The notes below the pieces were generated by a model, which saw only the letters and a list, made by a program, of their open reading frames with translations, was not told the origin of the DNA and ran no database searches. A DNA stretch of 64,000 bases. Origin: Streptomyces sp. SolWspMP-5a-2. Lineage in GTDB: Bacteria; Actinomycetota; Actinomycetes; Streptomycetales; Streptomycetaceae. Both the position numbers and the translations under genes were made by a program. The DNA lies in contig NZ_FMCI01000183.1 in assembly GCF_900091845.1 (NCBI RefSeq), forward strand, positions 1 through 64,000. Direction: 5' to 3'. Shown here piece after piece: positions 1-64,000 of this stretch (the stretch's first letter is position 1; each line of letters starts with the position of its first letter).

Positions 1-61
1 GGGGGGCCGGATGTGCGGACCCGGTGCCGCCCGCGCACCGGAGTTCCCGGCCCGCGTCGGG

Positions 62-1078
62 TCAGACCTCGCGCCAGGCCTCCAGTGCGAGGCCCGGCTC
101 GTCCTTGCGCCGGGTCAGCCGCAGCGTCCCCGTCGACGGCGCGTACGTCGCCGCCACCACCCGGTCCGCCGCGTCCCGCGCCAGCGACACCACGGCGTCC
201 GCCGGGAGCTGCGGACCCGACTCGGTCCACCAGGCGCCCGCCGACTCGCACTCGGTCGGGTACGCGGCGAAGGCGACCCGGCCGCTGGTCGAACGCTGCG
301 CGAGAAGCGTGCAGTCGTGGCCGTCCAGCACGCAGCGCACGGCCGCGACCGGGCCGGGACCGGCGGAGGCGAGCACCGCGACCGGTCTGCCGCCGGGGCG
401 CCACGCGCACAGCTCGCCCGACTCGTCGGTGTAGAAGAGGGTGCCGGCACCGGCCGAGGTGGCGAGGGCGCGCAGGGTGCCGGGCCTGACCGGCGTCTCG
501 ACCGCCTCCTCCAGGACCGGCACCGCGCCGGGCTCCTCCTGCCGCCAGTGCAGCAGGCCGCCGTCCACCGAGGCGAACAGCTCCACCAGCCCCGACTCCC
601 CGGTGACGGCGGCCAGTTCGTCCCCGACGTCCCCGCCCTTCAGGTCCCGCCAGGGGTCCCAGCCGCCCTTCTCCTTCTGCGCGACCATGCCGACCCCGCC
701 GCGCCGGGCGCGGACGAAGACATGGGCCCGGCCGCGGCCGTCCACGGCGACGGCGGGCGGTCCGGTGCGGGCGCCGGTCCGGTCGGGGTGGCCGACGGGG
801 ACCCAGTCGAGGGCCGCGAGCCGGGGCCTGAAATGGGTGGAGTGCACCAGACCGTGCTCGCCGCGGACGGTGGGCCGCCAGCTCACCAGATGGGTGTAGG
901 AGTCGTCGCCCTGGCCCAGCGCGGGCGGCGGCTCGACCACTTGGTCGCCGCCCACTCTCCGCGCGGGCGTCCAGGCACCGCCGGGCACGTACTCGGCCCG
1001 GCACTCGACCGCGTCCCCCGTCGGCAGGTAGACGCCGAGCCGCCCGTCGCGGCCCCGGATGAGCCAGTCGCCGTTCAC
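62..1078 (-). CDS. Hypothetical protein, possible beta-propeller/lectin-like fold
   Basis: The 338-residue product has no signal peptide or membrane segment. It shows repeated units of about 45 residues with Trp/Gly-rich turns, such as VDGRGRAHVFVRAR, VDGGLLHWRQEE and DESGELCAWRPGG. This resembles the PLL-like or sialidase-type beta-propellers often seen in Streptomyces proteins of unknown role. The start is a GTG with only a weak ribosome binding site, so the N-terminus is uncertain. It is transcribed away from the dehydrogenase gene at 1189. Function is not recognised; the propeller reading is inference from the repeat pattern. Confidence 0.6.
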   Translation of the reverse strand: MNGDWLIRGRDGRLGVYLPTGDAVECRAEYVPGGAWTPARRVGGDQVVEPPPALGQGDDSYTHLVSWRPTVRGEHGLVHSTHFRPRLAALDWVPVGHPDRTGARTGPPAVAVDGRGRAHVFVRARRGGVGMVAQKEKGGWDPWRDLKGGDVGDELAAVTGESGLVELFASVDGGLLHWRQEEPGAVPVLEEAVETPVRPGTLRALATSAGAGTLFYTDESGELCAWRPGGRPVAVLASAGPGPVAAVRCVLDGHDCTLLAQRSTSGRVAFAAYPTECESAGAWWTESGPQLPADAVVSLARDAADRVVAATYAPSTGTLRLTRRKDEPGLALEAWREV

Positions 1079-1188
1079 CGGTTCACTCTAAGCGGAACCT
1101 CTCCGGAGCGGTCCGGCGGGGAGCGCGGACCGGCCGCGCGGGGCAGGCTGGGGACGAGCAACCACCGTACGAGAGGGAAGCCGACCTC

Positions 1189-2079
1189 ATGACCGACAAG
1201 CTCACCGTGGCCGTCCTGGGCACGGGCATCATGGGCGCCGCGATGGCCCGCAACCTGGCCCGCGCCGGACACTCCGTCCGCGCCTGGAACCGCACCCGCG
1301 CCAAGGCCGAGCCGCTCACCGCCGACGGCGTCCGGGTCACCGGCACCGCCGCCGAGGCCGTCGAGGGCGCGCACGCCGTCCTGACCATGCTGTACGACGG
1401 TCCCGCGACCCTGGAGGTGATGCGCGAGGCCGCTCCCGCGCTGCCCAGGGGCGCGGCCTGGATCCAGTCGACGACCGCCGGGATCGACGGCGTCGCCGAT
1501 CTGGCCGCCTTCGCCGCCGACCACGGCCTGGTCTTCTACGACGCGCCCGTGCTCGGCACCCGGCAGCCCGCCGAGGCCGGGCAGCTGACCGTCCTGGCCG
1601 CCGGGCCCGCCGACGGACGCGCGGCGGTGACGCCGGTCTTCGAGGCGGTCGGCGCGCGCACGGTGTGGACCGGCGAGGACGGCGCCGCCGCGACCGCGAC
1701 CAAGCTGAAGCTGGTGGCCAACGGGTGGGTGCTGGCGGCCACTTCGGCGGCCGGTGAGGTCCTCGCCCTGTCCCGGGCGCTGGACGTGGACCCCGCGCGC
1801 TTCTTCGACCTCATCGACGGGGGCCCGCTGGACATGGGGTACCTGCGCGCCAAGACGGCGATGGTGCTGGAGGACCGGCTGACACCGGCGCAGTTCGCGG
1901 TGGAGACGGCGGCGAAGGACGCCCGGCTGATCGTGGCGGCGGGCGCGGCGAACGGGGTCCGCCTCGACGTGGCCGAGGCGAGCGCGGCCCGGATGGAACG
2001 GGCGGCGGCGTCGGGGCACGGGCAGGAGGACATGGTGGCGGCCTACTACGCGAGCTTCGAGGAGCCGGGAGCGGGGTGA
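1189..2079 (+). CDS. NAD(P)-dependent oxidoreductase, 3-hydroxyisobutyrate dehydrogenase family
   Basis: This 296-residue enzyme begins with a Rossmann dinucleotide motif (VLGTGIMGAAMARNLARAG, about residues 9-27). The arginine-rich NRTRAK loop after beta 2 suggests NADP preference. The central segment KLKLVANGW carries the lysine position that is catalytic in beta-hydroxyacid dehydrogenases, followed by the helical C-terminal domain. Length is normal for the family. A GAGAGGGAAG ribosome binding site precedes the ATG. Substrate cannot be told from sequence; relatives reduce short hydroxyacids, glyoxylate derivatives or imines. Confidence 0.85.
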   Translation: MTDKLTVAVLGTGIMGAAMARNLARAGHSVRAWNRTRAKAEPLTADGVRVTGTAAEAVEGAHAVLTMLYDGPATLEVMREAAPALPRGAAWIQSTTAGIDGVADLAAFAADHGLVFYDAPVLGTRQPAEAGQLTVLAAGPADGRAAVTPVFEAVGARTVWTGEDGAAATATKLKLVANGWVLAATSAAGEVLALSRALDVDPARFFDLIDGGPLDMGYLRAKTAMVLEDRLTPAQFAVETAAKDARLIVAAGAANGVRLDVAEASAARMERAAASGHGQEDMVAAYYASFEEPGAG

Positions 2080-2120
2080 GCGGCGCGGTCCCGGCCCGCG
2101 GGGCGTGCGAACCTGGGGGC

Positions 2121-2501
2121 ATGGACGCGGACGACCCCACCCCGACGCTGGTGATCGTGGACGGCGCCAACGTCGTCGGCTCGGTGCCCGACGGGTGGTG
2201 GCGCGACCGGCGCGGGGCCGCCGAGCGGCTGCGGGACCGGCTGGCGGCGGACGGTGTGCCGGGGCGGACCGGGCCGGTCGAGATCGTGCTCGTCGTCGAG
2301 GGCGCCGCCCGGGGTGTGGCGCCGGTGCCCGGGGTGCGGGTGGAGTCGGCGCCCGGCAGCGGGGACGACCACATGGTCGCCCTGGTCGCGGCGGCGCGCG
2401 GGCGCGCGGTCCTGGTCGTCACCGCCGACCGGGAACTGCGGCGCCGGGTGACGGACCTGGGCGCGGAGGTCGCGGGGCCCCGCACGGTCAGACCCGCCTG
2501 A
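2121..2501 (+). CDS. NYN/YacP-like PIN-fold nuclease domain protein
   Basis: The 126-residue protein starts with a short leader and then VIVDGANVVGSVPDGWWRDR, the Asp-Gly-Ala-Asn signature of NYN/PIN-fold ribonucleases. A second acidic patch (SGDDHMVALV) and the final strand VVTADRELRRRV complete the family pattern of metal-binding acids. Such Streptomyces proteins are often labelled NTP pyrophosphohydrolase, but the motif points to a PIN-like nuclease fold. The ATG at 2121 is chosen because it sits directly before the conserved region; an in-frame GTG at 2076 would add 15 residues lacking family similarity. Confidence 0.7.
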   Translation: MDADDPTPTLVIVDGANVVGSVPDGWWRDRRGAAERLRDRLAADGVPGRTGPVEIVLVVEGAARGVAPVPGVRVESAPGSGDDHMVALVAAARGRAVLVVTADRELRRRVTDLGAEVAGPRTVRPA

Positions 2502-2645
2502 CCCGGCGCGGGCCCTCCGGACACCTGACACCCCGTAGCACCCCGCCCGCCCGGCCCGCGCCGTCCGCCGCCCGGCATCGCGCCCCGCCCGACCGGCCTC
2601 ACGCCGGGTGCCCGCCGGGGCGGGGCGCGCTTCCGGGGGCCGTCC

Positions 2646-4091
2646 TCACGGCATCCGCGCGTACAGGACCGCGCCGTCGACCTTCCCCGTCTCCTCGTAG
2701 CCGTCGGCCAGCAGGCGGCGCAGGGTCGGGACGCGGGCGGGGCCGTAGGGACGGCCGCGCGAGTCGTCGACGATCAGGACGGGCGGGCGCCGTACGGTCT
2801 CCCGGCGGAACACCGTCCAGGCGCCGTCGACCGCGAACTCCTCCCCGACCTGGGGGCCGTCCCGGCCGCCGCTGAAGTTGGTGAGCAGCCCGGCGGTGAG
2901 GTAGCGGCTGGCGGGGGCGCGGTCGGCCAGCCAGTAGGTCTCCGGGTGCATGCCCCAGATCAGGACGCGGTCGCCGGGGCGGGTCCGGTCGGCGACGGCG
3001 TGCGCGAGGCGCTGCGCGTGGGTGAGTTCGGCGCGCGGCGCGAACAGGCCCCAGGTGAGGAAGAGGGCGCAGGAGCAGCAGGCGGTGAGGACGGCGGCCG
3101 ACAGCCGTTCCCTGGGCAGGATCTGCAGGGCGGCCGTCGCCAACAGGACGAGCGGCGGCACCAGTTGCAGGTAGTAGTGGCCGAAGAAGTGGAAACCGGC
3201 GAGCACCGCCCCGGCCGACGCGGCGAGCCACAGCCACAGGTCCGCCGCCCCCGTGCGGGCGATCCGCAGCACCCGCAGCACCGGCGGCAGCAGCCCGGCG
3301 CAGCCCGCCATGAGGATCGCCGTGTTGGTCAACCCCCGTGACAGGACGTGGAGTTCGGAGCCGGTGAAGGTGGTGGCGTAGGCGCCCGAACCGGTGACGG
3401 TCCAGAACAGGAACCCGGCGGGGTCGGTGAGCGCGGCGGCGCCCAGCACCGGCAGCACCAGCCCGGCGAGCAGCCGCAGCGTCCCGCCCCGCTGCCGGGC
3501 GCACAGCCACAGCACCGGCAGCAGCACCGCGCCGCCGGTCTGCTTGGCGAGGAACGCGCAGGCGACGGCCGCGCCCGCGGCGCCCCACCGGCGCCGGTCA
3601 GCGCACCACATGGCGGCCGCGGTGCACGGCAGCATGAACACCTCGAACCCGGCGGCCTGCGCGTCCTCGGGGTTGAGCCCGACGGAGGCCAGCAGGTAGA
3701 GGGTGCCCGCGGTGCGGCCGGCCGTGTCGCCCCAGCGGCGGCGGGCGAGGGAGGCGAGCAGCGCGGCGGTGAGGAGGTGGGCGAGGACGGCCAGGACGCG
3801 GACCGGGGTCAGCGAGCCCGAGCCGCAGAGGGCGAAGGCGCCTTCGTAGAGCCAGGGCACCAGGGGCGGTTTGCGGTCGACGACCGTCTGGTAGAGGGCG
3901 CCGCCGTGCGCCAGTATCCGCGCCTGGACGGCGAGATAGCCCTCGTCGGGGTTCCACAGCGGGCGGACGAAGGAGGGGACGCGGGTGACGCAGGCCAGCG
4001 TCGCCAGCAGGGGCAGCAGTCGTCTCCAGTAGCCGGGCGCGGCGACTGCGGAGCGTGCCGGGGCGGGCTGCGCGACGAGCATGGGGTGCAC
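2646..4091 (-). CDS. Polytopic membrane glycosyltransferase, GT39/ArnT-like
   Basis: A 481-residue protein with about ten hydrophobic segments. The first extracytoplasmic loop contains RPLWNPDEGYLAVQARI, matching the acidic PDE/DE signature of lipid-linked sugar transferases (GT39, PMT, ArnT). It is followed by DRKPPLVPWLYE, also typical of this family. The enzyme probably transfers a sugar from polyprenyl-phosphate to an acceptor at the outer membrane face; the acceptor is unknown. The start may be this GTG or the ATG nine bases downstream (4082). Convergent with the NYN gene upstream. Confidence 0.75.
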   Translation of the reverse strand: MHPMLVAQPAPARSAVAAPGYWRRLLPLLATLACVTRVPSFVRPLWNPDEGYLAVQARILAHGGALYQTVVDRKPPLVPWLYEGAFALCGSGSLTPVRVLAVLAHLLTAALLASLARRRWGDTAGRTAGTLYLLASVGLNPEDAQAAGFEVFMLPCTAAAMWCADRRRWGAAGAAVACAFLAKQTGGAVLLPVLWLCARQRGGTLRLLAGLVLPVLGAAALTDPAGFLFWTVTGSGAYATTFTGSELHVLSRGLTNTAILMAGCAGLLPPVLRVLRIARTGAADLWLWLAASAGAVLAGFHFFGHYYLQLVPPLVLLATAALQILPRERLSAAVLTACCSCALFLTWGLFAPRAELTHAQRLAHAVADRTRPGDRVLIWGMHPETYWLADRAPASRYLTAGLLTNFSGGRDGPQVGEEFAVDGAWTVFRRETVRRPPVLIVDDSRGRPYGPARVPTLRRLLADGYEETGKVDGAVLYARMP

Positions 4092-4155
4092 GCTATCCGG
4101 CCCCGCAGTCCCTGCCGAAGCGGGACATACGGGGCCGGGGTGACGGATACCGCGA

Positions 4156-5658
4156 CTACGGGCGGTCGCCGGTCTCCTGTTCGGACCGGCCGGGGGCGAG
4201 GCGGCTGTGGGTGCGGCCGTAGAGGAAGTAGACGGCGAAGCCGATGACCATCCAGATGGCGAACCGCAGCCAGGTCTCGGCGGGCAGGTTCAGCATCAGC
4301 CAGAGCGAGGCGCACACGGACACGATCGGCAGGATCGGCACCAGCGGGGTGCGGAAGGAGCGGGGCAGGTCGGGGCGGGTGTTGCGCAGGATGACTACAC
4401 CGACGGCGACCACCACGAAGGCGAACAGGGTGCCGATGTTCACCAGCTCGGCCAGCTCGCTGAGGCTGGTGAACCCGGCCACGATCGCGATGATCACGCC
4501 GAGCAGGATGGTCGGCCGGTAGGGGGTCTTGAACCGCGGGTGGACGTGCGAGAAGAACCTCGGCAGGAGTCCGTCGCGGCTCATCGCGAAGAAGACCCGG
4601 GTCTGGCCGAGCAGCAGGATCATGCAGACGGTGGTGAGGCCGACGGCCGCGCCGAAGCTGATCACGCCCGCGTACCAGGGGTGGCCGACGGCCTTGAACG
4701 CGTCGGCGAGGGGGGCGTCCACGGAGAGCTGGGTGTACTTCTGCATGCCGGTGACGACGATGGAGACGGCCACGTAGAGCGTGGTGCAGATGACGAGGGA
4801 GCCGAGGATGCCGCGGGGCATGTCGCGCTGCGGGTTGCGGGTCTCCTCGGCGGCGGTGGCGACGACGTCGAAGCCGATGAAGGCGAAGAAGACGACGGAC
4901 GCAGCGGTGAAGATGCCCAGCAGGCCGAAGTTGGACGGTGCCCAGCCGAACATGAGCTGGATCAGCGGCGCCTTCAGGCTGCCGCCCGCCTCGACCGGCT
5001 CCGACTTCGGGATGAACGGCTTGTAGTTGTCGCCCTTGACGAAGAACGCGCCCGCGATGATCACCAGGAGCACGACGGCGACCTTGATGGCGACGACGAC
5101 CGAGGTGACCCGCGCCGACAGCTTCATGCCGAGGACGAGGATGCCGGTGAGGACCAGGATCAGCACGGCGGCCAGGAGGTCGAAGCCGAAGCCGTGCGCG
5201 CCCTCCCGGCTGCCGAGGTACTCCGGCAGGTGCCAGCCCGCGTTCTCCAAGAGGGAGGCGACGTAGCCGGACCAGCCGACGGCGACCACCGCGGTGCCCA
5301 GCGCGAACTCCAGGACCAGGTCCCAGCCGATGATCCAGGCGGGCAGCTCCCCGAGGGAGGCGTAGGAGAAGGTGTACGCCGACCCGGCCACCGGGACGGT
5401 GGAGGCGAACTCGGCGTAGCAGAGGGCGGCGAGGGCGCAGACCACGCCGGCCACCACGAAGGACAGGGCGACGGCGGGACCCGCGTTGGTCTTGGCCACC
5501 GTGCCGGTGAGAACGAAGATGCCGGTGCCGATGATGACCCCGACACCGAAGACGGTCAGATCCAGCGCGGAGAGGCTCTTCTTCAGCGCGTGTTCCGGCT
5601 GCTCGGTGTCGCGGATGGACTGCTCGACCTTCTTCGTCCGGAAGAGGGTGCTGCTCAC
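4156..5658 (-). CDS. APC-superfamily amino acid permease
   Basis: A 500-residue transporter with about twelve hydrophobic helices. The segment LTVFGVGVIIGTGIFVLTG near residue 34 is the unwound helix-1 substrate motif of the APC superfamily, and FIGFDVVATAAEETRNPQRDMP marks helix 6 and its loop. Overall it matches cationic amino-acid transporters (CAT/YfnA type). A GGGAGG ribosome binding site lies six bases before the GTG start. It lies next to dxs on the same strand, separated by a terminator, so it is a separate transcript. Confidence 0.88.
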   Translation of the reverse strand: MSSTLFRTKKVEQSIRDTEQPEHALKKSLSALDLTVFGVGVIIGTGIFVLTGTVAKTNAGPAVALSFVVAGVVCALAALCYAEFASTVPVAGSAYTFSYASLGELPAWIIGWDLVLEFALGTAVVAVGWSGYVASLLENAGWHLPEYLGSREGAHGFGFDLLAAVLILVLTGILVLGMKLSARVTSVVVAIKVAVVLLVIIAGAFFVKGDNYKPFIPKSEPVEAGGSLKAPLIQLMFGWAPSNFGLLGIFTAASVVFFAFIGFDVVATAAEETRNPQRDMPRGILGSLVICTTLYVAVSIVVTGMQKYTQLSVDAPLADAFKAVGHPWYAGVISFGAAVGLTTVCMILLLGQTRVFFAMSRDGLLPRFFSHVHPRFKTPYRPTILLGVIIAIVAGFTSLSELAELVNIGTLFAFVVVAVGVVILRNTRPDLPRSFRTPLVPILPIVSVCASLWLMLNLPAETWLRFAIWMVIGFAVYFLYGRTHSRLAPGRSEQETGDRP

Positions 5659-5743
5659 GTGAACCTCCCACGCTTCGTCGTCCTCGACATGATCGAGAGG
5701 GGGCGCGGTACGTATGCCCCGACGCGGCCGGATTCACGCGGAC

Positions 5744-5783
5744 GGGCCGGTTCCACCACCCGTGACAGTGGCGGAACCGGCCC
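5744..5783 (-). terminator. Intrinsic terminator of dxs
   Basis: Eleven-base perfect inverted repeat GGGCCGGTTCC / GGAACCGGCCC with an 18-base loop, just after the dxs stop codon and before the permease start. There is no U-tract, as is usual in Streptomyces. Confidence 0.7.
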
Positions 5784-5801
5784 ATCCGGTGGTACCTCGG
5801 G

Positions 5802-7727
5802 TCAGTCGCGCGCGGGCTCCACCGCGTCGACGCCCTCGGTGGTGCCGTAGCGGCCGTCCATCTTGGAGACGAGTCCGGTGACCTGGCGGGCGATGTCCGG
5901 GGCGGTCAGGCCGATCTCGGTGAGGACCTCGGCGCGCGAGGCGTGGTCGAGGAAGCGCGGCGGGATGCCGAAGTCGCGCAGCGGCACGTCGACGCCCGCG
6001 TCCCGCAGGGCCTGCGCGATCGTCGAGCCGACGCCGCCGACCCGGCTGTTGTCCTCGACCGTGACGACGACGCGGTGCCGCTCGGCGAGCGGGGCCATGG
6101 CCTCGTCGACGGGCTTGACCCAGCGCGGGTCGACGACGGTGGTGGTGATGCCCTGCCGGTCCAGGAGGGCGGCGATCTCCAGGCACATCGGGGCGAGGGC
6201 GCCCACCGAGACCAGGAGCACGTCCGGGGTGTCGGTGCCGGGCTCGCGCAGCACGTCCATGGCGCCGACGCGGCCCACGGCGGGCACGGCGGGGCCGACG
6301 GCGCCCTTGGAGAAGCGGACCACGGTCGGCGCGTCCTCGATCTCGACGGCCTCGCGGAGCTGGGCGCGGACCTGGTCGGCGTCGCGCGGGGCGGAGAGCC
6401 GCAGGCCGGGGACGACCTGGAGGATCGACATGTCCCACATGCCGTTGTGGGAGGCGCCGTCGGTTCCGGTGACCCCGGCCCGGTCGAGCACGAAGGTCAC
6501 GCCGCAGCGGTGCAGGGCCACGTCCATCAGGACCTGGTCGAAGGCCCGGTTGAGGAAGGTGGCGTAGACGGCGAAGACCGGGTGGACGCCGCCGGCGGCG
6601 AGACCGGCGGCGGAGACCGCGCCGTGCTGCTCGGCGATGCCGACGTCGTAGATCCGGTCGGGGAAGGCGTCGGCGAACTTCTTCAGGCCGACCGGCTGGA
6701 GCATCGCGGCGGTGATCGCGACGATGTCCTCGCGCTCCTTGCCGAGCGCGACCATCTCGTCGCCGAAGACGGAGGTCCAGTCGGCGCCGGACGCCTTGAC
6801 CGGCAGGCCGGTGTCGGGGTGGATGGGTCCGATGCCGTGGAAGCGGTCGGCCTCGTCCTGGAGGGCAGGCTGGTAGCCGCGGCCCTTCTCGGTGAGGACG
6901 TGCACGATCACCGGGCCGCCGAACCGCTTGGCGCGGGCCAGCGCGGACTCCATGGCCTCGATGTCGTGGCCGTCGATGGGGCCGACGTACTTGAGGCCGA
7001 GGTCCTCGAACATGCCCTGCGGGGCGATGAAGTCCTTGAGGCCCTTCTTGGCGCCGTGCAGGGTCTCGTAGAGCGGCCTGCCGACGACCGGGGTGCGCTC
7101 CAGGAGGTCCTTGCCGCGGGCCAGGAAGCGCTCGTAGCCGTCGGTGGTGCGCAGGGTGGCGAGGTGGTTGGCGAGGCCGCCGATGGTGGGCGCGTAGGAG
7201 CGCTCGTTGTCGTTGACGACGATGACCAGCGGGCGGTCCTTGGCGTCGGCGATGTTGTTCAGCGCCTCCCAGGCCATGCCGCCGGTGAGGGCGCCGTCCC
7301 CGATGACGGCGACGACACGGTCGTCGCGTTTGCGGATCTGGTTGGCCTTGGCCAGTCCGTCGGCCCAGCCGAGGACCGTCGAGGCGTGGCTGTTCTCGAT
7401 CACGTCGTGCTCGGACTCGGCCTGCGAGGGGTAGCCGGAGAGGCCGCCCTTCATCTTCAGGCGGGAGAAGTCCTGACGGCCGGTGAGCAGCTTGTGCACG
7501 TAGGACTGGTGGCCGGTGTCCCACAGGACCTTGTCCCTCGGGGACTCGAAGACCCGGTGCAGGGCGATGGTCAGCTCGACCACACCGAGGTTCGGACCGA
7601 GGTGGCCGCCGGTCTTGGAGACGGCGTCGACCAGGAAGGCGCGGATCTCCTCCGCCAGCAGGTTCAGCTCGTCCAGGCTGAGCCGGTCCAGATCGCGCGG
7701 TCCCGTGATGCGGGTCAGCAGCGGCAC
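5802..7727 (-). CDS. dxs: 1-deoxy-D-xylulose-5-phosphate synthase
   Basis: This thiamine diphosphate enzyme condenses pyruvate and glyceraldehyde-3-phosphate in the first step of the MEP isoprenoid pathway. The 641-residue length is normal. Visible hallmarks are [16 protein letters not shown] with the ThDP-contacting histidine, the ThDP/Mg site [16 protein letters not shown], the transketolase-like [18 protein letters not shown] containing the catalytic Glu, and [15 protein letters not shown]. The GTG start follows AAGGAGG by six bases. It is not co-transcribed with xylH, since hairpins flank it. S. coelicolor dxs (SCO6013, from memory) occupies the same place beside xylFGH. Confidence 0.97.
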
Positions 7728-7860
7728 CCGTGCCTCCTTGCAGTAGAGCTGTTGCCGGGCTTGTCGAGTCTAATGTTCCGCCTCCGCGGGCGGCGTCCGG
7801 GCGGTGCGTCGTACGTCACGCGATCGGCTGTACCCAAGATCTGCCTGACCTATGACATGA

Positions 7861-7894
7861 CTGTGCCCGGCACCGCCATTGGTGCCGGGCACAG
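7861..7894 (-). terminator. Intrinsic terminator of xylFGH
   Basis: A perfect 14-base stem (7861-7874 with 7881-7894) and a six-base loop lie about 40 bases past the xylH stop, before the dxs promoter region. Confidence 0.75.
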
Positions 7895-7931
7895 GTTCCT
7901 GGGGCCGCTAGGGCGTGGTCCGGGGCACGCG

Positions 7932-9227
7932 CTAGGCGCGGCCGGCCGTCTTCTGCGTCTTGCGGGTGATCGAGTCGATCACGACCGTGGTCAGCAGCAC
8001 CGCGGCGGTGATCATGTACTTCACCGGCTCGGCGATGGACTCGAGCTGGAGGCCGTACTGGATGGAGACGATCACCAGGACACCCAGCAGGGCGTTCCAG
8101 GTGCGACCCCGGCCGCCGAAGAGCGAGGTACCGCCGATGACGGCCGCCGCGATGGCGTTCATCAGCAGGTCACCGGTGCCGGCGCTCTGGTTGGCCGAGG
8201 CGATCTTGGAGGCCAGGAAGAGGCCGCCGACGGCCGCGAAGCCGCCGGAGATCGCGAAGACCGATATGCGCACCGCGGTGACGTTGATGCCCGCGCGGCG
8301 GGACGCCTCGACGCTGCCGCCGAGCGCGAAGACCTTGCGCCCGTAGGAGGTGCGGCGGAGCAGGAAGTCGGTGCCGATCAGGAAGACCAGGAAGATCAGC
8401 GTGGCCAACGGCAGGCCCTTGTACTGGTTGTACATCGCCGCCGCGGCGAACGCGACGACGGCCAGCAGCACCGTCCGCATGAGCGTGTCGCTCAGCGGGC
8501 GGGACGGGATGCCGACGGCCTCACGGCGCCGGTTGCCCAGGAACGAGGTGAGGAAGAAGACCGCGACGACGACCGCGGCGAGCAGGTAGGCGGCGGCCAC
8601 GTCCGAGAAGAAGTACGTGGTCAGCTTGCCGATCAGGCCGTCGCTGTCGAGGTTGATGGTGCCGTTCTCGCCCAGGATCTTCAGCATGAAGCCGAGCCAG
8701 AACAGCAGGCCCGCCAGGGTCACGGCGAAGGCGGGGGCGCCCAGCACCGCGAAGAAGAAGCCGTGCAGCGCGCCGATGACCGCGCCCGCGACGACGGCCA
8801 GCAGCACGGCCGCCCACTCGGGCCAGCCCTGGTTGACGGCGAGGACGGCGGCGATGGCGCTCGACGCGCCGCTGACCGAGCCGACCGACAGGTCGATCTC
8901 GCCGAGCAGCAGCACGAAGACGATGCCGACGGAGATCATGCCGGTGCCGACCATCGTGACGCTGATGTCACTGATGTTCTGCGCGGAGAGGAAGTTGGAG
9001 TTGAGGCTCTGGAAGATCACGCAGATGGCGATCAGGCCGATGACGACGGGCATCGAGCCCAGCTCGCCGGCCTTCAGCTTCCGCTTGAACTCGCCGAAGT
9101 AGCCCGCCAGTCCCTGCTCGCGCACGAGCAGCCGCGGGTCGACGGCCGTCACCGCGGCCGCGGCGGCCTCGGTGTTCTCGACGGTGTTCGCGCCCTGCGG
9201 CGTCGCGGAGGTCTTGTCGACGCTCAC
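7932..9227 (-). CDS. xylH: Xylose-type sugar ABC transporter permease
   Basis: A 431-residue membrane protein of the ribose/xylose permease family (BPD_transp_2). A cytoplasmic N-terminus of about 55 residues precedes roughly ten helices. The motifs LLLGEIDLSVGSVSGASSA and VIGGTSLFGGRGR are the periplasmic-loop and coupling signatures of RbsC/XylH proteins. Translation starts at a GTG that overlaps the xylG stop codon (GTGA), so the two are translationally coupled. With XylG and XylF it forms an importer assigned to xylose in S. coelicolor (SCO6009-6011, from memory). Confidence 0.9.
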   Translation of the reverse strand: MSVDKTSATPQGANTVENTEAAAAAVTAVDPRLLVREQGLAGYFGEFKRKLKAGELGSMPVVIGLIAICVIFQSLNSNFLSAQNISDISVTMVGTGMISVGIVFVLLLGEIDLSVGSVSGASSAIAAVLAVNQGWPEWAAVLLAVVAGAVIGALHGFFFAVLGAPAFAVTLAGLLFWLGFMLKILGENGTINLDSDGLIGKLTTYFFSDVAAAYLLAAVVVAVFFLTSFLGNRRREAVGIPSRPLSDTLMRTVLLAVVAFAAAAMYNQYKGLPLATLIFLVFLIGTDFLLRRTSYGRKVFALGGSVEASRRAGINVTAVRISVFAISGGFAAVGGLFLASKIASANQSAGTGDLLMNAIAAAVIGGTSLFGGRGRTWNALLGVLVIVSIQYGLQLESIAEPVKYMITAAVLLTTVVIDSITRKTQKTAGRA

Positions 9228-10015
9228 TGGGAAGCCTCCCCGTTCGTGCTGGTCGTGCGGGCCGCACGGCGGGTGACCGCGTTGTCGGTGGCGCCGGTGA
9301 TGGCGGAGATGATCTCCTCCTGCGAGGTCGTCTTGACCTCGAAGACACCGTTGTTCTGGCCCAGGCGCAGCACGGCGACCTTGTCGGCCACGGCCTTGAC
9401 GTCGGCCATGTTGTGGCTGATGAGGATGACGGCGTGGCCGCGCTCGCGCAGCCGCTCGACCAGGTCGAGGACCTGCGCGGTCTGCTCGACGCCGAGCGCC
9501 GCGGTGGGCTCGTCGAGGATGACCAGCTTGGGCTCGCCGAGCATGGAGCGGGCGATGGCCACGGTCTGGCGCTGACCGCCGGAGAGCGAGGCGATCGGGA
9601 TGCGCACGCTGGGGATGCGGATGGAGAGCGTGCGCAGCAGCTCCTGTGCGCGGCGCTCCATCTCGACCTCGTCGAGGACGCCCCACTTCTTCAGCTCGCG
9701 GCCGAGGAAGAGGTTGCCGACGACGTCGATGTTGTCGCACAGCGCGAGGTCCTGGTAGACGGTCGCGATGCCCAGGGACTGGGCGTCGTGCGGCCGGTTG
9801 ATCTGGACGGCGTCGCCGTCCCACTCGATGACGCCCTCATCGATGGGGTGCACGCCGGCGATCGTCTTGACCAGCGTGGACTTTCCGGCTCCGTTGTCGC
9901 CCACCAGGGCGACCACCTCACCGGCGTGGACCTCAAGCTCGACATCGGTGAGCGCCTGGACGGCACCGAATCGCTTGGAGACCCCGCGCAACGCCAGCAC
10001 GGGCGTAGCGGACAC
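9224..10015 (-). CDS. xylG: Xylose-type sugar ABC transporter ATPase
   Basis: A single-cassette ATPase of about 263 residues: Walker A GDNGAGKST, Q-loop, signature LSGGQRQ, Walker B LVILDEPTAAL and the H-loop histidine ISHN. Most sugar importers of this class use a fused double cassette. This half-size form is typical of the streptomycete xylG clade and implies a homodimer. I prefer the GTG at 10015, nine bases after GAAGGAG; the ATG at 10024 directly abuts that ribosome binding site. Second gene of xylFGH. Confidence 0.92.
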   Translation of the reverse strand: MSATPVLALRGVSKRFGAVQALTDVELEVHAGEVVALVGDNGAGKSTLVKTIAGVHPIDEGVIEWDGDAVQINRPHDAQSLGIATVYQDLALCDNIDVVGNLFLGRELKKWGVLDEVEMERRAQELLRTLSIRIPSVRIPIASLSGGQRQTVAIARSMLGEPKLVILDEPTAALGVEQTAQVLDLVERLRERGHAVILISHNMADVKAVADKVAVLRLGQNNGVFEVKTTSQEEIISAITGATDNAVTRRAARTTSTNGEASQ

Positions 10016-10208
10016 GTGAACCATCTCCTTCGCCGCCTGACCCGGCGGAAGGTAGTGCAAAAGATTGGGGGGAGGTGTTCCGTCCGGCGCCCCGCGCCGA
10101 GCTTGCGGGGCTGTCTGATGCGCGGGGCACCGGAGGAGTCTGGGCGGCGCGGTCCCGCGGGCGGGCCCTGGAACGGGTCACGCGCCGCGTGTGGGGACCG
10201 CGGGCCGC

Positions 10209-11324
10209 TTACTTGAGGCCGAGCTTGTCGCAGGCGGCCTTGTACTTGCCGGTGCAGATGTCGGCCACCGTGTAGACGCCGTCCTTGATGACGGTGTCCT
10301 TGATGTTGTCCTTGGTCAGGGACTGGACCGGGACCAGGACGGACGGGACGTCGGTGGCGGAGCCGCTGGAGACCTTGTCCTTGGCGACCGAGTCCAGGCT
10401 CTCGCCCTTGGCGAGCGCGACGGCCATGGCGGCGGCGGCCTCGGCCTCGGGGGCGTAGGGCTTGTAGACGCTCATGTACTGCTCACCGGTGACGATGCGC
10501 TGCACACCCGCGAGTTCGGCGTCCTGGCCGGTGACCGGGACGGAGACGCCGGCCGCCTTGAGGGCGGTGATGATACCGCCGGCCATGCCGTCGTTGGCGG
10601 AGTAGACGCCCGCGATGTTCTTGGCGCCGATGGCGGAGATCGCCGTCTCCATCTCGGAGTTGGCGTTGTCCGGCGACCACTCCTTGGTGTCGTACTCCTT
10701 GGCGATGGTGACCTTGCCGTCGAGGGCGGAGTGCGCGCCCTTCTTGAACTGCGCGGCGTTCGGGTCGGTCACCGAGCCGTTGATCATCACGATCTTGGAG
10801 GACTTGGTGGCCTTGTCGCCCAGGGCGGTCAGCAGGGCCTCGCCCTGCGTCTTGCCGACCTCTTCGTTGTCGAAGGAGGTGTAGGCGCTGATCGGGCCCT
10901 CGGCGAGGCGGTCGTACGCGACGACCTTGATGCCGGCGTCGACGGCCTTCTGGACCGAGTTCTTGATCGCCTTGGCGTCCACCGCGTCGACGATGAGGAC
11001 GTCCACCTTGTCGGTGATCATCGTGTCGACCTGCTGGGCCTGGAGGCTGGCGTCCTGGCGAGCGTTGTTGTACTGGATCGTCGCCTTGTCGTTCGTCAGT
11101 TCCTTGATCTTCTTCTCGATCAGGGGACGGTCGAACTTCTCGTACCGCGCGGTCTTGTTCTCCGGCAGGAGCAGACCGACCTTGATGTTGTCGCCCTTGG
11201 CGGCGGCGGACTTCGAGGAGTCCGCCTTGTCGCCCGACTCCTTGGCGCTGCCACAGGCGGCCAGCGAGACGGCCATCGCACCCGCGGCAACGGCGACAGC
11301 GGCACGACGCATACGCGTGTTCAC
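10209..11324 (-). CDS. xylF: Xylose-type sugar-binding lipoprotein
   Basis: This 371-residue protein has a short signal peptide ending in the lipobox LAAC (Cys24), so it is a lipoprotein facing the outside. The mature part is a type I periplasmic-binding fold of the XylF group: KVGLLLPENKTARYEKFDRP at the start, NNARQDASLQAQQVDTMI and VYSANDGMAGGII at ligand-binding loops. GTG start with GGGAGG nine bases upstream. First gene of the xylFGH transcript. A Rok7B7-like operator lies 75 bases upstream of its start codon. Confidence 0.92.
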   Translation of the reverse strand: MNTRMRRAAVAVAAGAMAVSLAACGSAKESGDKADSSKSAAAKGDNIKVGLLLPENKTARYEKFDRPLIEKKIKELTNDKATIQYNNARQDASLQAQQVDTMITDKVDVLIVDAVDAKAIKNSVQKAVDAGIKVVAYDRLAEGPISAYTSFDNEEVGKTQGEALLTALGDKATKSSKIVMINGSVTDPNAAQFKKGAHSALDGKVTIAKEYDTKEWSPDNANSEMETAISAIGAKNIAGVYSANDGMAGGIITALKAAGVSVPVTGQDAELAGVQRIVTGEQYMSVYKPYAPEAEAAAAMAVALAKGESLDSVAKDKVSSGSATDVPSVLVPVQSLTKDNIKDTVIKDGVYTVADICTGKYKAACDKLGLK

Positions 11325-11398
11325 TTCAGAAACCTCCCTGACGAGGCCGCGTCGTTGCGGCCGAGGTGGCTGGAAGTCAACTCGGCCACACGTGCGAC

Positions 11399-11411
11399 GT
11401 CAAGAAGTAAA
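11399..11411 (-). promoter_or_regulatory. Rok7B7-like operator upstream of xylF
   Basis: On the minus strand the 13 bases read TTTACTTCTTGAC. This fits at every position the Rok7B7 recognition sequence as I remember it (TTKAMKHSTTSAV). It lies between xylF and the rok7B7 stop codon, where the xyl promoter should be. The match is seen; the consensus is from memory. Confidence 0.55.
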
Positions 11412-11445
11412 TCCTTAACGGGTTGGCAACGGTGCCATCCGTTCT

Positions 11446-12645
11446 CTAAGTGAAGGCAGGTGTGGCCGACGGCGCCGTGCCGTCCAAAAGCGTCGAATCG
11501 CCCATCTCGCTGAGCGCCAGGGCGAGCGCCCCGAGCACCTCCGCGCGGCCGCCGAGGGCCCCGGGGAGCACCGAGAGCTGGCGTCCCGCGCTGGGGATGG
11601 CGTACCGGCCGACGGACTCCCTGATCGGGCCGAGGACCAGCTCACCGGCCTCCGCGAGGTCGCCGCCGAGGACCACCCGGCTCGGGTTCAGCAGGTTGCA
11701 GAGGTTGGCGACGCCGCTGCCGATGTGCCGGCCGACGTCCGCGATCACCCGGCGGCAGCCCGGATCGCCGTCCCTGGCCATCCTGACCACGCTCTCCATG
11801 GTGAGGTCGGTGCCGTGGCTGGACTGGAGCAGGGGCAGGACGTAGCGGGCCGCCGCGAAGGTCTCCAGGCAGCCGCGGTTGCCGCAGCGGCAGACCGGGC
11901 CGGACTCGTCGAGCGTGATGTGGCCGATCTCCCCGGCGGTGCCCCCCGGCCCGCGGTAGATCTTCCCGTTGATCACCAGACCGGCCCCGACACCGCTCGC
12001 CACCTTGATGTACGCCAGATCGCGCACCCCGCGTCCGCTGCCCCAGACCAGCTCGCCGAGGGCGCCCAGATTGGCGTCGTTGTCGACGTGCACGGGCACC
12101 CCCAGGCGGCCGCGCAGCTCCTCGGCGGGGCGGGTGCCCGACCAGCCGGGCAGGATGGCGGTGGAGCCCAGGGTGCCGGACTCGACGTCGATCGGACCGG
12201 GGACGCCGAGGCCCACCCCGGCGATCTTGGCGCGGTCCACGCCGGTCGCCCCGATCAGCCGGTTGACCAGTTCCTCGGCCCGGTCGAAGCCCTGCGCCGA
12301 GGAGGCGTCGACGTCCAGCGGTTCGGACTCCTCGGCGAGCACCTGGTGGGCCAGGTTCCCGACCGCGACGCGCAGGTGGGTGTGGCCGAAGTCGACGCCG
12401 ATGACGATCCCGGCGTCGCCGCTCAGGGAGACGCTGCGGGCCCGCCTGCCGCCCGCCGAGGTGGGGGTGACCTCGACCGTCCCGCCGTTCTTCAGTTCCC
12501 GCACGATGTTGGAGACGGTGGCGGCGGAGAGCCCCGTGGTCCTGGCGATCTCGGCCTGGGTGAGCGATCCGGCCAGCCGGACAGCCCGCACGACCCGTTC
12601 CAGGTTGGCTCGGTGCAGCGACGACTGCGACCCCGGAGTCTCCAC
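11446..12645 (-). CDS. rok7B7: ROK-family transcriptional regulator Rok7B7
   Basis: The 399-residue protein has an N-terminal winged HTH (LTQAEIARTTGLSAATVSNIVREL, residues about 28-52) and a C-terminal ROK sugar-kinase-like domain. The latter has the nucleotide loop IGVDFGHTHLR and the zinc motif CRCGNRGCLETFAA. Its place between xylFGH and ngcEFG identifies it as Rok7B7 (SCO6008 in S. coelicolor), which controls xylose uptake and influences carbon repression and antibiotics. I chose the GTG at 12645 because a perfect AGGAGG sits five bases before it; upstream in-frame starts lack a site. Confidence 0.9.
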   Translation of the reverse strand: METPGSQSSLHRANLERVVRAVRLAGSLTQAEIARTTGLSAATVSNIVRELKNGGTVEVTPTSAGGRRARSVSLSGDAGIVIGVDFGHTHLRVAVGNLAHQVLAEESEPLDVDASSAQGFDRAEELVNRLIGATGVDRAKIAGVGLGVPGPIDVESGTLGSTAILPGWSGTRPAEELRGRLGVPVHVDNDANLGALGELVWGSGRGVRDLAYIKVASGVGAGLVINGKIYRGPGGTAGEIGHITLDESGPVCRCGNRGCLETFAAARYVLPLLQSSHGTDLTMESVVRMARDGDPGCRRVIADVGRHIGSGVANLCNLLNPSRVVLGGDLAEAGELVLGPIRESVGRYAIPSAGRQLSVLPGALGGRAEVLGALALALSEMGDSTLLDGTAPSATPAFT

Positions 12646-12777
12646 GACGACCTCCTGCGCGCGGGACCGCATCGATGAGGCCCCGTCTATGTCCAACTAG
12701 TGAACTCTAAGCTGAGCCGTTCGGGTCGCCTCCCGTCAAGAGGTTGAACCGGATCGGGGGCGCGCGGCCCACGCGCG

Positions 12778-12809
12778 GCGCGCCGCCCCCGGGACTGGGA
12801 GCGGCGCGC
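12778..12809 (-). terminator. Hairpin after ngcG
   Basis: Nine-base stem GCGCGCCGC / GCGGCGCGC with a 14-base loop just past the ngcG stop codon. Likely terminator separating ngcEFG from rok7B7. Confidence 0.55.
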
Positions 12810-12829
12810 GTCCGTGCGGATGCGGAGCG

Positions 12830-13762
12830 CTACTTGAGCGCCCCCGCGGTGAGCCCCTGGACGACCTGGCGCTGGAAGATGATGTACGCGGCGAGCACCG
12901 GCAGCATCGCCATCACCAGACCGGCGAACAGGCCCGACCAGTCGCCCTTGTAGCCCTGGCTGACCGCGAGTTGGACCAGCCCCTGGGTGAGCACGCGCTT
13001 GTCGGGGTCGGTGTTGAGCACCGTCGGCAGCATGTACTGGTTCCACTGCCCGAGGAAGTTGAAGATGCCCACGCTGATCAGTCCTGGCTTGGCCATCGGC
13101 AGCATGATCTGGAAGAACGTCCTGCTGTGCGAGGCGCCGTCCACGAAGGCCGCCTCCGCGATGGAGTTCGGCAGGGTGCGGAAGAACGCGGTCAGGAAGA
13201 AGACCGTGAACGGCAGCGAGTAGGCGATGTAGACCAGGATCAGGCCGTGGATGGTGTTGAGCAGGCCCATGTTGTTCACGACGTAGAACAGCGGGACCAG
13301 CGCCAGCATGATCGGGAAGCTCATGCCGCCGATGAACAGGTAGTAGATGAGGCGGTTGCCCGGGAAGTCGAACCGGGCCAGCACATAGGCCGCCATCGAG
13401 CCGAGGACCAGCGTGCCGACCAGCGAGAACCCCACCACCAGGACGGTGTTGAGGAAGTAGCCACTCATGTTGGCGTCGGTCCAGGCCCGCGCCCAGTTCT
13501 CGAAGTGGAGCCGGTCGGGCAGCGCCCAGGGGGAGCTGAAGATCGACCGGTCGTTCTTGAAGGACGTCATCACCGCCCACAGCAGCGGCATCACGACCAT
13601 GAACGCCCACAGGACCAGCATCCCGTGGGAGAACACGTTCAGGACCCCGCCGGTGCGCTCCCGGGCGGGCGCCGGGGCGGGCCGGGGCGCGGGCGCGTCG
13701 CCCTTGGCGACGGGGGGACCGGGCTCGGCCGGTACGGGGGCGGTGGGTTCGGTCGTCGTCAT
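12830..13762 (-). CDS. ngcG: Chito-oligosaccharide/GlcNAc ABC transporter permease NgcG
   Basis: A 310-residue MalG-type permease: a Pro/Ala-rich cytoplasmic N-terminus of about 38 residues, then six helices. The coupling loop EAAFVDGASHSRTFFQIMLP is the EAA motif that binds the ATPase. It starts four bases after ngcF ends. No ATPase gene is present here; in S. coelicolor the shared ATPase MsiK energises this class. The assignment rests on family plus gene order next to rok7B7. Confidence 0.88.
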   Translation of the reverse strand: MTTTEPTAPVPAEPGPPVAKGDAPAPRPAPAPARERTGGVLNVFSHGMLVLWAFMVVMPLLWAVMTSFKNDRSIFSSPWALPDRLHFENWARAWTDANMSGYFLNTVLVVGFSLVGTLVLGSMAAYVLARFDFPGNRLIYYLFIGGMSFPIMLALVPLFYVVNNMGLLNTIHGLILVYIAYSLPFTVFFLTAFFRTLPNSIAEAAFVDGASHSRTFFQIMLPMAKPGLISVGIFNFLGQWNQYMLPTVLNTDPDKRVLTQGLVQLAVSQGYKGDWSGLFAGLVMAMLPVLAAYIIFQRQVVQGLTAGALK

Positions 13763-13766
13763 CTGA

Positions 13767-14693
13767 TCAGTACTCCAGCCGCTCGCGCCGGCCCAGCCGC
13801 ATCACGACGGCCGCGAAGGCCAGGGTGACGATGAGCAGGGCGACACCGATGGTGGTCGCGTAGGCGGCCTGTCCGTCGCGGAACGCCTTCTGGTACACGT
13901 ACAGCACCAGGACGGTGGTCGAGTAGTCGGGGCCGCCGGGCCCGGTCGTCATGATCTGCACGACCGCGAAGGACTCGGCGCCCAGGGCGAGGATGCCCAT
14001 GTACACCCAGCCGGACTGCACGGTGTCCCAGAGCAGCGGCAGGGTGATCCGGAAGAAGGTGGTGGCCCGCCCCGCCCCGTCGAGCAGGGCCGCCTCGTAG
14101 AGGTCGGTCGGGATGGAGGCCATGCCCGCGGAGAAGAGGACCACGAAGAAGCCGACCATGGACCAGACGAGCACCGCCATCACGCACCACAGGGCCAGGT
14201 CCGGGTCGCCCAGCCAGAGCGGCTGGAGGCCGTCGAGCCCGATCCCGCGCAGCAGCGAGTTGATGGCGCCGCTGTCGGGGTTGTAGGCGAAGGCGAACAG
14301 CAGGGCGACGATGGCGATCGACAGCACCTGCGGGAAGAAATAGACGATCTTGTAGAAGGAGGAGCCCCGGACCCCGGAGACGACCGGGCCTCCCCTTCTC
14401 CGGCGTCCGCCGACGTTGATCATGAAGGCGAAGAACAGCGCGAGGCCGAGCGTCACCAGCGGCAGCACGACCGCGAACATCAAGCTGTGCTGCAAGGACT
14501 TCCAGAAGATCTCGTCGTCCAGCATCCTCCGGTAGTTGTCCAGGCCGACCATCTTGAATTCGGGGCTCAGGCCGGTCCAGTCCGTGAACGAGTAGTAGAT
14601 GGACTGGATGAAGGGCCACACCACGAAGAGCGCGTACAGTCCGAGGGGTACCGCGAGGAACCCCACGATGAACCGGTACTTGCCGTGCTGCAT
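13767..14693 (-). CDS. ngcF: Chito-oligosaccharide/GlcNAc ABC transporter permease NgcF
   Basis: A 308-residue MalF-type permease with six helices and the EAA coupling loop YEAALLDGAGRATTFFRITLP. It lies between ngcE and ngcG with short gaps (16 and 4 bases), so the three form one operon. Its partner in the membrane is NgcG. Confidence 0.88.
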   Translation of the reverse strand: MQHGKYRFIVGFLAVPLGLYALFVVWPFIQSIYYSFTDWTGLSPEFKMVGLDNYRRMLDDEIFWKSLQHSLMFAVVLPLVTLGLALFFAFMINVGGRRRRGGPVVSGVRGSSFYKIVYFFPQVLSIAIVALLFAFAYNPDSGAINSLLRGIGLDGLQPLWLGDPDLALWCVMAVLVWSMVGFFVVLFSAGMASIPTDLYEAALLDGAGRATTFFRITLPLLWDTVQSGWVYMGILALGAESFAVVQIMTTGPGGPDYSTTVLVLYVYQKAFRDGQAAYATTIGVALLIVTLAFAAVVMRLGRRERLEY

Positions 14694-14709
14694 CGCTTCT
14701 CCGGTTCGT

Positions 14710-16176
14710 TTACTGATGCTTGTAGTGCTTGATGGACGAGTCCTTCGCGGCGGCGTCGGCGAAGCCCTGGATCTTCTTGATGGCCTCGGCCGGGGTGATG
14801 CGGCCCGCCATCATCTCGCCGAGACCCGCGACGCCGATCTGCTCCTTCTGCAACTGGACGTACCAGTCCTGGATCCGCGGGTTGACCACGTTGTCGCCGG
14901 CCTTCTCCAGCGCCGCCACACCGGACTTGAGGCCCGGGGTGAGGGTGATGCCGTCGGTGCCGCCGTTGTACGCGGTCAGGGACTTGACCTTGCTCGTGAA
15001 GTTCTTGGACGACGCCTCACTGAGCATGATCCGCAGCTGCTCCATGCCGCCGGCCGCGTTCTTCCCCTTGGCCGGGACGATGAAGGGTTCGCCGCCCGAG
15101 GCCCAGATGGTCCCGAAGGGCATCTTGTCGGAACCGTCGATGCCGGTGGGCGCCGACACGGCGAGGTCGAAGTCCTTGGGGATGACGTTCGCCGACTCGT
15201 TCTCCACCCAGGAGCCGTTCGGGATGAACAGCGCCTTGCCCTCGGCCCACGCGGTCTGCGACTGGATGTGGTCGAGTCCCGGGGTGCCCTTGAGGACGTA
15301 CCCCTTCTTGTACAGCTCGTAGTAGGCGTCGAAGCACGCCTTGACCGCCGGGTGCTTCCAGGCGTTCGGCTCCAGGTTGTCGATGGCGTCGAGCACCTCG
15401 CGGCCGCCGACCTTGCCGATCATCGGGTAGAGCGAGAAGGGGAGGTAGTACGGGTACTTGCCCGCGTACGTCCAGCCCGCCATGCCCTTCTTCTTGGCCT
15501 TGGCGCAGACCGCGAGCATCTGGTCCCAGGTCTCCGGGTACTGCTCGTCGAGCGAGTCCAGGGCCTTCCGGGAGTACCAGACGCCGTACACGGTGTACGC
15601 GTAGTACATGATCCAGACCGGGTCGCCGTCGAGCTGGCCCATCTCGACGATGCCGGGCCGCAGGGTGTCGCGGACCTTCTTGGCCGGGTCGTCGTAGGAG
15701 GGCGCGTCCAGCAGCGGGGTGAGGTCGGTGAGCTGGTTCTTGCTCGCCAGGACGCCCATGTCCATCTGCTCGGCGCCGGAGTTGTCGATGAGGTCCGGCG
15801 GGGTGCCCTGGTTGAAGCGGGGCTGGAGGGTGGACTGGATCTTCTGGGTGGCGGCGAACTTCACCTTCGCCTTGGGGAAGTCCTTCTCGTAGATCTTGAC
15901 GGCGTCCTCGGCGTACTCCTTGCCGAAACCGCCGTCGAAGAGGACGAATTCCATCGGGGCGCTGTCATTGACGGCCAGCGGGTTCTTGGCGGTCTTCTTG
16001 CCGGCCTTCGCCTTCTCGCCGCCGTTGTCGCCGCCACCGCCGCTGGCACACGCGGACAGAAAACTCATCGCCGGTACGGAAATCAGACCGAGCGCGGCGG
16101 ACCGCTTGATCAGATCGCGACGGCCGACACCCGAGGTGCCGTCCGCGCCGTTGTTCTCGGCGGAAGTGGATCCCAT
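14710..16176 (-). CDS. ngcE: Chito-oligosaccharide/GlcNAc-binding lipoprotein NgcE
   Basis: A family-1 solute-binding protein of 488 residues. The N-terminus contains a twin-arginine signal (GRRDLIKRSAALG) and a lipobox LSAC, so it is probably exported folded by Tat and then lipidated. The mature part begins with a Gly/Lys-rich linker. NgcE binds N-acetylglucosamine and chitin oligosaccharides in streptomycetes. I chose the ATG at 16176, eight bases after GAGGA; a TTG two codons earlier is less likely. First gene of ngcEFG. Confidence 0.9.
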   Translation of the reverse strand: MGSTSAENNGADGTSGVGRRDLIKRSAALGLISVPAMSFLSACASGGGGDNGGEKAKAGKKTAKNPLAVNDSAPMEFVLFDGGFGKEYAEDAVKIYEKDFPKAKVKFAATQKIQSTLQPRFNQGTPPDLIDNSGAEQMDMGVLASKNQLTDLTPLLDAPSYDDPAKKVRDTLRPGIVEMGQLDGDPVWIMYYAYTVYGVWYSRKALDSLDEQYPETWDQMLAVCAKAKKKGMAGWTYAGKYPYYLPFSLYPMIGKVGGREVLDAIDNLEPNAWKHPAVKACFDAYYELYKKGYVLKGTPGLDHIQSQTAWAEGKALFIPNGSWVENESANVIPKDFDLAVSAPTGIDGSDKMPFGTIWASGGEPFIVPAKGKNAAGGMEQLRIMLSEASSKNFTSKVKSLTAYNGGTDGITLTPGLKSGVAALEKAGDNVVNPRIQDWYVQLQKEQIGVAGLGEMMAGRITPAEAIKKIQGFADAAAKDSSIKHYKHQ

Positions 16177-16290
16177 GCTCAAGTCCTCGCCTTCTCCAGG
16201 ACTCAGGCGGTGAACCGGATCCTCCCCGGCACCGCGGTCAGGTCAAGCAGGGTCGTACAGGATCCTTACGGATCGGTTGAATCGCCGACA

Positions 16291-16320
16291 GGTATAGTCC
16301 ACTTCCCGCCAGCTGAGCAA
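16291..16320 (-). promoter_or_regulatory. Putative ngcEFG promoter
   Basis: Minus-strand TTGCTC (16315-16320) and TATACC (16291-16296) are separated by 18 bases and lie about 115 bases before ngcE. They look like a vegetative promoter. I saw no convincing full DasR site in this gap (16177-16527). Confidence 0.4.
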
Positions 16321-16492
16321 GATCGAATGCAAGGTTGGCCACCGGTCTTTTCCGAGTTGAGACCTGCCGGAAATATGAGATGCCTGTGACCGCGTTGCCG
16401 GAAAAATCCGCGACATACGGCCCGAATGCCCCACCCAACACCCTTGACAGCACAGGCCACTTGACCCACTACTGGTCATTGCGCAGCAAATT

Positions 16493-16504
16493 GACAACGT
16501 TGTC
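16493..16504 (+). promoter_or_regulatory. LacI-type operator GACAACGTTGTC before the first GH92 gene
   Basis: A perfect 12-base palindrome lies 24 bases upstream of the ATG. It sits downstream of a TTGACA element at 16444-16449, where a repressor would block transcription. The same 12 bases recur at 24051-24062 upstream of the second GH92 gene. Confidence 0.6.
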
Positions 16505-16527
16505 CAGCGCAGGGAGGGTGCTCGCGC

Positions 16528-19500
16528 ATGCAGCATCGCAGAACTCGGCACAGATGGGGTCCGGCGGTCGTTCTCACGGCCGCCTTCGCCTTGGCGGCGG
16601 GCTCCCAGGGAGCGGCCGTCGCGCTGCCCGCGAAGGCCAAGGCGCCCGACCGGGAGTTCGCCTCGTCCTTCGAGACGGGTGAGCCGGCGCCGGACTGGCT
16701 CAGCACCGTCGACACCGGACCGGGCGGCACCAAGCGCGCCTCGGGCGTCGACGGCGGTTACAGCACCGGCATCCCCGGCAACGTCACCGACCACGTCACG
16801 GACGTGCGGGCCAGCGCGGAGAACACCAGCGGCGGCGAGGTGAAGGAGAACCTGGTCGACGGCGAGGCCGGCACCAAGTGGCTGACCTTCGAGTCGACCG
16901 GCTGGGTGGAGTTCGACCTCGACAAGCCGGTCAAGGTCGCCACCTACGCGCTCACCTCGGCCAACGACTACGGCGAGCGCGACCCCAAGGACTGGACCCT
17001 CAAGGGCTCCGCCGACGGCACCGACTGGAAGACGGTCGACAGCCGCACCGGCGAGAGCTTCTCCGAGCGGTTCCAGACCAAGAAGTACGACCTCGCCGAA
17101 CCGGCCGAGTACCAGCACTTCCGGCTGGAGATCACCCGCAACAACGGCGCCTCCGGCATCCTGCAACTCGCCGACGTGCAGTTCTCCACCGGCGGTGACG
17201 ACGCGCCGGTGCCGCAGGACATGCTGACGCTGGTCGACCGGGGCCCGAGCGGCTCGCCGACCGCGAAGGCGGGCGCCGGGTTCACCGGCAAGCGCGCCCT
17301 GCGCTACGCCGGACGGCACACCCCCGACGGCCGCGCGTACTCGTACAACAAGGTCTTCGACGTGAACGTGGCCGTGCGCCGCGACACCCGGCTCTCCTAC
17401 CGGCTCTTCCCGGCGATGGCCGACGGCGACCGCGACTACGACGCCACGAACGTCGCCGTCGACCTGGTCTTCACCGACGGCACCTCGCTGAGCGCGCTGG
17501 GCGCCACCGACCAGCACGGGTTCCCGCTGACCCCGCGCGGCCAGGGCGACGCCAAGTCGCTCTACGTCAACCAGTGGAACAACATCGAGTCGTCGATCGG
17601 CTCGGTCGCGGCGGGCAAGACCGTCGACCGCGTCCTGCTCGCCTACGACTCCCCCAAGGGCCCGGCCAAGTTCCGGGGCTGGCTGGACGACGTCAAGATC
17701 GGACCGGCGCCCGCCGAGCGGCCCGAGGCGCACCTGTCCGACTACGCGCTCACCACCCGCGGCACCAACTCGAGCGGCAGCTTCTCGCGCGGCAACAACT
17801 TCCCCGCGACGGCCGTCCCGCACGGGTTCAACTTCTGGACGCCGGTGACCAACGCGTCGACGCTGAGCTGGCTGTACGACTACGCCCGCGCCAACAACGA
17901 CGACAACCTGCCGACGATCCAGGCGTTCAGCGCCAGCCACGAGCCGAGCCCGTGGATGGGCGACCGGCAGACGTTCCAAGTGATGCCGTCGATCGCCTCG
18001 GGCACCCCGGACACCGGGCGCACGGCGCGCGCACTGCCCTTCCGGCACGAGAACGAGACGGCGCGGCCGTACTACTACGGGGTGCGGTTCGAGAACGGTC
18101 TCAGGACCGAGATGACGCCGACCGACCACGCGGCGGCGCTGCGCTTCAGCTTCCCCGGCGACGACGCGAGCGTGCTCTTCGACAACGTCACCGACCAGGC
18201 GGGGCTGACCCTCGACAAGGAGACCGGGACCTTCACCGGCTACTCGGACGTCAAGTCGGGCCTGTCCACGGGCGCGACCCGGCTGTTCGTGTACGGCACC
18301 TTCGACAAGCCGGTCGAGGACGGGTCGTCGAGCGGGGTCAAGGGCTACCTGCGGTTCGACGCGGGCAAGGACCGCACCGTCACCCTGCGCATCGCGACCT
18401 CGCTGATCAGCGTCGACCAGGCGAAGGACAACCTGCGCCAGGAGATCCCGGACGGGACCTCCTTCGACAAGGTCAAGCGGCAGGCGCAGCGCGCCTGGGA
18501 CCGCATCTTCGACCGCGTCGAGGTCGAGGGCGCCACCCGGGACCAGCTGACGACGCTGTACTCCAGCATGTACCGGCTGTACCTGTACCCGAACTCCGGC
18601 TTCGAGAAGGTCGGTTCGAAGTACCAGTACGCCTCGCCGTTCCAGCCGATGCCGAGCCAGGACACCCCGACGCACACCGGGGCGAAGATCGTGGACGGCA
18701 AGGTGTACGTCAACAACGGCTTCTGGGACACCTATCGGACCACCTGGCCCGCCTACTCGTTCCTGACGCCCTCTCAGGCGGGCGAGATGGTCGACGGGTT
18801 CGTGCAGCAGTACAAGGACGGCGGCTGGACCTCGCGCTGGTCCTCCCCCGGCTACGCGGACCTGATGACCGGCACCTCCTCGGACGTGGCGTTCGCGGAC
18901 GCGTACGTCAAGGGCGTCGACTTCGACGTCAAGGCGGCGTACGACGCGGCCGTGAAGAACGCGACCGTGGTGCCGCCGTCGTCCGGCGTGGGCCGCAAGG
19001 GCATGGCGACCTCGCCGTTCCTCGGGTACACCAGCACCGACACCGGTGAGGGCATGTCCTGGGCGATGGAGGGCTACGTCAACGACTACGGCATCGCCAG
19101 GATGGGCCAGCGGCTCTACGAGAAGACCGGTCAGAAGCGGTACAAGGAGGAGTCGGAGTACTTCCTCAACCGCGCCCAGGACTACGTGAACCTCTTCGAC
19201 ACCAAGGTCGGCTTCTTCCAGGGCCGCACCGCGAAGGGCGACTGGCGCGTCGGACCCGACGCGTACGACCCCCGGGTCTGGGGCTACGACTACACGGAGA
19301 CCAACGGCTGGGGCTACGCGTTCACCGCGCCGCAGGACAGCCGGGGCCTGGCCAACCTCTACGGGGGCCGCAGCGGGCTCGCCGACAAGCTCGACGAGTA
19401 CTTCGCGACGCCCGAGACGGCCACCTCCGAGTTCGCCGGCTCCTACGGCGGGATCATCCACGAGATGACCGAGGCGCGGGACGTGCGGCTCGGCCAGTAC

Positions 19501-20334
19501 GGGCACTCCAACCAGGTCGCCCACCACGTCACCTACATGTACGACGCGGCGGGGCAGCCCTGGAAGACCCAGAAGAACGTGCGCGAGGTGCTGTCGCGGC
19601 TCTACACCGGCAGCGAGATCGGGCAGGGCTACCTCGGCGACGAGGACAACGGCGAGCAGTCGGCCTGGTACCTGTTCTCCGCGCTCGGCTTCTACCCGCT
19701 GGTGATGGGCGGCGGCGAGTACGCCATCGGCTCCCCGCTGTTCAAGAAGGCCACCGTGCACCTGGAGAACGGCCGCGATCTGGTCGTCAAGGCGCCCCGC
19801 AACAGCGCCAGGAACGTGTACGTGCAGGGGCTGAAGGTCAACGGCCGTGCCTGGACGTGCACTTCGCTCCCGCACACGCTCCTGGAGAAGGGCGGGGTGC
19901 TGGAGTTCGACATGGGGCCCAAGCCGTCCTCGTGGGGCACGGGCAAGAACGCCGGGCCCAGCTCGATCGCCCAGGACGACAAGGTGCCGACGCCCCGCGC
20001 GGACGTGCTGAAGGGCTCCGGGGCGCTGTTCGACGACACCTCGGCCACCGAGGGCGCCGCGACCACCGTGGACCTGCCGGTCCAGGGCCCGGTCAAGGGG
20101 CTCCAGTACACCCTGACGTCGTCGAAGGACCACACCAGGGCGCCGACCGGCTGGACCCTCCAGGGTTCGGACGACGGGACCACCTGGAAGACGCTGGACA
20201 CGCGCTCCGGCCAGTCCTTCGCCTGGGACCGGCAGACCCGCGCGTTCTCCGTGGCGTCCCCGGGCACGTACGCGAAGTACCGTCTGGTGCTCGACGGCGA
20301 GTCGGTGCTGTCGGAGGTCGAACTGCTCGCGTGA
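16528..20334 (+). CDS. Secreted GH92 alpha-mannosidase with discoidin-type CBM domains
   Basis: A 1268-residue exported enzyme. A signal peptide of about 34 residues ends near AVALPAKA. An F5/8-type (CBM32-like) module spans about residues 90-225. The GH92 part begins near residue 400, and a second partial F5/8-type module closes the protein from about 1155. Family GH92 members are Ca-dependent exo-alpha-mannosidases acting on N-glycans and fungal mannans. The hallmark QSAWYLFSALGFYP is near residue 1040. It converges with a second GH92 gene and shares its operator, so both likely belong to one mannan/glycoprotein regulon. Confidence 0.9.
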   Translation: MQHRRTRHRWGPAVVLTAAFALAAGSQGAAVALPAKAKAPDREFASSFETGEPAPDWLSTVDTGPGGTKRASGVDGGYSTGIPGNVTDHVTDVRASAENTSGGEVKENLVDGEAGTKWLTFESTGWVEFDLDKPVKVATYALTSANDYGERDPKDWTLKGSADGTDWKTVDSRTGESFSERFQTKKYDLAEPAEYQHFRLEITRNNGASGILQLADVQFSTGGDDAPVPQDMLTLVDRGPSGSPTAKAGAGFTGKRALRYAGRHTPDGRAYSYNKVFDVNVAVRRDTRLSYRLFPAMADGDRDYDATNVAVDLVFTDGTSLSALGATDQHGFPLTPRGQGDAKSLYVNQWNNIESSIGSVAAGKTVDRVLLAYDSPKGPAKFRGWLDDVKIGPAPAERPEAHLSDYALTTRGTNSSGSFSRGNNFPATAVPHGFNFWTPVTNASTLSWLYDYARANNDDNLPTIQAFSASHEPSPWMGDRQTFQVMPSIASGTPDTGRTARALPFRHENETARPYYYGVRFENGLRTEMTPTDHAAALRFSFPGDDASVLFDNVTDQAGLTLDKETGTFTGYSDVKSGLSTGATRLFVYGTFDKPVEDGSSSGVKGYLRFDAGKDRTVTLRIATSLISVDQAKDNLRQEIPDGTSFDKVKRQAQRAWDRIFDRVEVEGATRDQLTTLYSSMYRLYLYPNSGFEKVGSKYQYASPFQPMPSQDTPTHTGAKIVDGKVYVNNGFWDTYRTTWPAYSFLTPSQAGEMVDGFVQQYKDGGWTSRWSSPGYADLMTGTSSDVAFADAYVKGVDFDVKAAYDAAVKNATVVPPSSGVGRKGMATSPFLGYTSTDTGEGMSWAMEGYVNDYGIARMGQRLYEKTGQKRYKEESEYFLNRAQDYVNLFDTKVGFFQGRTAKGDWRVGPDAYDPRVWGYDYTETNGWGYAFTAPQDSRGLANLYGGRSGLADKLDEYFATPETATSEFAGSYGGIIHEMTEARDVRLGQYGHSNQVAHHVTYMYDAAGQPWKTQKNVREVLSRLYTGSEIGQGYLGDEDNGEQSAWYLFSALGFYPLVMGGGEYAIGSPLFKKATVHLENGRDLVVKAPRNSARNVYVQGLKVNGRAWTCTSLPHTLLEKGGVLEFDMGPKPSSWGTGKNAGPSSIAQDDKVPTPRADVLKGSGALFDDTSATEGAATTVDLPVQGPVKGLQYTLTSSKDHTRAPTGWTLQGSDDGTTWKTLDTRSGQSFAWDRQTRAFSVASPGTYAKYRLVLDGESVLSEVELLA

Positions 20335-20360
20335 GCGGGTGAGTCGGACCGGACACGGTG

Positions 20361-20392
20361 AGGGGGACGCGTCGAACCCGACGCGTCCCCCT
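20361..20392 (+). terminator. Intrinsic terminator of the first GH92 gene
   Basis: A perfect 14-base stem (20361-20374 with 20379-20392) with a four-base loop, followed by a short T-containing tail, 26 bases after the stop codon. Confidence 0.8.
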
Positions 20393-20420
20393 TGCCGTGC
20401 GCTCCGCGGGCCCATGCTCG

Positions 20421-20539
20421 TGCCCGTGGTCCTGGGACGCCGGGCCCGTGCCCGTGGACCTGGGACGCCGGGCAGCCGCCGTGGTCCGGGGTGCCGGGAA
20501 AGGGGACGGGGGGCGCCCGGGAAAGGGGACGGGGGGCGC
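20421..20539. repeat. Two tandem repeats between the convergent GH92 genes
   Basis: A 25-base unit occurs at 20421-20445 and 20449-20473 with one difference. A separate 23-base unit occurs twice head to tail at 20494-20516 and 20517-20539 without a mismatch. The second copy runs into the terminator of the downstream GH92 gene. Confidence 0.8.
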
Positions 20540-20556
20540 GATCCGCGCCCCCCGTC
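20528..20556 (-). terminator. Intrinsic terminator of the second GH92 gene
   Basis: Thirteen-base perfect stem (20528-20540 with 20544-20556) with a three-base loop, starting about 30 bases past the stop codon of the minus-strand GH92 gene. Confidence 0.75.
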
Positions 20557-20586
20557 AACTCACGTACCGGATGCTGCCGTTGGACG

Positions 20587-23500
20587 TCAGCCGACGGCCA
20601 GCGTGAAGACGTGCAGGTCGGTGTTCTTCGGCAGGGTCACCGCGGCGATCTTCTTCCCGTCGGGTGCGCCGAACGGCTCGGTGGCGAAGACGTAGGTGGC
20701 CACCGGGTCCTTGTCGGCGCCCGCGACGTTGCGGTACGCGGCCTTGGCGACGGTCGTGTTGCCGTACTGGACGGTCCCTCCCCCGCCGCCGACGGTCCAG
20801 TCGGTGAAGGAGAGGTCGACGGCGTCGGTGGTGCCGTCGGTGTAGGTGACGGTGGCCGAGGCCCGCTGGTTGCCGTTGACCGCGCTGCCGACCGCCGACA
20901 GCCGGGTGACGGGCTCCGCGAGCCGGACGGTCTGCCCGGCGGCGGAGACGTTGTCGGGCCGCCCCGCGGGCGAGTCCGGCCAGGTGAAGGCGAGTCCGTC
21001 GACCGTGCCCCGCCCGCCCGGGGTGAGCCCGGCCGCCGCGAGGGCCTGGCGGGAGTAGCTCCAGCCGCCGCCGTCGTAGTCGGCCTCGTCGTGCTCGCCG
21101 GTGTCGTCCGAGACCCCGGTGTTGTCGTAGGCGGCCAGCAGGGTGCCGGGCGCGGCGACGGTGAGGGAGACGGGCTGCCGGTAGGAGTCACCGCCCGAGG
21201 TGACGGTCACCACGGCGTCGTAGAAGCCCTGGCGGGCGTCGTCGGCCGCGGTGAGCGTGATGCGCCGGGCGCCGTCGGTGACGGTGCCCTCCGCCGGTTC
21301 CGCGCGCACGCCGTCCGGCGTCTCGACGGAGAAGCGGACCTCGGGGCCCGCGCCGCCGCTCAGCGAGAGCGCCCGCACGTCGATGGTGGTGCTGCCGCCG
21401 GGCGCGAGGGTCGCGGCGGTCGGTCCCACGCCGATCTGGTAGGGCTGCTCGCCCTCCCGGAACGACGGCGGAGCCTGCCCGGTGCCCCAGTCGCGGTCGG
21501 GGGTCGTGGAGAGCGTGTAGTCCAGCCGGCCGCCGTCCCGCACGAACGACGCGGGCAGCCACGAGCGGTCGCTGGTGCGGCCGTCGACCTTCAGCGACCT
21601 GATGTAGGGGGCGTCGGCGGCGGCCCCGGTGGCGCGCACGGAGATGTCGTTGCCGTCGGGGCGGGAGATCTCCACGCGCGGGAACAGCGGTGAGGCCAGG
21701 ACGAGTTCGGCCCTGGAGGGCACCTGCGGGTACATGCCGAGCGCGGAGAAGACGTACCAGGACGACATGGCGCCGAGGTCGTCGTTGCCGGGGATGCCGC
21801 CGGGCGCGGTCGACCAGAGCTGGCGCATCGCGGCCCGGACGGTCTCCTGCGTCTTGTACGGGGCGCCCGCGTAGTCGTACAGGTAGGGCACGTTGGTCGA
21901 GGGCTCGTTGTCCAGCTCGGACTTGTCACCGCCGCTGCCGGTGAACGCCCAGCTCCCGTCGTCCTCGTGGAAGAAGGAGTCGAGCCGCGCGAGCGCCTTG
22001 TCCCGTCCGCCCATGGCGGCGAAGAGACCGGCGGGGTTGTGCTGCACCATCCAGGTGTACTGGGCGGCGGTGCCCTCCACGAACCCGTTGCCGGTGCCCG
22101 GTGTGAACCCGGTGACCCAACTGCCGTCCGCCTTGCGGTTGGCGATGTAGCCGCCGCTGGGGTCGGCGGCGGTGTTGAAGTTGTTCTGCCACCACTGGGC
22201 GCGCTCGGCGAAGCGGGCCGCGGTGTCCTTGCGGCCCGCGGCGGCGGCGAGCTGGGAGAGCGAGAAGTCGGCGGTGGACATCTCCAGCGTCTCGGCGGCG
22301 CCGCCCCAGGCGTTGGAGACGGACGGCATGTAGTGCGCCTTCAGGTACTTGTCGAGCGAGGGCCGCTGCCCCACCGACAGCACGGGCTTGCCTGCGGACG
22401 ACAGGTCCTGCTCGGTCGGCACGGTGGCCGCCTTCACCAGCGAGTCCAGCGCCCCGCGCAGATCGAATCCGGTCCCGCCGAAGGCGCGGATACCGGCGAG
22501 CGCGGTGGGCGAGGGGTCGCCGTTCATGACGTGCGTGCCGCTCGCCCCGTGCAGCCAGCGGTCCCAGATCCCGCCGTTCTGCCGGGCGAGTTCGTAGAGC
22601 GACTGGGCGACGTCGGAGCCGACCTCCGGGTCGAGCAGCGTCACCAGTTGCACCTGGGAGCGGTAGACGTCCCAGCCGGAGAAGGTGCCGTACTGGGCCT
22701 GCTGCCGCCGTCCGACGCGGTGCACCTGGTCGTCGCTGCCGCGGTAGCGTCCGTCGGCGTCGCTGATCACGTTGGGGTGCAGCAGCGCGTGGTACAGGGC
22801 GGTGTAGAAGACGGTGCGGTCGTCCGCCTCGCCGCCGCCGACGCGCACCGCGCCCAGCCGCTCGCGCCAGGCCCGCCGGGCGGCGTCGCGCACCGCCTCG
22901 AAGGAGCGCCGGGCGGGGTTCTCGGCCGCGAGGTTGGCGGAGGCGGCGGCCTGACTGACGTACGAGATACCGACCTTGACGTTGACGGCGTCGGTTCCGG
23001 GGGCGAACCGGACGTATCCGCCCGCCCCCTTGCCCGCCACCGGCCGCCCGCCGCTGCCGAAGCCCCCGGTCCCGCCGGATCCGTGCGCCGAACCGGCGTC
23101 CAGCGTGCCGTCCTTCCAGGTGCCGTTGGCGGTGAAGTCGCGGTCGAAGCGGGCGGTGAAGTACAGCGTGTAGTAGCTGCGCTGCCCCTCCGGGTCGAGG
23201 TAGCCGCAGAAGTTCCCCGAGGTGACGGAGCCCGAGACGGTCCGGGTCGCCGGGTCGATGGTGATCGACGAATCGGCCGAGCCGACCTCGGAGTTGGCGG
23301 TGCGCACCAGCATCGAGGCGGGCTTGTCCGCGGGGAAGGTGAAACGCCCGGAGCCGGTGCGCGCGGTGGCGGTGAGGTCGGCGGTCACCCCGGAGGCGAG
23401 GCCGACCTTGTAGTGGCCGGGCTCGGCGGTCTCGTCGTCGTGGCTGAAGTCGGAGGCGTAGACGGCGTCCTTGGTGTCCGCGGCGGGCGAGGAGGTGACG

Positions 23501-23853
23501 TCACCCGCGTACGGGAAGAACGGGATGTCACCGCTGCCGCCCGCGCACCCGGTGCCGGACATGTGCGTGAGGCTGAAGCCGCGGATGCGGGTGGCGTCGT
23601 AGTGGTAGCCGCCGGGCGCGGCGGTTCTGGTGGCGTCGCCGCGGGTGTTCTCGGGGCTCCAGGAGAGCATGCCGAAGGGCACGACGGCGCCCGGGAAGAC
23701 GTCGCCGCCGTTCGAGGTGCCGATGAGCGGGTCGACGTAGGGGGTCGGGTCGCCGACGAGGCCGGGGGGCGCCGCGCCGGCCGCGACGGCCGGGGTGGCA
23801 CCGCCGACCGCGAGAGCGGCGGCGAGCAGCAGGGACATGGGACGGAAACGCAT
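20587..23853 (-). CDS. Secreted GH92 alpha-mannosidase with NEW3-type domain
   Basis: A 1088-residue exported enzyme. A signal peptide of about 25 residues is followed at once by the classic GH92 opening PYVDPLIGTSNGGDVFPGA. The signature GNDDLGAMSSWYVFSALGMYP lies near residue 640. After the catalytic part comes a NEW3-like beta-sandwich (about residues 830-920) and a C-terminal sugar-binding-like module. The ATG at 23853 is chosen because it follows GGAGGAGG and begins the signal peptide; frames further upstream are rich in Arg and Cys and unlikely. Two upstream operators of the GACAACGTTGTC type suggest sugar-responsive repression. Confidence 0.9.
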   Translation of the reverse strand: MRFRPMSLLLAAALAVGGATPAVAAGAAPPGLVGDPTPYVDPLIGTSNGGDVFPGAVVPFGMLSWSPENTRGDATRTAAPGGYHYDATRIRGFSLTHMSGTGCAGGSGDIPFFPYAGDVTSSPAADTKDAVYASDFSHDDETAEPGHYKVGLASGVTADLTATARTGSGRFTFPADKPASMLVRTANSEVGSADSSITIDPATRTVSGSVTSGNFCGYLDPEGQRSYYTLYFTARFDRDFTANGTWKDGTLDAGSAHGSGGTGGFGSGGRPVAGKGAGGYVRFAPGTDAVNVKVGISYVSQAAASANLAAENPARRSFEAVRDAARRAWRERLGAVRVGGGEADDRTVFYTALYHALLHPNVISDADGRYRGSDDQVHRVGRRQQAQYGTFSGWDVYRSQVQLVTLLDPEVGSDVAQSLYELARQNGGIWDRWLHGASGTHVMNGDPSPTALAGIRAFGGTGFDLRGALDSLVKAATVPTEQDLSSAGKPVLSVGQRPSLDKYLKAHYMPSVSNAWGGAAETLEMSTADFSLSQLAAAAGRKDTAARFAERAQWWQNNFNTAADPSGGYIANRKADGSWVTGFTPGTGNGFVEGTAAQYTWMVQHNPAGLFAAMGGRDKALARLDSFFHEDDGSWAFTGSGGDKSELDNEPSTNVPYLYDYAGAPYKTQETVRAAMRQLWSTAPGGIPGNDDLGAMSSWYVFSALGMYPQVPSRAELVLASPLFPRVEISRPDGNDISVRATGAAADAPYIRSLKVDGRTSDRSWLPASFVRDGGRLDYTLSTTPDRDWGTGQAPPSFREGEQPYQIGVGPTAATLAPGGSTTIDVRALSLSGGAGPEVRFSVETPDGVRAEPAEGTVTDGARRITLTAADDARQGFYDAVVTVTSGGDSYRQPVSLTVAAPGTLLAAYDNTGVSDDTGEHDEADYDGGGWSYSRQALAAAGLTPGGRGTVDGLAFTWPDSPAGRPDNVSAAGQTVRLAEPVTRLSAVGSAVNGNQRASATVTYTDGTTDAVDLSFTDWTVGGGGGTVQYGNTTVAKAAYRNVAGADKDPVATYVFATEPFGAPDGKKIAAVTLPKNTDLHVFTLAVG

Positions 23854-24005
23854 GACGCGGCCCCTCCTCCTTCGGACGGGTCGCGCACCACAGGTCGCAC
23901 AAGCCGCAGGGACAGTAGCGTGCGCCACGCTTACCACGGAAGACCGCGTCCCCGACCCGGCCGCCACACCGGGTCACCCGGACAGCGCAAGCCCCCAACT
24001 CTCTT

Positions 24006-24062
24006 GACATCGTTGTCCGTTGCCACGGTATGGTGCATCGCCAGACATCAGACAACGTTGTC
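24006..24062 (-). promoter_or_regulatory. Paired GACAACGTTGTC-type operators upstream of the second GH92 gene
   Basis: GACAACGTTGTC (24051-24062, perfect) and GACATCGTTGTC (24006-24017, one mismatch) are 45 bases apart. On the minus strand a TTGTCT / CATACC promoter with 17-base spacing lies between and partly within them. The two sites would therefore flank the core promoter. The rest of the gap to the LPMO gene is low-complexity C-rich DNA with nothing further recognisable. Confidence 0.55.
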
Positions 24063-24216
24063 GCACCGCACCGAGCCCAAGCCACCCCACACTCCTCCCC
24101 TCCCCCTCCCCGCGCCCCTCCCCCCACTCCCCATGCACCGGTCGGCCCCTCACCCCCCTTGGGCCGACCGGCCGCGGACCCGGTGGCCCACGACCACCGG
24201 GTCCGCTCCTTCTCGG

Positions 24217-25290
24217 TCAACCGACCTGACAGGGCAGGCTGGTGGCGGTGTCACCGCCGTCGCCCGAGACGACGTAGCCGAACGTCGCCGTGGCCCCGGG
24301 CGCCAACGAGCCGTTCCAGTCGGCGTTGTGGACCATCACCCCCTGGCCCGCGTAGGTGGCGTTGCCGTTCCAGAGGCTGTTGACGGACTGGCCGCCGGGC
24401 AGGTTCCAGTTGACCATCCACCCCAGCATCGGGACGTCACCGCTGTTGGTGACGGTGACCTCGGACTGGTAGCCGCCGCTCCAGGTCCCGGTGGTCCGGC
24501 GGCTGGCCGTGCACTTGCCGGGCACCGGCTCGCTGGGGTTGCCCGGGTCGTGGATGCCCGTCACCTCGCCGTTGCCGCCGTCGAAGACGACGTCGGAGCA
24601 GGAGTAGAAGGTCTCCGCGCTGTCCGAGCGCTGCCACACCATGTAGATGATGTGCCGCCCCGACTTCCCGGCCGGAAGCTTCCCGCTCCACGCGTAGTTG
24701 GCCTCGACCGTGCCCGGGGTGCCGTTGAGCGGCGGGTGGTCGACGCTCAGGAACGGGGTGCTCTCCATGTCGTTCCAGGTGAGCGTCTTCGTGGGGTCGA
24801 AGCCGTCCTTGGTGATGTAGACGTAGAACCAACCCGGGTGCGCGGCCCAGGCGTTGTAGGAGAAGTCGACGGTCGAACCCGAGGTGAGGTGGGTCAGCGG
24901 CCAGTCGCCGCGCGGCAGGTTGAACCCGGTGAAGTTGGTGTTCCCGCCACTGCACAGCTCGCCGTCGGGCACGAAGCCGCGGGTGCGGCCGGCGCCGTCG
25001 GAACGCAGTACGGAGAACCAGTTGTAGAACGGGGTCGTCCCGCTGACCTGCTGGGCGGCCCGGCAGGCGGGGTTGACGGGCTTGATCTCACCGGTGGAGG
25101 TGAGCCCGTCCTGCCAGCACAGGAAGGTCCGGCTGGCGGGCTTCATGGGCGTACCGTGCGCCTCGGCCCGGCCGCCCGTCGACAGCACGAGCCCCAGGGC
25201 GGGGACGGTCGCGAGCAACGAGACCAGCACGAGCAGCAGCGCTCTGGCGCGCGTGGGGAACGCCCTGGATGACACTTTAACCATGCTCAT
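24217..25290 (-). CDS. AA10 lytic polysaccharide monooxygenase with CBM2
   Basis: A 357-residue secreted copper enzyme. The long signal peptide is cleaved before HGTPMKPASR, exposing the N-terminal histidine of the copper brace. The AA10 domain runs to about residue 235. A Pro-containing linker and a CBM2 module with conserved Trp and the closing Cys (CTASRRTTGTWSGGYQ ... LPCQVG) follow. The enzyme cleaves crystalline cellulose or chitin oxidatively; CBM2 and the CebR box favour cellulose. AAGGAAG lies nine bases before the ATG. Confidence 0.92.
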   Translation of the reverse strand: MSMVKVSSRAFPTRARALLLVLVSLLATVPALGLVLSTGGRAEAHGTPMKPASRTFLCWQDGLTSTGEIKPVNPACRAAQQVSGTTPFYNWFSVLRSDGAGRTRGFVPDGELCSGGNTNFTGFNLPRGDWPLTHLTSGSTVDFSYNAWAAHPGWFYVYITKDGFDPTKTLTWNDMESTPFLSVDHPPLNGTPGTVEANYAWSGKLPAGKSGRHIIYMVWQRSDSAETFYSCSDVVFDGGNGEVTGIHDPGNPSEPVPGKCTASRRTTGTWSGGYQSEVTVTNSGDVPMLGWMVNWNLPGGQSVNSLWNGNATYAGQGVMVHNADWNGSLAPGATATFGYVVSGDGGDTATSLPCQVG

Positions 25291-25386
25291 GTCACATAAC
25301 TTCCTTCACGTACGGCGGTGTGGGGTGCGTACGGGGTGAGCGGGGCGGGACCGCCCGCGGCGCCGACGGGTTCCGGTCCATCGACA

Positions 25387-25400
25387 TGGGAGCGCTCCCA
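25387..25400 (-). promoter_or_regulatory. CebR box upstream of the LPMO gene
   Basis: TGGGAGCGCTCCCA is a perfect 14-base palindrome identical to the known CebR operator of cellulose/cellobiose genes in Streptomyces. It lies 97 bases before the LPMO start, implying cello-oligosaccharide induction. Confidence 0.85.
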
Positions 25401-25531
25401 CCCCACCTGCTGGCGAAGCTAGCGCCGCGGCCCGTACTTGTAAACGCTTCCCCCGGCCACACCGCGGTCCGCCCGCGCGGCGCGCCCTCGGCCCCCGCGC
25501 GCGGAAGCCGCCGTCCAGGAGCACACACGAC

Positions 25532-25566
25532 GAGGGCCGCACCCCCGGAAAGGGGGCACGGCCCTC
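25532..25566 (-). terminator. Hairpin after acnA
   Basis: GAGGGCC and CCCCC pair with GGGGG and GGCCCTC, interrupted by a CA/CA bulge, with a GGAAA loop. It lies about 50 bases past the aconitase stop codon. Confidence 0.6.
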
Positions 25567-25614
25567 AACGCCCTTGCGCCACAGCCCGGCTGACGGGCAG
25601 TGACCAGGGCTCGG

Positions 25615-28407
<2,793 letters not shown>

Positions 28408-28412
28408 CTAAG

Positions 28413-28431
28413 TTAGGTAAGCCTTACCGGG
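28413..28431 (-). promoter_or_regulatory. Iron box (DmdR1/IdeR-type) upstream of acnA
   Basis: TTAGGTAAGCCTTACC contains the 13-base perfect palindrome GGTAAGCCTTACC (28416-28428). It resembles the DtxR-family 19-base box TTAGGTTAGCCTAACCTAA. An adjacent degenerate copy (TAAGGTAAGGCTAAG, 28398-28412) suggests two bound dimers. Confidence 0.65.
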
Positions 28432-28458
28432 TGGGCGGCTGCGGTACCCCTCGGCAGA

Positions 28459-28476
28459 TATCTCGATGTCGAGATA
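28459..28476. promoter_or_regulatory. ATCTC-N6-GAGAT operator, copy 1
   Basis: TATCTCGATGTCGAGATA is a perfect inverted repeat with 8-base arms and a two-base centre. It lies between acnA and the DUF4236 gene and could act on either. It shares ATCTC-N6-GAGAT and the following AAC..TC with the site before the HTH-MurA gene. The remainder of the gap 28330-28733 shows only the iron box and C-rich repeats. Confidence 0.5.
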
Positions 28477-28733
28477 ACTCTAGTACATGGGGCCGGGATG
28501 GTCATGCCCGCCCCGGCTGTGGCGTGCGCCGCTTCTTCCCGCGCGCCCCCGTGACACGCCTCCGCGCGCCCTCGTGACACGCCTCCGCGCGCCGGACCAC
28601 GATCCCCGGCGAGCGCGGGGCCACAGGACCGCGGAAGCGCCCTGGACCCGTCGTTCATCGGCAGCCATCGGTGGCCGAAGTCGGGGTATCCGGAGGGGGC
28701 CAGGAACAACAGGCCCACCAGAAGGAGCCGTCC

Positions 28734-28931
28734 GTGCCTCTGACGTTCCGCAAGAGTTTCCAGATCCTGCCCGGCGTGCGGCTGAACATCAACAAGCGCT
28801 CGTGGTCCATCACCTCGGGCGGCAAGAAGGGCCCGCGCTTCACCCACAGCAGCACCGGCCGCCGGACGACGTCGATGGACCTGCCGGGCCCGTTCGGCTG
28901 GCGGCGGACCACCAAGTCGCGCGACAAGTGA
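28734..28931 (+). CDS. DUF4236 domain-containing small protein
   Basis: A 65-residue basic protein. Residues 3-50 (FRKSFQILPGVRLNINK, then SWSITSGGKKGPRFTHSS) match DUF4236, a short domain often found alone or at N-termini of larger proteins and of unknown role. The GTG start follows AGAAGGAG by seven bases. It sits between two copies of the ATCTC-N6-GAGAT operator. Confidence 0.8.
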   Translation: MPLTFRKSFQILPGVRLNINKRSWSITSGGKKGPRFTHSSTGRRTTSMDLPGPFGWRRTTKSRDK

Positions 28932-29095
28932 CGGGGAGACCGGCTGGGCGGAGGGAGAAGCCCGCCCAGCCGCCCCACCCCGCGGGGCCCGCGTCGGCCA
29001 CCCCCTCCCCCACCTCGGCCCCCTGGGCCTCGCCCGCGCCGTCCGCCTGACAGGACGTCACCCGGTTCACCCGAATGGCCCCCTCGGCGAGCGCC

Positions 29096-29111
29096 ATCTC
29101 ATATCTGAGAT
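29096..29111 (+). promoter_or_regulatory. ATCTC-N6-GAGAT operator, copy 2
   Basis: ATCTCATATCTGAGAT lies 12 bases before the ATG of the HTH-MurA gene and overlaps a possible -10 (GATAAC). No clear ribosome binding site is seen, so the transcript may be nearly leaderless. The position suits autoregulation by the encoded HTH domain. Confidence 0.5.
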
Positions 29112-29123
29112 AACCTCGGCCTC

Positions 29124-30653
29124 ATGGCAGACGACTACCTCGTACGCATCGGCAAGCTCATCCGTGACGCCCGCCAACACCGTGGCTGGACACAGACGCA
29201 GCTCGCGGACGCGCTCGGCACCAGCCAGAGCGCCGTCAACCGCATCGAGCGCGGCAACCAGAACATCAGCCTTGAGATGATCGCCCGAATCGGTGAAGCC
29301 CTGGACAGCGAGATCGTGTCGCTGGGATACGCGGGCCCGATGCATCTGCGGGTGGTGGGCCGCCGCCGTCTGTCCGGCGCCATCGACGTCAAGACGAGCA
29401 AGAACGCGTGCGTGGCGCTGCTCTGCGCGTCGCTCCTCAACAAGGGCCGTACGGTGCTGCGCCGGGTCGCCCGGATCGAGGAGGTGTACCGCCTGCTGGA
29501 GGTGCTCAACTCGATCGGCGTGCGCACCCGTTGGATCAACGACGGCGTCGACCTTGAGCTGGTGCCGCCCGCCGAGATCGACATGAACGCGATCGACGCC
29601 GAGGCGGCCGTGCGGACGCGGTCGATCATCATGTTCCTCGGCCCGCTGCTGCACCGCATGGACCGCTTCAGGCTCCCGTACGCGGGCGGCTGCGACCTCG
29701 GCACCCGCACCATCGAGCCGCACATGATCGCGCTGCGCCGGTTCGGACTGGACGTCGCCGCCACCGAGGGCCACTACCACGCGACGGTCAACCACTCGGT
29801 CCGCCCCGACCGCCCGATCGTGCTGACCGAGCGCGGCGACACCGTGACCGAGAACGCCCTGCTGGCCGCCGCCCGGCACGCCGGGGTGACCGTCATCCGC
29901 AACGCGTCCTCCAACTACATGGTCCAGGACCTGTGTTTCTTCCTGGAGGCGCTGGGCGTCCGGGTCGAGGGCATCGGCTCGACGACGCTGACCGTGCACG
30001 GCGTCGCGAACATCGACACCGACGTGGACTACTCCCCCTCCGAGGACCCGGTCGAGGCGATGAGCCTGCTGGCCGCCGCGGTGGTCACGGAGTCGGAGCT
30101 GACGGTGCGCCGGGTGCCGATCGAGTTCCTGGAGATCGAGCTGGCGGTCCTGGAGGAGATGGGCCTCGACCACGACCGGACGCCCGAGTACGTCGCCGAC
30201 AACGGCCGCACCCGGCTGGTGGACCTCACGGTCCGGCCCTCGAAGCTGGAGGCGCCGATCGACAAGATCCACCCGATGCCGTTCCCCGGCCTGAACATCG
30301 ACAACGTCCCGTTCTTCGCGGCGATCGCGGCCGTGGCGCAGGGCAAGACGCTGATCCACGACTGGGTCTACGACAACCGGGCGATCTACCTCACCGACCT
30401 CAACCGCCTGGGCGGCCGCCTCCAACTCCTGGACCCGCACCGCGTGTTGGTGGAGGGCCCGACCCGCTGGCGGGCGGCGGAGATGATGTGCCCGCCCGCC
30501 CTGCGCCCCGCGGTGGTCGTCCTCCTGGCGATGATGGCGGCGGAGGGCACGTCGGTCCTGCGCAACGTGTACGTCATCAACCGGGGTTACGAGGACCTGG
30601 CGGAGCGGCTGAACTCGGTGGGGGCGCAGATCGAGATCTTCAGGGACATCTGA
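29124..30653 (+). CDS. murA2: XRE-type HTH fused to UDP-GlcNAc enolpyruvyl transferase (MurA paralogue)
   Basis: The 509-residue product has an XRE-type HTH at residues 5-60 (WTQTQLADALGTSQSAVNRIERG). After it comes a full enolpyruvyl transferase domain. Lys of TSKNA and Cys of GGCDLGTRT align with MurA Lys22 and Cys115, so catalysis may be intact. Canonical MurA is about 420 residues and has no DNA-binding part. S. coelicolor SCO5998 occupies the same place. The enzyme could add enolpyruvate to UDP-GlcNAc for peptidoglycan, or serve as a sensor coupled to the HTH. Confidence 0.88.
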   Translation: MADDYLVRIGKLIRDARQHRGWTQTQLADALGTSQSAVNRIERGNQNISLEMIARIGEALDSEIVSLGYAGPMHLRVVGRRRLSGAIDVKTSKNACVALLCASLLNKGRTVLRRVARIEEVYRLLEVLNSIGVRTRWINDGVDLELVPPAEIDMNAIDAEAAVRTRSIIMFLGPLLHRMDRFRLPYAGGCDLGTRTIEPHMIALRRFGLDVAATEGHYHATVNHSVRPDRPIVLTERGDTVTENALLAAARHAGVTVIRNASSNYMVQDLCFFLEALGVRVEGIGSTTLTVHGVANIDTDVDYSPSEDPVEAMSLLAAAVVTESELTVRRVPIEFLEIELAVLEEMGLDHDRTPEYVADNGRTRLVDLTVRPSKLEAPIDKIHPMPFPGLNIDNVPFFAAIAAVAQGKTLIHDWVYDNRAIYLTDLNRLGGRLQLLDPHRVLVEGPTRWRAAEMMCPPALRPAVVVLLAMMAAEGTSVLRNVYVINRGYEDLAERLNSVGAQIEIFRDI

Positions 30654-30710
30654 CCCGGTCGCCCGCGGGATCAAGCACCAGGGCTGTGGTCGTACGGCGC
30701 GGAGCCGTCG

Positions 30711-31703
30711 TCAGACCGTGGTCGGCTGTTCCGGCAGCAGGTGGCCGGCCGACGGGCTGTGGGGCTCGCGCAGGGGGGCCTCCCAGCTCGCGGTGATGTC
30801 GCGGGCGACGTCACGCAGGAGGTCGATGAGCATGTCCGCGAGCGGGGTGAGGCTGGCGTCCGCCTTGGTCAGGGCGTAGAGCTGGCGGTGCGGCCTGGGG
30901 TGGGCCAGTTCGCGATGGGTGGTGCCGGGCGCGTGGGTCAGGGCCAGGCGCGAGACCAGACCGACCGCGATGCCCGTGCCGACGAGGGCCTGGGCGACGT
31001 CGTACGACTCGGTCTCGAACCGCACGGTGGGAGTGAAACCGGCCTCGCGGGCGGCGTCGTGGAACTGTTCGCGGGCCGCGTGGCCCGCGAGGATGGAGAC
31101 CCACGATTCGTCGCGCAGTTGCTCCAGGTGCAGCGCGGTGTCCGTGGGCTGCTCGGTGGCCAGTGGATGGTCGTCGGGGAGGACCACGACCATCGGGTCC
31201 AACAGGAGCGGGTGGGCCCGTACATGCGGGGGCGGGGCGAGCGGCGTGCCCCAGGACGCGACGATGGCCACGTCCAGGCGCCCCGTGCTGATCTCGTCCG
31301 CTCCGCGCGCGGACCCCACGTCTATGACGGAGACGTCGGCGTCCGGATGGCGGTGCCGCAGCGTCGTCAGGGCCGGGGGCAACAGGTGCAGGGCGGCCGC
31401 CTGGAACGTTCCGATCCGCAAGCGCAGCGACAAGTGGCCAAGTAACGCGGCCAGTTCGGCCGCGGCTTTGTCCGACGCCTCCTCGACGGTGCGGCCGTGG
31501 GAGGCGAGCAGCGCGCCGGCCGCGGTGAGCGTCGCTCCGCGGGGACCGCGGATGACCAGCGGCACTTGCCAGTCGCGTTCGGCCTTGGCCACCTGCTGGG
31601 TTATCGCCGCGGGCGTGAGGTGGAGTGCGTGGGCCGCCGCCGTCAGGGAACCGCACCGCTCGATCAACGTCAGGAGTCGCAGCTGTCCCGGGTCCACCAC
31701 CAT
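30711..31703 (-). CDS. LysR-family regulator
   Basis: A 330-residue protein with a winged HTH at residues 1-60 (LTLIERCGSLTAAAHALHLTPAAITQQVAKAE) and a LysR substrate domain. It is divergent from a LysE exporter gene 111 bases away, the usual layout for a LysR/LysE pair responding to an amino acid. It contains a TTA codon (31443-31445, residue 87), making it bldA-dependent, and a rare ATA codon. It is the first gene of the accessory part of the window. Confidence 0.88.
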   Translation of the reverse strand: MVVDPGQLRLLTLIERCGSLTAAAHALHLTPAAITQQVAKAERDWQVPLVIRGPRGATLTAAGALLASHGRTVEEASDKAAAELAALLGHLSLRLRIGTFQAAALHLLPPALTTLRHRHPDADVSVIDVGSARGADEISTGRLDVAIVASWGTPLAPPPHVRAHPLLLDPMVVVLPDDHPLATEQPTDTALHLEQLRDESWVSILAGHAAREQFHDAAREAGFTPTVRFETESYDVAQALVGTGIAVGLVSRLALTHAPGTTHRELAHPRPHRQLYALTKADASLTPLADMLIDLLRDVARDITASWEAPLREPHSPSAGHLLPEQPTTV

Positions 31704-31814
31704 TCACTAATCCTAACGCTGCACCCTTCTTTTTTAACTTCTCTTAGGGGCGCGATACGGGAAGCCTGGTGGTGTACATCCAACTGCCGTATCCCCGGAA
31801 GGGGTTCCTTTCCC

Positions 31815-32441
31815 ATGCCCACGCATGTGCCCGTTTTCATCGCCACCACGTTGCTGCTGGCGATGCTGCCCGGCGCGAGTGCAGCCCTGATGATCCGGCA
31901 GGTTCTGGAAGGCGGCCAACGCACGCTCCAGGGCACGCTCGCGGGCAATGCCACCGGTTTCGTGCTGTGGTCCACGGCCGCCGCGGCGGGGCTGTCCGCC
32001 GTCCTGCTGGCCAGCCCCACGGCGTACACGGCGCTGCGGATCGCGGGTGGCATCGTGCTGATGTACCTCGGGGTGAAGACGCTGCGGACCACCCTCAACA
32101 CCACCGTCTCCACCGCCCCGGCCGACGAGGGCGAACACCGCACCGGCTTCGCGAGTGGATACATCACCGGCCTGAGCACCAACCTCGGCAACCCCAAGGC
32201 GGGCGTCTTCGCCATCTCGGTGCTGCCCCAGTTCGTGACCGCCAAGGGCCCGGTGTTCCTGTCGACCGTCGCCCTGGGAGTCGTGTGGGCCCTGGTCAGC
32301 GCCTCCTGGTACATGTTGCTCACCTGGGCCGTCAGCCGAGGGCGCGACCTGGTGTCGAAGCCGACCGTCCTGCGGGGGCTCAGCGTGACCACCGGTGTCG
32401 TCCTGCTGGGGCTCGGCGCCGCGGTGGCGGCGGGAGTCTGA
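31815..32441 (+). CDS. LysE/RhtB-family amino acid exporter
   Basis: A 208-residue membrane protein with six hydrophobic segments. The N-terminal PGASAALMIRQVLEGGQRTLQGTLAGN fits the LysE/RhtB pore motif (G-x-x-x-R/G-G). FASGYITGLSTNLGNPKAGVF is the second family motif. It likely exports an amino acid or a related metabolite under control of the divergent LysR gene. The ATG at 31815 follows GGAAGGGG. Confidence 0.85.
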   Translation: MPTHVPVFIATTLLLAMLPGASAALMIRQVLEGGQRTLQGTLAGNATGFVLWSTAAAAGLSAVLLASPTAYTALRIAGGIVLMYLGVKTLRTTLNTTVSTAPADEGEHRTGFASGYITGLSTNLGNPKAGVFAISVLPQFVTAKGPVFLSTVALGVVWALVSASWYMLLTWAVSRGRDLVSKPTVLRGLSVTTGVVLLGLGAAVAAGV

Positions 32442-32630
32442 GGGCCGGTCCGGCACTCCTCTCCGGCGCCCGACCGCCCGGGGCGTCCGCCCTCGGCCGA
32501 ACCCACCTCCATCAGACCGCCCGGTACGATGTGCGGCGACGAAACACGTCGGAACGATCGCTCTGGTCCGGCCGCCGCTCAGGCCCGGGGCAACGCGGGC
32601 AACGTGCCCGACAGCACGGGAGCAGGGCCT

Positions 32631-33419
32631 TTGACGTACGTCGTGACCGCGGACGGAACCCGCATCGCCTACCAACTCCAGGGCAACGGGGCACCGTTGG
32701 TCCTGCTGGCGGGTCAGGCCAACAACCACCACTGGTGGGACGCGGTGCGTGCCGACTTCCATCCCGCGCGCAGCACCCTCACGCTCGACTACCGAGGCAC
32801 GGGTGACAGCGACAAGCCCGACATCCCCTACAGCACCGAGCTGTTCGCCACGGACGTCATCGCGGTCCTCGACGAGCTGGGCATCGACCGGGCCGATGTC
32901 TACGGCACGTCCATGGGCGGACGAGTGGCCCAGCAGATCGCGGCCCGCCACCCCGGCCGGGTGGGCGCCCTGGTCCTCGGGTGCACCTCGCCCGGCGGGC
33001 CCCACGGTGTCGAACGCGGCAACGACGTCCGCCGGGCCCTGGCGCGACCCGAGCCGGGAGCCGCGCGCCAGGCCCTGCTGGAGTTGATGTACACCCCGCA
33101 GTGGCTCGCCTCCCACCCCGGCCCGTACCACACGCTCGGCGACCCCGGCATGCCCGCGCACGCCCGGCGCCGCCACCTCGTGGCCAGCAACCAGCACCGG
33201 GCGTGGGACCTCCTGCCGGACATCGGCGCTCCCACCCTGGTCGTCCACGGGACCGACGACCTGCTCAACCCCGCCGCCAACGCGCCCCTGCTCGCCGACC
33301 GCATCCCGGGCGCCCGGATGCACCTGATCCCCGACGGCCGGCACGCCTACTTCGAGGAGTGCCGCGACCAGGCCGGTCCGCTCGTCCTGGACTTCCTCAC
33401 CTCCGCGCGGCGGCTCTAG
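32631..33419 (+). CDS. Alpha/beta hydrolase
   Basis: About 262 residues with the hydrolase fold. The oxyanion region is LLAGQANNHHWW, the nucleophile elbow is GTSMGG (Ser), followed by the acid in VHGTDDLLNP and the histidine in DGRHAYFEE. It resembles 3-oxoadipate enol-lactonase and related esterases. The TTG at 32631 follows GGAG by eight bases and begins the conserved part; a GTG at 32604 is an alternative. Substrate unknown. It shares a bidirectional terminator with the biosynthetic cluster on its right. Confidence 0.8.
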   Translation: MTYVVTADGTRIAYQLQGNGAPLVLLAGQANNHHWWDAVRADFHPARSTLTLDYRGTGDSDKPDIPYSTELFATDVIAVLDELGIDRADVYGTSMGGRVAQQIAARHPGRVGALVLGCTSPGGPHGVERGNDVRRALARPEPGAARQALLELMYTPQWLASHPGPYHTLGDPGMPAHARRRHLVASNQHRAWDLLPDIGAPTLVVHGTDDLLNPAANAPLLADRIPGARMHLIPDGRHAYFEECRDQAGPLVLDFLTSARRL

Positions 33420-33509
33420 TGCCCTGACCGGGAAGGTCCACCGGCTCGCGCTGCCCGGCACGGCACCGGTGACGGCGCAGTCGGCAGGGCGGTGCCGCCG
33501 GGGACGTGC

Positions 33510-33556
33510 GACAGCCCTGCGGCCGTCCTCCCGGAGAGGACGGCCGCAGGGCTGTC
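33510..33556. terminator. Bidirectional terminator
   Basis: A perfect 21-base stem (33510-33530 with 33536-33556) and a five-base loop lie between the convergent hydrolase and PhyH genes, marking the left edge of the biosynthetic cluster. Confidence 0.85.
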
Positions 33557-33604
33557 GGTCGTGCCGCCCCGCGGGCAGGCGCGGGGGGGGCTGTCGCTCT
33601 GCCG

Positions 33605-34486
33605 CTACTTCGCTTCCTCCAGCGTGGCGTACCCGGTGGTCGCCCCGGTCGAGGACTTGTCGCCGCCCTCCTGGAGCTGGAAGAGCGAGCCGAAGGGCCG
33701 CTCCGCGAGCGGCAGACGCCACGTCCCGCCCTCCACCCGGGCGGTGTCCGACACGTTGCCGCGCAGCAGTTTCACTCCGGCCTCGTTGTGGCCGGCGTGC
33801 GCGCCGAAGTGGATCGGGTAGGCGTCGGCCGCCCGGTAGGCCGGCAGAAACGCGCGGCGGTAGCGGTCGGAGCGGTTCGGCGAGGAGTAGTGCAGCAGCA
33901 GCGGGTGGATGAAGACCACGCTGCCCGCGGGCGCCTCGATGGGCACGGCCTGCTCGTCGCCGGGCGCGTCGGCACCCACCACCTTGCCGCGGAAGAAGCC
34001 GTCGACGTAGTGGTCGGCGAGACCGCGCAGGTGCGAGCCGGGGACGGCCTGGAGGGCGGAGTTCTCGGTGGTGGTGTCGTCGAGGTAGACGAGGGCCGTC
34101 ACCAGGTCGGTGTTGGTGTGCGGGTAGTAGGCGAAGTCCTGGTGCCAGTCCACGACACTGCCCACCTGGGGGGCCTTGAGGTGGAGCTTGCTGTAGTGGA
34201 ACAGGATGTCGTGGCCGATGAGGGCCTCGACGTGGTCGAGCAGTTTGGGGCTGGCGGCGGCACGCTCGAACGCGGCGTGCTGCTTGGTGGGCGACCAGAT
34301 CCGGCGGGCCATGCCGTTGTCGCCCGGCTCCACCTCGGCGACGGAGGCGATGTCGCCGACGTTCAGGATCTCGGTGATGGCGGTGTTGAGCTCGGCGACC
34401 TCACTCGGATCGAAGAGACGCTCGACGACCGCGAAACCGTTCTCGCGGTACTCCTTGACCAGCGCGACTGTGTCGGGTGCGGACAT
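33605..34486 (-). CDS. Phytanoyl-CoA dioxygenase-family (PhyH) enzyme
   Basis: A 293-residue non-heme iron, 2-oxoglutarate-type oxygenase. The metal triad is visible as HQD in VDWHQDFAYY (about residue 114) and a distal His in FIHPLLLHYSS; the Arg in RYRRAFLPAY would hold 2-oxoglutarate. PhyH enzymes hydroxylate, halogenate or epoxidise small molecules in many natural-product pathways. The ATG at 34486 follows GAGGA by eight bases. It is separated from the upstream oxidase gene by a strong terminator and so has its own promoter, unlike the other minus-strand cluster genes. Confidence 0.85.
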   Translation of the reverse strand: MSAPDTVALVKEYRENGFAVVERLFDPSEVAELNTAITEILNVGDIASVAEVEPGDNGMARRIWSPTKQHAAFERAAASPKLLDHVEALIGHDILFHYSKLHLKAPQVGSVVDWHQDFAYYPHTNTDLVTALVYLDDTTTENSALQAVPGSHLRGLADHYVDGFFRGKVVGADAPGDEQAVPIEAPAGSVVFIHPLLLHYSSPNRSDRYRRAFLPAYRAADAYPIHFGAHAGHNEAGVKLLRGNVSDTARVEGGTWRLPLAERPFGSLFQLQEGGDKSSTGATTGYATLEEAK

Positions 34487-34833
34487 GCGCGGGTTCCTCA
34501 TCCTTCGGTAAGTGGTTCCAGCTCGTCCCAACGGGGTCCGGCCGGACGGGTGTTGTGGTGGATGTCGCCATGGTCATGTCCGCACCGGGCGGGCGCGCGG
34601 CCCTCCGGCACGCACACCCGAGGACGGGAGACCGGCCCGGCGGAGTCCTGCGGGGTCGACGAGCGCGTCAGGACGTGGCCCCGGTCGACCGGGACGGCGC
34701 CCCGCCGGCCGGGCGCCGCGCCGACGACGCGGCCGGCCACCGGCTGCTGCCTGGCCTGCCGGCCGCGTACGCGGGCGGCCCTCCGTCCGGGCACCTGTGA
34801 TGCCTGGCCGCCGGACGGCGGAGCCGCGGTGCG
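34487..34833. other. Gap between PhyH and oxidase genes
   Basis: About 350 bases with no supportable gene. Presumably it holds the PhyH promoter; short open frames here lack ribosome binding sites and family similarity. Confidence 0.4.
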
Positions 34834-34890
34834 ACGGGACCGTACGGGTCCGCCGGACGACGGCCGTCCGGCGGACCCGCGGGGTCCCGT
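34834..34890 (-). terminator. Nested strong terminator within the cluster
   Basis: An inner perfect 14-base stem (34846-34859 with 34865-34878) sits inside an outer 8-base stem (34834-34841 with 34883-34890), four bases past the stop of the oxidase gene. It would end the four-gene transcript that begins at 39459. Confidence 0.8.
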
Positions 34891-34893
34891 CCC

Positions 34894-35646
34894 TCAGGCG
34901 CCCGCGGGCTGCACCTGCTTGGCGAAGGTGTCCTCGTAGATCTCGCGGAAGAACATCGCGAGGATCTCCTGGACGTCGTCGATGTACTTGAACACCTTCT
35001 GGAAGTCCTCCTCGCTGAAGATCAGCTGGCGGAGGATGTCCCACATCTCCTGGGAGTGGTCCTCGGTGGTGTCGACGTGGAGGTGGGCGGCCTGCCCCTT
35101 GACGTTCTCCTTGCCGAGCCGCGCCTGGAGGTTCTCGACGATGGCCGGCTGGAGCTTGACCTGCGTGTACTCCACCAGGTAGTTGGAGACGACCGGGGCG
35201 AGGGCCGACTCGTGCTCGAGGGTGTAGTAGAAGAAGCCCTCGAACAGACGGGTGGAGAGGTAGGGCTCGGTGGCGCGGATCTCCTCCTCGGTCACGCCGG
35301 CGGCTTCGGCGTCACCGATGTACAGCCGGTCGTGGAGCATCTCGTCGGCCTGGTACTGCGCGTAGTCGCGCGCGGCCCGGGGAGAGACCTGGGCGATCTT
35401 GTAGATGGCCTTGGTCTGGCTGACCCGGGAGAGACGGATCCGCCACACGTGCTCGATGAGGGTGCGGCGGTAGTACGCCTGGTGGAGTTCGGGTTCGGTC
35501 AGGTGCGACGCGAAGGGGACGGTGGCCTTCCACTCCGCCATCTTCTTGTCCATGTAACGGTCGAGTTCGGCCTTCTTCTGCCGGGCCTGCTCTTCGTTGT
35601 AGAGCGGCTTCGGGTGGTCGATCCCGGTGTTCTGCACGCGGTTCAT
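34894..35646 (-). CDS. Heme-oxygenase-like diiron (HDO-type) putative oxidase
   Basis: A 250-residue all-helical protein resembling the iron-containing redox enzyme (PqqC/TENA-like, HDO) group. Candidate iron ligands are Glu and His in YQADEMLHDRLYIGDAE, Glu/His in LEHESALAP, and His/Asp/His in HLHVDTTEDHSQEMW. HDO enzymes such as UndA, BesC and SznF cleave C-C bonds or oxidise nitrogen on amino-acid-like substrates. The ATG at 35646 follows GAAGGGG. Last gene of the minus-strand operon. Ligand assignment is from pattern only. Confidence 0.7.
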   Translation of the reverse strand: MNRVQNTGIDHPKPLYNEEQARQKKAELDRYMDKKMAEWKATVPFASHLTEPELHQAYYRRTLIEHVWRIRLSRVSQTKAIYKIAQVSPRAARDYAQYQADEMLHDRLYIGDAEAAGVTEEEIRATEPYLSTRLFEGFFYYTLEHESALAPVVSNYLVEYTQVKLQPAIVENLQARLGKENVKGQAAHLHVDTTEDHSQEMWDILRQLIFSEEDFQKVFKYIDDVQEILAMFFREIYEDTFAKQVQPAGA

Positions 35647-35715
35647 CACGTTCCCCTTCGTCAGATGGTTCGTACAGGACTGCACGGAATGGTCGGAGTG
35701 CGGTGCCGTCCGCGG

Positions 35716-37032
35716 TCAGCGGTAGCGGACGTGGAAGTGCTCCGTCGCGTGTCGGTCGAGAAAGGCGGTCTCCGCGACGAGGTCGTCGGCCGCCGCGTCC
35801 CACAGGGCGTCCATCAGGCAGATCCCCCGGTCGGACGCGTCGAGCGCGGTTCCCGCCGCCACATGGACGTTCAGGATCCGGGGCGGACGGGTGGGCGGCT
35901 CGAAGCGGATCTCGTCGACGGTCCGCCCCTTCTCGCCGTACTTGCTGAGGAACACGGTCGCCCGGGTGAGCGCGCCGGTGCGCAGGGCCTCCACCTGGGA
36001 GGCCTGGGTGAGGCGCGCGTGGAAGGCGTCCCGCTCGCCGTCGGGCAGCAGCAGGGACTCGGTCCACAGGTCGAGGAGGGAGTGCCCGGTGACGGTCTGG
36101 ACGCTGGCGTTGATGAGGCTGCCGCCCATCCGGGGGTTGATCTCGATGATCTCCCAACGCCCCTTCGACTCCCAGTACTTGACCTCGATGTGGAAGACAC
36201 CGGCGGTCAGCCCGTGCCCCGCGAGCGAGGCGAGGCAGTCGGCGACGTGATCGGCTCCTTCGAGGACGAGTTCACGGGAGAGGCTCACGGGCGGGCTGAC
36301 CGACATCCCCTCCAGGACGGTCCGCTCCAGGTGCTCCACGCGGGCCTTCTCGTGGACGCACAGGTGGTGGATCCGCCCGTCGAGGACGACCGTCTCGAAG
36401 CTGAACTCCGGGCCGTCGACGAACTCCTCGACGAGGAAGTCGTACCGGTCCATGAAGATCGCCTTCATCCGCCGGTCGGCACGCATCTGCTCCTGGATCG
36501 CCGGCAGGTCGGCCAGGTCGTCGACGCCCTTCAGACGGAAGGTCGCGAAGGACGAGGCGCCGCGCACCGGTTTGACGAACCAGTCGGTGGTCGGGTCGAG
36601 TTCGGGCGTCACCCCGGCGGAGAGCCGGTGGAGACGGACCTCGCTCAGTCCCTCGGCACAGAGGTGGCGGCGCAGTTCGTACTTGTCGAGGCAGAGACGC
36701 AGCGCGGCCTCGGCGGAGTCGTGTGCGCCGAGCCGCTCGTTGAGCTCGGCCATCAGCAGCCGGTAGCCCTCGAAGCTGGCCAGGGACGCCTCGACCTGGT
36801 AGCCGCGCTCGGCGAGTTCGCGCACGGCCTTGTCGAGGTCGGCGGAGCACAGCTCGGGTTCCTCGGTGACCAGGCAGTCCGCCACGTGGCGGCGGCTCGC
36901 CTCCAGGACCTCCGGTGTCTCCGGCCGGGAGCTGAGGGCGACCAGGGTCAGTCCGAGCCCGGCGGTGGCCGCGGCGACCTCCTCGGTGTAGGACTTGCCC
37001 TGGTGCATGAGGAGCAGGATCGCTCGCTTCAT
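35716..37032 (-). CDS. ATP-grasp ligase, second copy
   Basis: A 438-residue ATP-grasp protein. ATP-binding Lys segment WFVKPVRGASSFATFRL, the FLVEEFVDGPEFSFETVV strand and the metal-binding GRWEIIEINPRMGG are all present, so the enzyme looks active. The family makes amide bonds through an acyl-phosphate, typically dipeptides or amino-acid conjugates (BacD, DdaF type). It follows DUF1611 by 32 bases and shares the KPVRGASS motif with the ligase at 38218, but overall they are distant paralogues. ATG at 37032 follows GAGGAG. Confidence 0.82.
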   Translation of the reverse strand: MKRAILLLMHQGKSYTEEVAAATAGLGLTLVALSSRPETPEVLEASRRHVADCLVTEEPELCSADLDKAVRELAERGYQVEASLASFEGYRLLMAELNERLGAHDSAEAALRLCLDKYELRRHLCAEGLSEVRLHRLSAGVTPELDPTTDWFVKPVRGASSFATFRLKGVDDLADLPAIQEQMRADRRMKAIFMDRYDFLVEEFVDGPEFSFETVVLDGRIHHLCVHEKARVEHLERTVLEGMSVSPPVSLSRELVLEGADHVADCLASLAGHGLTAGVFHIEVKYWESKGRWEIIEINPRMGGSLINASVQTVTGHSLLDLWTESLLLPDGERDAFHARLTQASQVEALRTGALTRATVFLSKYGEKGRTVDEIRFEPPTRPPRILNVHVAAGTALDASDRGICLMDALWDAAADDLVAETAFLDRHATEHFHVRYR

Positions 37033-37064
37033 CTGTGCATCTCCTCGGAGTTCCGGGGCCACCT

Positions 37065-38159
37065 TCAACTCCGGCCGCTCGACAGCCGGTCCGCGGTCTC
37101 GCGCTGGTGGGCGCGCAGGATCTCCACGAGCCGGGCGGCGCCGCCCTCACGGACCGGGTCGACGACGGGCAGTCCGGTGTCGGCCTCCAGCTTCTCGGCC
37201 TCGCGGCGGAAGTCCTCGTCGGAGAAGCCGAAGCTGTTGACGCTGACGGCGGCGGTCTTGGCGGGCCGTTCGAAGACGGAGAGCTCCTCGTTCATGCGGA
37301 TGAGTTCGGGGATGGGGATGATGGGCGTCTCCCAGACCTTGGTGCGTTCGGCGCCGAGGCGGTGGCAGAAGACCAGCGCGTGCGGCAGCGAGCCGTGGAG
37401 GATGGCGAGGGCGACGCTGCTGAACCCGATGTGGTTGAGGGAACCCTGGCCTTCGACCACGACCCATTCGTTGCCGGCGGCGGCCTCCAGGACCACCTGC
37501 TCGACGGCCCCGGCCATGAAGTCGCCGGGCACACCGTCGACCGCGATGCCGTGGCCGGAGATCAGCATGCCGCTCTGGCCGGTGGCGGCGAACCCGGCGC
37601 GGATGCCGGTGCGCCTGGCCTCGTTCCAGATCTGCAGGGCGGCGGTCTTCTTGCCGATGTTGGAGTCGCTGCCGCAGGTGTGGATGACCCAGGTGTCCAG
37701 ATCCAGGACGCGGGCCTTGTTGAGCTGGACCGGCGGGGCGTCCTTCGTCTCCCAGACGGTGATGCCCTTCTCGCGGATGCCGCGGGCGATGTCCGGGTCC
37801 TCGGCGAGGCGGTAGTGGATCGAGTTGATCAGATGGAGGCCGTTCTGGACGGCCGCCAGGATGGTCGGCTTCCAGGCGGAGGGCAGGTTGGCGGAGTGCA
37901 GCCCCTTGCCGATGATCATGACTTCGGGGCCCAGGTGCAGAGCCTGCTCGACACGGCTGACGATCGGGATCGAGCCGCCGTAGCCGAGGACGTCCTGCAC
38001 GGTCTGGCCGGCCTTGCGGCTGTCGATCACGGCGACGCAGCGGTCCCCGTTGTAGCGGATCAGCGACGCGGCGATCTTGCTCGTGAAGAGGCCGAAGCAC
38101 CCCTCGGCGAACAGCACGAACTTCTTGTCGACCAGCTCCGCATGGCTTACCTGACCCAC
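37065..38159 (-). CDS. DUF1611 (DgcN-like) P-loop protein
   Basis: A 364-residue protein with the two-domain DUF1611 build: an N-terminal Rossmann-like domain (KFVLFAEGCFGLFTSKIAAS) and a P-loop domain with TCGSDSNIGKKTAALQIW, a Walker A variant typical of the family. DgcN, a characterised member, is reported as a D-glutamate N-acetyltransferase. Many relatives are linked to enolase-superfamily epimerases, but none is present here. Start is uncertain: GTG at 38159 has GGAGG five bases upstream; a GTG at 38171 is possible. Confidence 0.75.
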   Translation of the reverse strand: MGQVSHAELVDKKFVLFAEGCFGLFTSKIAASLIRYNGDRCVAVIDSRKAGQTVQDVLGYGGSIPIVSRVEQALHLGPEVMIIGKGLHSANLPSAWKPTILAAVQNGLHLINSIHYRLAEDPDIARGIREKGITVWETKDAPPVQLNKARVLDLDTWVIHTCGSDSNIGKKTAALQIWNEARRTGIRAGFAATGQSGMLISGHGIAVDGVPGDFMAGAVEQVVLEAAAGNEWVVVEGQGSLNHIGFSSVALAILHGSLPHALVFCHRLGAERTKVWETPIIPIPELIRMNEELSVFERPAKTAAVSVNSFGFSDEDFRREAEKLEADTGLPVVDPVREGGAARLVEILRAHQRETADRLSSGRS

Positions 38160-38217
38160 GACTTCCTCCACGGACTCGACGGTTCTATTTGCCGTTGGTG
38201 CGAGATGGTGCGGACCG

Positions 38218-39459
38218 CTACGCGACGGGCACGGTCGTCAGGCGATACTGCGCACGCGCCTGGCGCAGGGCCTCCTCGATCTCCTCCTGGGTGCCGCCGC
38301 GGAAGAGGAAACGGCCGCCCTGGAGCGTGGCGTACGCGCCGGGCCGGGACTCCAGGACCTCACCCGGTCGCGGCACCAACTCGCGGTACAGGTACGGGAC
38401 CTGGTCCAGGAGCGGGGTGGCGGCGGTGACCTTCTGGGGCAGCGGTTTGGGGCCTTGGACGATCAACCAGCCGCCGCTCAGCGTCATGTCGGGGACGGGC
38501 AGGTCCACCGGGCGGCCGAGCAGCACGTCGACCCACAGCCGGAAGAGATTGACGTCGTGGACGTCGTTGATGACGTACGACACGTCGGCGCCCGGCACCC
38601 GTGCTCCGACCTCCAGGAACACCAAGTCGCTCCCGGTGTCGAAGAGTTCGAGGTGAAAGGCGGAGCTGCGCAGGCCGAGCGCGCTCAGGCAGCGCAGGGC
38701 GAACTCCTCGCAGCGAGCGCGCACCTCGGGATCCGTCTGGAGGACCGAGCCGAGCGGCGCGCCGAGAAGCTCGAAGTCCAGACAGGTGGACACGTAGCGC
38801 GAGGTGCAGATGAAAGAGGGTTTGCCCTCGGCGTCCAGGACGCCGTCGACGTGCAGGATGTCGCCCTGCACGAACTCCTCGATCTCGTACTCCCGCAGGC
38901 TCCGTTCGGCGCACAGGGCCCGCAGCTCCTGCGCCGAGGCGATCTCGCGCACACCCTGGCTGGACGCTCCTCGCACCGGCTTGACGATCACGGGGTAGCC
39001 GAACTCCTCGGCGGCCGCGAGGATCTGCTCCTCGGTGCGGCAGGACGCCCAGCGCGGCACCCGGAGGCCGGCCCGCGACACCTTCTCCTTCATGACGGTC
39101 TTGTCGCTGAACCGTGAGGTCTCCTCGGGACTCGATCCCGGGACGCCGTGCCGCTCGCGCAGAGTCGCCGCGAGGCCGAGGAGGATCTCGGAGAAGGCGA
39201 TGACGTGATCGAACGGGCCTTCTTCGCGCACGATGGTGTCGACGAGTTCCAGCACGGCGTCCACGTCGCCGAAGTCCGTGACGACATGGACCCGTTCGGC
39301 GTCGGCAGGCACTCCGCTGCGACCGCCCTCGTCACAGAGGTACGTGACGCGGTCGGTCTCCGGGTCGAAGACCAGATCGGGAGCGGCGAGGCGGTTCTCC
39401 CAGCGCCGCTCGTCCTCGTGTATGGGCCAACGGGTCAGGAACAGAATTGCGCCGGACAT
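38218..39459 (-). CDS. ATP-grasp ligase, first copy
   Basis: A 413-residue ATP-grasp enzyme and first gene of the minus-strand operon. Conserved parts are YPVIVKPVRGASSQGVREI, YEIEEFVQGDILHVDGVL and LVFLEVGARVPGADVSYV. In the last of these the usual metal-binding ExN reads EVGAR, so Asn is replaced by Gly. That change is shared by some carboxylate-amine ligases such as BtrJ-like proteins, so activity is likely but unproven. The ATG at 39459 follows GAGGA by eight bases. Confidence 0.8.
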   Translation of the reverse strand: MSGAILFLTRWPIHEDERRWENRLAAPDLVFDPETDRVTYLCDEGGRSGVPADAERVHVVTDFGDVDAVLELVDTIVREEGPFDHVIAFSEILLGLAATLRERHGVPGSSPEETSRFSDKTVMKEKVSRAGLRVPRWASCRTEEQILAAAEEFGYPVIVKPVRGASSQGVREIASAQELRALCAERSLREYEIEEFVQGDILHVDGVLDAEGKPSFICTSRYVSTCLDFELLGAPLGSVLQTDPEVRARCEEFALRCLSALGLRSSAFHLELFDTGSDLVFLEVGARVPGADVSYVINDVHDVNLFRLWVDVLLGRPVDLPVPDMTLSGGWLIVQGPKPLPQKVTAATPLLDQVPYLYRELVPRPGEVLESRPGAYATLQGGRFLFRGGTQEEIEEALRQARAQYRLTTVPVA

Positions 39460-39637
39460 GGATGTCGTCCTCACGGTTCACGGAAAACACGGACGTGCCC
39501 GGCCGGGGGAGGCCGGTTGACGGCGACGGCGGGCCTGTCGCGACAGAGAAATGAACCCGAACCGGAATAACGGGAACGGGCGCCAACGTGTTGATCGCGT
39601 GGCCACAGCCTCGCATGGGACCGGCCCCGTCAGAATA

Positions 39638-39649
39638 GGACCTAGGTCC
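39638..39649. promoter_or_regulatory. Palindrome GGACCTAGGTCC in the divergent cluster promoter
   Basis: A perfect 12-base palindrome lies about 180 bases upstream of the ATP-grasp operon and 52 bases from the DasR-like site. No known regulator is recognised. Confidence 0.45.
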
Positions 39650-39688
39650 CAGCGGCCCGGGAGCCGTCCGCGCGGTCCGACGCTACAA

Positions 39689-39704
39689 GAGGGTCTAGAC
39701 CAGA
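39689..39704. promoter_or_regulatory. DasR-responsive-element-like site
   Basis: The perfect palindrome GGTCTAGACC (39692-39701) extends on the right to GGTCTAGACCAG. Against the dre consensus ACTGGTCTAGACCAGT it matches 12 of 16 positions, including the whole core. It lies in the 500-base divergent region between the ATP-grasp operon and the EPSP-synthase-like gene, which otherwise shows no gene. Confidence 0.55.
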
Positions 39705-39959
39705 TTGTGCCGGTACCGCCATAGGCAGATGGACCTATTGCCCACACGTCCCACGGGACACAGAATTCTTATCGCCCCCACCGCTGGAGGAGGCTGTCGT
39801 GCGCGCCAGGAGAATTTTCCGGACCACCGCCCCGACATTGCGGAATTGAGCGATGGTATGGCATGTCCTCGCTCCGCGGAAATCGCCGACCCCGGACGTC
39901 AGAGCGACATCGCTGGCAAGGCATCAGACGGCGAAAGATGGGAAAAAGGAGATACGAGG

Positions 39960-41318
39960 ATGCTGCTGAAGGTTGATCCGGTCGATTCCTTTTCCGGAAC
40001 TTTCCGCGTCCCTTCTTCGAAACCGGAGACGCAACGGGCAATCCTGACCGGCACACTGGCCGAAGGCACGTCACGCGTTTACAACGACCTCCGTTGCGAC
40101 GAGACGGAGACCATGAAGAACGCCTGCCGCGCCTTCGGCGCCACGATCACCGAGCACGACGGTTACCTGGAGATCCTCGGCATCGGAGGGAACCTCCCGC
40201 ACATCCGGCGCGTCATCCAGTCCCGCGGCTCGGGTCTGGTCTTCCGCGTCATGACGGCGCTGGCGTCCGTACTGCCGTCGCCGGTCGTGGTGACGGGCGA
40301 CGCGACCCTGCGCAACCGCGTGATGGAACCCCTGCTGGAGGCGCTGCGCGAACTCGGCGCGGACATCGAGTCGATCGTCAGCGAGAACAAGGCGCCGGTC
40401 GTCAACTGGGGACGCGGGCTGAAGGGCGGCACGTGCCGGCTGCCCGGCGACATCAGTTCGCAGTTCATCACCGCCGTCCTGTTCGCCGCGCCGCTGGCCG
40501 ACATCCCGGTGAAGATCGAGGTGACGGGTGAGGTCTTCTCGCAGTCGTACATCCGGCAGACACTGGCGAGCCTGACCGCCGCGGGCATCAAGGTCTCCGC
40601 GTCGGAGGACATGCGCAGCTACCAGGTGGAACCCTCCACCTACCAGGCCCAGGACGTCACCACGCACGAGGACTACACCTCGGCGTCGTACCTGCTCGCC
40701 GCCGCCGCGCTCTTCCCGGGCCGTACCGTTCTGACCAACGTGTACGGCGACAGCATGCAGGGCGAGTTCGCGATCGTCCCGATCCTGCAGCAGCTCGGTG
40801 TGGACGTCACCTTCGACCGCGCCACCTCGTCGCTGACCGTCGACAACCCGCCGGACAGCATGCGCGGCCACTTCGAGGTGGATGTGCGGGACTGCCCCAA
40901 CATCGTGCCCACGCTCGCCGCCCTCGGGGCGTACGTGCAGGGCAGCCTGCGGGTGACCGGCGGACGCCTCACCCGCTTCCACAAGGCGTCGCGCATCGAG
41001 GCCATGGCCGCCGAACTGACGCGCGCGGGCGTGGACATCGAGGTCCTGTACAACGACGGGGTCTGCGACGGCTTCGAGGTCCGCGGCGCGCAGACGTACC
41101 CCGGCGGAGTGACGCTGTCCAGCTGGGGCGACCACCGCATCTTCATGTCGCTCTTCGTGGCCGGCCTGCGCATGCAGTCCGCCAACCGGTTCTCGGGCTT
41201 CGAGGACGTCCGGCTGTCCTTCCCCACCTTCATGGAGGAGTTCGCCAAGGCAGGGGTGCGGACCGCGTCCGTCGAGGACGTCGAGGAGGAGAACGCGCCC
41301 GCCGGGGCCGTCGGCTGA
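39960..41318 (+). CDS. EPSP synthase-like enolpyruvyl transferase
   Basis: A 452-residue AroA-family protein. Visible family motifs: SSKPETQRAILTGTLAEG (phosphate-binding Lys/Arg region), LRCDETETMKNACRAFGA, a modified QSRGSGLVFRVM where AroA has GNAGTAMR, CRLPGDISSQFITAVLFAAP, and the C-terminal WGDHRIFMS. The fold and most substrate residues are kept, but the central glycine loop differs, suggesting an acceptor other than shikimate-3-phosphate. It is divergent from the ATP-grasp operon and has AAAAAGGAG eight bases before the ATG. Confidence 0.82.
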   Translation: MLLKVDPVDSFSGTFRVPSSKPETQRAILTGTLAEGTSRVYNDLRCDETETMKNACRAFGATITEHDGYLEILGIGGNLPHIRRVIQSRGSGLVFRVMTALASVLPSPVVVTGDATLRNRVMEPLLEALRELGADIESIVSENKAPVVNWGRGLKGGTCRLPGDISSQFITAVLFAAPLADIPVKIEVTGEVFSQSYIRQTLASLTAAGIKVSASEDMRSYQVEPSTYQAQDVTTHEDYTSASYLLAAAALFPGRTVLTNVYGDSMQGEFAIVPILQQLGVDVTFDRATSSLTVDNPPDSMRGHFEVDVRDCPNIVPTLAALGAYVQGSLRVTGGRLTRFHKASRIEAMAAELTRAGVDIEVLYNDGVCDGFEVRGAQTYPGGVTLSSWGDHRIFMSLFVAGLRMQSANRFSGFEDVRLSFPTFMEEFAKAGVRTASVEDVEEENAPAGAVG

Positions 41319-41498
41319 CCCTGTCCGCGGCACCCCGGGCGGTCCGCCGCGTCGCGGCGGCGAGCGCCGCCGGACCCGGGAGGTGAACGGGACGCGCCGC
41401 TGACCACGACCACGGCAGAGGTGTCGGCGCGCGGGCGGGATCTCACGCCCGCGCGCCCCGTCGCGGCGCACGACCCGGAACCCCGGACCCGGACGCGG

Positions 41499-41578
41499 GA
41501 CCCGGACGCCCAACCCCCGGTCAGGACCCCGGACGCCGGACCCGGACGCCCAACCCCGGGCCCAGGACCCCGGACCCG
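41499..41578. repeat. Imperfect 40-bp tandem repeat before the aminotransferase
   Basis: Two 40-base CCGGAC-rich units lie head to tail in the 336-base gap between the enolpyruvyl transferase and the aminotransferase. The frame is open through them, so they could encode a Pro/Arg-rich N-terminal extension, but the ribosome binding site at 41641 argues against it. Confidence 0.65.
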
Positions 41579-41654
41579 GGACGTCGGACGCCGGACCCGG
41601 GTGAACGACACCCCCGCACGACTGTCCGTCCCCTCCCTTCAGGAAGTTCCCTCG

Positions 41655-42722
41655 ATGCCCCCTGCACCTGCTCCCCGGCTGCGCGTCGACGTCTCCGGGT
41701 TGCCTCGCTACGTCCCCGGCCGGGTCGCGCCCAGCGACCTGGTGGACAAGTTGTCGTCGAACGAGAACCCCTATCCCCCACTGCCGTCGGTCCTCACCTC
41801 GATGCGCGAGGAGTTGGGGCGCGTCAACCGCTATCCCGACGCGAAGAGCGGCGAACTGGTCAGGGAGCTGTCCGAGGCCCTCGGGGTGCCCCCTGAGCAC
41901 CTCGTGCCCGGCACCGGCTCCCTCGGGGTCGCCAGGGACCTGTTGTACGCGGCGGCCGGCGAGGGTGACGAAGTGCTGTTCGCCTGGCGCTCGTTCGAGG
42001 CGTACCCGCTGCTCGTGTGGGCCACCGGGGCAACTCCCGTGCAGATCCCGCTGCGTGAGGAGCGGCACGACCTGGAGGCCATGGCCGACGCGGTGACGGA
42101 CCGCACGCGCATGATCGTGGTGTGCAACCCCAACAACCCCACCGGCACGGCCGTGCGCCGCGACGAGCTGGAGCGCTTCCTCGACCGGGTGCCGGGCGAC
42201 GTGCTGGTGGTGCTCGACGAGGCGTACCGCGAGTTCGTCGACGACACCGACGTACCCGACGGCGTCGAGCTGTACCGCGACCGCCCCAACGTCGCCGTTC
42301 TGCGCACCTTCTCCAAGGCGTACGGGCTGGCGCGACTGCGCGTCGGCTACGCGGTCGCGCATCCACCGGTCGCGGCCGCCCTGCGGGCCTGCACCATCGC
42401 CTTCAGCGTCAGCGGACTCGCCCAGGCCGCCGCACGGGCCTCGCTGCACGCGAGCGACGAACTGCTGGAGCGGGTACGGACCTTGGTGACCGAGCGCGCC
42501 CGGGTCACCCGCGCGCTGCGCGCCTCGGGCTGGACGGTTCCCGACAGCCAGGCCAACTTCGTCTGGCTGCGCCTCGGTGCACGCTCGCGGGCGTTCACCG
42601 ACGCCTGCGAGGCGGCGGGGGTCATGGTGCGGCCCTTCGGCGACGAGGGCGTGCGGATCACCATCGGCACGCCCGAGGAGAACGACCGTCTGCTGAAGAT
42701 CGCGGGCGACTGGCGGGCGTGA
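41655..42722 (+). CDS. HisC-like PLP aminotransferase
   Basis: A 355-residue fold-type I aminotransferase of the histidinol-phosphate group. [15 protein letters not shown] opens the fold. CNPNNPTGT and [12 protein letters not shown] carry the PLP-contacting Asn and Asp. [17 protein letters not shown] holds the Schiff-base lysine, and the carboxylate-binding Arg is in [11 protein letters not shown]. HisC-like enzymes recur in natural-product clusters, where they aminate keto acids or aldehydes. AGGAAG precedes the ATG. It is probably co-transcribed with the enolpyruvyl transferase. Confidence 0.88.
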
Positions 42723-43004
42723 GGCCATGCGGCGGTCCCCGCGCCCCGCAGGCGGAGCGGCAGCAGGCGGACCAGCCGCGCGCCGCGAGGTGACCCTCGC
42801 CGCCGGGGGCCATCTGCGGCTGCTCGCCTGACGCCTTCTCCGCGACGTGGCCGCCGTCGGCCGTCCCGTCGACGGACACGTGTCGCTGTCCAGGCAGAGG
42901 CGGGGTTCACCGGCTCCGAGCTGCGGCGACGGGCACCCGGATCGTGGGGCCCGTGCGCGTCGCGATCGGGACGGGGAGGCCGCTCCCGGACGCCGCTGAG
43001 CCTC

Positions 43005-43124
43005 GGTGTCCGCTCGGGCCTGCCGTGGGGTGGGTTCTCGGTGTCCGCTCGGGTCCGCCGTGGAAGTGGTTCCCGGTGTCCGCTCGGGTCCGCCGTGGAG
43101 CTGGTTCCCGGTGTCGTGGGCGCG
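43005..43124. repeat. 35-bp tandem repeat
   Basis: The unit beginning GGTGTCCGCTCGGG starts at 43005, 43040 and 43075 with a partial fourth copy at 43110, a strict 35-base period. The second and third copies are nearly identical. It lies in the gap 42723-43207 downstream of both the aminotransferase and the LuxR gene; nothing else is recognised there. Confidence 0.8.
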
Positions 43125-43207
43125 GCGGCTGCGCGTCGTCGGCCGGACCGCGGTCCCGTGCGTCTGCGGGGAAACCGCTCTCGGAGAGGGTTCTGGCCGC
43201 GGGCCGC

Positions 43208-43684
43208 TCAGGGAGCGAGGCCGATGCGCCGGGCGTAGAGGGCAGCCTGAGTGCGGTGGGTCGCGCCGATCTTGAGGTAGATGCTGCTCAGATGGTTCTT
43301 CACCGTCTTCTCGGATATGTCGAGTTTCCGGGCGATCAACCGGTTGCTCATTCCCCGGGCCAGCAGACTGAGCACCCCCCGCTCGCGAGCGGTGAGGGCG
43401 GGATCGGCGGGCGGCGCGTCCTCTTCGGGGACGGGAGCGGACGCCGTGGCGGACGGATCCGCGATGTCATCTGGGCCGGTCAGTCCGATGCTCCGGGCGT
43501 AGAGGGCGGCCTCGGTGCGGTGGGTCGCGCCGATCTTGAAGTAGATGCTGCTCAGATGGTTCTTCACCGTCTTGTCCGATATATCGAGCTCCCGGGCGAT
43601 CAAGCGGTTGCTCAACCCCCGGGCCAGCAGACTGAGCACATCCAACTCCCGGTAGGTGAGTTTCGCCGCCGGTAACTCTTCCAT
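43208..43684 (-). CDS. Regulator composed of two tandem LuxR-type HTH domains
   Basis: A 158-residue protein made only of two GerE/LuxR DNA-binding domains (about residues 9-68 and 97-156) joined by an Ala/Pro/Asp-rich linker. The halves share long identical runs such as [10 protein letters not shown] and KIGATHRT. The DNA is duplicated too: about 175 bases at 43223 recur at 43487. No receiver or ligand domain is present. Codon 4 is TTA (43673-43675), so translation should depend on bldA tRNA. Its position beside the enolpyruvyl transferase genes suggests it governs the cluster. ATG chosen after GAAAGG. Confidence 0.85.
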
Positions 43685-44226
43685 GCCGTGCCTTTCTTTG
43701 CCCACCCGAGGGGAATGAGAAAATACGTCCACGTAAGAGTGCAACCGGCAGGCCCTTGCTGGAATTCCTCTCTACCCGCCTTCAGTGAACAGAAGGGGGC
43801 CATGGGTGGACGAGCAGAACTGCACCACCGACACCCGCCCATCTCCGTTGATTTCAAGCCTATCCCGGCTTGACCAGGAAAACGCTACCCGTGGGTTGAA
43901 CCCGTCAACCATTTAAGTCCGACCAATAGCAGGGCCCTTACTGTCTGACACAGGCATTTTCGGCCAAGGCAAACCCGGCTCCAGCGATCAAACCTCACCT
44001 CTGAAATGTGGCCGAAATGCGGACGCCATCAACCGAGGAGGCATCGGGCAGGCACGACATAGAACGAGAAATGCCCCGTACGCGACTTTCGAGGCCGCAT
44101 CGCTGGAATGTGTCCCGCAAATGGCCTGCGGGGTGCTGGTCGACACGCGCTTTTCTTGGTTATCCGGCGAGAGGGACGCCGTCGAGGCGTGCGGTGCCGA
44201 GCGTGGCATGGAGACGCGATCGGCGA
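43685..44226. other. AT-richer gap with no supported gene
   Basis: This stretch carries the LuxR-gene promoter region and DNA of lower GC than its surroundings up to about 44150. No open frame has a convincing start or family match. Confidence 0.4.
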
Positions 44227-44385
44227 TCACCGCGGCATCAGCGGCACCCGGTCCTTCAGAGGCAGCCACCGCGGTCCGCCCAGACGGACCGGATCGACTC
44301 CCCCGCGCCGCGGCGCGGTGATCAGCGTGTCGAACTGTCGCGGGCTCAGCCCGGTGAACGGACCTGTCCACGGGGGTTCCGACAT
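44227..44385 (-). pseudogene. N-terminal remnant of an IS5-family transposase
   Basis: Reading the minus strand from the ATG at 44385 gives 52 residues beginning MSEPPWTGPFTGLSPRQF and ending with ...LPLKDRVPLMPR and a stop. This is the typical opening of streptomycete IS5-family DDE transposases (WTGPFTGLSPRQF, then LEDRVLL). The catalytic domain is missing and no terminal repeats are evident, so it is a decayed fragment. The downstream sequence to 44879 includes short CTCACCG repeats (about 44740-44795). Confidence 0.6.
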
Positions 44386-44879
44386 CGTGGTCACACCAGC
44401 CACGGCACTGCCGTCTCACCCCTGACCAGCAGCTACGGGACGACTTCCAGGGCGCTGCCCCTGGCCGGTGAGCGGCCACGGACGCCAGGGCCGCCAGACC
44501 GCCGCCGTCTCCGCCCGAACGGTCGCTCGGGAAGATGGCTGATCCGCGCATGATGCTTTTCGCCACGGGGGTGGGACCACTCGACGACGAACTGGCCACA
44601 GAGCCTGGGCCACAGACATGAAGATCTGTCAGCACCTTGTCAGGCAGGCGTCCTGTTCGCGGCTCGCACCTGGCCCGATCGGCGTGAGCCCACGCGTCCC
44701 GGCCGAGGACGACCGGCGACGGTCGGTGGCATCACCCGTGAACCGCGCACACCGCACACCGCTCACCGCTCACCACTCACCGCTCACCGCGATCCGCGGT
44801 CGGCTCGAAGCGGCCCACGACGGCCTGGCCGACTCCGACGAGGCGTTCGCCGCCTCCCTGCTCGACCAGGCTCCGCCGG

Positions 44880-45515
44880 TCAGGAGCTCGGCTTCTTCTC
44901 GGCCACTTCCCCCGCGGGCGATCCGTGAAGTCGCCCGGAGGCCAGGACGCCGGTGACGAAGCTCGCCAGTTGAGCCCGCACGCGGTCGCGGGGAACGCGC
45001 ACTTCCCCGACCAGGTGCTCGACGAGGTCGGCCCGCGTGGCGGCGAGCAGGGCGTGGGCGGTGAAGGCGCTGTCGGGCAGACCGGGAATCTGCTCCAGGA
45101 CGGATCGGAGCAAGGTGTGCCAGCGCTCGTAGTGCTCCGCCCGGTACGGACTGCCGCCCCCGCCCTCCTCCAGGGCGAGCGCGAGGCGCCGGTTGTCGAG
45201 CTTGAAGCAGAGAAGGGCGTCGAGCAGGGCGGGTACGCGCTCGCGCGGTGGGGTCGCGGGCCCCAGGGGCTGCGGGCCGGTCTCGACGGCCTGCCTGATC
45301 GGCTCCAGCCGTGCCTCGTAGAGCGCCCGGAGCAGCCCGGCGCGATCGCCGAAGGCCCGGAAGAGCGTGCCCTTGCCGACGCCCGCCGCCGCGGCGACGT
45401 CGGCCATGGTGACGTCCTCGGGACTCTCGCGGCGCGCGAAGAGGGCATCGGCTGCCGCGAGCACGGCCTCCCGGCTGCGGATGGCGTCCTTGCGGGACGA
45501 CCGGCGTTCCGGCAT
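44880..45515 (-). CDS. TetR-family regulator
   Basis: A 211-residue repressor with an N-terminal HTH (VTMADVAAAAGVGKGTLFRAFGDRAGLL, residues about 35-62) and a helical ligand domain. It is divergent from the SnoaL-like/NmrA-like operon. Two identical operators lie between them, one exactly between a -35 and a -10. Likely a repressor of that operon responding to a small hydrophobic molecule. Confidence 0.9.
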   Translation of the reverse strand: MPERRSSRKDAIRSREAVLAAADALFARRESPEDVTMADVAAAAGVGKGTLFRAFGDRAGLLRALYEARLEPIRQAVETGPQPLGPATPPRERVPALLDALLCFKLDNRRLALALEEGGGGSPYRAEHYERWHTLLRSVLEQIPGLPDSAFTAHALLAATRADLVEHLVGEVRVPRDRVRAQLASFVTGVLASGRLHGSPAGEVAEKKPSS

Positions 45516-45529
45516 GCCGCTCCTTCCAC

Positions 45530-45578
45530 TTGAAAAACGGACCCGGGGTCCGTATCGTCAAAACGGACCCGGGGTCCG
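45530..45578 (+). promoter_or_regulatory. Promoter with two TetR-type operators
   Basis: CGGACCCGGGGTCCG occurs at 45538-45552 and 45564-45578. The first copy fills the spacer between TTGAAA (45530-45535) and TATCGT (45553-45558), a 17-base-spaced promoter. The second overlaps the expected transcript start. Confidence 0.75.
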
Positions 45579-45601
45579 AATTCTACGACTGGAGGACACC
45601 C

Positions 45602-46027
45602 ATGTCAGCACCGACTCGTCCGGCGGATCTCTACCGCCACAGCCTGCGGCTCCTGCTCGACAAGGACATTCCCGCGTGGGTCGCCCTGTGGGCCGAGGAC
45701 GGCCTCATGGAGTTCCCGTTCGCGCCCGACGGCTGGCCCCGCCGTCTGGAGGGCAGGGAAGCGATCTCCGCCTACATGCGCCACTACCCCGACCACATCG
45801 ACCTGCACGACTTCCCCGACCTGCGGATCCACGAGACCACCGATCCCCGGACCATCGTGGTCGAGATGCGCGGCGTCGGCCGCCTGGTGGAGAGCGACGC
45901 CCCCTTCGACATGACCTACATCGCCGTCGTGACCGTGCAGGAGGGCCACATCACCTCCTACCGGGACTACTGGAACCCCCTCACCGTCCTGGAACCGGGC
46001 ACCGACTTCACCGGGAGCAGCCGATGA
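45602..46027 (+). CDS. SnoaL-like nuclear transport factor 2 fold protein
   Basis: A 141-residue SnoaL/NTF2-like protein. The opening ADLYRHSLRLLLDKDIPAWVALWAEDGLMEFPFAP and the closing GHITSYRDYWNPL fit this cone-shaped fold of isomerases, hydratases and binding proteins. It is first in a TetR-controlled operon and overlaps the next gene by four bases (ATGA). GGAGG precedes the ATG. The reaction is unknown. Confidence 0.8.
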   Translation: MSAPTRPADLYRHSLRLLLDKDIPAWVALWAEDGLMEFPFAPDGWPRRLEGREAISAYMRHYPDHIDLHDFPDLRIHETTDPRTIVVEMRGVGRLVESDAPFDMTYIAVVTVQEGHITSYRDYWNPLTVLEPGTDFTGSSR

Positions 46028-46875
46028 CCACCACCGGCACCACACTCGTCATCGGTGCCACCGGCACCACCGGGAGCCGCACCGCCGCCCGGCTGACGGC
46101 CGCGGGCCACCGCGTCAGAGCCGCGAGCCGCCGGGCCACTCCGGTCCCCGGCGCCGAGCCGGTCCCCTTCGACTGGTACGACCAGGCCACGCACGCCGCG
46201 GCCCTCGACGGAGCCGACCGCGTCTATCTCATCCCGCCCGTGGGCGAGTTCGACCCCGCGGCGACCATGCTGCCGTTCCTCCGACGGGCCCGCACCGCCG
46301 GTGTGCACCGCGCGGTACTGCTGAGTTCCTCGGCCGTCCCCGCGGGCGGCCCGGCGGTGGGGGCGGTGCACCAGGCGCTGCCCGGCCTGTTCGAGGAGTG
46401 GGCGGTGCTGCGGCCCTCGTGGTTCATGCAGAACTTCACCGGCACGCACGCGCACGCGCACAGCATCCGCGACGAGGGCGTCATCCGGACCGCCACCGGG
46501 AGCGGCCGGGTCGGCTTCGTCGACGCCGAGGACATCGCGGCCGTCGCCGTCCGCGCCCTGACCGATGCCCAGGCCCCCAACACCGATCTCCTCCTCACCG
46601 GACCCGAGGCCCTGAGCCACGACGACATCGCCTCGGTCCTCACCGAGGTCACCGGCCGACCCGTGGTCCACCGCCGTCTGACCTACGAGCAGATGCGCGA
46701 CCGCCTCGCGACGCAGGTGCCGCAGGAGTTCGCCGCGATGCTGGCCGGCATGGACCGCGCCATCGCCGAAGGCGCGGAGGACCGCGTCACCGACACCGTC
46801 CAGCGCCTCACGCAGCGGCCTCCGCGCGCCTTCCGGACGCTCGTCGAGAGCATGCGGGGTCCGGCGACCGCGTAA
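46024..46875 (+). CDS. NmrA-like NAD(P)-binding oxidoreductase
   Basis: A 283-residue atypical short-chain dehydrogenase. The nucleotide loop LVIGATGTTGSRTAARL and RAASRR after beta 2 suggest NADPH. The middle strand VLLSSSAVPAG and WFMQNF are typical of the NmrA/quinone reductase (QOR2) group. Co-translated with the SnoaL-like gene and repressed by the divergent TetR gene. A role in quinone or flavonoid detoxification is inferred from family and regulation. Confidence 0.85.
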   Translation: MTTTGTTLVIGATGTTGSRTAARLTAAGHRVRAASRRATPVPGAEPVPFDWYDQATHAAALDGADRVYLIPPVGEFDPAATMLPFLRRARTAGVHRAVLLSSSAVPAGGPAVGAVHQALPGLFEEWAVLRPSWFMQNFTGTHAHAHSIRDEGVIRTATGSGRVGFVDAEDIAAVAVRALTDAQAPNTDLLLTGPEALSHDDIASVLTEVTGRPVVHRRLTYEQMRDRLATQVPQEFAAMLAGMDRAIAEGAEDRVTDTVQRLTQRPPRAFRTLVESMRGPATA

Positions 46876-46927
46876 GTCGGACCCGGGTGGGCAGAGGCAC
46901 CGATGCGTCGAGCGACAGGGGGAAGAG

Positions 46928-47047
46928 ATGAGATCCGTCGCGGCGATCATGCCGCCCTCCGCCGCGGAACTCCCGCCGTGGGGCGTCTTCTTGACGGTCG
47001 GGGTCTTTCTGGTGGCCGTCGTCATCGTCCTGACGCGCCGACGCTGA
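46928..47047 (+). CDS. Small single-pass membrane peptide
   Basis: A 39-residue open frame with a good ribosome binding site (GGGGGAAGAG) directly before the ATG. The N-terminal part is polar and Pro-rich. A 17-residue hydrophobic stretch (WGVFLTVGVFLVAVVIV) is followed by LTRRR, the positive-inside end of a membrane helix. It lies 52 bases after the NmrA-like gene and may be in its operon. Confidence 0.5.
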   Translation: MRSVAAIMPPSAAELPPWGVFLTVGVFLVAVVIVLTRRR

Positions 47048-47197
47048 ACGGAGCGGGACACCAGGGCCGGTCGCGTTGCCGGGGTGTCCGGCGGCCAGGG
47101 CCCGGCTCACCCCGCGTTCGCCTTGCGGACGGTCGGGCCGACGTCAACTCACGCGCGTGCCAGCCGTGTTGAACGCGGTCAGCGCCGCGTATCTTCC

Positions 47198-47842
47198 TCA
47201 GTGCCCCAGATCCACCACGCCCACGCAGTGCGGATCGTCACCCGGGTCGGTGTGCAACTCCCCTTCCTGCGACCGGGAGAAGACCTCCGCGATCACCGCG
47301 GGGCCCACCTGCGCGAGGACGACGTCGCAGGCGACCACCCCGGGCTCGTCCCGGTGACGGACGTACAGCCGCATCCGGCCGCCGCGCAGGTACAGGAAGC
47401 CGACCAGCAGGGACTTGGCGTCCTCCCGTTCCTCGATGCTCGGTGCCGGGCTGTTCAGTGTGGTCAGCAGCGCGTGGGCGCGGTCCTCCGGGCGTTCGTC
47501 GGCGGGGACGGCGTTCGGGAGCCGGACCAGCGGTGCGCCGAGGACGCGCTCCGTCTGGGCCGCCGGGCGGACGTGTGCCTCGCGAGCCGCGTGCCGCACC
47601 CGGTCGACCGTCTCCCACGGGAGGATCGGCTCGTCCCGCCGGAAGAGCGGGATCTCGTGGAGGACGAGGAGATCGTCGACGGTGGCCGTCCGGTCGCCCA
47701 GGGCGATCCGTGCCGTCGGCGCTCCGTCCGGCCCCGGGAGGACGCCACGGACCCGCGTCTCCCCGGCGATCGGCGCCTGGGTGTAGAGGATGAGGCGTCC
47801 GGTCACTTCGGCCTGTGCCACGGCCACGTCCCACGATGTCAC
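47198..47842 (-). CDS. Hypothetical protein
   Basis: A 214-residue soluble protein with no family I recognise. It has no signal or membrane segment. It alternates beta-strand-like stretches (GRLILYTQAP, ARIALGDRTATV) with charged helices and ends with a Cys/His near the C-terminus. The GTG at 47842 follows a GGGGGGA site. A function cannot be assigned. Confidence 0.6.
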   Translation of the reverse strand: MTSWDVAVAQAEVTGRLILYTQAPIAGETRVRGVLPGPDGAPTARIALGDRTATVDDLLVLHEIPLFRRDEPILPWETVDRVRHAAREAHVRPAAQTERVLGAPLVRLPNAVPADERPEDRAHALLTTLNSPAPSIEEREDAKSLLVGFLYLRGGRMRLYVRHRDEPGVVACDVVLAQVGPAVIAEVFSRSQEGELHTDPGDDPHCVGVVDLGH

Positions 47843-48083
47843 CGCGACTGTCCCCCCTCGTTCGGCTCCAGAATCCGGCTTCCCGTGGCCGAACGTGTCA
47901 CAGGATGCCGTACCGGTCCCGCCCGTTCGGAGCACTCTCACTCCGACGGGGCGCCCCTGTCGTTCGCCGAGGCCCTGGCCGGGCCGCACCGGATCGCGGA
48001 TATCCCTTCGTCGGCCGAGCGGCGGGAACCCCGACCCCGGATGTCCGGTCCCCCACCGCCGCCGTCGCGTGTGCTCGTCCCCC

Positions 48084-48737
48084 TCAGTCCATGTACGACC
48101 CCGCCTCCCGCGCCGCCCGGTCCCCGTCTCGGGCCCTGATGGCGTCCACCAGCGTCGCGTGGTCCTGGAACTGTTCGGAGCGCAGGGCGTCGCCGAAGTG
48201 GTCGAGGAGCGAGTCGCGGATGACCTCGCCGAGGTCGGCGTGCAGGCCCGCGAGGACGGTGTTCCCCGACGCGGTGACGACGGCGAGATGGAAGGCCACA
48301 TCGGCGTTGACGAAGCCGACCCGGTCCCCCGCGGCCCACGCGTCCTGGCGTTGCTGGAGCGCGTGGTCGAGTCGTTCCAGGTCGTCGTCGGTGCGGCGTT
48401 GGCAGGCGAGACGGGCGGCGCGCACTTCGAGTGCGCTGCGGACGTCGGCGATGTCCTCCGTCTTGGCCTTGTCGAAGCGGTTGCGCATCATGCCGGCGAG
48501 TTCACTGGTGGCCTGGACGTAGGAGCCCGAGCCGTGCCGGATGTCGAGCAGCCCGGTGTGCGCCAGCGCGCGGACGGCCTCGCGCACGGTGTTGCGGGCG
48601 ACGCCGAGCTGTTCGACGAGTTCGGTCTCGGTCGGGATGCGGCTGCCGACAGGCCAGGCGCCTGACGTGATCTGCTCGCGCAGCCGCGCGATCACTTGGT
48701 CGCCCAGTGCCTGGCGGCGGACGGGATCCATGTTCAT
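48084..48737 (-). CDS. GntR-family (FadR/FCD) regulator
   Basis: A 217-residue regulator. The winged HTH (IPTETELVEQLGVARNTVREAVRALAHTGLL) is followed by an FCD helical domain with metal-binding pattern (Asp/His in VNADVAFHLAVVTASGN). Divergent from the MFS gene. The shared intergenic DNA contains two matching 15-base palindromes. The ATG at 48737 begins MNMDPVRRQ; the frame continues upstream through the operator, which argues against a longer start. Confidence 0.88.
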   Translation of the reverse strand: MNMDPVRRQALGDQVIARLREQITSGAWPVGSRIPTETELVEQLGVARNTVREAVRALAHTGLLDIRHGSGSYVQATSELAGMMRNRFDKAKTEDIADVRSALEVRAARLACQRRTDDDLERLDHALQQRQDAWAAGDRVGFVNADVAFHLAVVTASGNTVLAGLHADLGEVIRDSLLDHFGDALRSEQFQDHATLVDAIRARDGDRAAREAGSYMD

Positions 48738-48759
48738 GTCGTCCAGGGTAGCGGCAGAC

Positions 48760-48831
48760 CCCATCATAGAGTCATCCCATGACTTGACGAGAATCACTGG
48801 ACATCGAGTCATGGGATGACTCTATGATGGG
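48760..48831. promoter_or_regulatory. GntR operator pair inside a 25-bp inverted repeat
   Basis: Perfect 25-base arms (48760-48784 and 48807-48831) flank a 22-base centre. Each arm contains a palindrome, AGTCATCCCATGACT (48770-48784) or its complement AGTCATGGGATGACT (48807-48821). Each also holds an outward TATGAT -10 element (48763-48768 minus strand, 48823-48828 plus strand). Confidence 0.75.
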
Positions 48832-48835
48832 TCCT

Positions 48836-50083
48836 ATGACGACGGATGAGGTCAACGAAAGCGCTCCGCGCCCTCCTGCGGACACGCCCCGCGCCCCACT
48901 GCGCGGCGTGCGTCGCACGGCCGTGGTGGCGCTGGTCCTGGCCGCCCTCAACCTGCGGCCCGGGGTCACCAGCCTCGGGCCGGTCCTGGAAGAGGTCCGG
49001 GACAGCCTGGACATGAGCGGTTCGGTGACCGGGCTGGTGACGTCCATCCCCGCCGTGTGTTTCGCGGTGGTCGGCTCGACGGCACCGCTGCTGGCCCGGC
49101 GTTTCGGGCCGAGCGGGGTCATCGCGGTCGCCGGCGCGGTCCTCGCCGTGGGCCTCGCCCTGCGCTCCTTCGCCCTCGACCCGATCCTCTTCGTCGTCCT
49201 GACGGCGCTGTCGCTGGCCGGTATCGCCGTCGCCAACGTGCTGCTGCCGATGGTCGTCAAACAGCGCTTCCCCGACCGGGTCGGCGCGATGACCGGCCTG
49301 TACTCGATGGCGCTGAACGTCGGCGCCTCCTCGGCGGCGGCGCTCACCGTGCCGCTGGCGCAGGCCTTCGGCGGTGACTGGCGGTACGGGCTGGGCGCCT
49401 GGTCGGTGCTGGCCGCGATGGCGGTGCCGCCCTGGCTGATCCTGGCCAGGCGCAGGACCGCGCATCCGGTGGGGCCCGTCGGCGGCGCGGTCGGTCCACC
49501 GGCGGCGACCGGCGGACGGCTCTCCCGTGACCCCACGGCCTGGGCGCTCACCGTGTACTTCGGGCTCCAGGCGAGCGCGGCCTACATCATCATCGGCTGG
49601 CTGCCACAGATCTTCCGCGACGCGGGACTGTCCGCCGGTACCGCCGGGTTGCTGTTCTCCGTGTCGTCCCTGCTCGGCGTCCCGCTGTCGCTCGCCCTGT
49701 CGGCCGTGGCCGGCAGACTGCGCCACCAGAGCGGCATCGCCGTCGCGATCGGCGCCTGCGGCCTCGCCGGATTCGGCGGGCTGTGGTTCGACCCCGCGGT
49801 CGCGCCCTGGCTCTGGGCGGTCCTGCTCGGCATCGCCAACTGCTCCTTCCCGCTGGCCCTGACGATGATCGGCATGCGGGGCCGCGACAGCGCCACCGTC
49901 GCCCGGCTCTCCGGGTTCGTGCAGAGCATCGGGTACGCCCTGTCCATCCCCGGGCCGCTCGTCGTCGGCGTCCTCTACGACCACACCGACGGCTGGCGGG
50001 CCCCCCTCACCTTCGTCCTGCTGCTGATCCTGGTCCAGATCGCGGTCGCCGTCCCCGCGGGCCGCGACCGCCAGATCGGCTGA
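48836..50083 (+). CDS. MFS transporter, CynX/NimT family
   Basis: A 415-residue transporter with twelve helices. LNLRPGVTSLGPVLEEV in helix 1 and FPDRVGAMTGLYSMALNVGAS in helix 5 are CynX/NimT-type signatures. These carriers export or import small anions or nitroimidazoles. The ATG at 48836 lies seven bases after the -10 TATGAT, so the mRNA is probably leaderless. The position directly before the NRPS cluster makes it a candidate for the exporter MinT of minimycin clusters, which is inference. An ATG four codons earlier lies inside the operator. Confidence 0.8.
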   Translation: MTTDEVNESAPRPPADTPRAPLRGVRRTAVVALVLAALNLRPGVTSLGPVLEEVRDSLDMSGSVTGLVTSIPAVCFAVVGSTAPLLARRFGPSGVIAVAGAVLAVGLALRSFALDPILFVVLTALSLAGIAVANVLLPMVVKQRFPDRVGAMTGLYSMALNVGASSAAALTVPLAQAFGGDWRYGLGAWSVLAAMAVPPWLILARRRTAHPVGPVGGAVGPPAATGGRLSRDPTAWALTVYFGLQASAAYIIIGWLPQIFRDAGLSAGTAGLLFSVSSLLGVPLSLALSAVAGRLRHQSGIAVAIGACGLAGFGGLWFDPAVAPWLWAVLLGIANCSFPLALTMIGMRGRDSATVARLSGFVQSIGYALSIPGPLVVGVLYDHTDGWRAPLTFVLLLILVQIAVAVPAGRDRQIG

Positions 50084-50168
50084 ACGGCGCCCCGCACCCG
50101 CCGTTCGCACCTCGCTCCGCCTCGCGCCACCCCCGCACCATCCGCATCACCCGGCCCACCCGGACCGC

Positions 50169-50214
50169 GTCGAGCTGCCCCGGGGCGAGCACACCTGCCC
50201 CGGGCCAGCTCGAC
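50169..50214 (+). terminator. Terminator after the MFS gene
   Basis: A 17-base stem with one mismatch (50169-50185 with 50198-50214) and a 12-base loop, followed by GGAAAAA, 86 bases after the MFS stop. Confidence 0.65.
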
Positions 50215-50471
50215 GGAAAAACGCTTCACAGAAACGAACCATCTCCCGCAATTCACCTTTCCTTTCTCATGGCATCTGACAGGAAATGGCTTAGGGAGAT
50301 AGCATGCGGTAACGCACGGATGTAGCGCACATCGGTTCTTCGTGCTAATTTTTCGCCGAACTGTGTGACACCCGCTCAGAACATCCGCGAGGATGCTGAA
50401 TCGAATCACAGGGTTCCGCTCGTACACCGCATGGGTCGCCACCCGCACTGGCCGACGAGCAATTCCGAGTA

Positions 50472-50530
50472 CCGCACCAGGAAAGAACGTTGAGTTCGGT
50501 GCGGTGTTCTTTCCCCGAAAAGAACACCGC
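50472..50530 (+). promoter_or_regulatory. Alternative hairpins in the NRPS leader
   Basis: CCGCACC (50472-50478) can pair with GGTGCGG (50498-50504). The overlapping GCGGTGTTCTTT (50501-50512) can instead pair with AAAGAACACCGC (50519-50530). The two hairpins exclude each other, as in an attenuator. They lie 34 bases before the NRPS start. Confidence 0.45.
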
Positions 50531-50563
50531 CCTCCCAAGACGCGGAAAAAGGAAACCCCTCTC

Positions 50564-53500
50564 ATGAACGTTGAAACCGCCCCCTGCTCTCGTCGCGCCC
50601 CCCACGGTCTCCCCGACCTGCTGCGCGAACAGGCGCAGGCCACCCCCCATCGGATCGCCGTCGTCCATGAACAACAGACCCTCACCTATGCCCAGTTGAC
50701 GGAGCGCTGCTCGCTCGTGGGAGCGCTCCTGCGACAGGCCGGAGTACGCCGGGACAGCCGGGTCGGCATCTTCATGGAGCCGTCCCTCGACCTCCTCACC
50801 GGCGTCTGGGGAATCCTCTGGGCCGGCGGCAGCTACGTGCCGCTCTCCCCGGAGTACCCGGAGGAGAGGATTGCGTACATGCTCGCCGACGCGGGCGTCG
50901 ACATCGTTATCACGCAGGAATTCCTGCGGTCGGCGCTCCAGGAACTGGCGCCCTCCGGGGTCCGCGTCCTCACCCTCGACGACGTGCCCTCCGAATCCGC
51001 TGCGGCGTCGCTCGGGGAGCCCGGTTCCGCGTTACTGGCGGAGCCCGATGTCAGGCCGGACGATCTCGCCTACGTCATCTACACCTCCGGCAGCACCGGA
51101 AAGCCCAAAGGCGTGATGGTCGAGCACCGCAGCATCGTCAGCCAGATGCGCTGGCTGCACGACGCCTGCGGAATCGACGCCAACGAGACCGTGCTCCAGA
51201 AGACCCCCATGAGTTTCGACGCCGCGCAATGGGAACTGCTGGCCGTCGCCTGCGGGAGCACCGTCGTGATGGGAGCCCCCGGCATCTACCGCGACCCCGA
51301 GGCCATCATCACGACGATCCAGCGGCACGGCGTCACCACCCTGCAGTGCGTGCCCACCCTGCTCCAGGCGCTCCTGGACACCGAGAAGTTCCCCGAATGC
51401 CGGTCTCTGCGCCGGGTGTTCAGCGGCGGCGAGGCGCTCTCCCGCAGCCTCGCCGCGCAGTGCCTGGACACCATGCCGGACGCCTCGCTGGTCAACCTCT
51501 ACGGGCCCACCGAGTGCACGATCAACGCGTCGTCGTTCACCGTGAACCGGGCCGCCCTCGCCGACGGGCCGCTGGTCATGCCGATCGGCACCCCGGTGAG
51601 CGACACCTCGCTGCACGTCCTCGGACCGGACGGCGGCCCCGTCCCGACCGGGGAGATCGGCGAGCTGTACATCGGCGGGACGCAGGTGGCGCGCGGTTAC
51701 CTCGGACGCCCCGACCTGACCGGCGAGCGGTTCGTGACCGACCGCTTCTCCGGCGATCCCGGCGCCCGCCTCTACCGGACCGGGGACCTCGCCCACGTCA
51801 ACGCGGACGGGACCGTGCAGTTCGTCGGACGCGCCGACAACCAGGTCAAGCTGCGCGGCTACCGGGTCGAGCTGGACGAGATACGGCAGACCGTCGAGAC
51901 GCACGACTGGGTGCGCGGCGCGGCCGTCCTGCTGCACGACGACGACGCCACCGGCTTCCAGAACCTCGTCGCGTTCGTCGAACTCAACCCGAAGGAAGCC
52001 GCCCTGATGGACCAGGGCAACCACGGCTCCCACCACCAGTCCAAGAGCAGCCGCCTCCAGGTCAGGGCCCAGCTCGCGCACCCCGGCCGCCGCGACGACG
52101 CCGACCTCGCGGGGCGTACCGCGGTGGACCTGCCCGGCGCCGAGGCCACCCCCGAGCAGCGGGCCCGCGCCTTCTCCCGCAAGACGTACCGCTTCTACGA
52201 GGGCGGCGCGGTGACCCGGGAGGACATCCTGCGCCTGCTCGGCCCGCGTCCGGCGCCGCGACCGGCGCCGCGCACCTCACCGGTCGTCGGCCTCGACGAA
52301 CTCGGCACCGTCCTGCGGGAGTTCGGACGCCACCTCAGCGACCAGCGGCTGCTGCCCAAGTACGCCTACGCCTCCCCCGGTTCGCTGTACGCGACGCAGC
52401 TGTACGTGGAGGTGGGACCCGGGCACGAGGTACCCGAGGGCGTCTACTACCACCACCCGCTCCACCACCGGCTGGTGCTCGTCGGGCCCGGCGTCGACAC
52501 CCCGCGGGCCCGGGTGCGGCTGCACTTCCTCGGCAAGCACAGCGCCATCGAGCCGGTCTACCGCAACAACATCCGCGAGGTCCTGGAGATCGAGGCGGGG
52601 CACATGGTCGGGCTCCTCGACGAGGTCCTGCCCGCCCACGGGCTGCGGGTCGCAGGCGCCGCCTACTGGCCCGAGGTGACCCGGCGTCTCGACTGCGCCC
52701 CCGACGACCACTACCTGGGCAGCTTCGACCTCCTCGCGGCCGAGCCGGGCGAGGCGGCCGCCGGGCCGGTGACCGACTCCCTCGACGTCTACGTGCAGGC
52801 CCACTCGGCCCGGATCGAGGGCCTCCCGCCGGGCCAGTACCGGTACACGGTCACCGCCGACGGCGCGGACCTGGTGCGGGTCGGGGACGAGGTGATCCTC
52901 AAGAAGCACGTCATCGCCATCAACCAACGGGTGTACGAGCGCTCCGACTTCGGCATCAGCCTGGTCGCCACCGGCTCCGCGCCCTGGCGCCACTACCTCG
53001 ACCTCGGCCGCGGTCTCCAGCGCCTCCAGATGAACGACCAGCGCCTCGGCTTCATGTCCTCGGGCTACAGCTCCAAGTCCGGCAACGACCTGCCGTCGGC
53101 CAAGCGGCTCGGCCGGATCCTCGCCGACCGCGAACTCCCCACCGGACCCTCCTACTTCTGCGTCGGCGGGCGGGTCTCCGAGGCGCAGTGGCACGGCGAG
53201 GACATGAAGGAGGACGTCGTCCACATGCAGGGGCCGGCCGAGCTGATCAAGGAGGACCTGGCCGCGCTGCTGCCCCGCTACATGCTGCCGAACCGGATCG
53301 TCGTCCTGGACAGCCTGCCCCAGACCGCCAACGGGAAGATCGACCTCAAGGCCCTCAAGGCCACCCACGAGTCGCACCTCGCGGTCGCCGAGCGGGCGTT
53401 CGTGGCGCCCCGCACGCCGGTCGAGCGGCGGATCCGGGACGTCTGGCAGGCGGTGCTCAAGCGGGACCAGGTCTCCGTCACCGACGACTTCTTCGAGCTG

Positions 53501-54730
53501 GGCGGCAACTCCCTGCTCGCCGTCGCGCTGGTCAGCCGCCTCAACGCGGACTTCGGCGGCGCGATCCCGCTGCAGATCCTCTTCGAGGCGCCCACGGTGG
53601 AACGGCTGGCGACCGCCCTGGAGGCGGCGTCGCCGCGGCCCGCGTCCCGTCTGGTGCCGCTCCAGCCCGAGGGCCGGGGCACCCCGCTCTACTGCTGGCC
53701 GGGGCTGGGCGGCTACCCGATGAACCTGCGCCCGCTGGCCGCGGCCCTCGGCACCGAGCGGCCCGTCCACGGGGTGCAGGCCCACGGCATCAACCCGGGC
53801 GAGGACCCCTACGACGACGTCCGGGCGATGGCCGCCGCCGATGTCGCGGCCATCCGCGAACTCCAGCCCCACGGGCCCTATCTGCTCTGCGGCTACTCCT
53901 TCGGGGCCCGGGTCGCGTTCGAGGCGGCCCGCCAGCTGGAGCAGGCGGGCGAGCGGGTGGAGCAGCTGTTCCTGGTGGCTCCCGGCCAGCCGCGGCTGCG
54001 CCCGGAGGACGCCGTCGGCGCGACCGGCCGGGCGGACTTCGCCGACCGCGCCTTCGTCGCCCTGCTCTTCTCGGTCTTCGCCGGGACGCTCAGCGGCCCG
54101 CTGCTCGACCGGTGCCTGGCCACCGTCACCGACGAGGACTCGTTCACCGGGTTCGTCACCGGGTCCTTCCCGGGTCTCGGCGCCGACCTGGTGCGGGCGG
54201 TGACCGGCATCGTGCGCCGCACCTACTCGCTCACCTACGAGTTCCACGAGCTGCGCGGACGCCGTCTCGACGCCCCGGTGACCCTCGTCAAGGCGCTGGA
54301 CGACAACTACTCGTTCATCGAGCACGAGGGCGGGTTCTCCGCCCGGCCGCCCGCGGTGCACGAACTGCGGTCCGGTCACTACGAGTTGCTGCGGGAGCCG
54401 CATGTCGCGCGGCTCGCCGCCGTGCTGAACGACCGGCTGCCCGCCGGTACCGGCACGTCCCCCGTTCACCACCAGCCGGCGCGAGCCACGGTCCAGGAGG
54501 TCGGAATGCCCCACATCAACATCAAGCACTTCCCGGTGTCGATCACCGCGGAGCAGGAACTGGAGCTGGTCGCCGCGGTGACCACGGCGGTGCGCAACGC
54601 GTTCGGCTGCGCCGAGGACGTCGTCTCCGTCGCCCTGGAGCCCGTCGCCCAGGACCTGTGGAACGAGCGGGTGTACATCCCGGAGATCGTCGACCGGCAG
54701 GAGCTGCTGCGCAAGACGCCCAACTACTGA
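50564..54730 (+). CDS. indC: Indigoidine synthetase-type NRPS (A-Ox-T-TE) with C-terminal tautomerase domain
   Basis: A 1388-residue single-module synthetase that would adenylate, oxidise and cyclise L-glutamine to the indigoidine (or minimycin) precursor. Order: adenylation with [13 protein letters not shown] (about 173-185) and NLYGPTECT (about 310); an FMN oxidase inserted in the A domain (about 570-860); A10 [12 protein letters not shown]; carrier LGGNSLLAV (Ser near 984); thioesterase GYSFGARV (about 1110). The frame then continues into a 74-residue 4-oxalocrotonate-tautomerase-like domain from Met1315. BpsA-type enzymes are about 1280 residues. Codon 157 is TTA (51032-51034), predicting bldA dependence. 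Confidence 0.93.
54495..54508 (+). promoter_or_regulatory. Internal Shine-Dalgarno and start for the tautomerase domain
   Basis: AGGAGG (54495-54500) lies five bases before an in-frame ATG (54506) followed by CCC. Initiation here would release a 74-residue protein that, after Met removal, starts with Pro, the catalytic residue of tautomerases. Confidence 0.55.
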
Positions 54731-54764
54731 CCGCCGCCCGCAGCAGACGCGAAGGAACCCCGCC

Positions 54765-55718
54765 ATGACTCTCTCCTCCCGCCGACACCCGCCGATTCCG
54801 CTGGTGTTCACCGACGAAGTGGCCGACGCGCTGGCCGCGGGCGACCCCGTGGTCGCCCTGGAGTCGAACGTCATCACGCACGGCCTGCCCTACCCCGACA
54901 ACGCCGCCACCGCCCGCAAGGTGGAGGACGCCGTGCGGGCCGGTGGCGCCGTGCCCGCCACCATCGGCATCGACGGCGGCCGCGTCCTGGTCGGCATGAC
55001 GGACGCCGACATCGAGCGCTTCGCCTCCACCCCCGGCATCCCCAAGGTCAGCAGCCGGGACCTGGCCGCCGTCCTCGCCTCCGGCGGCACCGGCGCCACC
55101 ACGGTCGCGTCCTCGCTTGTCGCCTCGGAACTGGCCGGCATCCCGTTCTTCTCCTCGGCCGGGATCGGCGGGGTCCACCGGGGCGCCGAGACCACCATGG
55201 ACATCTCCTCCGACCTGGTCCAGTTCACCCGCTCCCGGGTGGCGGTGGTCTGCGCCGGGGCGAAGAAGATCCTGGACCTCGGGCTGACCATGGAGTTCCT
55301 GGAGACCCACTGCGTGCCGGTCATCGCCCACGGCAGCGACGACTTCCCCGCCTTCTACTGCCGCTCCAGCGGGCTGCGCGCCCCGCAGCGCCTGGACGAC
55401 CCGGCCGCGATCGCCCGCGCCGTCGAGACGCACTGGGCGCTGGGCAACCCGGGCGGCGTCCTGATCACCAGCCCGACCCGGCCGGAGGACGCCATCGACG
55501 AGGACGACGTCGAGGCGGCCATCGCCGACGCGCTGCGCGGCGCTGCGGCGGACGGGGTGCGCGGCGGCGCCGTCACCAAGTACGTGATGCGCGCGGTGGA
55601 CCGCGCCACCGAGGGGCGCTCCGCGCGGGCCAACATGGCCGTGCTCGTCCACACCGCGCAGATCGGCGGCACGCTCGCCGCGGCCCACGCCCGACTCAAG
55701 CGAGAGGTGAACCAGTGA
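54765..55718 (+). CDS. indA: Pseudouridine-5'-phosphate glycosidase-like protein IndA
   Basis: A 317-residue PsuG/IndA-family C-glycosidase. [34 protein letters not shown] and [15 protein letters not shown] are the conserved blocks with Lys and Glu for ring opening of ribose-5-phosphate. In minimycin clusters the equivalent MinB joins ribose-5-phosphate by a C-C bond to the glutamine-derived heterocycle. AAGGA precedes the ATG. The stop overlaps the next start (GTGA). Confidence 0.93.
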
Positions 55719-57682
55719 CCACGGCCCTGACCCAGACCTTCCCGACGGCGACCGTGTCGCCCTCCGCCGCGGCCCCCTCCGCCGTGGTGACGGCGGAGCG
55801 GACGGCGCCGGTGCGGGTCGCCATGTTCGACCTGGACGGGACGCTCGTCGACTCGCCCCGCGCGATCGTGGAGGCGTTCACCGCGGCGTTCGAGGCGATG
55901 GGCCGCACGCCCGCCGACCCGGCGGCCGTCCGCGCCACCATCGGCCTGCCGCTGGAGCGGGCGTTCGCGCACCTGCTGGAGGTGGCGCAGGACGACCCGT
56001 CGGTCGCCGAGGGCGTCGCCCGCTACCAGGAGGCGTTCCGCACGGTCGTCCTCCCCCGCGCCCGGTCGCTGGTCTTCCCCGGGGTCGCCGAGGGCCTGGC
56101 CCGGCTGCGCGCCGAGGGCATCGTGGTGACGGTGGCGACGAGCAAGTTCCACGCCAGCGCCGACGCCCTGCTCACCGCCGCCGGTCTGATCGGGCACGTG
56201 ACGACGCTGGTGGGCGCCGACGACGTCGAACACCCCAAACCGCACCCGGAGTCGGGCCGGTTGATCCTGGGACGGCTCGATGCGCGGCCCGAGCACGCGG
56301 TGATGGTCGGCGACACCACCCACGACCTGAAGATGGCGACGGCGGCCGGTCTCGCGTCCGTCGCGGTCACCTACGGGGTGCACGGGCGCGCGGAGTTGGA
56401 GTCGGCGGCGCCGACCCACGTCGCCGACACGTTCCCGCAGGCCGTGGAGCAGATCCTCGCGGTGCTGCCGTCCGGCGGCTCCCCGGCCACCGGCGCGGTG
56501 GAGGACACCCGCACGGTGGAGGACCTCCTCGACGACAGCGCGTACCACATCGAGTTCAACGGGCACCTCACCAACCACATCAAGCACGCCGTCGTCGCCC
56601 TCGCCGGACTCGGTGTCGACCCCGGGCGGATCAGGGCGTACCACGACCACTACATCGCCCTCACCCCGTACGGCTGCCGGGTCGAGCCCGCCAGGGAGCC
56701 GCAGCGCGTCATCGACGAGGACAACTGGCTCGAACTCCTGGGCCAGCGAACGGACTTCGCCGCCTACGTCGCCTTCTTCGACGCCGAGGAGCGCAGACTG
56801 GGGACGGCGGGGATGGTGCGGCGGTACGTGCCGCGGCTCCTCGCGGGCTGGGCCGGGGCGCTCCAGCACGCGACCATCCACCTCGGCTGGGCGCTGGACG
56901 CGGGCAACCGCCGGATGGCCGTCGAGGGCATCGCCTACCTGGCCTTCGCGTACGTCGACTGCCACCCCGAGCGCGCCAGGCCCGCGGGGGCGGACGACAC
57001 CGGCCTGCCCCGGGAGTCGCTGCTGCGGATCGCCCGTCACTGGGAGGAGAACCAGCCAGGGCTCGGCGCGCGGATCGAGGAACTGGTCGCGGGCCGCAGC
57101 CCCGACATCCACCCCGAACTGATGCGCTCGGGGCTCCAGTACCGGATCGCCCGGATGCTCGGCGAGGGCCACCCGCTGATGTACGAGACGCCCGCGTGGG
57201 TCACCGAGCAGGACCCTGAGGAGAGTTGGGAGCAGCTCGCGCATCTCGTCACCGTCCTCTACCTGACCGAGCCGGGCGACTTCCTGCTGCTGCACCTGAT
57301 CACCGCGCTGCACGCCATGCGGCACATCGCGGACGTCCTGCCCGTCGAGGAGCGCCGCCGCGCGGTCGGCTGCTACTGGACCGGCATCCTCGGAGTGCTG
57401 TTCTCCCGCGGGCACTTCGTCGCCCCCGCGAAGCTGACGGCGATCGAGGGCCTCTTCGCCACCGCCACCGACGACGTCGACGACCCGCGCTGGGCCCGCG
57501 AGTGGGACTGGCACATCGCGCGGGCGGTGGAGGAGGAAGAGGAGCACAACGCCAAACTCGTCTACGTGATGCGCGAGTTGTGGCGCGGCTCGGGCGGCAG
57601 GTCGGTGTACCGGACGGCCGCGGGCCAGTTCACCAGCACACCCGAGCTGCCGCCGACGTTCGACCACCCCCCGACGGACTGA
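55715..57682 (+). CDS. indB: HAD phosphatase fused to DUF4243 (questin oxidase-like) domain, IndB
   Basis: A 655-residue two-domain protein. The N-terminal HAD phosphatase has [13 protein letters not shown] (about 34-46), VATSK, KPHPES and MVGDTTHD. From about residue 265 a DUF4243/questin-oxidase-like domain begins with [20 protein letters not shown] and runs to the end. In minimycin producers this fusion (MinC) dephosphorylates the nucleoside 5'-phosphate as part of self-protection. The DUF4243 domain belongs to a Baeyer-Villiger-type oxidase family. Co-translated with indA. Confidence 0.9.
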
Positions 57683-57734
57683 AGCCCCGCTCCCCCGCCC
57701 CGCTCCGCATCCCTCCCCACCCCCAGGAGTTGCC

Positions 57735-58475
57735 ATGACCACCGCCCTGCGCCCCGCGACCACGACGACGACCCCGACCGCGGCCACGCCCGCGCGGCAG
57801 ACCGAGGCACCGAGCGCCTACCAGCACCGTCTCGGGTCCGGCGTCCATCTGCTGCCGCAGACCGACCAGTTGCGCGCCCTGCACACCGTCGTCCGGGACC
57901 GTGACGCCCGCCGCGAGGACTTCGTCTTCTACGCCGGACGGATCATCCGGCTGCTGACCGAGGCGGCCCTGAACCTGCTGCCCTTCGAGCCGTACGAGGT
58001 GACGACGCCGGTCGGCCGCACCTACCGGGGCCTGCGCTTCGCCGACAACCTGGTCGGGGTGCCGATCGTGCGGGCCGGGGAGAGCATGGAGGCCGAGCTG
58101 CGGGCCGTCGTCCCCGGCATCAGGATCGGCAAGGTCCTCATCCAGCGCGACCGGACGACCAAGCAGCCGCGCCTCTACTACACGGCGTTCCCCGAGGACA
58201 TCGCCTCCCGCCAGGTCCTGCTGCTCGACCCGATGCTGGCGACCGGCGGCACCGCGCTGGCGGCGATCGAGGTCCTGCGCGACCTGGGCGTCCCGGAGGA
58301 GAACATCGTCTTCGTCACCTTCATCACCTGCCCCGAGGGCCTCGCGGCGGTCGGCGACCGCTACCCGGGGGTCAGGATCGTGACGTCGGCGATCGAGGAG
58401 GGCCTCAACGAGAACGCGTTCATGATGCCGGGGATCGGGGACTTCGGGGACCGGTACTTCGGGACGGACCGGTAG
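57735..58475 (+). CDS. upp: Uracil phosphoribosyltransferase, cluster-associated
   Basis: A 246-residue type I PRTase. The PRPP loop is LLLDPMLATGGTALAAIEVL and the uracil-binding end is PGIGDFGDRYFGT, both UPRTase hallmarks. It is longer than housekeeping Upp (about 210) through a Thr/Ala-rich N-terminus. Minimycin clusters carry such a gene (minD) as a self-resistance enzyme supplying competing UMP. AGGAG precedes the ATG; it ends the four-gene run. Confidence 0.92.
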   Translation: MTTALRPATTTTTPTAATPARQTEAPSAYQHRLGSGVHLLPQTDQLRALHTVVRDRDARREDFVFYAGRIIRLLTEAALNLLPFEPYEVTTPVGRTYRGLRFADNLVGVPIVRAGESMEAELRAVVPGIRIGKVLIQRDRTTKQPRLYYTAFPEDIASRQVLLLDPMLATGGTALAAIEVLRDLGVPEENIVFVTFITCPEGLAAVGDRYPGVRIVTSAIEEGLNENAFMMPGIGDFGDRYFGTDR

Positions 58476-58490
58476 GGCGCGGAGCGTCTG

Positions 58491-58524
58491 ACGGCCCCAC
58501 CCGGATGCTTCCGGACGGGGCCGT
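58491..58524 (+). terminator. Terminator of the indigoidine/minimycin operon
   Basis: ACGGCCCC pairs with GGGGCCGT and an inner CCGGA pairs with TCCGG around a TGCT loop, 16 bases after the upp stop. Confidence 0.75.
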
Positions 58525-58657
58525 TGCCTTCACTCGCTCGCCATTCGCCGTCGCGACGGTTCCACCGGCAGCGCACGCCCGGTGGCGACCTCGGTGCTCT
58601 CGCGATTACCGTGAGCGAGCAAGGTTTCATGCCACGACCGAATCTCAAGGGGGCGCT

Positions 58658-59131
58658 GTGGAAGCGGAGTTGGCTGCACTTGTCGCGACCGGAGCGACGA
58701 CAGCGGTGGGTCTGATGGTGACCGAGACCTGGGAGCAGGCGAAACTGCGCCTGTTACGGATCTTCTCGCGCGACGGCGGCACTGCGGCCCTGGACGGAGA
58801 ACTGGAACGTTCCCGTGCGACCCTGGTCGCCGCCGTCGGCGCCCCCGACCAGGCAGATCTCACCTCCGACGTCACGGCCGGCCTACGGCTCCTGCTCCGT
58901 CGCCTCCTGGAGCAACAGCCCGACGCCGCTGCCGAACTGCGCGCTCTGGTGGAGGAGTGCGCGCCCGAACAGGACACCGCGCCGATCGGTTCCGTGCACA
59001 ACAGCATCACCGGCGGCACAGTGCACGGCGCGGTGGTCCAAGGGCACACCTTCTCGGGGCTGACCTTCGACACCAGGGGCGACACCGCAGAAGAACGGCG
59101 CAACGGGACATCGGAGCGTCCTTCTTCCTGA
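58658..59131 (+). CDS. Small helical protein with C-terminal amyloid-signalling-like motif
   Basis: A 157-residue protein with two parts. Residues 1-105 are predicted helices beginning with a hydrophobic stretch (LAALVATGATTAVGLMV). Residues 111-137 contain HNSITGGTVHGAVVQGHTF, close to the GTVHG motif at the N-terminus of the STAND protein that follows 58 bases later. This is the layout of bacterial amyloid signalling (BASS) pairs, where the small protein is the effector. GTG start with AAGGGGG. Codon 33 is TTA (58754-58756). Confidence 0.7.
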   Translation: MEAELAALVATGATTAVGLMVTETWEQAKLRLLRIFSRDGGTAALDGELERSRATLVAAVGAPDQADLTSDVTAGLRLLLRRLLEQQPDAAAELRALVEECAPEQDTAPIGSVHNSITGGTVHGAVVQGHTFSGLTFDTRGDTAEERRNGTSERPSS

Positions 59132-59189
59132 TCCACGGGTATCCATCGCTCCCACGGAAAGAATCCGTCTGGGGAGCCGGAACCTGTCT

Positions 59190-61358
59190 GTGCGGAGTCG
59201 GGGGTGCGAAGTGCGGCGGGAGGGACCCGAGTCACACAACGAGTTGAGCGGCACGGTCCACGGCGTCGCGGTCCAGGCCGGGGTGGTTCACGGCGATGTG
59301 CACATCGCCGCTGAGGCGACAGAGGCGACCTGGACGCCCTGGCAGCTTCCTCCACTCGGCAGAGTCATAGACCGCGCTGCGGAGTTGGCGGCCCTGGAGC
59401 GTCACCGCGTCCGGGCCACCGCGGAAGGGCGTTCAGTGCTGGCCGCCGTGAGCGGACTTGGTGGGGTGGGCAAGACCACGGTCGCAGTGCGCTGGTTGCA
59501 CACCCTGCGCCCACGGTTTCCCGCCGGACAATTGCACGCGGATCTAGGAGCGCAGTCGCCCGACGGTCCGCAGCACCCGGGGGATGTACTGGCCCGCTTC
59601 CTACGCGCCCTCGGCGTACCGGCGCAGCAGGTACCGTCCGCCCTCGCCGAGCGAACGGCCCTCTACCGCTCGCTGACCGCGAACCAGCGTCTGGTGGTTC
59701 TGCTCGACGACGCGGCGACCGCGGCCCAGGTACGGCCGTTGCTGCCTGCGGGTGAGAGCGTCACGGCAGTCACGAGCCGAAGACGGCTGTCAGGACTCAC
59801 CGTCGACGGTTGCTACCCCATCCACCTGGGTCCGCTCGCACCGGAGGCGGCCGTCGAACTGCTCGCCGACACCTTGTCCGACGGGCGGGTGACGGAGAAT
59901 CCCGACGGGGCCCGTTCTCTGGTGGAGCTGTGCGCGGGGCTGCCGTTGGCCGTCCGGGTGGCCGGTGCCCGTCTCGCGGCTCGCCCTGGACGGAGCATCA
60001 CCACGATGGTCCGCCTGCTCACCGAAGAACATCAACGGTTGGAGGGGCTGGCCATCGACGACGACCACAACGTCCGGGCAGCACTGGATCTTTCCTACCG
60101 GGCTCTGCGTCCTCCCGCAGCCAGGCTCTACCGTTTGCTGGGTCTGCATCCTGGCCGGGAGTTCGACGGGGTGGCCGCCTCGGCACTGCTGCCCTCACCG
60201 GAGCGGGGCGAAGCGGGCCGGTCGTTGGAGGAACTCCACGACGCGAGTCTGCTCGTCGACACGCCGGACGAGCGTCACCGTTTCCACGATCTCGTGCGCC
60301 TGCACGCCGCAGCGAGGGCGCGTGAGGAAGAGACGCCGCAGGAACGGGCACAGGCCCTGCGGCGGCTCGCCGATCACTATCTCGCGAGCGCCACCTGCGC
60401 GGAAGAGATCATCGACCCCCAGCACCGCACCGCGGCGCGGGACTACGGATCCGAACCCGTGGTGCGCGCGGACGTGGGCGCGGACCCCGAAGGCGCCCTG
60501 GACTGGCTCGAACGTGAGCTGCCGAATCTGATGGCAGTGATCCGCGGTGCGCGGGCCGCAGGACTGCCGACCGTCTGCTGGCAGCTCGCGGACGCCCTGT
60601 GGCCACTCTTCCTGCGGCGCAAGTTCTACGACGACTGGAGCACCGCGCACCGGGAGGGGCTGGCCGCGGCTCGGAGCATGGGGGACAGAGCGGCTTCATG
60701 CCGCATGCTCACCTCTGGTGGTGTGGGAGAGCTCGGCCAGGGGAACGTGACCGGCGCGCTGGAGATGTTCGACATGGCGGCCGGTCTGTTTCTCGACAGC
60801 GGGGACCGGCTCGGGCACGCCCGGACCCTCAACTACCGTGGGCTCGCTCTGTTCCGTCTCGGACGTCTCGACGAGGCCACCCGGTACTTCCAGGAGGCCG
60901 TCGACCAGTTGCCGGCCAACGGCGACCATCGGGCTGGCGGACTGGCCATGCTCAACCTCGCCGATGTCGCTCTTGTCTCGGGGCAGGCCGACGACGCGAT
61001 CCGCCACGGCGATGCCGCCCGGGCCATCCTCCTCAGCGCGGGCGACACCTATAACGCCGCACGGGCGGGCACACTGCTCGGCCGGGCTCACCTCCGTCTG
61101 GGCGAGCCGGACCGGGCGGACGCGTTGCTGACCGAAGCCTTGGTGCCGCTGCGCGGGATGTCGGCCAAGTACGAGATCGCGCGGGCGCTCGGAGCTCGCG
61201 CAGAGGTCGCGGAACAGCGCGGGCGCACGCGCCTCGCCCGGGAACTGTGCCGGGAAGCCCTGGAGCTGTACGCGGCAGTGGGCAGATCAGAGTCGGGGGA
61301 GGCCGATGTCACGCGCAGCCGACTCCGTCGCTTGGAGCCCGAGGAACCCGGAGCCTGA
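59190..61358 (+). CDS. NB-ARC/TPR STAND ATPase with N-terminal amyloid-signalling-like motif
   Basis: A 722-residue signal-transduction ATPase. Residues 16-39 contain SHNELSGTVHGVAVQAGVVHG, matching the partner's C-terminus. The NB-ARC ATPase has P-loop GLGGVGKT (89-96), Walker B LVVLLDDA (near 170), sensor TSRRRL and GLPLAVRVAG. TPR-like repeats fill about residues 480-710 (ALEMFDMAAGLF, EATRYFQEAVDQL, ADDAIRHGDAARAIL) and would sense a ligand. It lacks any effector domain of its own. Start GTG is uncertain by a few codons. Confidence 0.88.
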   Translation: MRSRGCEVRREGPESHNELSGTVHGVAVQAGVVHGDVHIAAEATEATWTPWQLPPLGRVIDRAAELAALERHRVRATAEGRSVLAAVSGLGGVGKTTVAVRWLHTLRPRFPAGQLHADLGAQSPDGPQHPGDVLARFLRALGVPAQQVPSALAERTALYRSLTANQRLVVLLDDAATAAQVRPLLPAGESVTAVTSRRRLSGLTVDGCYPIHLGPLAPEAAVELLADTLSDGRVTENPDGARSLVELCAGLPLAVRVAGARLAARPGRSITTMVRLLTEEHQRLEGLAIDDDHNVRAALDLSYRALRPPAARLYRLLGLHPGREFDGVAASALLPSPERGEAGRSLEELHDASLLVDTPDERHRFHDLVRLHAAARAREEETPQERAQALRRLADHYLASATCAEEIIDPQHRTAARDYGSEPVVRADVGADPEGALDWLERELPNLMAVIRGARAAGLPTVCWQLADALWPLFLRRKFYDDWSTAHREGLAAARSMGDRAASCRMLTSGGVGELGQGNVTGALEMFDMAAGLFLDSGDRLGHARTLNYRGLALFRLGRLDEATRYFQEAVDQLPANGDHRAGGLAMLNLADVALVSGQADDAIRHGDAARAILLSAGDTYNAARAGTLLGRAHLRLGEPDRADALLTEALVPLRGMSAKYEIARALGARAEVAEQRGRTRLARELCREALELYAAVGRSESGEADVTRSRLRRLEPEEPGA

Positions 61359-61823
61359 GCGACGCAGGTCACCGGCTGCCACGGCCACCAGCACGTCGAC
61401 CGTCAGCCCGGCCACCAGGCAGGAGTGCGCGAGCGACGCGACGAACTCCCAGTCTCTCTCCATGTCCCGCTCCCCCAGCGGTCTGCGTACATCGTCGGCC
61501 CGCAGTTCGACCAGCCGCTCCTGCGAGCACAGGCGCAGCCAGCAGCGATCATGGTCATGTACCGCCACGACCAGGGCTCCAGGCCATGAACGTGCCAGCG
61601 ACAGAGCCCGGTGCGGTCCCCCGCCGTGCCCGATCAGCACGTCCCCGCAGGCGAGCCACGGTTCCTCGCCACGGATCCGGACCCTGACGTGCTCGTCAAC
61701 GAAGGGCTCCTGCGCCAAGGGGTCGACCAGCGCTATCCGGACCCGCTCGGCGAGACCGGGGGCGTCCGCGTCGCCCTTACCGCGGAACAGACCGGGACGG
61801 TCGATCGCGATCTGAGTGATCAC
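61287..61823 (-). CDS. Hypothetical protein coupled to a glycosyltransferase-like gene
   Basis: A 178-residue soluble protein of no recognised family. Its GTG overlaps the stop of the upstream gene (GTGA), so the two are translated together. Its 3' end overlaps the convergent STAND gene by 72 bases. Central stretches ALVVAVHDHDRCWLRLCS and HGGGPHRALSL are likely buried strands and loops. A role with its coupled partner is inferred from overlap only. Confidence 0.6.
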   Translation of the reverse strand: MITQIAIDRPGLFRGKGDADAPGLAERVRIALVDPLAQEPFVDEHVRVRIRGEEPWLACGDVLIGHGGGPHRALSLARSWPGALVVAVHDHDRCWLRLCSQERLVELRADDVRRPLGERDMERDWEFVASLAHSCLVAGLTVDVLVAVAAGDLRRSGSGFLGLQATESAARDIGLPRL

Positions 61824-63076
61824 CGCGAGATCCCGCTCTCCGGTCGGTCGAAACGCACGGTCAACGGAAGGCGGGCCGGTTCCCTGACCGCCCGGAAAGC
61901 AGGTGCCCGCAGACGGAGCTTCCGATAGAGAAGTGCGCGCATCCTGCGGGCGAACCGGCCGGGTTCCGACGTGATGCGCGCGGCGACGCGCTCGTAGCGG
62001 CCCGCGTGACGGCTCGTCGGACCACGGCTGATCTGTGCGCACACCGCACGTTCCGGGCGAAGTCGCGGCGCGAAGGACATCAGTTCGGCCATTGGCGACG
62101 AGGGGTCCACGCAAGGGTCGGCTCGGCCCGCCATCAGCATCGGCGCGCCTGTCATCGAACCGTAGAGCGAGACCGACCCGTGATCGCCCACGATCCGGTC
62201 GGCCGCGACGATCGCGCCTTCCCAGTCCCCGTGCTGACTGATCACGACCAGGCCCGAGCGTGCCAGCCCCGACAGCCAGCCACGGACCTGCCATTCGCCG
62301 TGCGCGTTCCATACGTGGGGATGCAGGAGTGCGGCGACCCGGTAGTCGTCTCGCGGCAGTTCGGCGACCAACCGCTCCAGGGCGTCCCAGCCCTGCCCGG
62401 CGAGGGAGTCGGGTCCCCAGGTGGAGCAGACGAGGACCAGTCGCTGCCGGGGCCCGACGGCCAGTGACTCGCGGTACAGCGCCCGGGACGGAAGACTCGC
62501 CATGATGCGGTCGAAGCAGGGATCGCCGACGACTTCGGCCACCGGCAGCGCCTCCGGGCACTCCCGGCCGAGCCGGGTCAGCTCCTCCTGGTGTGCCAGC
62601 ACGATGGCCTCGGGAACCACCGTGCCGTCGCGGACGAGCCGTTGCCTGCTGAGCCCGTACACCCCTGACGGTACGGCGGTACCACCGTGCCGCGCGACCG
62701 GGGTGAGCTTGTTGTGTCCGGCGCCGTGCGGCAGGACGACGACTGGCGCCTGCAGATCGTGGAGGCTGCCGTGACCAGCGGCCAGAGCAAGATCGAAGTG
62801 CGTCTGCACGGCCTGGTTCCAAGGCAGCACGAGGGCTCCGAGCCGTTCGAGGAACTCGTTCACACCATTGCCGAACACGTCAGGGGCCTGGGTGAAGATC
62901 ATCTGCACCCTGGTGTCGCCCTCCAGCAGTCGCGTCGCGTCGAGGAGTCTCTGCCCCGCTATCACGGTGTGCACGACGACCAGCACCCGCTTGCGGGTAC
63001 GGCGGGTGGCCCAGCGCTCGACATCCAGGCGCACCGGCACATGCCGCCAGTGCGCCTCCGGCACGGTCACACTCAT
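61820..63076 (-). CDS. GT-B/CDP-glycerol glycerophosphotransferase-like protein
   Basis: A 418-residue protein. KRVLVVVHTVIAGQRLLD opens a Rossmann-like domain. LPHGAGHNK and the later VGDHGSVSLYGSMTGAPML match the two-domain fold of CDP-glycerol glycerophosphotransferases and related GT-B enzymes. In the latter the motif would hold a nucleotide phosphate. The C-terminal 60 residues are Arg-rich. GGGGGAG precedes the ATG. Similar Streptomyces genes are sometimes mislabelled as translation initiation factors. Substrate unknown. Confidence 0.6.
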   Translation of the reverse strand: MSVTVPEAHWRHVPVRLDVERWATRRTRKRVLVVVHTVIAGQRLLDATRLLEGDTRVQMIFTQAPDVFGNGVNEFLERLGALVLPWNQAVQTHFDLALAAGHGSLHDLQAPVVVLPHGAGHNKLTPVARHGGTAVPSGVYGLSRQRLVRDGTVVPEAIVLAHQEELTRLGRECPEALPVAEVVGDPCFDRIMASLPSRALYRESLAVGPRQRLVLVCSTWGPDSLAGQGWDALERLVAELPRDDYRVAALLHPHVWNAHGEWQVRGWLSGLARSGLVVISQHGDWEGAIVAADRIVGDHGSVSLYGSMTGAPMLMAGRADPCVDPSSPMAELMSFAPRLRPERAVCAQISRGPTSRHAGRYERVAARITSEPGRFARRMRALLYRKLRLRAPAFRAVREPARLPLTVRFDRPESGISR

Positions 63077-63333
63077 GGTGGATCTCCCCCGGTTCTTCCT
63101 TCGTCACCTTCGCGGCCGCGGCCTTTCACAGCCGATGACTCGTGTGTGCCCGGAGGCCTGGACGGCGGACTTGCATGAATCCTGCACTCCGCCGGACACG
63201 GGTCGACACCGTGCGCCTGTCACGCTTCAGTGCGCCCCTGTCCCCTCCCACGATCCCGCAGAAGAGTGGTACGCGTCACACATACAGACCTCGCTGAAGG
63301 CCGTAGGAAGAAGCACACCCGTCGGGGGTAGTG

Positions 63334-64000
63334 GTGGAACTTCTTGCTCTGGGACCTCTTGAACTCTGGCACGACGAGCGGCAGCACCCACTGGGGACAC
63401 CCAAAGAGCGCCAGGTGTTGGGCGTGTTGATCCACGCGCGGGGCGAGCCGGTCACGGTGAGCACGCTGCTGGACCGAGTCTGGGACGGGGATCCGCCACC
63501 GACCGCCTTGGACACCCTGCACTCGTACCTCTCCCGGCTGCGGGGAAGGCTGCGTCGAGCCGTCGGAGAGGACGAGGTGGGCGTGGAGCGGCCCTCGCCT
63601 CGCCTCTACCGACTACGCGCCGATCCCGAGCACATCGACCTTCTGCGCTTCGGGCGGCTGCGCGCGGATGCCGCTGCCGCGTCGGCGAGGGGCGAACGCG
63701 AGCTGGGGATCGGCTTGTTGCGAACCGCGGAGGCACTCTGGCGAAGTGAGCCCCTGTCCGAGTTCGGTGGAAGTTCCTGGGCGCTGGCCGCGCGTGCCCG
63801 GTTGGTCGAGGAACTTCGCCGGGTGCGCGAGGAACGGATCAGCCTGGAACTGGAGTCGGGCCGGCACGCTGATCTCGTCGGCGAGCTGCGCGAGTTCGCC
63901 TCGCAGAACCCACTCGCCCAGCAGGGGATCGGGTCCTTGATGCTGGCCCTCTACCGCTCCGGACGCCACGACGAAGCTCTCGAGGTGTACCGCAGGACCC
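63334..64000 (+). CDS. SARP/BTAD-type regulator, 5' part
   Basis: The open frame runs off the window. The first 90 residues form an OmpR-like winged HTH (LLALGPLELWHDERQ, VSTLLDRVWDGDPPPTALDTLHSYLSRLR). A bacterial transcriptional activator domain follows (LRFGRLRADAAAA ... ALYRSGRHDEALEVYRR). This is the arrangement of SARPs and AfsR/DnrI proteins. It could continue into an NB-ARC/TPR half. GTG codons at 63331 and 63334 follow GGGGG; the second has better spacing. Confidence 0.88.
   Translation, partial: MELLALGPLELWHDERQHPLGTPKERQVLGVLIHARGEPVTVSTLLDRVWDGDPPPTALDTLHSYLSRLRGRLRRAVGEDEVGVERPSPRLYRLRADPEHIDLLRFGRLRADAAAASARGERELGIGLLRTAEALWRSEPLSEFGGSSWALAARARLVEELRRVREERISLELESGRHADLVGELREFASQNPLAQQGIGSLMLALYRSGRHDEALEVYRRT

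Follow-up and report, generated by a model that had tools for sequence, protein, structure and literature searches.

The window, by which we mean the whole stretch of 64,000 nucleotides of Streptomyces DNA that was analyzed, carries an NRPS gene of the indigoidine/minimycin type whose frame runs on into a tautomerase domain (Tau). This gene, its parts and its neighbors are as follows.

48824-50083, + strand: CynX/NimT-like MFS transporter upstream of the NRPS, candidate MinT (383.9 bits, under the cut-off of 406)
50564-54730, + strand: indigoidine/minimycin-type NRPS (A, presumed Ox, PCP, TE) with in-frame tautomerase domain (ORF list, start region, Pfam)
50621-51703, + strand: adenylation (A) domain PF00501 (Pfam, residues 20-380)
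53426-53620, + strand: carrier (PCP) domain PF00550 (Pfam, residues 955-1019)
53684-54448, + strand: thioesterase (TE) domain PF00975 (Pfam matches residues 1041-1143 only; the end is that of the structure model)
54449-54502, + strand: linker, model residues 268-285, predicted to be disordered (pLDDT <50 in the TE-Tau structure model) and containing the Shine-Dalgarno sequence (SD)
54495-54500, + strand: AGGAGG, SD of the putative internal start (sequence reading, duplex energy)
54506-54508, + strand: ATG, putative internal start codon; ATG, GTG or TTG in 43/43 fused loci, including that of the window (sequence, comparison)
54506-54730, + strand: tautomerase (Tau), PptA/YdcE-like, predicted to comprise 73 residues as a free protein that has lost its Met (Pfam, structure model, fold match)
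54509-54511, + strand: CCC, encoding the N-terminal proline (Pro1) shared by all 52 aligned Tau sequences (sequence, alignment)
54765-55718, + strand: IndA/MinB-like pseudouridine-5'-phosphate glycosidase (C-glycosynthase) (Pfam PF04227, E 1.7e-107)
55715-57682, + strand: MinC-like HAD phosphatase plus questin oxidase-like protein (Pfam)
57735-58475, + strand: MinD-like uracil phosphoribosyltransferase (Pfam)

The open reading frame of the NRPS-Tau gene is listed as 50393-54730. The gene probably begins at the ATG at 50564, which is preceded by AAAAAGGAAACCCCTCTC and whose SD, judged by eye, is weaker than the internal AGGAGG. According to Pfam, the A, PCP and TE domains form one module, as in the indigoidine/minimycin-type NRPSs IndC, BpsA and MinA, and the relative in Rhizobium rhizogenes K84 is annotated as indigoidine synthase. 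No Ox model was found among the Pfam matches of the NRPS, which leave a gap between the parts of the A domain. Given this gap and the architecture of the family, an Ox domain presumably lies inside the A domain. The Pfam matches also place MinB-, MinC- and MinD-like genes next to the minA-like NRPS, in that order, as in a minimycin cluster. The genes minB, minC and minD are named as minimycin genes in a section of the review PMC8724604, and the MinB, MinC and MinD neighbors described in passages of PMC3992020, PMC8724604, PMC5818174 and PMC12766979 resemble those of the window, as may the transporter.

On contig C87 (G000:C87:41-3262, L002), the same genome harbors another NRPS of the indigoidine type, alongside which an EamA-like transporter was recognized by eye. 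This paralogue ends in a TGA, and a separate tautomerase gene follows 23 bases on, behind GAAGGAG. The fused and the separate Tau of this genome are 51% identical.

At the junction in the window, the frame is free of stops from the thioesterase into the tautomerase and ends with the TGA at 54728-54730. The earlier note on this DNA had described such a continuation into a tautomerase-like domain, and both the open reading frame and the match to PF01361 bear this out. We also found the start signals that it had placed at the junction: AGGAGG at 54495-54500, a 5-nt spacer (TCGGA), ATG at 54506-54508 and CCC at 54509-54511. The free product had been given as 74 residues; this holds for the codons, Met included, and becomes 73 residues once Met is removed. 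The SD energy at this junction was -10.9 kcal/mol, and among the remaining in-frame codons of this gene's TE-Tau segment, a fraction of 0.000 had an equally strong value.

Tau (54506-54727) matched the Pfam family Tautomerase PF01361, the 4-OT subgroup of the tautomerase superfamily, with 28.4 bits (cut-off 22), and its structure model (pLDDT 96.9) showed the beta-alpha-beta fold. The best solved relative, by both sequence (E 2.7e-18) and fold (TM 0.89), was E. coli PptA (YdcE, 1gyj), which like the predicted free Tau (PHINIK) starts with Pro-His. However, the two proteins are 30% identical in the fold match and, unlike PptA, the Tau of the window is tied to an NRPS. Against the PptA equivalog NCBIfam NF002324, Tau scored 71.2 bits, below the curated cut-off of 83. 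The two arginines of 4-OT, R11 and R39, are not kept in the sequence of the window's Tau. Pro1 and His2 were invariant in 52 aligned Tau sequences, which represent a selection of the loci; the separate Tau L155, outside this alignment, has Pro-Ser. An N-terminal Pro is established as the catalytic residue of the tautomerase superfamily, as is also stated in passages of PMC5818174, where PptA (YdcE) is cited as the dimeric case. The Pro of Tau, invariant in the alignment, would stand at an N terminus only after initiation at the internal start.

The fusion itself is already known, and the earlier note was unaware that it had been published. Passages of PMC3992020 describe a tautomerase fused to IndC of S. 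chromofuscus, a tautomerase motif appended to indigoidine synthetase is mentioned in part of PMC5818174, and a section of the review PMC8724604 presents MinA with a Tau domain, its pathway scheme assigning the tautomerization to the tethered Tau. Fused and unfused versions are discussed in passages of PMC12766979, which leave the choice between fusion and excision undecided, and a section of PMC5014874 reports the tautomerase as a separate gene in Leisingera. As in the window, Tau follows the TE in S. chromofuscus IndC and in MinA; this likeness rests on the published descriptions, whereas the conservation of the start signals across fused relatives was found here. A word search of PMC12766979, PMC8724604, PMC3992020 and PMC5818174 returned no mention of an internal start at the NRPS-Tau junction. 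Similarly, our literature search found no paper linking indigoidine, an NRPS or a Streptomyces tautomerase with an internal translation start.

To compare junctions, we searched for Tau in sets of 392, 391, 394, 15, 393, 6 and 195 genomes, which overlap in part, and at the E-value limits of the sets we obtained matches in 41, 34, 11, 10, 23, 3 and 10 genomes, respectively. A plasmid search matched 40 records, 7 of which were examined. A scan of named genomes returned at least 80 loci, few of them of the Tau/NRPS family; among the matches listed in that scan, 8 of 80 loci covered the greater part of the query with an identity of at least 45%, and 5 of these had a Tau match. The 97 resulting Tau rows, among which L153 and L154 repeat L060 and L063, were classed by script into 43 fused in frame to the TE, defined by a stop-free linker between TE and Tau, and 54 others. 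After removal of near-copies, 29 fused representatives with less than 85% identity were retained.

Fused loci were found in Streptomyces, in a second actinomycete genus, on pCLA1 of S. clavuligerus, on an S. mirabilis plasmid, in Rhizobium rhizogenes K84, on a Rhizobium Ti plasmid and in a Neisseriaceae MAG. In S. clavuligerus ATCC 27064, the putative internal ATG lies at about NZ_CP027859.1:1,692,767. In about 40 other loci, including the paralogue in the genome of the window, the NRPS is followed by Tau as a gene of its own. Fused myxobacterial copies are reported in passages of PMC12766979; in the 195 genomes of the myxobacterial phylum, our search found no fused copy, and of its 10 matches, 5 were separate genes located behind an NRPS, while the other 5 had no NRPS hit in the flank examined. 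One Streptomyces locus (L016) is fused-like, but the reading frame of its TE is interrupted ahead of that of Tau, possibly through a sequencing error or decay of the gene; it was not counted as fused and is one of the 54. What follows an indigoidine-type NRPS in Microvirga vignae (L066:6480-6720) is no more than a Tau-like remnant that is broken, frame-shifted and interrupted by a stop. The fused NRPSs of K84 and the Ti plasmid (L166:1491-10519 and L167:1491-10519) share a gene row with a transporter, a cysteine synthase, a nickel permease, a phosphopantetheinyl transferase and a serine acetyltransferase, with no MinB match, hinting that this row makes another product. More generally, 25 of the 43 fused rows had a MinB match nearby, as did 21 of the 54 others, counted in short flanks; a link between fusion and nearby MinB was therefore not useful and was dropped.

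We then analyzed the codon preceding Pro. In all 43 fused loci it was a start codon (21 ATG, 18 GTG and 4 TTG), although these counts are not independent because the sequences are related. Among the 29 representatives, this was the sole column of 461 tested with 100% start codons; the next-best columns, at 97% and 93%, were both Met columns. The residue at the junction is a mixture of Met, Val and Leu, and all 18 Val rows use GTG and all 4 Leu rows TTG, whereas elsewhere in the fused genes GTG makes up 34% of Val codons and TTG 3% of Leu codons. In a clade-matched control, invariant Val columns were all GTG in 2/29, 3/26 and 1/21 cases and Leu columns all TTG in 0/38, giving a rough product of 1e-5 when the last fraction is taken as 1/39. 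On the tree, the junction codon changed at least seven times among fused rows, never leaving the start set. No fusion devoid of start signals was seen: the 11 weaker hits examined for such a case included none fused in frame to a TE, the TE lying in another frame in 8 (one of which, L177, has an unplaceable N terminus) and no TE being found in 3.

The SD was assessed as the best duplex with the 16S tail within the 14 bases at -18 to -5. The mean energy was -7.2 kcal/mol at the 29 junctions, indistinguishable from the -7.7 of the 51 starts of separate Tau genes (p 0.50), compared to -2.9 at 12,760 in-frame codons and likewise at 551 other in-frame NTG codons, the difference between junctions and these NTG codons being highly significant (p 1.8e-13). 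When the linkers were recoded with synonymous codons, the energy was -6.05 (sd 0.45), and only 1 of 300 runs was as low as the real value. A strict SD core (GGAGG, AAGGAG or AGGAG) was present in 24/43 fused and 28/53 separate Tau genes, and a lenient one (GGAG, GAGG, AGGA or AAGG) in 43/43 and 52/53. A Streptomyces clade of 12 loci (L017-L022 and L035-L040) has a weak AAAGG SD (-3.5 to -4.8 in 11 of the 12, -7.2 in L017), and 23 to 37% of its in-frame codons have an equally strong one. A start codon and an SD are thus kept inside the open reading frame beyond the needs of the protein, as in a gene with an internal start, with the SD being weak in this one clade.

The mRNA around the junction (-25 to +35) was within the weakest-structured 10% of its own gene in 27 of 29 rows. 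Part of this stems from the residues themselves. Compared to synonymous recoding, the mean z was 0.87, with 22 of 29 values positive and 7 below 0, and the average at 116 control positions was -0.11 (p ~1e-4). About 70% of the summed z came from the 9 representatives of the weak-SD clade, where the effect peaks; the gene of the window, which lies outside that clade, had a z of 1.88.

A tree of the TE was built without the Tau columns, leaving out L025, L027, L057, L066, L170, L172 and L016. On this tree the fused or separate state requires 6 changes, at least 3 of them forced by well supported branches, which does not support a single origin of the fusion. Within the sample, every member is fused in well supported clades of 4, 7 and 9 representatives. 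Moritella, with NRPS and Tau separate, is the tree sister of the fused Neisseriaceae MAG, which has AAGGAG before the ATG (L060:6400-6475, L064:1295-1360). Linker length and letters differ among fused relatives, and in the clade of the window the linker varies freely except for the last codons, which carry the SD and the start. Loss of a stop codon, as the earlier note had considered, fits as the evolutionary origin of the fusion, whereas the diversity of the fused clades speaks against a recent accident here; a sequencing error or recent stop loss confined to the window's genome was likewise rejected on the grounds that 43 loci carry the fusion. The stop between two neighboring genes was probably lost more than once, and the start signals of the second gene would have stayed under selection afterwards.

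Comparison of the sequences thus newly supports an internal start at the junction. Our preferred reading, with a probability of roughly 0.72, is that one gene would give two products, the whole NRPS with a tethered Tau and an internally started, free PptA-like tautomerase of 73 residues. This is in good agreement with the earlier note, which had proposed a fusion and a free enzyme from the same gene and had named as evidence to the contrary an extension shared by every homologue in which neither Met-Pro nor an SD is conserved. The extension is indeed common, and start codon and Pro are kept in 43/43 fused loci. Ribosomes starting at 50564 would make the whole NRPS, while others would initiate within the gene, at AGGAGG-ATG (54495-54508), and produce free Tau, from which methionine aminopeptidase would remove Met. 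Because this enzyme removes Met before Pro, only free Tau would offer the N-terminal Pro1 amine for catalysis. In the fusion the same nitrogen is an amide, as the earlier note had rightly implied in reserving the exposed Pro for the internal product. The best explanation for selection acting on the internal start is therefore that free Tau, with its Pro exposed, is required. The tethered Tau probably docks free Tau or is inactive. In the former case it would hold free subunits by the thioesterase through mixed dimers, and the cyclized glutamine product, the presumed substrate, would be tautomerized before it can couple to indigoidine. A role of Tau in diverting the cyclized glutamine product from indigoidine is described in a section of PMC8724604. 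Going further, we tentatively picture, somewhat against the odds, a self-docking assembly line in which a silent tethered Tau pairs with free catalytic subunits, initiation sets the split between indigoidine (untautomerized and self-coupling) and the C-nucleoside, and the arrangement arose several times by stop loss.

Several points stand against the dual-product reading: the weak SD of the 12-locus Streptomyces clade, the large share of that clade in the summed mRNA z, the 7 representatives with a z below 0, the relatedness of the sequences, the coverage of 7 of the 40 plasmid records, the separate Tau gene of the same genome, which could act in trans, and the scheme in PMC8724604, which in the section on MinA gives the step to the tethered Tau. 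This scheme favors a view that we consider unlikely, namely that the tethered Tau tautomerizes in cis although the nitrogen of its Pro1 forms an internal amide, and that the start signals are relics of a formerly separate gene. Whole sampled clades are fused, so the tether may indeed have a value. Relics, however, would decay, and Val and Leu columns elsewhere show mixed or different codons whereas the junction is GTG in 18/18 and TTG in 4/4 cases. Moreover, an acylated Pro cannot serve as the amine base that known members of the tautomerase superfamily use. We regard as equally improbable that stop loss merely left behind a fusion that is neutral or slightly deleterious, and that all function resides in the free, internally started Tau. 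The linker, which is predicted to be disordered and is poorly conserved, and the separate arrangement in some 40 loci would fit this explanation, and the stop-free linker is no evidence against it because "fused" was so defined; it is the supported clades of 4, 7 and 9 representatives with no separate member that argue against it.

The remaining explanations dispense with initiation. According to some authors, ribosomes slow down at SD-like stretches within coding sequences, and the purine-rich run could have been kept as a pausing site that lets the TE fold before Tau. This is very improbable, as it leaves unexplained both the constant ATG, GTG or TTG after the run and the weak mRNA structure around it. 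Release of free Tau by proteolysis at the junction, for which the predicted disorder of the linker would be suitable, is more improbable still: a protease needs neither start codons nor an SD, and the residues directly before Pro vary between clades.

If the dual-product reading is correct, the gene would join bacterial genes with internal in-frame starts that yield long and short isoforms, such as those for IF2 and CheA. Like these, it is predicted to give a shorter C-terminal isoform from an SD and start codon within the gene. Unlike in IF2 and CheA, a catalytic residue hidden within the long form would become the exposed N terminus of the short form, and the internal start would have come about when two genes fused. 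The description of MinA and IndC as enzymes with a working cis Tau domain would then need revision, and expressing recoded versions of such genes may silently delete an enzyme. The branch between the blue pigment and the C-nucleoside antibiotic would become testable by silent mutations. Overall, the family would provide a clean example of a fusion that is tolerated when the second protein, in need of a free N terminus, keeps its own start.
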